Source of the DNA: Deltaproteobacteria bacterium | GTDB lineage: Bacteria > Desulfobacterota > Dissulfuribacteria > Dissulfuribacterales > QOAL01 | Assembly (NCBI GenBank): GCA_015489315.1 | Contig: WFZZ01000230.1 | Span: 1 to 34,825 of the forward strand | Reading direction: 5' to 3' | DNA length: 34,825 nt | Part shown: in pieces, positions 1 through 34,825 of the stretch | Numbering within the stretch: the first letter of the stretch is position 1 | Layout of the letters: each line of letters starts with the position of its first letter | Notes under the pieces: model-generated | The model's input: only the letters and a program-made list of their open reading frames with translations | Database searches by the model: none | What the model was told of the DNA's origin: nothing | Program-made: the position numbers and the translations under genes

Positions 1-452
1 GTTTAATATATACCCTCATTCCCGATGAGCTTTTTACCAGCCATCTTCAAGGCGGTATTTTGTCAATGATTCTCATGTTGTTTTTAGGAATTCCCATCTA
101 TATCTGTGCTTCTGCTTCAACTCCCGTTGCAGCAGCAATGATTTTGAAAGGCATGAGCCCGGGGGTAGCCCTTGTTTTTTTGCTAGTTGGTCCAGCCACA
201 AATATTACTTCTATTTCCATTTTATATGGAATTCTAGGTAAAAAGGGCACGGCTGTTTACCTTTTGGCTATCTCTTTTTTTAGTGTACTTTCAGGTCTAA
301 TTCTTGATTATGTTTACAATATTATTGGAGTTTCACCCATAGCTATAATTGGCAAGGCCGCTGAACTAATCCCTCCCTACTTGATGACTGCATCTGCCAC
401 AATTCTTTTAATATTCTTTGTAATAAATCTGACTAAAAAAAATCGAGATTAG
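1..452 (+). CDS. SO_0444/ArsP (DUF318)-like permease, C-terminal part, truncated by window start
   Basis: Frame is open to the left edge (LIYTLIPDELFTSHLQGG...); conserved ASASTPVAAAMILKGMSPGVALVFLLVGPATN plus hydrophobic helices. The listed TTG start at 60 is probably internal. Confidence 0.8.
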   Translation, partial: LIYTLIPDELFTSHLQGGILSMILMLFLGIPIYICASASTPVAAAMILKGMSPGVALVFLLVGPATNITSISILYGILGKKGTAVYLLAISFFSVLSGLILDYVYNIIGVSPIAIIGKAAELIPPYLMTASATILLIFFVINLTKKNRD

Positions 453-463
453 AAGAATCGCCC

Positions 464-493
464 TGGACAACTGGATATTAAGGGGTTTATAAT
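464..493 (+). promoter_or_regulatory. Candidate sigma70-type promoter TGGACA-N18-TATAAT upstream of the unknown exported gene pair
   Basis: TGGACA at 464-469, TATAAT at 488-493, followed by the ORF starting at 528. Confidence 0.5.
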
Positions 494-527
494 TTTTCAA
501 AATAAAATAATGAAGGGTGTAAAAATT

Positions 528-1820
528 ATGAAAAATTCCTGGAGCAAACCCCTTATAATTTTTCTGTCTCTTTTTATTTTGTTGCCTTTAATTGTTACGG
601 CCAGCACTAATTCATTTGAAGTTGGCAAGGTTAAAGCTGGTTTTTCCTCTCCCATAAAATCTTGGGTATCTGTCAAGTGGTATTCTCCTCTAAATAGAAA
701 GACTGTAACTAAGCGTTTTATAATGGTATCCGGGCCTTTTAAGTTAAAGGTAGATTATGAACTGAAAGATAGCTCCAGAACAGTTGGTTATAAGTTAAAG
801 GCAATACAAAAATTGGATATATACAATTTTTCATCATGGAAATGGGTAATTGGTGGGACTGGAAACTCTCAACAAGGCCCAAAAAGCAGATGGAAAAAAT
901 ATACCCATAGAGGGTCTTTTGATATATATCCCTTATTAGGCCCATCACCTAGTATCTGCTCGTCTTTTGGGCGTTTCAGATTGAGGCTTGAGGCATATTC
1001 GACTCGTGGAAAACATATAAAAAAAGATAGAATATTTTATATAGCCAAAAAAATTCCTAATAACAGTCCAATACCAAGAAACAAGCGAACTGCTGCTCTT
1101 CGCTGGGCAGCCATGAGACTTGAAAAGGCTGCAACTTACAAAAAACTGGCATTGGTATGGAGAAGTTTTCAGAACGGATCCCGTAGCACATTTTCTAATG
1201 CAATGTCAGAGATAATAGTTATGGCAACAGGATATTTATCTGATACCAATCGTACGGATTTTGCAACATCTAGTGGTCTTGAAATATTAACAGATTTTGC
1301 TGATAAATTGGGAGAGACTGCTGGCGCCTTAGGTGAAGTAATTAATAACAGCTATATGGGTTATACCATGGCAAAAAATTCTTGGAGCATATTAAAGGCT
1401 GCTGAAGGTTCGTTACGAGCAGCCATGTCCCAAACTTATTTGCAACAAGCTGCTCAAGCATATGATCTAGATAATAGTCTTGAACAGCTTGCAAGTGCAT
1501 GTCGCGACGAGGCCATTACATTTATAAAATTGGCCTACGGTGAGGGAGTTTCAAGTGGTCAATGGGATAACAAGTTACATAATGAATTTAATAAAATTAA
1601 ATGGGCTATGCAGGCTGTATCTTCTGCAAGAAGTGCTGCTCAAAGTAAATTAAATTCCTTGCAAAGCCAGATTGGACAGTTTGGTGGGTTGGGACCGTTA
1701 TCAGGTGCTTTAGGTAATCCTTCACAAGCGATGAACAAGATAAACAAATTTTTACGGTTTACAGAAGATCTAATAAGAAGTGACAAAAATATGTTTTCAA
1801 CGGCTTATGGTTGGAACTAA
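528..1820 (+). CDS. Exported protein of unknown function: beta-rich N-terminal half, helical Ala/Ser/Gln-rich C-terminal half
   Basis: Signal-peptide-like MKNSWSKPLIIFLSLFILLPLIVTAS; SD-like gaaggg before ATG at 528 (the ORF track starts at 510). Confidence 0.75.
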   Translation: MKNSWSKPLIIFLSLFILLPLIVTASTNSFEVGKVKAGFSSPIKSWVSVKWYSPLNRKTVTKRFIMVSGPFKLKVDYELKDSSRTVGYKLKAIQKLDIYNFSSWKWVIGGTGNSQQGPKSRWKKYTHRGSFDIYPLLGPSPSICSSFGRFRLRLEAYSTRGKHIKKDRIFYIAKKIPNNSPIPRNKRTAALRWAAMRLEKAATYKKLALVWRSFQNGSRSTFSNAMSEIIVMATGYLSDTNRTDFATSSGLEILTDFADKLGETAGALGEVINNSYMGYTMAKNSWSILKAAEGSLRAAMSQTYLQQAAQAYDLDNSLEQLASACRDEAITFIKLAYGEGVSSGQWDNKLHNEFNKIKWAMQAVSSARSAAQSKLNSLQSQIGQFGGLGPLSGALGNPSQAMNKINKFLRFTEDLIRSDKNMFSTAYGWN

Positions 1821-1851
1821 ATAATTCAAAAAAGAGCAGAGTTAAATAAAA

Positions 1852-2973
1852 ATGCTAAGATATAAAATTGAAATAAAAACCAAAGCCTTCATTGGCTTGT
1901 TTTTATTAGTGGTAATTTGTTTTTCGATTAATTCCTGGGCGCTTACGCCACCTCCCTTAAAATGGAGTCAGATTCAGGCAAATGGTTCAAGGGTTACCAT
2001 TATTGGTTCAAGGGATATTTCATTCACCATTTTGAGAAAGGACAAGGGACCTAAGAGGGATATAGAGACTCACGGCTATGCCTATGTGCTTTCTCGTGGA
2101 ATACCCTTGCCAAAAGATTGGCAAACTATAGTTTTTGAAGGAACTTGGTGGCAGGAACCAGCAAGGAAAAAGAACTATGAAGAGATGACCATATTTCTCT
2201 TTGCAAGATATCCTGCGCTTTTACACGGAAAATCTCTAGATGGAGTGCGTCTAAAAAATTTTATTAATATTTCTTATGATACCTGGAATAAACAACTCAG
2301 ATTTGAAGATGTCGGAAGTATGGAGGGACAAAAAAAGACTATCAGGGTCAATAGAAATATCCCTACCAAGCCAAGACCTTTTAGGCTTGTTGTTGAACGG
2401 AATACTGAAAGCGGACTCATTAGTTGGGAGTTTTATGAAAAGGAGCATGGAAAATGGAAATTAATTTACAGGTGTGATCATTCGAATCTCTTTGAAGAAA
2501 TAAATAGTAAAAAGATATATATTAAATTAGGGGGATGGACAACTTGGGAGTATCCTGTCAGCACAAGGCTTAGATTTAATAGGCTTTCCTATGCCATTTA
2601 CAATCAGCCCTTTTTAACTGAAAAAGAATCAGAAAATGAAGAAATCTCTGAATGTTTATGGGAAGTACCCCTTCCACCGGGTGCAAGAAAAGTTAAAGGC
2701 ACCAATATTTCTTTGAAAAAGACCAATGGTTTTATGGGAGAAATTAATGGTTCTGTTGTCTTATATTCAATTGGTCAGCCAATAGAAAGGATCATTCGTT
2801 TCTATAAAAATATTTCCATAAAGGGATGGGAAAGGGCCTTAGATCTTACCGCAGTTGAAAATGGCGGTTTAATGATATGGGAGAAGGACGATCAGAGTAT
2901 TCAAATTGTCATAGGAAAGGGAAAAAGTGGTGAGACGGAGATTATTATAGGTTGCGGGGAAAAGTTAAGGTAA
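1852..2973 (+). CDS. Exported protein of unknown function, lectin-like N-terminal region and a separate C-terminal domain
   Basis: Hydrophobic N-terminal export signal (AFIGLFLLVVICFSINSWA); 31 nt downstream of the previous ORF; C-terminal VPLPPGARKVKG...VVLYSIGQPIERIIRFYKNISIKGWERA. Confidence 0.75.
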   Translation: MLRYKIEIKTKAFIGLFLLVVICFSINSWALTPPPLKWSQIQANGSRVTIIGSRDISFTILRKDKGPKRDIETHGYAYVLSRGIPLPKDWQTIVFEGTWWQEPARKKNYEEMTIFLFARYPALLHGKSLDGVRLKNFINISYDTWNKQLRFEDVGSMEGQKKTIRVNRNIPTKPRPFRLVVERNTESGLISWEFYEKEHGKWKLIYRCDHSNLFEEINSKKIYIKLGGWTTWEYPVSTRLRFNRLSYAIYNQPFLTEKESENEEISECLWEVPLPPGARKVKGTNISLKKTNGFMGEINGSVVLYSIGQPIERIIRFYKNISIKGWERALDLTAVENGGLMIWEKDDQSIQIVIGKGKSGETEIIIGCGEKLR

Positions 2974-4269
2974 TCAGATTGTACTAATTTTTAATGCCTC
3001 ACCACTGGCAACACCTGTAAAAAGCCAATAAAGGGATGCAGAAAGATGGACCATTCCATCGGTAAAAAGATTGGTTGTCCAAAACATGATCAAAAAGGTC
3101 ATTGCAGCAAGAAATAGAACTTTTTCTCTATAGGTAGAGGAATTTCTGTATGCTCTTAAAAAGAGTCTAAATTGAGATATTATTAATAAAAGTAAGAATA
3201 AAGCACCTTGCACACCAAACTGAAAGGCATAGTCTATAAATACATTATGGCCGTGATATAGCCCTGCCCTTTTTATAAGGTCTTTATGGTAGATTTTTAT
3301 TAGTTTTGTTCCTGTACCCTTAGGGATAAAAGGATTTTTGGCAATCTCCTTGATGAATTCTCTGTAGGTAGAAATTCTGAGGGGGATGGAGCCCCCTTCT
3401 ATTTTGGCCTCTTCTACCTTCCCCTTTAAAAGAAGATTCCAGTTTTCCCTTACAAAATAGCCCTTTTCCCCAAAGATAAATAATGAAGCTAGTAGGATCA
3501 AAAAGGCCCCAAGTGCAAGGGCAAAATATTTTGTCCTTGCCTTTATTAATAGCGTAGAAAAGCACATGCCTATTATGACAGCAAGAGTTGCCCCTCTCCT
3601 TGTGGTGCTAAAAAGAACAAGAATGTTTAATAGTAAAAGTGTTAAATAGGGCCACCTCTTTTTTGTGTCTGGATAAATCAGGGCCGAAAAAAGGACCGAA
3701 ATCAAAAACGTGAGAAAAAGGCTGGTGTGTTTTATCCCATTATAAAGGTCACAAAGATTTCCATATAGAAAAAAGATGTCAAAGGGGTTTTTAATTTTCT
3801 GATCTCCACCAAACATAAAGGGAGAGTCAGGAAAAAATATCCATTGAAACATTATTCCAAGATAGAGACTTAGAAAGATCAAATTAATGGGGATTATAAC
3901 TTCAGGGAATTTGATTTCATTTTCTCTTTTTAAAAAATAAAATGAAGTGCCTGTGTATAAGAGAATATTTACAAAAAATTCACTAAAGCAGTTTTTCAAG
4001 GAAAATATTGGGTCAGGGCTAAAAAAAATTCCTGATATTGCTGCCAAAAAGATCAAAAGAAAAAAAACAAAAGGGGGTCTTGCCAAGATTATAAATGCCT
4101 CTTTTTTTAAAAAGAGCGAGTGCTCCCTCATTAGAATTTTTAATGAAATAATGGCGATTAAAAGAGAAAGTATGTATCTTTCAAGGGGATAGATGTGAAA
4201 CGGGATTACTGCCAGATAAAACGGGATCAGAAGGGTCAATATGTCCTTTTTTGATTTATTTATTTCCAT
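2974..4269 (-). CDS. O-antigen ligase/polymerase-like (Wzy_C/WaaL family) membrane protein
   Basis: Multiple TM segments; STTRRGATLAVIIGM and a late GHNVFIDYAFQFGVQGALFLLLL segment typical of the family. Confidence 0.75.
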   Translation of the reverse strand: MEINKSKKDILTLLIPFYLAVIPFHIYPLERYILSLLIAIISLKILMREHSLFLKKEAFIILARPPFVFFLLIFLAAISGIFFSPDPIFSLKNCFSEFFVNILLYTGTSFYFLKRENEIKFPEVIIPINLIFLSLYLGIMFQWIFFPDSPFMFGGDQKIKNPFDIFFLYGNLCDLYNGIKHTSLFLTFLISVLFSALIYPDTKKRWPYLTLLLLNILVLFSTTRRGATLAVIIGMCFSTLLIKARTKYFALALGAFLILLASLFIFGEKGYFVRENWNLLLKGKVEEAKIEGGSIPLRISTYREFIKEIAKNPFIPKGTGTKLIKIYHKDLIKRAGLYHGHNVFIDYAFQFGVQGALFLLLLIISQFRLFLRAYRNSSTYREKVLFLAAMTFLIMFWTTNLFTDGMVHLSASLYWLFTGVASGEALKISTI

Positions 4270-5409
4270 TTAAGCGTGCAACAAGTCCCTATAAACACTA
4301 ACGGTCTTTTCAACCATAAGCTCTTTTGAAAAATGTCTTTTTACATGCTCTCTGGCCATTTTCCCCATTCTTTTAAGCTCATCCTCAGAAAGACCCCTGT
4401 ACTCCAGCATGGCCCTCGAAAGTTCATGGACATTTTTGGGGCTTACCATTTCGCCTATGCGCCACTCTCCCTTTTCCTCAAAAAGTTCAAAGATATCCCT
4501 TATGCCATCGGCATTGGTTGTAATTACGGGCAGACTTGACGCCATTGCCTCAAGGATTGAAACTCCCAGGCCTTCTCTAAAGGAAGGATGGACAAAACAG
4601 TCAAAGGCCTTCATGGCAATTGGCACTTCATCATATTCAACCCTTCCTGTAAAAAAGACCTTTTGCGAAATTCCGAGCTCATCAGAAAGGACTTTAAGCC
4701 CATTTTCAAGGGGGCCATCACCCACAATGGCAAGTCTTGTTTCCGGGTACATTCTGATTACTTCTCGAAAGGCCCTTAAGAGTATGTCATGGCACTTGGC
4801 CTTTTTAAGCCGTGCTACAATTCCAAAATAAAAACCATTCTCTGGAATGCCCAGAAAGCTTCGGGCCTCCCTTTGGGTAGCCTTAATACAAAATTTTTTA
4901 AGGCTTACTCCATTGTGAATTACTGTGATCTTTTTTTCTGGTATAAATCTGGCCTTTTCCCTTACATATTCCTTTACGGCATGACTTACACAAATGACCC
5001 TTTTAAGATTTTTTTTAATAAGCCTTATGGCAAGGCGGCGGTTAACATTCCTGAGGACATTGGTGGCCCTTACAGTATAGATAAGATTGACATCTTTCAT
5101 CCCAAGGGTTGAAAGTCCAGAGTGGACCAGTGCTCTGTGTCTTTGACTATGTATTATCTTAAAGCCATGGGACTTTATTATTTGTCTGAGGGCAAGGATT
5201 GCTTTAAGGTTGAGGCCTCTAAAATCCTTTTTGCCAAGGCCAAGGCCAAGGGCCTTTATCTTCGGACCTGCCATTACGGAATTTTTCGGATCGCCATAGA
5301 AATATAGTATTGTGGGCTCAAATCCTGCCGCAACCAGACCATTTAATACATATTTATGTACGTGCTTGTCCTTGCTAGGGTCGTCAAGTAAGTAAAGAAT
5401 TTTTTTCAT
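4270..5409 (-). CDS. Glycosyltransferase family 4
   Basis: ITVIHNGVSLKKF, VARLKKAKCHDILLRAF, FVHPSFREGLGVSILEAMASSLPVITTNADGIRDI. Confidence 0.9.
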   Translation of the reverse strand: MKKILYLLDDPSKDKHVHKYVLNGLVAAGFEPTILYFYGDPKNSVMAGPKIKALGLGLGKKDFRGLNLKAILALRQIIKSHGFKIIHSQRHRALVHSGLSTLGMKDVNLIYTVRATNVLRNVNRRLAIRLIKKNLKRVICVSHAVKEYVREKARFIPEKKITVIHNGVSLKKFCIKATQREARSFLGIPENGFYFGIVARLKKAKCHDILLRAFREVIRMYPETRLAIVGDGPLENGLKVLSDELGISQKVFFTGRVEYDEVPIAMKAFDCFVHPSFREGLGVSILEAMASSLPVITTNADGIRDIFELFEEKGEWRIGEMVSPKNVHELSRAMLEYRGLSEDELKRMGKMAREHVKRHFSKELMVEKTVSVYRDLLHA

Positions 5410-5410
5410 G

Positions 5411-6241
5411 TCAGGAATTAAGAATATGTCTCAGGGATTTTTCAATATTCGGATATTTAAAATCGAATCCTTCTTTTAAAAGCCTTTTGGGAAAGACCTT
5501 TTTGGAGCTTATGAGGACTGAGGCAGCTTCACCAAATATAATTTTTAGTGCAAGTGGCGGAACAGGTAGAAAGGCAGGCCGTCCAAGGACCTTGGCCAGG
5601 GCCTTTGTAAAATTTTTGTTGGTAACAGGGTTTGGTGAGACAGCATTAAAAATGCCTGTAAGCCCTTTTTTCAAAATAAATTCGTATATATTTAAAAGGT
5701 CAGAGATATCTATCCAGCTGGTGAACATATTCCCTTTTCCAATAGGGCCTCCTAGGCCAAGCTTAAAGGGAAGAAGCATTTTTTTTAAGGCCCCACCTTC
5801 CTTACCTAGGACTACTCCAAATCGCAATATGGCCAGATTTTTACTGCATTTTTGTGCCTCGGCCTCCCATGCCCTTGAAAGATTGCCCAAAAAATCAGAA
5901 GAAAGCGACTTACATTCTTCATCACATTCCTTATAATCAGGGTATATCCCAATTGCAGAGGTTGATATGAGATATTTGACGTCTGAATCATTTATGGCCC
6001 TTACAACCTTTTTGGTGGTGTTTATTCTGCTGTCATAAAGTACCTTTTTGTAGCCCTTTGACCATCTTTTGATTATGGGTGCACCTGCCAGATTGATGAC
6101 CGCATAGACTCCTTCCAGTTTTCTTATGATTTCATCAAATGAATCATCCCTTTTTATTACAATATGATTCTTAAATCTCTTTCTTATATGTGTTCCAACA
6201 AAGCCGCTGGCACCTGTAATGGCTATTTTTAGATCTATCAT
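5411..6241 (-). CDS. TIGR01777-family NAD(P)-dependent epimerase/reductase (YfcH-like)
   Basis: IAITGASGFVGTHI Rossmann motif, INLAGAPIIKRWSKGYKKVLYDSRINTT, LRFGVVLGKEGGALKKMLLPFKLGLGGPIGKG. Confidence 0.9.
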   Translation of the reverse strand: MIDLKIAITGASGFVGTHIRKRFKNHIVIKRDDSFDEIIRKLEGVYAVINLAGAPIIKRWSKGYKKVLYDSRINTTKKVVRAINDSDVKYLISTSAIGIYPDYKECDEECKSLSSDFLGNLSRAWEAEAQKCSKNLAILRFGVVLGKEGGALKKMLLPFKLGLGGPIGKGNMFTSWIDISDLLNIYEFILKKGLTGIFNAVSPNPVTNKNFTKALAKVLGRPAFLPVPPLALKIIFGEAASVLISSKKVFPKRLLKEGFDFKYPNIEKSLRHILNS

Positions 6242-6247
6242 AATCTT

Positions 6248-8350
6248 CTAGTTTTTGGCCGCCTGTATGGCGGTAATTGCAACGGTATTTACTACGTCTT
6301 CCACCAGACAACCCCTGCTAAGGTCATTTACTGGTTTTTTTAGACCCTGGATGATGGGGCCAATGGCTATGGCATTTGAAGAGCGCTGAACCGCCTTGTA
6401 GGTATTATTTCCGGTATTTAGATCAGGAAAGATAAAGACCGTTGCCCTTCCTGCGACTTTGCTCTCAGGGGCCTTTTTTCTTGCCACCTCCATATCAAAT
6501 GCAGCATCGTACTGCATGGGGCCGTCTATAAGGAGATCGGGCCTCATCTTCTTTGCAATTTTTATAGCCTCCCTGACCTTTTCTACATCCTTTCCTTTTC
6601 CGGAAGCTCCAGTGGAATAGGACAGCATGGCAACCCTTGGCTCTATTCCAAAGGATGCAGCGGTTTCGGCCGATGTGACAGCAATGGCAGCAAGCTCCCT
6701 GGAATCAGGGTCTGGGTTAACGGCGCAGTCTCCAAATACAAGTACTTTTGTCGGAAGACACATGAAAAAGACACTTGAGGCAATAATTATTCCAGGTCTT
6801 GTCTTTATGATCTGAAAGGCCGGCCTAAGGACATCCTGAGTGGCATGGGCCGCGCCCGATACCATACCATCTACCACATCCATATAGACCATCATAGCTC
6901 CAAAATAGTTTGCATCAAGCATGGCATCTCTTGCAGCATCACGGGTGATACCCTTCTTTTGTCTTAACTCAAAAAACCTTTGAATAAAATTGTCAAGAAG
7001 GCTCGAATGAGTATGGTCAATGATTTCAATACCGTCAAGATTAACCCCCAAAAGGGCAGCATTATCTAAGACAGTATCCCTATTTCCCAAAAGAACGATG
7101 TCTGTCACACCTCTGGCTTTTAATATCTCTGCTGCCCGCAATACCCGTTCATCATTGCTTTCTGGAAGGACGATTTTTTGTTTTTTTCTCTTTGCCCATT
7201 CAAAGAGCCTGTACTGGAACATCAGGGGAGTTACTATGTCTGAGGGCTTTAATGAAAGCCGATTTTTAATCTCATCTATATCAACCCTGGATTCAAAGGC
7301 CCCAAGGGCAATGTCAATTTTTTTGGGATACTTGGCCGTTATCTGGGGCTTAAGACGGCTTGCAGCCATGGCGGCAGTGAAGGTATCTTCTTTAACTCCT
7401 ATTATTGGAATGGATACAGACCTCAGGCCGTTTATAAGGCGCTCAACCCTTTTCCCAGGTCTAAGTCCTCCAGTCAAAAGGATGCCGGAAATATTGGGAA
7501 AGGTCTTTGAAAAAAGGGAGGAAAGGGTTCCGACCACTATATCCTCCCTGTCACCTGGTGTTATTACCAAATCTCCGTTTTCAAGGTATGAAAGGTAATT
7601 GTCCAGAGTCATTGCCGCTACCTTAAATTGAGTGGCTATTTGGCTAAGACTTGAAGGTTTCCCATAAACAAGTGTTCCGTTTAACGCTTCCAGTATTTCA
7701 CCTACAGTTGGGGATGCCAGTTCAGGTATTTGGGGTATAAAATAGAAGGGCGCATGGTCCTTTGCCTCTTTTTCAAAAAGAGCTTCAAGGCTTTTTATCA
7801 TCTTGGGCTCAACCATGTTGATTATGGTTGCAAGATGAAAACAGCCGTGGGAAGAAATGGCCTTTGAAGATATTTTAAACTCCTCCAAAATCTCCCTTGG
7901 GCCTTGTTCCTTTGCATTCATTACACCAAGAATTCCGGCTCCAAGATTTTGGGCAATCTCTATATTGGCATCTACATCAAATCCAGCACTGATTCCACTT
8001 GACTCAAAGCCTTCAATAATAACAAAGTCAAATTTTTCCTTTATCTTGTCATATCTTTCAATAACTGCCTGAACTATATCACTAAATTTTCCATCAGCCC
8101 CAAGGGCCTGAATCTCATCGACCTTAAAGACATGTGCATCCTTATAGTCTATATCCAGATCATATCTTTTCAGGATGAGGTCAAGATCGTTGTCTAGCTT
8201 TGGGCCTGAACGAATTACAGGTCTAAAAAAGCCGAGTTTTCCTACAACTCTTGAGGCAAGCTCCATCATGCCTAGGGTAACCATCAATTTACCGCTTCCT
8301 GGCTCTAAAGAAGTGATATATATGGCCTCATGTTCTTTATTTAAGGGCAT
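6248..8350 (-). CDS. pta: Phosphate acetyltransferase, long form (AAA_26 + DRTGG + PTA_PTB)
   Basis: 700 aa; N-terminal BioD-like ITSLEPGSGKLMVTLGMM, C-terminal KIVLPESNDERVLRAAEILKARGV and GRATVFIFPDLNTGNNTYKAVQR. Confidence 0.92.
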   Translation of the reverse strand: MPLNKEHEAIYITSLEPGSGKLMVTLGMMELASRVVGKLGFFRPVIRSGPKLDNDLDLILKRYDLDIDYKDAHVFKVDEIQALGADGKFSDIVQAVIERYDKIKEKFDFVIIEGFESSGISAGFDVDANIEIAQNLGAGILGVMNAKEQGPREILEEFKISSKAISSHGCFHLATIINMVEPKMIKSLEALFEKEAKDHAPFYFIPQIPELASPTVGEILEALNGTLVYGKPSSLSQIATQFKVAAMTLDNYLSYLENGDLVITPGDREDIVVGTLSSLFSKTFPNISGILLTGGLRPGKRVERLINGLRSVSIPIIGVKEDTFTAAMAASRLKPQITAKYPKKIDIALGAFESRVDIDEIKNRLSLKPSDIVTPLMFQYRLFEWAKRKKQKIVLPESNDERVLRAAEILKARGVTDIVLLGNRDTVLDNAALLGVNLDGIEIIDHTHSSLLDNFIQRFFELRQKKGITRDAARDAMLDANYFGAMMVYMDVVDGMVSGAAHATQDVLRPAFQIIKTRPGIIIASSVFFMCLPTKVLVFGDCAVNPDPDSRELAAIAVTSAETAASFGIEPRVAMLSYSTGASGKGKDVEKVREAIKIAKKMRPDLLIDGPMQYDAAFDMEVARKKAPESKVAGRATVFIFPDLNTGNNTYKAVQRSSNAIAIGPIIQGLKKPVNDLSRGCLVEDVVNTVAITAIQAAKN

Positions 8351-8519
8351 TCATCTCCATCCTTTGATATTTCTTGTAAGTGGATTCTAATAGTTGGATA
8401 TAAAAAAACAAAGGCTAATTTATGGACAGTTGAAGTGTATCTTGTGTCTTAAAAACGGATATGGAAAACAGCCCTAATTTGTGATAAAAGAAATCAAGTA
8501 TGCATTTAGGAAGTAAGCC

Positions 8520-8915
8520 ATGTACTCTTTTCACTTGATTGCAGAAAAAAGAATTCAGGAGGCCATGAGTCAGGGCCAGTTTGATAATCTTCCAGGAAAG
8601 GGCAAACCCCTTAAATTTGAAGACGATTCCATGGTCCCTGAAGACCTCAGGATGGCATATAAGATATTAAAAAATGCAGGTTTTATCCCGCCAGAATTAC
8701 AGACCGAAAAGGAGATAAGGCAGGCGGTTGACCTATTGGAGTCAATGGAGGATGAAAGGCTTCGTTATAAGCAGGTTATCAAACTAAATGTACTTGTCAC
8801 AAAGATGAATTTAATGAGAAAAAGACCTGTTAATTTGGAAGTTAATCAGTTCTATTATAGAAAGATTGTCGAACGAATAAAGATCAATTCAAAAGACCAG
8901 AGTAATACTCCCTAG
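8520..8915 (+). CDS. DUF1992 domain protein (DnaJ homolog subfamily C member 28-like domain)
   Basis: AEKRIQEAMSQGQFDNLPGKGKPLKFEDDSMVPEDLRMAYKILKNAGFIPPE is characteristic. Confidence 0.88.
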   Translation: MYSFHLIAEKRIQEAMSQGQFDNLPGKGKPLKFEDDSMVPEDLRMAYKILKNAGFIPPELQTEKEIRQAVDLLESMEDERLRYKQVIKLNVLVTKMNLMRKRPVNLEVNQFYYRKIVERIKINSKDQSNTP

Positions 8916-9861
8916 GGCCAAGCTCCCTTTTGTGAAGTCCCTTTTTAAATAAAAAGGAGCGTATTTCATTGCAAAGGGTGCATTTTGAGCCAAATTCCCT
9001 TTTTTCATCCATCTTAAGGCCCAAAGAACAGGCATATTCATAAAGCCCTTTAACCCCATTTTCGGCAAGGATGTTGATAATCGGGTACCTATCCTTGTCA
9101 AATGCCTTGCCAAGATCCGTTGCCTTTAGTTTTATTCCTGCACAAAGACCCGGGATATAATTCCCAAAAAGATCAATATGAAAATGACTGGTGTCAAAAA
9201 GTTCCATACATCCATTGCTATTAATCAATTCTTTTAAAGGCATCCCCATATCAAAAAAGTATTTTAGTGCCCTTCCACCCGGGTGAATCCAATATCTTTT
9301 GGGAATGTCTCGTATAAAACCCTTGCCAAAGATATCTTCCAGATCTTTAAGTGTATAGCGCTTTTCAGGGTCGAGTTTTAAAAACATATTTAGGTATTCC
9401 GATGTCCAGGGAAATATTCCCATACCTACCTTTTGGCACGCCGAGATTACTCCAAGGACCTTTTTAAGTGGAATATATTCCACGTGAAACGGGCTTATGG
9501 AGACAAGAATTCTTGAAATGCCCTCCTTTTTAAGGGTCAGAAGATAATCTATTGCCCGATTTTCATCTGTGAACCATGAAGAGTTTGTCTCTATGTATTC
9601 AATGTGTATCCCTATATCTCCCGCGGCACGAACTACTTCAAGGAGCCCCTTTTTGTTTAAAAAAGGTTCCCCTCCGCCTATATGCATTGTATTGCAACCA
9701 AGGCCTTTGGCAATTTTAAAGGCCTTAATGGCGGTTTCTTTGTCTATATATTGTTTGGGCCAAAAAGGGCTACAGTTATATAGGCAGTGTTTGCATGAAG
9801 ATGTGCAATAATAATTGGTAATTAGTCCACCTGAAATAAGGTTACTTATGGTAAAGGACAT
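8884..9861 (-). CDS. Radical SAM protein with C-terminal SPASM/twitch-like cysteines
   Basis: CTSSCKHC (CxxxCxxC), GGGEPF, and C-terminal NGCMELFDTSHFHIDLFGNYIPGLCAGI ... CTLC. Confidence 0.85.
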   Translation of the reverse strand: MSFTISNLISGGLITNYYCTSSCKHCLYNCSPFWPKQYIDKETAIKAFKIAKGLGCNTMHIGGGEPFLNKKGLLEVVRAAGDIGIHIEYIETNSSWFTDENRAIDYLLTLKKEGISRILVSISPFHVEYIPLKKVLGVISACQKVGMGIFPWTSEYLNMFLKLDPEKRYTLKDLEDIFGKGFIRDIPKRYWIHPGGRALKYFFDMGMPLKELINSNGCMELFDTSHFHIDLFGNYIPGLCAGIKLKATDLGKAFDKDRYPIINILAENGVKGLYEYACSLGLKMDEKREFGSKCTLCNEIRSFLFKKGLHKRELGPREYYSGLLN

Positions 9862-9862
9862 T

Positions 9863-10351
9863 TTAGTTTAATGGGATTCCGGGATTTAGGTCATTAAAAT
9901 CGAAATTACCCTTTTCCTCAAAGGGGATAGAAAAGCTTGGCCCCATTCCCGATGTCCGTGCCCAGATGGTTCCTTTCATTTTAAAATCTATCTTTGGTTC
10001 TTTTGACAGGGAAGAAAGAAGCCTTAGAACATTAAAGAGGGAACCAGATAGCCTTACATTGACCTTTTTATCTTCATGAGGCCCAATCTTAACATCTACA
10101 GAGTCAGCCCCGTCCATGAACTTTGAGCCATTTAAGTAAAGGGAATATTTTATGGAGTCTATGAGGATGTCGAATTTATTTGGATTATAAATCCCAAGGG
10201 TTGCAGTATAGGTGATGTGAGAAAGGCTTACATCTTTTACATTCAGACCCGAAAGCTCAATCTGTGGAGAAATTAAATCTTTTTTAGGGGCACAAGATGA
10301 AAAAAGGAAGAAGGCTGCAATGAGAAGAAAATATATTGCTGCCTTCTTCAT
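9863..10351 (-). CDS. LEA14/WHy-domain-like lipoprotein
   Basis: Lipobox-like LFSSCAPKK; ISPQIELSGLNVKDVSLSHITYTATLGIYNPNKFDILIDSIKYSLYLNG. Confidence 0.8.
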   Translation of the reverse strand: MKKAAIYFLLIAAFFLFSSCAPKKDLISPQIELSGLNVKDVSLSHITYTATLGIYNPNKFDILIDSIKYSLYLNGSKFMDGADSVDVKIGPHEDKKVNVRLSGSLFNVLRLLSSLSKEPKIDFKMKGTIWARTSGMGPSFSIPFEEKGNFDFNDLNPGIPLN

Positions 10352-10367
10352 TTTTATACAGGGATGT

Positions 10368-10649
10368 TTAAGAGCCGGTTTCTTTTAAGAGGGCACTAAC
10401 CTTTTTATATAGCCTTGAGACCTTTCTTGATGCAGTTCGTCTATGTAGTGTGCCCCTTTTGTGCCCAATCTTGTCAATATAGCTTTGAGCCTTTTTTAGA
10501 CAATCCAGAGCCTTTTCAGGGGCCTTTTCTGCGATTGCAGCTTCAACAGCCTTTGTAAGATTTTTTATCCTGGTCTTTCGCATCTTGTTGCGAAGCCTTC
10601 TTTTCTGATTTTGTCTAGCCCTCTTTAGAGCTGATTTATGATTAGCCAT
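10368..10649 (-). CDS. rpsT: 30S ribosomal protein S20
   Basis: MANHKSALKRARQNQKRRLRNKMRKTRIKNLTKAVEAAI... GTLHRRTASRKVSRLYKKV. Confidence 0.97.
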   Translation of the reverse strand: MANHKSALKRARQNQKRRLRNKMRKTRIKNLTKAVEAAIAEKAPEKALDCLKKAQSYIDKIGHKRGTLHRRTASRKVSRLYKKVSALLKETGS

Positions 10650-10675
10650 TTATCCTCCATGCTATATTAAGGATT

Positions 10676-10705
10676 TTTGAGATTGGCGCCTTTTATAATC
10701 TCAAA
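10676..10705. repeat. 9-bp perfect inverted repeat TTTGAGATT-N12-AATCTCAAA overlapping the rpsT promoter
   Basis: Arms 10676-10684 and 10697-10705; the right arm overlaps the -10 edge and spacer. Confidence 0.6.
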
Positions 10706-10720
10706 TAAAAACCGTGTCAA
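10692..10720 (-). promoter_or_regulatory. Candidate sigma70 promoter for rpsT: TTGACA-N17-TATAAA
   Basis: Minus strand TTGACA (plus tgtcaa 10715-10720), 17-nt spacer, TATAAA (plus tttata 10692-10697), in the hemA-rpsT gap. Confidence 0.7.
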
Positions 10721-10728
10721 TACAGGCC

Positions 10729-12081
10729 TTAAAATTGTCCATTGGTCGAGGCCTTTTTGTCTGTATCTTCACAAGAATGAGATTGTTTTTTGAGAGTTTC
10801 TTGCCTTTCATTTATCCCATTAAGAGAGAATATCTTTGAAATCATTACAAGAGCCTCTTCCTTGTTTTCAGAATTTCCCTTTTTCAAAAAAATTATAGGG
10901 TCATGAAGTATTTTGCTTACCAGAGACTGGGTCAGTTTTTCTATGGCCTTAAGCTCTTTTTCATCAAGGTTTTTAAGGTTTTTTAATGTCTTTGTTAGCT
11001 CTTTTTTTCTGATTGATTCTGCCTTTTCCTGTAAGCCCCTTATAACTGGAACAATATCCAGTGAACTGAGCCAGGATTTGAACTTAATTATCTCAGAATC
11101 AATTATCCTTTCCGCCTTTACTGCCTCTTTTTGACGTTCGGCCTTATTTTCTTCAACTACCTCCTTTAGCTCATCAATATCAAACACATAGCAGTTTTCA
11201 ATGTCATTTATCTCTGGATCCACATCTCGTGGAACTGCAATGTCAATAAAAAAGAGCAGTCTGTGGCGTCTAGGTCTCATTATTTTTTGAATCTGTTCTT
11301 TTTTAACCACAAAGCCTGGGGCACCAGTGGAACTGATTACAATATCAACCTCTATAAGGGCATCTTCTACCTCAGCCAAAGATATGGCCTCGCCTCCCAG
11401 GGTTTTGGATAGCTCTATTGCACGTTCAAGGGTCCTGTTGGCCACCTTTAGCTCTGAGATACCATTTGTTATTAAATGTTGTGCTGCAAGCTCAGCCATC
11501 TCGCCTGCACCAATAAGCATGGCACTTTTTCCAGAGAGGTCTCCAAATATCTTTTTGGCAAGTTCAACCGCTGCATAGCTAATGGAAACAGCTTGGCTTG
11601 CAATACGGGTTTCTGTGCGGATTTTTTTGGCCACTGAAAAGGCCTTATGCATGAGTTTGTTTAGTATTTGACCGGAACATCCTAGCTCGTGGGCTGTCCT
11701 ATATGCACTTTTTAGTTGGCCAAGGATCTGTGGCTCTCCAACGACCATGGAGTCAAGGCTTGATGCAACCCTGAAGACATGCCTTATTGCTTCCTTCCCT
11801 TTGTAAATATAAGTGCTTTTTAAAAAGTTTTCCGTGGGAACCTGTGCCACCTTGGTCCAGATATCAACAATTTCGTCCTTGGCACTGGAATAGTCCTTTA
11901 CACCTGCAATGACCTCTACCCGATTACAGGTTGAGAGAAATACCACCTCCCTCACAGAGGGTAATTCCCAAAAAAGCTTTATTGGAGGGTTTTCCATTTG
12001 GTTTAAGGCAAGCCTTTCCCTTACCTCAACAGGTGCTGTTTTGTGGTTTACTCCAATAACTAATATCTCTTTTGAAGGCAT
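10729..12081 (-). CDS. hemA: Glutamyl-tRNA reductase
   Basis: ILVIGVNHKTAPVEVRERLAL, LSTCNRVEV, VASSLDSMVVGEPQILGQLK, MLIGAGEMAELAAQHL. Start placed at M9 (12081); the ORF track extends to 12105. Confidence 0.95.
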   Translation of the reverse strand: MPSKEILVIGVNHKTAPVEVRERLALNQMENPPIKLFWELPSVREVVFLSTCNRVEVIAGVKDYSSAKDEIVDIWTKVAQVPTENFLKSTYIYKGKEAIRHVFRVASSLDSMVVGEPQILGQLKSAYRTAHELGCSGQILNKLMHKAFSVAKKIRTETRIASQAVSISYAAVELAKKIFGDLSGKSAMLIGAGEMAELAAQHLITNGISELKVANRTLERAIELSKTLGGEAISLAEVEDALIEVDIVISSTGAPGFVVKKEQIQKIMRPRRHRLLFFIDIAVPRDVDPEINDIENCYVFDIDELKEVVEENKAERQKEAVKAERIIDSEIIKFKSWLSSLDIVPVIRGLQEKAESIRKKELTKTLKNLKNLDEKELKAIEKLTQSLVSKILHDPIIFLKKGNSENKEEALVMISKIFSLNGINERQETLKKQSHSCEDTDKKASTNGQF

Positions 12082-12082
12082 A

Positions 12083-12901
12083 TCAAGAGGCATAGGAATG
12101 TGCACCAGGAAGAAAATAGGTTACTCCAATAAAGGTAAATAAAAGGGCCAAAAATCCAATTATGGTCATATATGCACTTCTTTTGCCACGCCAACCTACA
12201 GTGAGCCGTTGGTGCAAAAGCGCAGCATAAAGGAGCCATGTGATGAGGGACCAAGTTTCCTTTGGATCCCAACTCCAGTAAGCTCCCCAGGCCTTTTCTG
12301 CCCAGATGGAACCTGTAATTATTCCAAGGGTTAAAAAGGGAAACCCTATCTTAAGACATTTTTCAGCCATGGTGTCAAGGGTTTGAAGAGACGGAAGCCT
12401 TTTAAAAATTGCTCCGAGACGCTTTTTCTTTATTTGCCTCTCCTGAATTAGATACATAATAGATATGCAAAAGGACATGGTCAAAAGGGCGTAGGAAATA
12501 AGGCTTATGGAGGCATGAATAGGCAACCAGTAGCTTTGAAGGACAGGGGGAAGAGGTAATATCTTTTTAGGCTGTATAACTGAAAGTATAGTTACAAGGG
12601 TGATAATTGGACTAATAAAGGCCCCAAGGGCCTTAAGTTTGTGTCCCATCTGAAATAGTAAAAAGGCAAGGCATAGTGCCCAGGCCAAAAAGGAAAAGAC
12701 CTCATGAAAACTGACTATTGGAGGGTGTCCTGATGACATCCACCGAAGTAGAATGCTCAAGGTATGGATAAAAAGACCCGCCCAGAGAAAGTAGGTTGCG
12801 AATTTTTCAACATCCTTTCTAAGGGTTATAAGATTAACCAGAAAGCCAGCAGTAGCTAAAATATAGGCTATCAAGGTCAAGTGGAGCAGAAATTCAGTCA
12901 T
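12083..12901 (-). CDS. CcsA/HemX-like cytochrome c assembly membrane protein
   Basis: WAEKAWGAYWSWDPKETWSLITWLLYAALLHQR tryptophan-rich motif; multi-TM; adjacent to hemA. Confidence 0.9.
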   Translation of the reverse strand: MTEFLLHLTLIAYILATAGFLVNLITLRKDVEKFATYFLWAGLFIHTLSILLRWMSSGHPPIVSFHEVFSFLAWALCLAFLLFQMGHKLKALGAFISPIITLVTILSVIQPKKILPLPPVLQSYWLPIHASISLISYALLTMSFCISIMYLIQERQIKKKRLGAIFKRLPSLQTLDTMAEKCLKIGFPFLTLGIITGSIWAEKAWGAYWSWDPKETWSLITWLLYAALLHQRLTVGWRGKRSAYMTIIGFLALLFTFIGVTYFLPGAHSYAS

Positions 12902-13586
12902 TTTCTCCTAAAATGTTTTTCAGATTATTTATATCTTCATCACAAATTTCTTTGGCCCATCTATGGATTCTGGCCAGATCGTTTTCTTTTATCCATTTTA
13001 TACAGTCAAAGTTTATGAGCCCTTCCAATCTCTTTTTCTTTTCATCTCCTTTAAATTTTTTGATAATTATTTTTCTTAGGTACCCAATTAACGAAAGATA
13101 AGTGCTCCATTCGGGGTCAAATTCATCCTGAAGCCTTTTTCTTAAAGCCCTTGAAAGACCAGGGCTTTTGCCAGATGTTGATATTGCAATAGAAAGATCC
13201 CCTCTTTTTACCACTGATGGGACTATAAAACTACAAAGTTCAGGCCTATCCACTACATTACAAAAACAGTTGTTCTTACATGCCTCTTCATAGACCTTTT
13301 TCTGAGTCGAAACATCATCAGTTGCCGCAATAACAAGCCATGCCCCTTTTAAATCCCCTGATTTATACCTTCGGGCCCTATAGGAAATGGCCCCTTTTTT
13401 AAAAAGTTCATTTAGGCCGCTGGTGAGATTTGGACTTATAAGTTCAATTTTAGCCTTCGATGGCAAAAGGGCCTTGACCTTTCTTTCAGAAACCTTGCCT
13501 CCTCCTATAATTACAACCTTTTTGCCTTCAAGATTGCAAAAAATAGGTATATAAAAGGGTGTTTTATCGTTTTGAAATTGATACAT
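12894..13586 (-). CDS. Precorrin-2 dehydrogenase/siroheme synthase (CysG N-terminal type)
   Basis: PIFCNLEGKKVVIIGGGKVSERKVKALLPSKAKIELISP, VIAATDD, NVVDRPELCSFIVPSVVKRGDLSIAISTSGKSPGLSRALR. Confidence 0.92.
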   Translation of the reverse strand: MYQFQNDKTPFYIPIFCNLEGKKVVIIGGGKVSERKVKALLPSKAKIELISPNLTSGLNELFKKGAISYRARRYKSGDLKGAWLVIAATDDVSTQKKVYEEACKNNCFCNVVDRPELCSFIVPSVVKRGDLSIAISTSGKSPGLSRALRKRLQDEFDPEWSTYLSLIGYLRKIIIKKFKGDEKKKRLEGLINFDCIKWIKENDLARIHRWAKEICDEDINNLKNILGEND

Positions 13587-13650
13587 GGGACTATGATAGC
13601 AACAGGGGTCTTTTGAGGCAATGTCTCAAGGGGTAATTCATGGATGGATG

Positions 13651-14304
13651 CTACTTGTTGTTTTTCTCCCGAGCTTTCATGATGGCCTTTAGAAATGGGT
13701 TCTCATCACCTTTCATATTGGTGGGGAATTTGAATATTTGAGGACGTTTTGAATGTTTTTTATCCTTTTTTTTCTTCTTGGAATGAGTGGAAGAAGAATG
13801 TGAAATTGCCGATTTTGGCCTTGGAGTTGCCATAGCAACTGGTCTTGAAGAGCTTCTTTCCTTTTTGTTAGTTCCAAATACCTTCAAAAAAGCCTTTTCC
13901 TTGCCACGTAAAAAAAAGACTCCATTATCTGTAATATCTTCAACCTTCCAGCCATCTACCAGATCTCCTATGCTAACCTTTCTGTATTCCTTATCCTTGG
14001 AGCTTAAAGGTTTTAAAAAAGCCTTCTTTTTAGAGCCTGAAATTATAACCCCATAAATTGCATAATCCTTTTCAAGTTCTGAACTAGATGCGGCGCCATT
14101 GGAGTCATCTGCTGTTTTTTCCCCATTTCCCCTTTCAGGGTCAAAGGGATTCTTTTCTATGATGATATTATATCTATAGTTTGCCCCAATGGCCTTAGGA
14201 TTGAAGTAAAAAAAGCCCAAAAGGGCTAGGGAAAGTGAAACTACACTAATAGTTGCCCATTTCCCCACTTTCATCTTGCATGGGGTTATTCGATCTTTTT
14301 TCAT
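13651..14304 (-). CDS. gspC: Type II secretion protein GspC (HR domain present; no obvious PDZ)
   Basis: Single TM, KNPFDPERG, YAIYGVIISGSKKKAFLKPLSSKDKEYRKVSIGDLVDGWKVEDITDNGVFF; follows gspD. Start ambiguous (14304 or 14274; ORF track 14364). Confidence 0.82.
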   Translation of the reverse strand: MKKDRITPCKMKVGKWATISVVSLSLALLGFFYFNPKAIGANYRYNIIIEKNPFDPERGNGEKTADDSNGAASSSELEKDYAIYGVIISGSKKKAFLKPLSSKDKEYRKVSIGDLVDGWKVEDITDNGVFFLRGKEKAFLKVFGTNKKERSSSRPVAMATPRPKSAISHSSSTHSKKKKKDKKHSKRPQIFKFPTNMKGDENPFLKAIMKAREKNNK

Positions 14305-16297
14305 TTTCTCTAAGTATTCTTTTTTCTTCAAGCATCCTTTTAAGGCTATGGACCTTTGTGGCAAATTCTCTCGTTATGCGGTCCGCCTCAGCTCGTGTCC
14401 GAATTACGTGAGGAGTTAAGATAAAAATCAACTCCTTTTTTTCCTTTTTTGTCCCCTTTGAGCCAAAAAGATAACCAAGAACAGGAATATCTTTAAGGAC
14501 GGGTATTCCTGAGTGGACCTCAGTATATTGGGTGCTCATGAGACCGCCCATAAGAATATGCTGTCCATCTCGAGCTATGATATAGGTGGTTGCCTTTCTG
14601 TTTGTGATTCTTGGCGATGTAATTCCGGCTGTCGCCTGATCATTTACCTTGCTGACTTCTTGGGTGACTTCCATTCTTACAAGGCCACTATCGTTTATAA
14701 AGGGTTTTACTTGTAGGATAATACCTGTCTTTCGATATTGTACACCCTGGGTCTTTACTCCTCCTGAGGAGATGGTTGATTCCGATAAGGTAGGTACGTC
14801 TTCACCAATCTCAATGCGGGCTTCCTGGTTGTCAGCGGCAATGATGTTAGGGGCAGAAAGGATGTCAACATCTGTATTTTCAGCAAGAAGATGTATAAGT
14901 GCCCTTAGGGTTCCGTCTCCATCATAGAGGGCGTAGGTAAAACCTGGGAAACCCTTTCCAAGGGGCGTGTCTTGAGTAATAAATTTTCCAGCATCGAGCA
15001 TCATGTTGGCATTATAGGGGGATCCGCTGATGTTTATCCCTTTATTTTCTATAAACCACTCAACTCCATATTTTACATCATTAGTTAGAGATACCTCTGC
15101 AATGAGGACTTCAATGAGAACCTGTCTAGGAACAATGTCAAGCTTTTTTAAGACATCTCTAATAATTGCATAATCCTTTGGTCTTGCTTTAAAAATCAGG
15201 GAATTATTTGTTTCATCGGCTATGATTTTAACCTCTCCAGAAAGCTCGCCAGTTGATAATGATTTTTGGTCTTTCTTTTTGACTTCTCTCCTAACAAGGA
15301 CACGTCTATTCTTGGAACTTGATGAAGCTTCCCCATAAAGTTCATTTAATATTTCTGCAAGTTCTTTTGCCTTGCCATTTTGCACAAAATAGACATATAC
15401 CTTGCTTCCGCTTCCAAGTTGCCCCTGGTCCAGCTCATGAACCCACCTTGCCACCTGATCCATGACCTTTTTCCATCGTGTAACCACCAAAAGGGCATTC
15501 AAGGTCTTTAAGGGTATGATCTTTATTCCAGTAGTGTCAATTCCAGGCCTTTTATAAAGGATGCGGGCAGAGAATATACTTTCAAGATCCTTGGCAAGAT
15601 TTTCTATATCGGCATTTTCCAAGGTGAAAAGTTTCCAATAGACATTTTTAAATATGTTTTCATCAAGGATTGACAGAACCTTGCTGACCTTAGCCACATT
15701 TTCTGCAGTATCGGAAATGATAATGCTGTTGCTGCTTGTGACTGGGATAAGAACTGCACCTGGGGACACCAGGTTTCTCAGGTTGCTTACAGCATGGACC
15801 GCAGAAAGATACTCGAGCTGAATAACCCTTATCACATCCCCTGGCCTTTGAGGAGGAACCTTCGTTTCCACATAGCCTCCAAGCTTCGGGCTATTGGCCT
15901 TTCTGACCACCTTGTATAATCCATGAACCCCTGGAGTTATAGCAAGGCCCTGCATTTGAAGTACAGAGTTGATGAGGTCAAGGAGTTCCTTTTTGCTATA
16001 TCTCCCCTTAATATGAACGGATATTGTTCCTTTTATGGCAGGTTCTACCACAAAGTTAAGGCCAAGAATGTCGCCAAGAAGTTGATCTAGGACAGGGTAA
16101 ATGTCCATATTGTCTAGGGAGATTTCAATATCCCTCTTTTCCCCAGGCTTAGCCCCCTGGTATGGAGAAATTATAAGAGGAGGGTTATCTTCTTTATCCT
16201 GAGGTGCAGCTGTAGTTTGTGAAAAGCCATTTCCCACTAGACAAATGGTCAATAATAAAGCTATGGTTCCTATGATTATACTTTTGTTTCCTTTCAT
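14246..16297 (-). CDS. gspD: Type II secretion secretin GspD
   Basis: N-domain repeats, VPRQVLIEVLIAEVSLTNDVKYGVEW, GKGFPG, VPTLSESTISSGGVKTQGVQYRKTGIILQVKPFIN, ILMGGLMSTQYTEVHSGIPVLKDIPVLGYLFGS. Confidence 0.95.
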   Translation of the reverse strand: MKGNKSIIIGTIALLLTICLVGNGFSQTTAAPQDKEDNPPLIISPYQGAKPGEKRDIEISLDNMDIYPVLDQLLGDILGLNFVVEPAIKGTISVHIKGRYSKKELLDLINSVLQMQGLAITPGVHGLYKVVRKANSPKLGGYVETKVPPQRPGDVIRVIQLEYLSAVHAVSNLRNLVSPGAVLIPVTSSNSIIISDTAENVAKVSKVLSILDENIFKNVYWKLFTLENADIENLAKDLESIFSARILYKRPGIDTTGIKIIPLKTLNALLVVTRWKKVMDQVARWVHELDQGQLGSGSKVYVYFVQNGKAKELAEILNELYGEASSSSKNRRVLVRREVKKKDQKSLSTGELSGEVKIIADETNNSLIFKARPKDYAIIRDVLKKLDIVPRQVLIEVLIAEVSLTNDVKYGVEWFIENKGINISGSPYNANMMLDAGKFITQDTPLGKGFPGFTYALYDGDGTLRALIHLLAENTDVDILSAPNIIAADNQEARIEIGEDVPTLSESTISSGGVKTQGVQYRKTGIILQVKPFINDSGLVRMEVTQEVSKVNDQATAGITSPRITNRKATTYIIARDGQHILMGGLMSTQYTEVHSGIPVLKDIPVLGYLFGSKGTKKEKKELIFILTPHVIRTRAEADRITREFATKVHSLKRMLEEKRILRENEKRSNNPMQDESGEMGNY

Positions 16298-16878
16298 TGG
16301 TTTGCCCTATCTCCCAAAAATAGTGCTTCTACTTCAAGATTTACTCTAAGTTCTTTTTCCTTACCCCTCATAGTTGATACATTTATGTTGTTTATCCTTT
16401 GAAGCCTTTTGTCAGAATAAAAGTCTTCCAAGAAATGTACCAATTTTACTATATTTGTTTTTAGATTAAAAATTGCTACAGCAAGTTTATAACTTCTCCA
16501 TTTCCTTGGCCTACCGCTTCTATAGACAAGAACATTTATGTCATTCTTAGATGCCTTTTTTAAAAAGGAATCCTGGATATTTGTAGCAACCATCTGAATG
16601 GTGTCTCCTGGTACAAGGCGTCCTTTTAGCTGTTCCAATTTCTTTTTCTCAAGGGAAAGGGTCTGATCTATATTTTTTAGACGGTTTATTCTCCTTTTTA
16701 ACCGGCCTATTTTTAATTCTTGGGACTCAATATTTGTCTTTTGAAGCTCAATGCGTGATTCTATTGGCGAATACAAGAGGGCATACCAGGCAATAAAAAT
16801 AATTAAAAGGGCGCCATATCTTACCAGAGGAGGCTGTCTTTTAAGGTTCAAAAAGGAGATGTCCATAGTCAATTTCAA
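16294..16878 (-). CDS. gspM: Type II secretion GspM/PilO-like inner-membrane protein
   Basis: Short protein with one TM, coiled-coil and ferredoxin-like C-terminal half; located between gspL and gspD. Confidence 0.75.
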   Translation of the reverse strand: MKLTMDISFLNLKRQPPLVRYGALLIIFIAWYALLYSPIESRIELQKTNIESQELKIGRLKRRINRLKNIDQTLSLEKKKLEQLKGRLVPGDTIQMVATNIQDSFLKKASKNDINVLVYRSGRPRKWRSYKLAVAIFNLKTNIVKLVHFLEDFYSDKRLQRINNINVSTMRGKEKELRVNLEVEALFLGDRANQ

Positions 16879-16893
16879 TTAATGATTAATGGG

Positions 16894-18186
16894 TCATTTT
16901 AATGTTAATTCTACTGTATATCTTTCTTGTCCATTCCGATTTTTTGTAACTGGGGAGGCAAGTTTTACCTGGGAAAAGAGTCTGCTTTTCCGCCATGCCT
17001 CCATGGTTTGCACTGCATAACCTCCTTCTGCAGAGATGCGTAGTTTATTGTCTCTTAAGGTTAAATATTTTATCCATGCATTTTTAGGGGTCTTTTCTGC
17101 AAGTTCCTTTAAGACATCAAGGAAATTAGGCCGTTCCTTTAAAAATGCCTTGAGATCGCCTTGAAGGGCCCTGATCTTTTGAAGTTCTTCATCCTTCGAT
17201 TTTAGCGGCTTATATTTTTTTTCAAGAACAGTAATTATTTCTTGATTTTTTTTTGCAGTAAAACCTAGCTTTGTGAGTTTAAAAAGTCTTAGTCCAGAAA
17301 AGGCAAAAAGTATTGTTATTAGTCCTACAAGCAAGATCTGATAGGTATCAATTCTAAGAGATAGAGGCCTTTTCCGTGGCCCTGGTTTAAAGGATATTTG
17401 GGGATAGGAGGAAGTTCCAAGGATTGATGCAGAAAGGCCTAGGGTCCACTTTTTTAAACCAAGTATGCCTGTATTTTCAATTTTTGGCAGGCCTTTAAGC
17501 AAAAGTTTTTGATCCAATGTGTCACCAAGACCTTTTTCAAGGGGTATTACAGGTGTATTTTCTCCGTATTTAGCGGTAATAACGTCAAGGTTATTTAGAA
17601 AATGGCTTCCTTCCCAAAAGGAAGGGCCATGGAGATTTACAACTTTTTTTTCCTCTTCCCTTTGAAGGCTTATGCATGGGAAGGACATTTCTGATAGCTT
17701 TCTAAGAAGTATGTCTGTACCAAGTGAACAAGGGCTTATACAGAAAAGGCTCTTTTGATGGCCTGTATTTTTTATTTCTTCTAAAATGGAATCAATAAAG
17801 GGTCGTTTACAATAGGCGAGAAGTACCGTTGATATACCATTTCTTTCATAGGAAAAACAGTCATAATATATCTTTTCGGGGGGAATGTGAGAATGGACGT
17901 TTATTGATATTTTTACTGCATTTTCAGCCTCTTCTGGGGTAAGGCCAGGAAATTTCAGTTCTCTTAAGTAATATTTGGTCCTTGGAATGGCTACGGAGAT
18001 TATTCTAGATCGCTTAGGACTGATTTGTGCTAAAAGCCCCCTAAGCCTTTCTGCATCGTTTTTTCCAGGTACTTTCGTAAATAAAGGGGGGGTTGATCTT
18101 TCCCATCCTTTAAAAGACCTTTTTAGTAATTCATACTCGATCTGGTGTTCACCAAGATAGATGCCTAGAATTTCCTTTTTAAGCAC
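16894..18186 (-). CDS. gspL: Type II secretion GspL/PilM-like protein
   Basis: EILGIYLGEHQIEYELLKRSFKGWE actin-like start, central TM and C-terminal PilN-like domain. GTG start at 18186 with SD-like gaggtg; the ORF track uses TTG at 18198. Confidence 0.8.
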   Translation of the reverse strand: MLKKEILGIYLGEHQIEYELLKRSFKGWERSTPPLFTKVPGKNDAERLRGLLAQISPKRSRIISVAIPRTKYYLRELKFPGLTPEEAENAVKISINVHSHIPPEKIYYDCFSYERNGISTVLLAYCKRPFIDSILEEIKNTGHQKSLFCISPCSLGTDILLRKLSEMSFPCISLQREEEKKVVNLHGPSFWEGSHFLNNLDVITAKYGENTPVIPLEKGLGDTLDQKLLLKGLPKIENTGILGLKKWTLGLSASILGTSSYPQISFKPGPRKRPLSLRIDTYQILLVGLITILFAFSGLRLFKLTKLGFTAKKNQEIITVLEKKYKPLKSKDEELQKIRALQGDLKAFLKERPNFLDVLKELAEKTPKNAWIKYLTLRDNKLRISAEGGYAVQTMEAWRKSRLFSQVKLASPVTKNRNGQERYTVELTLK

Positions 18187-18211
18187 TATGCACCTCAAGT
18201 GGGTATTATGG

Positions 18212-19063
18212 TTAAATTCTTGGTGCCTGTCCCCAGTAAACCAGCCTGAATCCTAACTTACTTCCAGTTTCCTTTTTAAAAAATATTTGATAACAGCTTT
18301 GATAGGCACAAGCCTTAAAACGCAAGGTGCCTAATCCATTTGCTTCTTTAAAATATTCTTTTTCTAATATGTCAATAAGTGGCTTGGGAGCTGCCTCTGA
18401 TATCAATTTGTCAGTGCCATTATATATGGTAAAGAGGTCCTTAATGCCACCTGTCCAGGTAGTCATTTCTTTTTCCTCATCTCTCTCTTTCCAGTCCAAG
18501 GGTCCCCAATAAAGGTCTGGGCTTACCCCTTTTACTAAAAGAAGTTGATCAAGAAGTATAAATTTACTGTCTGATGGTTCATAAGAAGGCCTTAAAGACA
18601 AATAATAGTCCTTTTCAGCTCCATTTGTCCTTTCATCCTGGTCGTTGTCTTTCCAGTCTAATATAGAATCGGAAAGGATTTCTCCGTCTTCTTTTCCTAA
18701 AAGCCCTTGAAGGGCCATTTCAATCATTTCATCTGGGGCCTTATTCAGGTCTATTTTCCCCCGTTCATCTTCAATACTAAATTTAAGGTTCTGTCCACCA
18801 ATGGAAATTTTATAAAGGGTTCCATCTGGAACAATAAATTGATCCTGATTTTCCTCTTCCTGGCCAAAAGGCTTTATATGTGGAGCAATTACCAAAAGAG
18901 CTGAATTTATGGCAAGTTTTGCCCTTAAGAGGTTCCATGGATTAAAGCCAAGGTTTCTTTTAAGGGTTGTCTCCAGGGTAAAGTAGCCTCCAATCATGGA
19001 TAAAAATGCAATTACCCAAAGAACAAGTATTAATACAGCACCTTTTTGTGTCCTTAAGATCAT
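18212..19063 (-). CDS. gspK: Type II secretion minor pseudopilin GspK
   Basis: QKGAVLILVLWVIAFLSMIGGYFTLE; FSIEDERGKIDLNKAPDEMIEMALQGLLG. Start at 19063 overlaps the gspJ stop (ATGA). Confidence 0.88.
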   Translation of the reverse strand: MILRTQKGAVLILVLWVIAFLSMIGGYFTLETTLKRNLGFNPWNLLRAKLAINSALLVIAPHIKPFGQEEENQDQFIVPDGTLYKISIGGQNLKFSIEDERGKIDLNKAPDEMIEMALQGLLGKEDGEILSDSILDWKDNDQDERTNGAEKDYYLSLRPSYEPSDSKFILLDQLLLVKGVSPDLYWGPLDWKERDEEKEMTTWTGGIKDLFTIYNGTDKLISEAAPKPLIDILEKEYFKEANGLGTLRFKACAYQSCYQIFFKKETGSKLGFRLVYWGQAPRI

Positions 19064-19716
19064 AGTATCCCTACAGGAATTACATGCCAATTTTGTTCAA
19101 ATTTTTGGTCCTTAAATTTTATCTTGATGGCGATTTCACTGGGGATCGGGCCAAAACCTGGATGTTCCTTTGGCCAATCGGAAACATCCACATTCTCATC
19201 AAGAAGAGGGGGTCTAAAGGCGAACTCGAGCTCTTCTATCCCCTTTATCTCATCAATTATCCATCCTTCGTCCAATAATTTTTGGGGGTGTTGGCCTAAG
19301 AAATCCTTTGAGATTTTTTGTTTAAGGTCAAAGGGCTTGGTTAATATTTTTTGAGCATAAATAATGCCCTTATTTTCATCATCGTAGGCATAAATCACCT
19401 GAATAACTCCCCCTTGAGAAAGGCCTGATGGGGAATAGGTGGTGGTAAAGGAAATCATGTCCGAATCACCAAAGAAATAGGAAAAGCCAGATAGTGAAGA
19501 ACCTGTTTTTTCAATAATGTTTTCAAGTTGTCTATAAAGAAGGCCTTCAATTGCAGCCTCTGGGAAGAAATTTTCGTTTCCAGCCTTTATTCTTGTGTAG
19601 GCATTTATTCCGCTTCTTAGTGCCAAGGACAGGACAACAATCAAAAGTGCCATGAGTGTGATGGAAACTAGTACTTCAAGGAGTGTAAAGCCTTCTATAG
19701 AGCCTTTTTTTTTCAT
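19060..19716 (-). CDS. gspJ: Type II secretion minor pseudopilin GspJ
   Basis: GFTLLEVLVSITLMALLIVVLSLALRSG; position between gspI and gspK. Confidence 0.88.
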   Translation of the reverse strand: MKKKGSIEGFTLLEVLVSITLMALLIVVLSLALRSGINAYTRIKAGNENFFPEAAIEGLLYRQLENIIEKTGSSLSGFSYFFGDSDMISFTTTYSPSGLSQGGVIQVIYAYDDENKGIIYAQKILTKPFDLKQKISKDFLGQHPQKLLDEGWIIDEIKGIEELEFAFRPPLLDENVDVSDWPKEHPGFGPIPSEIAIKIKFKDQKFEQNWHVIPVGIL

Positions 19717-20132
19717 AGCCCCTTTATCTTGTTTTTATCTATCCAGAAGTTCAAAACAAACGCTCTTTTTCCACTAGGTGTAAGGAGCCTTAATACAATT
19801 TCCCTGGCATTTTCTGCCTTTATTTGCCTAACTTCTCCAGATGGAAGGGTTATCTTAGTCTCTACATCTCTTGTTTCAACAGAATAAGACCAGCCCTTTG
19901 CCCACTCTAGCTCCCCCGATGCTTCTTGAGGGAAGCTATTTCGTATGTTCCATGTATCGATAAGTCTTGTAGCTATCTGGGCAGCCCTTTGGGCTTCTAG
20001 CCCACGAAAGGCCTGGGAATGTCCTTGGGCAAAAAGGGCCATGACCACGCCTATTGCTATGGCTGTTATGGCCGTTGCCACCAAGACTTCCATTAAAGTG
20101 AAACCACATTGATTAGCCAGATTTGATTTCAT
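19713..20132 (-). CDS. gspI: Type II secretion minor pseudopilin GspI
   Basis: MKSNLANQCGFTLMEVLVATAITAIAIGVVMALF; start at 20132 preferred over 20225. Confidence 0.87.
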   Translation of the reverse strand: MKSNLANQCGFTLMEVLVATAITAIAIGVVMALFAQGHSQAFRGLEAQRAAQIATRLIDTWNIRNSFPQEASGELEWAKGWSYSVETRDVETKITLPSGEVRQIKAENAREIVLRLLTPSGKRAFVLNFWIDKNKIKGL

Positions 20133-20568
20133 GGTAGATATAGGCCCAGATGCGTCCAATGGTAAAAAGATCATTTCTTCCATTTTCCCAGTTAAGCTCA
20201 AGCTCTCCTCCACTCGAACTTCCATCAGGGTAAAAAGTTATGGCAAAGACACCATTTTCAAGTTCAATGATCTTATCCCCCTTTATTTCCAAAGACTTGG
20301 GAATATCCTGTAGTTTTTTCCCTTTAATGCCAAAGGCCCTTTTTTCGCCATCAATAATAAAATTGACAGGGCGTCCTGTGCCAATGGCTCTGTTTCTTGC
20401 ATTTAAAAGCCCTTTTCTAAAGTCATAAACAAATCTTTTTTCTTTACTCTTAAATATTCCGCTTGAAACCGAAATAAAGACCATTGAACTCATTAGCCCA
20501 ATCAAAACAAGGACAACTATGAGCTCAAAAAGGGTGAAGCCTGCCTGATTTTTAAAAGGAAACATCAT
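20113..20568 (-). CDS. gspH: Type II secretion minor pseudopilin GspH
   Basis: NQAGFTLFELIVVLVLIGLMSSMVFISVSSGI; position in cluster. Confidence 0.87.
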   Translation of the reverse strand: MMFPFKNQAGFTLFELIVVLVLIGLMSSMVFISVSSGIFKSKEKRFVYDFRKGLLNARNRAIGTGRPVNFIIDGEKRAFGIKGKKLQDIPKSLEIKGDKIIELENGVFAITFYPDGSSSGGELELNWENGRNDLFTIGRIWAYIYHEIKSG

Positions 20569-21757
20569 TTATTCCAAAAATTGCCATGAGCATGGAAAAG
20601 ATTATCCCACCTATAACAATGCCCATTAAAACTATCGTTATAGGTTCTAACATGGATAAAAAGACCTTGGTGTCTGACTGAATTTCTTCTTCAAAGTCGT
20701 CTGCTATCTTTAATAACATTTTGGCCAATGATCCTGTTTCTTCGCCAACAGAAACAAGGTGAATCATAAGGGAGGGGAATATGTTAGAGTGTTTCATCAA
20801 AAGACTTAGGCTTTTACCTTGTCTTACCCCTGTGTAAAGCCTTCTTATTGCATCCTTTATCAGGGTGTTATTTACCACATCAGAAGAAAGGCTTATGCCC
20901 TTAAGAATGGGTATGCCACTTTCAAGAAGGGTTCCAAGGGTTCTTGAGAATCGAGATAGCTCCATCTTTTTTACAAAAGGACCTATCAAGGGAAGGGTAA
21001 TCTTTAATCTGTCAACAGTTTGTCTTCCCTCAGGGCGAGAAAGATAATATTTGAGTCCAAGAAAAAGGACTATTATCAAGAGGAATCCCAGCCACCACCA
21101 CTTCTGGAATAAAAGGCTCACATCCAGGATCATCCTGGTCATAAAGGGCATTGGCTGATTGAGATCTTCAAAGATCTGTCCAAACTTTGGAACCACAAAG
21201 ATGACTAGTATTAATATGGACAAAAGGCCAACTGTTGCCAGTATGGCAGGGTAGATAGAGGAAGAGATAATAAACTTTTTAATTTGCCTTGTCCTTTCCA
21301 AAAATTCACCAAGGCGCCTTAAGACCGAAGGCAAAACCCCTCCGAGCTCTCCCACCTTGACCATATTCACGTAAAGGTTATCAAAAACGTCCCTATGTAA
21401 AGAAAGGGCCTCTGAAAGGGTTTTGCCACCGTGGATGGCATCCTTTAATTCCTTTATGAGAGCTTTTAGCTCCTCTTTTTCCGAGGCGTCAGAAAGAATT
21501 ACAAGACTTCTTTCAAGTGGAACCCCTGCCTCCAGAAGGTCTGCAAGCTCCGTGGTAAAGTAAAGAAGGTCATCCAGTCTAATGCGCTTTTTCCCAATTT
21601 CGAAGATGGCCTCAAATGAATGCAGCTTTTTGACATAAATTGGTTGAAGACCCTTAGAGAGGAGGTGGTCTACTACTTCTTTTTGGTTTTGAGCGCTTTT
21701 CGTCCCCTTGGTGCGCTTTCCCCTTTGATCAACAGCTTCAAAGGAAAAGTCAGGCAT
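20552..21757 (-). CDS. gspF: Type II secretion inner-membrane platform protein GspF
   Basis: FSFEAVDQRGKRTKGT, two T2SSF repeats (FTTELADLLEAGVPLERSL; FSRTLGTLLESGIPILKGI). Confidence 0.95.
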   Translation of the reverse strand: MPDFSFEAVDQRGKRTKGTKSAQNQKEVVDHLLSKGLQPIYVKKLHSFEAIFEIGKKRIRLDDLLYFTTELADLLEAGVPLERSLVILSDASEKEELKALIKELKDAIHGGKTLSEALSLHRDVFDNLYVNMVKVGELGGVLPSVLRRLGEFLERTRQIKKFIISSSIYPAILATVGLLSILILVIFVVPKFGQIFEDLNQPMPFMTRMILDVSLLFQKWWWLGFLLIIVLFLGLKYYLSRPEGRQTVDRLKITLPLIGPFVKKMELSRFSRTLGTLLESGIPILKGISLSSDVVNNTLIKDAIRRLYTGVRQGKSLSLLMKHSNIFPSLMIHLVSVGEETGSLAKMLLKIADDFEEEIQSDTKVFLSMLEPITIVLMGIVIGGIIFSMLMAIFGINDVSF

Positions 21758-23382
21758 TAATTAGTTACCCTCATTACCTCTTCAAGGGTTGTTATGCCGC
21801 TTGCCACCTTGAGGAGCCCATCTTGTCTTAAGGTCTTCATTCCGTTTTCTTGGGCTTTTTTAGAAATGGCGCTTGAATTTTCTCCATTTAAGATAAGGGC
21901 TGGGATGCCATCATTTACTTCCAGAAGTTCATAAATTCCTGTTCTTCCCGAATAGCCTGTATTGGCACAACTTGGACAACCTTTTCCTCTCCATTGTTTA
22001 ACCGGTATTTGATCTTTAGAAACTCCAAGAGCTGAAGCAGTTTCGTCAAGGAGACCTTCTGGGAGTAGATATTCCTCTTTGCAGTTAGGGCAAATTTTTC
22101 TAACAAGCCTCTGGGCCATAACCGCCAGGAGACATGATGAGATAAGGTATGGCTCTATCCCCATTTCTTCAAGTCTTGTTATGGCACTTGCAGCATCATT
22201 TGTGTGAAGGGTAGAGAAAACCAGGTGGCCAGTAAGGGCAGATTGAACTGCAATTTCTGCAGTTTCGCTGTCTCTTATCTCTCCAATAAGTATGATGTCT
22301 GGGTCCTGTCTTAGGATTGTCCTCAAAGCAGAGGCAAAGGTAAGACCAATGCTTGATTTTACTTGTATCTGGTTTATTCCCTCAAGCTGGTATTCAACAG
22401 GGTCCTCAACAGTCACGATCTTTTTTTCTGGGCTGTTTATGCGGTTCATCACGCTATAAAGGGTGGTGGTTTTACCGCTTCCTGTTGGCCCGGTCACAAG
22501 AATCATTCCATAGGGGCGTCTTATTAGATAGTCGAATTTCTCTAGAACCTTTGGTGTTATTCCCAGGGATTCAAGTTCAAGCTTTACCTCTTCCCTGTTT
22601 AAAAGTCTCAGAACAATGCTTTCTCCAAAGATGGTGGGAAGAGATGAGACCCTGATATCAATCTCCCTTCTCCCATCCTTTACTTTTATCCGTCCGTCTT
22701 GAGGTAGCCTCATCTCGGCAATATTCATCTTTGCCATGAGTTTAAGGCGTGATGTAATGGCAGGCTGAAGCTTTTTTGATACAGTCTCTATGTCGTGAAG
22801 GACTCCATCTATCCTGTACCGAATCTTTAAATGGTCTCTAAAGGGCTCAAAGTGGATATCGGAGGCCCTTACTTCAAGGGCCTGGTTTATAACGTGATTT
22901 ACAAGCCTCACCACCGGCGCTTCAGTAGCAAGGTCTCTTAATTGTTCAGGATCATCCCAGAGCCCTTCATCCATGGAGGATTCTGTCTCTTCTTCGTGTG
23001 CCTCCATGTCAGATTCTGCTTCGTACCACCGATAAATGGTCGAAAGTATATCTTCTTCAGAGGCTCTAAGGGGCTCGACCTTTCTTTGGTAAACATCTTC
23101 CAAAAGTTCAACTAGATAGAGGTCTGAAGGGTCTGACATGGCAATAATTATTTTGTCATCCGCAACCTCAAGGGGTAAAACCTTCCATTGCTGCATCTGC
23201 TGAGGTGTAAGGCCATTGACTATTGGGGGTTTGTCAGGAAAATCGTGGGCGTCAATGGTCCTGAACTTTAAAAGGATACTATCATTATCCCTGTTTTCAG
23301 GGTCATCCTTTAGCTGGTTTTTATTTTCTTGATTTCCCTTTAAAAAGGGGGCTAGTTTGTTGCTAATATCTAGTAATGGCAT
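21757..23382 (-). CDS. gspE: Type II secretion ATPase GspE
   Basis: Walker A GPTGSGKTTTLYSVM, DPDIILIGEIRDSETAEIAVQSALTGHLVFSTLHTNDA, zinc cysteines CPNC/CPSC. Confidence 0.96.
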   Translation of the reverse strand: MPLLDISNKLAPFLKGNQENKNQLKDDPENRDNDSILLKFRTIDAHDFPDKPPIVNGLTPQQMQQWKVLPLEVADDKIIIAMSDPSDLYLVELLEDVYQRKVEPLRASEEDILSTIYRWYEAESDMEAHEEETESSMDEGLWDDPEQLRDLATEAPVVRLVNHVINQALEVRASDIHFEPFRDHLKIRYRIDGVLHDIETVSKKLQPAITSRLKLMAKMNIAEMRLPQDGRIKVKDGRREIDIRVSSLPTIFGESIVLRLLNREEVKLELESLGITPKVLEKFDYLIRRPYGMILVTGPTGSGKTTTLYSVMNRINSPEKKIVTVEDPVEYQLEGINQIQVKSSIGLTFASALRTILRQDPDIILIGEIRDSETAEIAVQSALTGHLVFSTLHTNDAASAITRLEEMGIEPYLISSCLLAVMAQRLVRKICPNCKEEYLLPEGLLDETASALGVSKDQIPVKQWRGKGCPSCANTGYSGRTGIYELLEVNDGIPALILNGENSSAISKKAQENGMKTLRQDGLLKVASGITTLEEVMRVTN

Positions 23383-23384
23383 TG

Positions 23385-23822
23385 CTATTTCCAGCTGACA
23401 ATATCGGCATCCTCTCCTTCACCGCCTTCCTGACCGTCTCTCCCATAACTGTAAAGATCATAGTCCCCATGTTCACCCGGACTTTTATAAACATAATCTC
23501 TTCCCCAAGGATCCTTTGGGACAGGCTTTGGAAGATATGGGCCAGACCAGTTTGGAAGATCATCGGGTTTTTCCCGAAGGGCTTGAAGTCCTTCTTCAGT
23601 GGCCGGATATCGACCATTATCAAGTCTAAATTCATCAAGTGCCTGTCCCAAAAGTTCAATTTGGGCCTTGGCAGTTTTTTGTTTGCTTGCGCTCAGTTTT
23701 TTAAAAAATTTTGGTGCCACTAAAGAGGCCAAGAGCCCAATAATTATGACGACTACCAATAATTCTATTAAGGTAAACCCTTTTTTATTTAAAACTTTAT
23801 TCTTTTGTCGCTTCTTAAGCAT
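23385..23822 (-). CDS. gspG: Type II secretion major pseudopilin GspG
   Basis: KKGFTLIELLVVVIIIGLLASLVAPKFF; NGRYPATEEGLQAL; DPWGRDYVYKSPGEHGDYDLYSYGRDGQEGGEGEDADI; SD ggag before ATG. Confidence 0.96.
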   Translation of the reverse strand: MLKKRQKNKVLNKKGFTLIELLVVVIIIGLLASLVAPKFFKKLSASKQKTAKAQIELLGQALDEFRLDNGRYPATEEGLQALREKPDDLPNWSGPYLPKPVPKDPWGRDYVYKSPGEHGDYDLYSYGRDGQEGGEGEDADIVSWK

Positions 23823-23936
23823 TAGTTTTCTCCAAGTTAGATTTTTTTACGACTTATAAATTTTAAACAAATATAACATAAATCAAAAATGGTGCATACC
23901 CAGATAAAATATTACCCTTGATGAATTTAAAAAATA

Positions 23937-23955
23937 ATTGAATCATCATTCATTT
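23937..23955. repeat. Direct repeat copy 1: ATTGAATCATCATTCATTT (core TGAAT-N4-ATTCA)
   Basis: Identical 19 nt to 24095-24113; lies just upstream of a -35-like TTGACT. Confidence 0.85.
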
Positions 23956-23959
23956 TTTC

Positions 23960-23988
23960 TTGACTTTCCTATTTTAAAGTGATATTTT
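23960..23988 (+). promoter_or_regulatory. Candidate sigma70 promoter TTGACT-N17-TATTTT for the nuo operon
   Basis: TTGACT 23960-23965, 17-nt spacer, TATTTT 23983-23988. Confidence 0.5.
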
Positions 23989-23992
23989 TCAC
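23979..23992. promoter_or_regulatory. GTGA-N6-TCAC palindrome resembling a CRP/FNR-superfamily site
   Basis: gtgatatttttcac; half-sites 23979-23982 and 23989-23992. Confidence 0.4.
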
Positions 23993-24016
23993 GTAGCTTA
24001 ATTTAAAAAATATAAT
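23988..24016 (+). promoter_or_regulatory. Alternative candidate promoter TTCACG-N17-TATAAT for the nuo operon
   Basis: Perfect TATAAT at 24011-24016 with TTCACG at 23988-23993. Confidence 0.4.
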
Positions 24017-24094
24017 ATTTTTCGCAACTTTTAGGCTTTGTTTTATTTTGCTGCCAAAAATTTTTGTTGATTTGCTGGGCGGTTTGTGATAGAC

Positions 24095-24113
24095 ATTGAA
24101 TCATCATTCATTT
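24095..24113. repeat. Direct repeat copy 2: ATTGAATCATCATTCATTT
   Basis: Identical to 23937-23955; about 30 nt before the nuoA start. Confidence 0.85.
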
Positions 24114-24128
24114 CAGCCCTTCGGCTGA
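24113..24128 (+). other. Short hairpin TCAGCC-CTTC-GGCTGA directly before the nuoA SD
   Basis: 6-bp perfect stem, 4-nt loop, followed by gaggagg and ATG at 24144. Confidence 0.5.
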
Positions 24129-24143
24129 GAGAGGAGGAAGGGC

Positions 24144-24509
24144 ATGATGAGCGGTTTTGAAACCATCGTCATGTATCTCGGGATGTCATTGCTAGTTGTA
24201 CTGGCAATGATTGGTATTTCGGCTGCCCTCGGTCCATTCAGGCCAAAGCCAAGAAAGGCTACCACCTATGAATGTGGTGTTCCGCTTCTCGATCCTGCAG
24301 AAAAAAGATATGATGTAAAATATTATCTTGTTGCAGTCCTTTTTCTCGTCTTCGATCTTGAAACAGTTCTCATTTATCCAATAGCTGTCAGGTACAAGGC
24401 CCTTGCTCATATAGGATGGGGAGTGTTTTTTGAGGTTTTTATATTTGTGGCCGTGTTGCTGGCAGGTCTGTTATACGCAATTAAGAAACGCGCCATTGAA
24501 TGGGAGTAG
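24144..24509 (+). CDS. nuoA: Complex I subunit NuoA
   Basis: KATTYECGVPLLDPAEKRYDVKYYLVAVLFLVFDLETVLIYPIAV. Confidence 0.95.
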   Translation: MMSGFETIVMYLGMSLLVVLAMIGISAALGPFRPKPRKATTYECGVPLLDPAEKRYDVKYYLVAVLFLVFDLETVLIYPIAVRYKALAHIGWGVFFEVFIFVAVLLAGLLYAIKKRAIEWE

Positions 24510-24518
24510 GAGGCATTT

Positions 24519-25019
24519 ATGGGTCTTCAGGCATATACCGGCCCCGGGTGGCTTTTGACTAAGGCTGAACAGCTTATAAATTGGGGGAGGAGTAGGTCTC
24601 CTTGGCCCCTTCCTTACGGAACAGCCTGTTGTGGCATTGAGATGATGTGTGCCCTGGCGGCATCCTATGATATGGCACGGTTTGGTGCAGAGCGCCCAAG
24701 TTTTTCGCCACGTCAGGCGGATGTTCTAATTGAAGCCGGAACGATTACAAAAAAAATGGTACCTGTTTTAAGGCGCATTTACGATCAGATGGCAGAGCCC
24801 AAGTGGGTAATTGCAATGGGAGCCTGTGCCTGTACTGGGGGAGTCTTTCGCACCTACTCCACACACCAGGGAATCAGTGACGTAATACCCGTGGATGTTT
24901 ATATACCTGGCTGTCCACCAAGGCCTGAGGGCCTTTTGTATGCACTTCTTAAGTTGATGGACAAGATACAAAAAGATCATCCACTGCGTAAGCAGGTGGT
25001 TGAGGCATTGGGGGGCTAG
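24519..25019 (+). CDS. nuoB: Complex I subunit NuoB
   Basis: [66 protein letters not shown]. Confidence 0.97.
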
Positions 25020-25021
25020 AG

Positions 25022-25591
25022 ATGGGCCTCAAGGAAAAAGTTCAAGACCTTCTTGGCAACGATATCCTCGATATTGTGGAGTATAGGGGGGACTTAACCA
25101 TTGAAGTCCCGAAATCCAAAAATGTTAAAATTCTTAAGGCCTTGAAGGAGGCAGAGGGTCTTCAATTTGATTTTTTGGTGGATATTGTAGGGGTAGATAA
25201 TTCTGCCCTCTATGAAAAAAAGAAGGCCAAGAAGAAAAAGCCAAAGGGGGATGAGGAGGCAGAGGAAAAAGAGCCTGTAGAAGAGGGGCCACCTCCGCCA
25301 AGGTTTGAGGTTATCTATTTGCTTTTGGCCTTAAGTACTAATGAAAGATTAAGGGTGAAAATAAGGGTTTCAGAAGATGATCTTGAGGTAGATTCAATAA
25401 CAGGTCTTTGGCGTGGTGCAAACTGGCCCGAACGTGAGGTTTATGACATGTTCGGTATAAGGTTTAAGGGTCATCCAAATCTTAAGAGACTTCTTATGTG
25501 GGAGGGTTTTCCTGCTCATCCTCTCAGGAAGGATTATCCCCTTGAAGGACAGGGTGAGCAGAGAGACTTTGATGATTGCAGATTCTTCTAA
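25022..25591 (+). CDS. nuoC: Complex I subunit NuoC with a charged internal insertion
   Basis: GLWRGANWPEREVYDMFGIRFKGHPNLKRLLMWEGFPAHPLRKDYPL. Confidence 0.94.
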   Translation: MGLKEKVQDLLGNDILDIVEYRGDLTIEVPKSKNVKILKALKEAEGLQFDFLVDIVGVDNSALYEKKKAKKKKPKGDEEAEEKEPVEEGPPPPRFEVIYLLLALSTNERLRVKIRVSEDDLEVDSITGLWRGANWPEREVYDMFGIRFKGHPNLKRLLMWEGFPAHPLRKDYPLEGQGEQRDFDDCRFF

Positions 25592-25645
25592 AGAGGAATT
25601 TTCAATAGACTAGTCTTTATTAAATGCCACCTGAGGAGGGATGTT

Positions 25646-26776
25646 GTGGCAAATAATAATAATGCCCCTATTACTGGCGATTATGTAACCATAAACATTG
25701 GCCCGTCCCACCCTGCAATGCATGGTACGCTTAGGGTGGTATGTAAAACCGATGGTGAAACTATTGTAGAGGCCATCCCGGAAATCGGCTACCTCCATAG
25801 AGGGGTTGAAAAGCTTGGAGAAAATCTTACCTATCATCAGTTCATTCCAATTACAGACAGGCTCAACTACTGTAGCGCAATTGCCAACAACGTTGCCTAT
25901 GAAAAGGCCGTTGAAAAACTTTTAGGTATCGAAATACCAGATAAAGCCAAGCTCATTCGTGTCATAATGAAAGAGCTTGCAAGGATTGCGGACCATCAGG
26001 TCTGTGTAGGTATCCTTGGAGTCGATCTTGGAGCATTTACTCCATTCTTCTATCTTATCATTCAGCGTGAAGAGATATACGACATATTTGAGTGGTACAA
26101 TGGGGCACGTTTGACCAACACCTTTGGAAGAATTGGTGGAGTTAATGCGGACCTACCGGAAATCTTTCATACCAAATGGCCGAAACTTAAAGACACCATC
26201 AGAAAGGCAAATGACGAGACTGATAAGCTCCTTACTCATAACCGTATTTGGATGGATAGGACCATAGGAGTCAATCCCTTCTCTCCTGAAGATGCGCTTG
26301 AGTATGGCTTTACAGGTCCGTGTTTAAGGGCAACTGGCGTTAAAAGGGACCTAAGAAAGGATGAGCCCTATTATTTTTATGATAAATTTGACTTTGAAGT
26401 TCCAGTTGGAAAGCACGGGGACGTATTCGATAGATATTATGTCCGACTCATGGAGATGGAGCAGTCCATTAGGATAATTGACCAGGCCTATGCTATGTAT
26501 AAGGAACTGCCGCCAGATGCTCCACTTATGGCAAAGGTTCCAAAGATTATAAAGCCGCCAGAGGGAGAGATATATTCTGCCATTGAATCCCCCAACGGGG
26601 AACTGGGTTTTTTCATAAAGAGCGATGGAACTGATAAGCCCTATAGAATAAAGATTAGACCTCCATGTTATATGGTTTATCAGGCCTTTCCTGAGCTTGT
26701 CAAAGGGGAGATGATAGCTGATACAATTGCCTGTTTGAGCAGTCTTAACATTATTGCGGGCGAGCTCGACAGGTAA
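25646..26776 (+). CDS. nuoD: Complex I subunit NuoD
   Basis: NIGPSHPAMHGTLRV, EIGYLHRGVEKLGE, C-terminal GELDR; GTG start with upstream gaggaggg. Confidence 0.96.
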   Translation: MANNNNAPITGDYVTINIGPSHPAMHGTLRVVCKTDGETIVEAIPEIGYLHRGVEKLGENLTYHQFIPITDRLNYCSAIANNVAYEKAVEKLLGIEIPDKAKLIRVIMKELARIADHQVCVGILGVDLGAFTPFFYLIIQREEIYDIFEWYNGARLTNTFGRIGGVNADLPEIFHTKWPKLKDTIRKANDETDKLLTHNRIWMDRTIGVNPFSPEDALEYGFTGPCLRATGVKRDLRKDEPYYFYDKFDFEVPVGKHGDVFDRYYVRLMEMEQSIRIIDQAYAMYKELPPDAPLMAKVPKIIKPPEGEIYSAIESPNGELGFFIKSDGTDKPYRIKIRPPCYMVYQAFPELVKGEMIADTIACLSSLNIIAGELDR

Positions 26777-26788
26777 GGAGGCAACCTT

Positions 26789-27829
26789 ATGGACAATTGG
26801 GTTATTGCACTAATAAAGGTTGTATTTATTTGGACATGGACACTTCTAATTGCAACCTTGATGACATGGGTTGAACGTAGGGGCTCTGCCATGATGCAAG
26901 ATAGGCTTGGCCCAAACAGAGCAGGCCCTTTTGGTCTATTTCAGCCCCTGGCCGATGGTATAAAGCTCTTTACCAAGGAGGATATTATCCCAGAAAAGGC
27001 CCATAAGATACTCTTCAGTCTTGGTCCTATTTTATTTGCGCTTCCAGCCTTTTCTGCCTATGCAGTAATACCCTTTGGCGATAAGCTCATAGTAAATGGG
27101 AAGGAAATAATCCTTCAGGTTGCCGATGTAAATGTTGGTTTCCTATATGTGGTGGCCCTGGGGGCCATGGCCGTTTATGGCATAGTCCTTGGAGGCTGGG
27201 GTTCCAACAATAAATATTCTATCTTGGGAGGGCTTCGTTCAACTGCCCAGCTTATTTCCTATGAGGTTCCATTTGGTCTGTCTCTGCTGGCTGTCGTTCT
27301 CGTCTATGGCACATTCAGTCTAAGAGAGATTTCCTTGGTCCAGCAAGGAACCTTCCTTGGCTTTTTGCCTAATTGGGGAATATTCAAGCAGCCTCTAGGG
27401 TTTATCCTTTTCATCGTAACTGCCTATGCCGAAGCCAACAGGGTTCCCTTTGACCTTCCTGAGGCAGAAAGTGAAATTGTTGCCGGATATCATACTGAAT
27501 ACGGTTCCATGAGGCTTGGTCTTTATCTTTTCGGCGAATACGTGAACATGTACACCTTGGCTGCACTCATGGTCACCCTCTATTTTGGTGCCTGGCATTT
27601 GCCATACATCGATATGAGTAAGTTCCTAGGGCCCGTTTCCTATGGAATCGCAAGTTTTCTGGTGTTTTTTCTAAAGACAGCCTTTTTCCTGTGGCTGTTT
27701 GTTTGGGTCCGTTGGACAGTGCCAAGGTTTAGGTATGATCAGGTTATGGGGTTGGGTTGGAAGGCCCTTATACCCCTGGCTTTGGTGAATCTTTTTATAA
27801 CCGCCCTTTGTATTCAGTTAACAGTTTAG
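26789..27829 (+). CDS. nuoH: Complex I subunit NuoH
   Basis: WVERRGSAMMQDRLGPNRAGPFGLFQPLADGIKLFTKEDIIP; AYAEANRVPFDLPEAESEIVAGYHTEYGSM. Confidence 0.96.
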   Translation: MDNWVIALIKVVFIWTWTLLIATLMTWVERRGSAMMQDRLGPNRAGPFGLFQPLADGIKLFTKEDIIPEKAHKILFSLGPILFALPAFSAYAVIPFGDKLIVNGKEIILQVADVNVGFLYVVALGAMAVYGIVLGGWGSNNKYSILGGLRSTAQLISYEVPFGLSLLAVVLVYGTFSLREISLVQQGTFLGFLPNWGIFKQPLGFILFIVTAYAEANRVPFDLPEAESEIVAGYHTEYGSMRLGLYLFGEYVNMYTLAALMVTLYFGAWHLPYIDMSKFLGPVSYGIASFLVFFLKTAFFLWLFVWVRWTVPRFRYDQVMGLGWKALIPLALVNLFITALCIQLTV

Positions 27830-27842
27830 GCTGGAGCAGATC

Positions 27843-28541
27843 ATGGCAAAACCAGTAGTCAAAAAAGAATATACCTTCTTAGAAAGGATTTATCTCTGGG
27901 AGATAGTTAAGGGGCTAAAACTTACCTTCAAGCATTTTACCTTTAATTTTAAAGAATCCTTGAAAAAAGGTCCTCATACGGTACCTACTTGTTGGCAATA
28001 TCCTGAAGACAGGCGACCAATTGCCCCTGTTTTCAGGGGTGCCCACATGCTTTGCCTAGACGATGAAGGCCGTGAGCTCTGTGTTGGTTGCGGTATGTGT
28101 GCCCGTGCTTGCCCTGCAAAGTGCATAACAGTAAAGCGTGGTAAACCTGCTGAAGGTGAAGAGGGCAAATACGCTGGAAAGACAATGAGCGCTGAATTTA
28201 CTATAGACATGCTTCGTTGCATCTTCTGTGGATTTTGTGAAGAGGCCTGTCCAAAGGGTGCAATTCAGCTCGGTCAGGAATACGAGCTTGCTGAATATAC
28301 AATGGATGCCTGCATTTATGATAAAGAGCGACTTCTGGCCAATTTTCAAAAGGCCAAGGCAGAAGGAAAGCTCAAGCCGCCCAAAAAACCGGTTCCAGTT
28401 GCAGGAGGAGACAAAAAGGCTGGTGCAAAAAAGGTGGCAAAAAAGCCTGTAGCCACCGATGGGAAAAAGTCAAAAAAGGCTGCTTCAAAGCCACAGGCTG
28501 AGGAAAAGAAGGCGTCAGAAACCAAAAGGGAAGAAACTTAA
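27843..28541 (+). CDS. nuoI: Complex I subunit NuoI with a Lys/Ala-rich C-terminal tail
   Basis: Two 4Fe-4S motifs CVGCGMCARACP and CIFCGFCEEACP; tail KPPKKPVPVAGGDKKAGAKKVAKKP... Confidence 0.95.
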   Translation: MAKPVVKKEYTFLERIYLWEIVKGLKLTFKHFTFNFKESLKKGPHTVPTCWQYPEDRRPIAPVFRGAHMLCLDDEGRELCVGCGMCARACPAKCITVKRGKPAEGEEGKYAGKTMSAEFTIDMLRCIFCGFCEEACPKGAIQLGQEYELAEYTMDACIYDKERLLANFQKAKAEGKLKPPKKPVPVAGGDKKAGAKKVAKKPVATDGKKSKKAASKPQAEEKKASETKREET

Positions 28542-28581
28542 AAGACAACCTAGGAAAGTTAGTTTTACCAGGGAGAGGTCA

Positions 28582-29079
28582 ATGGATATCTATTTTATAA
28601 TCTTTGCAATAATGGCACTAGGCGGCGCACTTTTTACCATTACTGCCAAGGACGCACTTCCAAGTGCCCTTGGTCTTTTAACAGTATTTATTGCCCTTTC
28701 TGCCCTTTATTTGCACCTACATGCGCCACTTATAGCCATTTTTCAGGTGACCATCTATGCAGGTGCCATATTGGTACTGGTGGTTTTTGTGATCATGCTT
28801 CTTATGACCCCAGATGAAAAGCTAGAGGCAGCACAAAAGAATATGGCCTATCGCATTATGGGTGCAGTTCTTGGAGCATATCTTACAGCTCTGACAGTTG
28901 TTGGAGTCAAAGGTATTAGCGAGTTAATTTCCGCAAATGAGTTGCCAGAAGGCTTTGGCCATCCGGGGCTTTTAGGAGATTTATTTTTCAAAAAATACCT
29001 GCTTCATTTTGAGATGGCATCGGTCTTACTCCTGGTGGCCTTAATAGCAGGTATTTATCTGGCCAAAAAGAGGATTTGA
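28582..29079 (+). CDS. nuoJ: Complex I subunit NuoJ
   Basis: LYLHLHAPLIAIFQVTIYAGAILVLVVFVIMLLM. Start at 28582 after gggagagg; the ORF track extends artefactually to 28459. Confidence 0.93.
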   Translation: MDIYFIIFAIMALGGALFTITAKDALPSALGLLTVFIALSALYLHLHAPLIAIFQVTIYAGAILVLVVFVIMLLMTPDEKLEAAQKNMAYRIMGAVLGAYLTALTVVGVKGISELISANELPEGFGHPGLLGDLFFKKYLLHFEMASVLLLVALIAGIYLAKKRI

Positions 29080-29090
29080 TGGGGGCCATT

Positions 29091-29384
29091 ATGGATCAAT
29101 ATGTGATACTTTCCTGTCTGCTTTTTGGAATTGGGGCAATAGGTTTTTTAACCCGTCGAAATGCTCTGATTTTATTCATGTCCGTTGAGCTAATGCTAAA
29201 TGCCATAAATTTGATGCTAGTTAGTTTCTCCCATCAAAGGGCTGATATGTCCGGGCAGGTAATGGTTCTGTTCATATTTGCTGTTGCCGCCGCCGAAGTA
29301 GCGGTTGGTCTGGCTATATTGATTAGCTTATTTAAGCATATAAAGTCTGTAGATATAAACAAATTCAATCTACTGAAATGGTGA
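29091..29384 (+). CDS. nuoK: Complex I subunit NuoK
   Basis: GFLTRRNALILFMSVELMLNAINLMLVSFS; AAAEVAVGLAI. Start at 29091 preferred over TTG 29076. Confidence 0.95.
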   Translation: MDQYVILSCLLFGIGAIGFLTRRNALILFMSVELMLNAINLMLVSFSHQRADMSGQVMVLFIFAVAAAEVAVGLAILISLFKHIKSVDINKFNLLKW

Positions 29385-29411
29385 TTGGGTAAAAGGGAAA
29401 AGGGATAAGAC

Positions 29412-31391
29412 ATGGAAAACTATATTTACCTGATACCGCTTTTTCCATTCCTGGGTTTTCTAATTAACGGGCTTTTTGGAAAAAAACTCGGAAAAGGCAT
29501 AATATCCTTTATAGGGTGCACGACTATAGGTTTTTCCTTTCTAGTTTCGGTTTTCATATGGAAATATCTTTTGTCCCTGGAGCCGGAACACAGGGTTCTT
29601 ACCCAGGTACTGTGGAAATGGCTTGCAGTTGGAAAGCTCAATGTGGAGGTCGGCTTTCTCATTGATCCTCTGTCCATGCTCATGATCCTGGTAGTTACAG
29701 GAGTAGGTTTTCTCATACATGTCTATAGCACAGGTTACATGTGGGATGACGAATCCTACTGGAGGTACTTTGCCTATTTGAACATGTTTGTCTTTTTCAT
29801 GTCCCTTCTAGTCCTTGGAAGCAACTATTTGGTAATGTTTGTAGGCTGGGAGGGTGTCGGCCTTGCCTCATATCTTCTCATCGGATTTTGGTATCAAGGG
29901 ATAGATAACGCCATAGCAGGTAAAAAGGCATTTGTTGTCAACAGGATTGGGGACTTTGGATTTGCCTTGGGCATGTTTCTTATGTTCTGGACCTTTGGCT
30001 CTTTATCATACTTAGATGTATTCCCAAAGGCCCTGCACATGTTTGAAAGCGGCGCCCTTGCCTTAAACTCACCTGTAATGGTTGCAATATGTCTCCTTCT
30101 ATTTATAGGAGCAACCGGAAAATCTGCACAGATTCCTCTCTATATCTGGCTTCCTGATGCCATGGCGGGTCCCACTCCTGTTTCTGCATTGATCCATGCT
30201 GCCACAATGGTGACGGCAGGAGTTTATATGGTAGCAAGGACGAATATCCTTTATACCCTCGCTCCAACTGCCCTTCTTGTGGTGGCAGGCATAGCCTGTG
30301 CAACTGCCTTTTTTGCCGCTACCATGGGAGTTTTGCAAAATGACATAAAAAAGGTTCTTGCATATTCAACTGTTAGCCAGCTCGGATACATGTTTATTGG
30401 AGTGGGTGTTACTGCTTATTGGGCAGGCATTTTTCACCTCATGACCCATGCCTTTTTTAAAGCCTGTTTGTTTCTCTGTTCAGGTTCTGTAATTCATGCC
30501 ATGAGCGGGGATCAGGATATGAGACACATGGGTGGTTTGGCCAAAAAGATGCCTATTACATATTTAACCATGCTCATTGCCACCTTGGCCATTTCCGGGC
30601 TTCCACCCTTTGCTGGTTTCTTTAGTAAGGATGAAATCCTTGGAAAGGCCTTTGTTTTTCCCTTCTATCCAGGTGCAGGTAAGGTTATATGGTTCATAGG
30701 TACTGTGGCTGCTGGAATCACGGCCTTTTACATGTTTCGCCTAATCTTTATGACCTTTCACGGTGAGTTTCGTGGCACAGAAGAGCAAAGGCATCACCTG
30801 CACGAATCACCTGCCAATATGACCGTGCCACTTGTCATATTGGCCATTCTCTCCATTGTTGGTGGATGGCTAGGTATTCCACATTTGATAGGAAAGCTCT
30901 TTGGCCATGTTCCAAATTTACTTGAAACATTTCTAGAGCCAGTATTTGAACACTCTAATGATATTGTGGCCTCAACTGCTGGAATTCACCATGTTCCAGA
31001 GGCAGCAGAGTGGAGTCTAATGAGTACCTCAGTGGTTGTAGCCATAATAGGTATTTCTCTCGCCTTCTATATCTATATTGTTCACGGCAAAGAGCTACCG
31101 AAGAAGCTGGCCGAAAAATATGCCTTCCATTATCAGGTCATTTACAACAAATATTATGTTGATGAGATTTACGAAGTCCTGTTTGTTCTTCCAATCTATT
31201 ACCTCAGTATCTTACTCTGGAAGGTAGTGGATGCCTTTATGATAGATGGGATAGGCGTCAATGGCCCGGCATGGCTTGTTAAGAAGACATCAGCCGGCAC
31301 GAGATTGGTTCAAAATGGCTATGTCCAGACCTATGGTGCATTCATGCTAGTTGGTCTGGTCTCAATAGTTTGCTTTTTCCTTTATAGATAG
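29412..31391 (+). CDS. nuoL: Complex I subunit NuoL
   Basis: LVMFVGWEGVGLASYLLIGFWY, SAQIPLYIWLPDAMAGPTPVSALIHAATMVTAGVYM. Confidence 0.97.
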   Translation: MENYIYLIPLFPFLGFLINGLFGKKLGKGIISFIGCTTIGFSFLVSVFIWKYLLSLEPEHRVLTQVLWKWLAVGKLNVEVGFLIDPLSMLMILVVTGVGFLIHVYSTGYMWDDESYWRYFAYLNMFVFFMSLLVLGSNYLVMFVGWEGVGLASYLLIGFWYQGIDNAIAGKKAFVVNRIGDFGFALGMFLMFWTFGSLSYLDVFPKALHMFESGALALNSPVMVAICLLLFIGATGKSAQIPLYIWLPDAMAGPTPVSALIHAATMVTAGVYMVARTNILYTLAPTALLVVAGIACATAFFAATMGVLQNDIKKVLAYSTVSQLGYMFIGVGVTAYWAGIFHLMTHAFFKACLFLCSGSVIHAMSGDQDMRHMGGLAKKMPITYLTMLIATLAISGLPPFAGFFSKDEILGKAFVFPFYPGAGKVIWFIGTVAAGITAFYMFRLIFMTFHGEFRGTEEQRHHLHESPANMTVPLVILAILSIVGGWLGIPHLIGKLFGHVPNLLETFLEPVFEHSNDIVASTAGIHHVPEAAEWSLMSTSVVVAIIGISLAFYIYIVHGKELPKKLAEKYAFHYQVIYNKYYVDEIYEVLFVLPIYYLSILLWKVVDAFMIDGIGVNGPAWLVKKTSAGTRLVQNGYVQTYGAFMLVGLVSIVCFFLYR

Positions 31392-31463
31392 GCCATTTGA
31401 GGTACAGGAGAATTAAGGACTAAATAGAGGGCAAAGAAAAATAAAGAGGAGACAGGGGAGTCC

Positions 31464-33038
31464 ATGAACGCGCCCATATTGACATACACAATCTTTTTAC
31501 CACTTTTAGGAGTTCCGTTTATCCTGGCTGTTCCCCAAAAGGGAGAAGCAGGGAAGAACGTGATCAGGGGCATAGCCTTAGTAACAAGTATCCTGGTCTT
31601 TTTGGTTTCTCTTAGAATCTATTTTGACTTTGATGCCTCAATTGGAGGCTTCCAGTTTCTTGAAGATCATCAGTGGATATCGAGTTACGGTATTCATTAT
31701 AAGCTGGGGCTTGATGGTCTTTCTTTTTGGCTGGTCCTTCTAACTACATTCTTAACGCCTCTTACTATTCTTTCGACCTGGAGAGCCATTGACAAAAGAG
31801 TAAAGGAATTTCAGGTCTCCATGCTGGTTTTGGAGACTGCTATGTTAGGTACCTTCATGGCTCTTGATCTCTTTCTCTTTTATGTCTTCTGGGAAATAAT
31901 GTTGATCCCCATGTATTTAATAATCGGTGTATGGGGAGGTGAAAGAAGGATTTATGCGGCTGTTAAGTTCTTTTTATACACAGCTGTTGGTTCTCTTTTG
32001 ATGTTGGTGTGTATTATCGGTCTTGTATATTTTCACCAGCAGCAGACAGGTGTAATGACATTTGATCTACTGAAACTCTATGGAACAAAGATTCCGCGTC
32101 TTTATGAAATACTCTTTTTCGCCGCCTTTGCGCTGGCCTTTGCCATTAAGGTTCCAATGTTTCCTTTGCACACGTGGTTGCCAGATGCCCACGTCGAGGC
32201 GCCTACTGCTGGCTCTGTCATACTTGCTGGAATACTTCTCAAGATGGGTACATATGGGTTTTTCCGTTTTGCAATGCCACTTTTTCCGCAGGGCTCTGCC
32301 TTTTTCACACCATTAATAATTACTCTATCTATTATAGGAATCATTTATGGAGCCCTGGTGGCAATGGTGCAGCCTGATATTAAAAAGCTTGTTGCCTATT
32401 CATCGGTATCTCACCTCGGTTATTGTATGCTTGGTCTTTATGTCCTCACAAGGCAAGGGGTTGAAGGCTCGGTGCTTCAGATGATAAACCATGGTATTTC
32501 AACTGGGGCATTGTTCCTTTTAGTAGGTATTGTCTACGAAAGGAGGCATACCAGGCTTATTAAGGAATATGGCGGGATTGCCAGGATAGTCCCGATTTAT
32601 TCGACCATTTTCCTTATTGTAACTTTATCTTCAATAGGTTTCCCCACAACAAATGGCTTTATCGGTGAGTTCTTAATTCTTCTTGGTGCCTTTAAGGTGA
32701 ATAAACTTGCTGCCGTTCTTGCTGCAACAGGGGTTATCCTCGGTGCAGTTTATATGCTTTGGATGGTCCAAAGGGTATTTTACGGCCAGGTAACCAATCC
32801 AAAAAATCTTACTTTGAAGGATATAAATTTTAGGGAAGTGGTATATATGCTTCCATTGTTAGTTCTTATATTTTGGATTGGTCTTTTCCCGAACTTCTTC
32901 CTGGACAAGATGCATACATCTGTGGATAAGTTCATCTCTCAAGTAAAAGTGGAAAGAACAGATTCGAATTCTCACCATCAGATGGCTAGGGCCTTTTTAA
33001 AGAACCATGAAACGAAAGTTGTTATTGCCAAGGAGTAG
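31464..33038 (+). CDS. nuoM: Complex I subunit NuoM
   Basis: [59 protein letters not shown]. Confidence 0.97.
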
Positions 33039-33041
33039 AGC

Positions 33042-34583
33042 ATGAACGCATTAACATTTAGCTTTGACCTAGGACATCTTTGGCAGGTTTGCGGTGGCCA
33101 GTTAATATTGATTCTTGCCGGTATATTTTTGATATTTGTAGATATTTTTCTCTTAGATAAAGATGAGTCATGCAGGAATAAATGGCTGGGCTGGCTTACG
33201 GTGATAATCTTCGCCCTGACCATCGGACATCTCGCAAAGAGAGAATGGGGTCTTCACGATACAGTATTCATGGGGGTTTTTTCTGCGGATAAATTTAGCG
33301 TTTTTGTTTCCATAATCATGGTCATTTCCGGACTTTTGGCAGCCCTAATGAGTATAGGATATCTCAAAAACAACCAGGTAATGAAGGAGGAATATTATAT
33401 CCTTCTTGTCTTTGCTGTTGCAGGTGCCGTAGGATTGGTCCAATCAGTGGATTTACTCATGATGTTTATCACCCTAGAGGTCATGTCCCTTGCCGTTTAC
33501 GCCCTGGCAGCCTTTTTGAAAGATGATAGAACAAGTCAGGAAGGGGCCCTTAAATATTTTCTTTTAGGGGCTTTTGGGTCGGCCATGTTCCTTTTTGGGG
33601 TAGCACTGATCTTTGGGATTACAGGAAGTCTAAATATTACCAAGATAGCACAGAGCCTTTCTTCGGGACTTTACGAAAAGGCTCCGATACTTCTTGCCTT
33701 TGCCATGATAATGGCGGGTTTATTTTTTAAGATGGCAATGGTGCCATTTCACATGTGGACTCCTGATGTTTATGAAGGCGCACCTTCTGTGGTGACTGGT
33801 TTTATGGCTACCTGTGTCAAAGCAGCCGCCTTTGGAATCTTTATCAAAGTCCTTTTTGTCACATTCACGCCGATACTTAGCCAAAACGGTCAGCCAGATT
33901 TTTATTCCACTGTCAATCTTTCTGCTCTTGCCCCATACTGGAAACCTGTCATTTGGTGGCTAGCCCTTTTGACCATGTTCTTTGGAAATCTTATTGCTGT
34001 ATCCCAGTCTAATATTAAGCGAATGCTTGCCTATTCATCAATTGCTCACGCTGGATACATGGCAGTAGGTATAATTGCTGCAAATGCAGATGGCAGAATG
34101 GGAGTCCTTTTTTACCTTTTTTCCTATACTCTAATGAATCTGGGTGCCTTTGGCGTGATTTATCTCATAGACGGAAGGGAAAGGGATGCCCAAACTCTGG
34201 ATGATTACCGAGGAATTGGCTACAGGTATCCTACACTAGCATTTTTATTGAGCCTTTTTCTGATAGCAATGGCAGGCCTTCCACCAACTGCAGGTTTTAT
34301 CGCCAAATTCTATGTCTTTTCGGCAGCTATTAAAGAAGGTTATTATCTCTTGGCCGCCCTTGGTGTTCTAACAAGTGTCATTGGGGCCTACTATTACTTA
34401 AAAGTCCTTTATATGATGTACATGAAAGAAGAAATAAGAGAGGTTACAAGGGGAACAGTTTCTGCCCCTACTGCCATTGCCCTGATAGTTACTGCCCTAG
34501 GGATTCTTTATCTTGGTATTCTTCCAGAAGGGCTTGCAAATGTGGCCTCGGCAGCCCAGCAAAGCCTGGCCATGATCTTTTAG
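33042..34583 (+). CDS. nuoN: Complex I subunit NuoN
   Basis: FITLEVMSLAVYALAAF, FKMAMVPFHMWTPDVYEGAPSVVTGFMATCVKAAAF. Confidence 0.96.
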   Translation: MNALTFSFDLGHLWQVCGGQLILILAGIFLIFVDIFLLDKDESCRNKWLGWLTVIIFALTIGHLAKREWGLHDTVFMGVFSADKFSVFVSIIMVISGLLAALMSIGYLKNNQVMKEEYYILLVFAVAGAVGLVQSVDLLMMFITLEVMSLAVYALAAFLKDDRTSQEGALKYFLLGAFGSAMFLFGVALIFGITGSLNITKIAQSLSSGLYEKAPILLAFAMIMAGLFFKMAMVPFHMWTPDVYEGAPSVVTGFMATCVKAAAFGIFIKVLFVTFTPILSQNGQPDFYSTVNLSALAPYWKPVIWWLALLTMFFGNLIAVSQSNIKRMLAYSSIAHAGYMAVGIIAANADGRMGVLFYLFSYTLMNLGAFGVIYLIDGRERDAQTLDDYRGIGYRYPTLAFLLSLFLIAMAGLPPTAGFIAKFYVFSAAIKEGYYLLAALGVLTSVIGAYYYLKVLYMMYMKEEIREVTRGTVSAPTAIALIVTALGILYLGILPEGLANVASAAQQSLAMIF

Positions 34584-34587
34584 CTAT

Positions 34588-34785
34588 TTATCGTACAATA
34601 ACCGTTTTATAAACCAGGTCATACCCCTTTACTATTGAGAGCAGAAGGCACCTTAAATGGTGCCTTTTTGTTTTATAGGCTGCCACGATCACAAAAGACA
34701 GTAAGTGAAAGGGCGAAAGATAATGACAGAGCCTGTTTTTCAATCCTTGATGAATGTCTTTTTCGTGTCTATTCATTAAAATCAT
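34588..34785 (-). CDS. Candidate small protein (65 aa) with one hydrophobic stretch; low confidence
   Basis: ATG at 34785 preceded by AAGGAGG at 6-nt spacing; MILMNRHEKDIHQGLKNRLCHYLSPFHLLSFVIVAAYK...; runs back through the nuo terminator. Confidence 0.25.
   Translation of the reverse strand: MILMNRHEKDIHQGLKNRLCHYLSPFHLLSFVIVAAYKTKRHHLRCLLLSIVKGYDLVYKTVIVR
34645..34674 (+). terminator. Rho-independent terminator of the nuo operon
   Basis: 8-bp perfect stem AAGGCACC/GGTGCCTT, 6-nt loop, then TTTGTTTT. Confidence 0.85.
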
Positions 34786-34825
34786 GGTCTGCCTCCTTGC
34801 GACCATAAAAATTGCGCTCTTACTT

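Follow-up and report, generated by a model that had tools for sequence, protein, structure and literature searches.

The region upstream of the complex I operon studied here carries the same 19-mer twice, which raises the question of which protein would recognize these copies and whether they form a local switch or part of a wider regulatory system. The stretch of DNA analysed, hereafter the window, has 34,825 nucleotides and comes from a 2.4-Mb assembly in 266 contigs, from an uncultured relative of Dissulfurimicrobium whose order, in the Desulfobacterota, would be the one of Dissulfuribacter and Dissulfurimicrobium. With a probability of about 0.77, both copies serve as operators for a FadR-like TetR regulator, conserved across the order, that would repress nuo together with sulfur and energy operons.

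Organization of the nuoA upstream region

The 19-mer ATTGAATCATCATTCATTT is present in two exact copies on the plus strand, at 23937-23955 and 24095-24113, with their starts 158 bp apart, and each copy contains the dyad TGAAT-N4-ATTCA. Allowing up to three mismatches, these two copies were the only matches in the window, while shuffled sequence is expected to give 0.04 per window. The first copy is followed after 4 bases by TTGACT at 23960, and a weaker TTGATT-N17-TAGACA at 24067-24095 overlaps the start of the second. The initial annotation had described the two copies with their dyad and the promoter-like elements beside them, and all of these were found as claimed. The features of the region are the following:

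23385..23822, minus strand: gspG, divergent gene for a pseudopilin of type II secretion, unlikely to be a target on the linkage comparison
23937..23955, unstranded: putative operator 1 (distal), ATTGAATCATCATTCATTT, with the core TGAATCATCATTCA at 23939-23952
23960..23988, plus strand: likely promoter P1 of nuo, TTGACT (23960-23965), 17 nt, TATTTT (23983-23988), from consensus and conservation
24067..24095, plus strand: likely promoter P2 of nuo, TTGATT (24067-24072), 17 nt, TAGACA (24090-24095), read by eye
24095..24113, unstranded: putative operator 2 (proximal), the same ATTGAATCATCATTCATTT, with the core at 24097-24110
24144..24509, plus strand: nuoA, which opens the nuo (complex I) operon, with the RBS at about 24130-24138

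In both likely promoters a TG lies one base 5' of the −10 hexamer. In each of the 14 listed genomes that have a distal site, a −35 of the TTGAC(A/T) type (TTGATT in one case) was found 5–9 nt past the distal core, and a P2-like layout (TTGATT or similar, 17 nt ending in TGN, and TAnnnn) lies just 5' of the proximal site in relatives of genera g1 and g4. The extended form TGAATGAAT-N4-ATTCA, typical of the tetR gene described below, is also seen at some of the distal nuo sites. The proximal site is located at −46 to −63 of nuoA in 15/30 genomes, and in the window the core of operator 2 ends 33 nt 5' of the nuoA ATG. The nuo region is likely to have two tandem promoters, with site 1 abutting the −35 of P1 and site 2 covering the +1 of P2. 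As the predicted P2 stops just before the proximal site, operator 2 would be placed at +1, and this position over the expected start argues for P2 being repressed. For operator 1, near −50 of P1, either repression or activation would fit.

A hairpin (CAGCC-CTTC-GGCTG, 24114-24127) is found just 5' of the nuoA RBS, and relatives seem to have similar stems made of other letters; an Rfam scan of the window gave no match. A diverged second nuoA-like gene (44% identity) was also observed at G000:C161:3076-3339 and in other genomes of the genus.

Occurrence of the dyad in the genome and in relatives

In the genome of the window, the exact dyad TGAATNNNNATTCA was counted 22 times and its reversed pattern once. 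The looser form TGAAYNNNNRTTCA (TGAAY-N4-RTTCA) occurs 28 times versus 4 for its reverse, and was in excess in the 10 genomes tested. Of these 28 sites, 22 are intergenic. The dyad is a recurrent element of the genome, not merely a local repeat.

The upstream regions (350 bp, 30 for each gene) of nuoA, dsrC and one TetR gene were gathered from relatives by orthology and not by the motif. TGAAY-N4-RTTCA was present in 21/30 regions of nuoA, 25/30 of dsrC and 29/30 of tetR, counts that are not independent because the relatives, which represent several families, share kinship. The remaining nine nuoA regions had no exact site. Nine control patterns (reversed, with permuted arms or with other spacers) gave 0–1/30. 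The exception was the N8 spacer, which was found in 27/30 tetR regions and four nuoA regions because the boxes there are extended (TGAATGAAY-N4-RTTCA). Upstream regions of sat carried the site in 5 of 11 cases.

The divergent gsp operon had been proposed as a second target of the two copies. This was not supported: among the genomes examined, the two genes are neighbours in this species and its nearest relative alone, and elsewhere the sites stay with nuoA without gspG. The gsp operon was therefore rejected as a target.

A FadR-like TetR protein as candidate regulator

Among the clusters of genes that carry a site, one codes for a protein with TetR_N and TetR_C_4 (YsiA-like) domains. It was found in 40/46 genomes of the order, mostly with 73–91% identity and one match of just 47%, and relatives at E <= 1e-55 were present in 80 of the 297 genomes drawn from the phylum. 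Its best relatives of solved structure are those of Bacillus FadR (E 2.7e-37), with which the recognition helix VADGTIYLYF is identical. Against the NCBIfam FadR model NF053878 it scored 183.1 bits (E 4.5e-54), under the equivalog cut-off of 200 bits, and for this reason we call it FadR-like and not FadR.

In much of the order the tetR promoter consists of TTGACA, about 17 nt and a TATAAT-like hexamer, directly followed by the operator over the expected +1. This layout would be the usual arrangement of autorepression, and the palindrome over its own promoter together with the TetR_N domain is what is found in TetR operator/regulator pairs. At the phylum level, 21/22 tetR upstream regions contained an 18-bp TGAA-N10-TTCA box, mostly similar to TGAATGA-N4-TCATTCA, and within the order the N8 palindrome is present at the 27 tetR loci mentioned above. 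A pair of 14-mers shifted by 4 bp against each other is one possible reading of the 18-mer. Since the autoregulatory box also holds the N8 palindrome, the 14-mer is a putative binding unit of TetR.

The tetR gene is absent from the assembly of the window's own genome. Regions homologous to the tetR flanks of G005 run out to the ends of contigs C92 and C149 in this assembly, so that the place of the gene falls in a gap, and its presence in this genome is inferred from the relatives. Comparative evidence makes this protein the best candidate to bind the nuo sites. The initial annotation had suggested a dimeric repressor with operators of TetR-like form and had found no regulator identifiable in the window; both points agree with our results, the protein being conserved with the same dyad at its own gene. 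In G021, the frame matching TetR (L305, G021:C3:11042-11623) shows one in-frame TAG.

Genes associated with the sites

Genes adjacent to the sites were clustered across several genomes and named by Pfam and NCBIfam, targets coming from a single genome being weaker evidence than clustered ones. Respiratory genes were represented by nuoA, cytochrome c3 and other multihaem cytochromes, an NrfD-type membrane protein and ATP-synthase genes; in family f2 the site is 5' of a small protein resembling the same cytochrome c3. The sulfur genes were dsrA, dsrC, that of an RsbRD_N protein immediately 5' of dsrM, sat and a manganese pyrophosphatase, as well as a sulfur-transport (YeeE-type) protein with a divergent M16 peptidase. 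Carbon metabolism contributed acetyl-CoA synthetase, formate-THF ligase, FolD and a subunit of pyruvate:ferredoxin oxidoreductase, and glutamate synthase was a further target. The operons reached in this way are dsrAB, dsrMKJOP and Wood-Ljungdahl genes, besides nuo, dsrC, sat and ATP synthase. No fatty-acid degradation gene was among the targets of the part of the sites that was annotated.

The initial annotation had envisaged a dimeric repressor binding twice at nuo. The two sites at nuo were maintained, and in place of a local switch there is an apparent genome-wide regulon of energy and sulfur metabolism; the finding is real and larger than first described.

Comparison with known regulators

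Bacillus FadR is released by long-chain acyl-CoA and represses beta-oxidation genes, and its box is an 18-bp sequence of the TGAATGA-N4-(T/A)CATTCA type. The TetR protein of the order shares with it full-length homology (E about 1e-37; YsiA structures 3WHB, 3WHC and 1VI0, and 5GP9 and 5GPC of B. halodurans), the recognition helix, the TetR_C_4 ligand domain, the TGAAT...ATTCA arms and an 18-bp box of this type at the gene of the regulator itself, as expected of a Bacillus-type FadR. However, the targets sampled here are sulfur, respiratory and autotrophy genes in place of beta-oxidation genes, and the shorter 14-mer is the prevailing type of site. In Sulfolobus acidocaldarius, a single dimer of the TetR-family FadR occupies one operator, and two overlapping dimers occupy the protein's own operator (PMC6449355). 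These binding modes offer a fair model for the 14-mer of the targets versus the extended box at tetR, although that protein is archaeal and acts locally, on a fatty-acid gene cluster that has four sites (PMC6449355). PsrA and FadP are proteobacterial TetR fatty-acid regulators, and the PsrA regulon of Shewanellaceae has come to include TCA-cycle operons, which is a precedent for rewiring; they belong to another subfamily, and the portion of that report considered here describes no sulfur-dissimilation targets (PMC5343134).

The regulation of the dissimilatory sulfur pathway is, to our knowledge, little known beyond Rex at sat in Desulfovibrio. The Rex box is TTGTGAA-N4-TTCACAA. A Rex operator was rejected for our sites because its expected core is TGAA-N4-TTCA whereas they are TGAA-N6-TTCA; the N2-spacer pattern TGAAY-RTTCA, equivalent to TGAA-N4-TTCA, was found in 0–1/30 upstream regions. 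As a redox regulator repressing sat in Desulfovibrio vulgaris (PMC7531388), Rex resembles the candidate in tying sulfate reduction to energy state, but it belongs to another family and its box differs in both arms and spacing. No earlier description of a TetR/FadR regulator of dissimilatory sulfur genes was found in the open-access literature searched, which covered few subscription papers.

Proposed mechanism and alternative explanations

The sites, their conservation, the targets they share and the site at the TetR gene are read directly from the sequences. According to the mechanism that we propose, a TetR dimer would bind the 14-bp palindrome TGAAY-N4-RTTCA, with one dimer directly 5' of the P1 −35 and another over the P2 start, so that both tandem nuo promoters could be controlled. 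The same protein would control its own gene as well as dsrAB, dsrC, dsrMKJOP, sat, the pyrophosphatase, cytochromes c, ATP synthase and Wood-Ljungdahl enzymes. The sites at +1 in tetR and P2 suggest that it would act mainly by repression, and acyl-CoA may release it, as in Bacillus FadR. That an acyl-CoA sensor of the FadR type has been rewired to govern, as master regulator, dissimilatory sulfur metabolism together with complex I, ATP synthase and carbon fixation is a more tentative proposal, to which we give somewhat less than even odds. If true, in the sulfur-disproportionating and sulfate-reducing order around Dissulfurimicrobium, lipid or acyl-CoA status would set the level of energy genes, which suggests the redeployment of a fatty-acid regulator to energy metabolism. 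For a group with cultured members (Dissulfurimicrobium hydrothermale), the analysis provides a specific candidate protein, a defined predicted operator and a set of putative target promoters.

The same TetR protein might instead be mainly an activator, or act through a loop between the nuo sites, which we consider unlikely. Operator 1 is centred near −50 of P1, and in several genomes the dsrC site lies about 40–41 nt before a −10-like hexamer, that is, near −60, a position that would also fit activation and hence dual action. When the sites were pooled, no single fixed position of the promoter with respect to them emerged, but a mixture. The distance from operator to −35, however, varies between 5 and 9 nt, and the sites of tetR and P2 cover +1. 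Regarding the loop, suggested earlier from the two copies, the 158 bp of the window correspond to 15.05 turns, but the distance between nuo sites in relatives ranges from 119 to 172 bp (11.3–16.4 turns) and the phase is not shared, which argues against helically phased looping. A different binder is improbable: a regulator of the CRP/FNR or ArsR/SmtB type would recognize the sites and control the TetR gene, TetR binding only its own N8 box. The arrangement TGAA-N6-TTCA is like that of ArsR/SmtB operators and shares its register with FNR/CprK boxes, so the half-site geometry is similar, and both families are present in 10/10 genomes. Nevertheless, none of the CRP/FNR or ArsR loci examined carried the exact site and no single orthologue stands out as present throughout with it, as TetR does, and these candidates were dropped.

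That the 19-mer repeat is a recent local duplication devoid of function is hardly credible. The copies are identical, spacer included, only in this species and its nearest relative, but both positions are kept in more distant relatives with differing spacer letters, and unrelated operons also show an excess of the motif in their upstream regions. An explanation by LexA boxes (GAAC-N4-GTTC) is very improbable too. TGAAY-N4-RTTCA includes TGAACATTTGTTCA, which is found at the lexA promoter in two genomes (L224 and L233); however, the fifth position is T, not C, in the nuo sites and in 86% of the pooled half-sites, and the targets are energy genes and not SOS genes. A LexA box would account only for the TGAAC-N4-GTTCA form at lexA and was rejected for the remaining sites. 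In lexA genes of this genus, TGAACATTTGTTCA or its reverse complement near the start (L224:1507-1520, and L233) is similar in form to the FadR-like site and could confuse motif scans.
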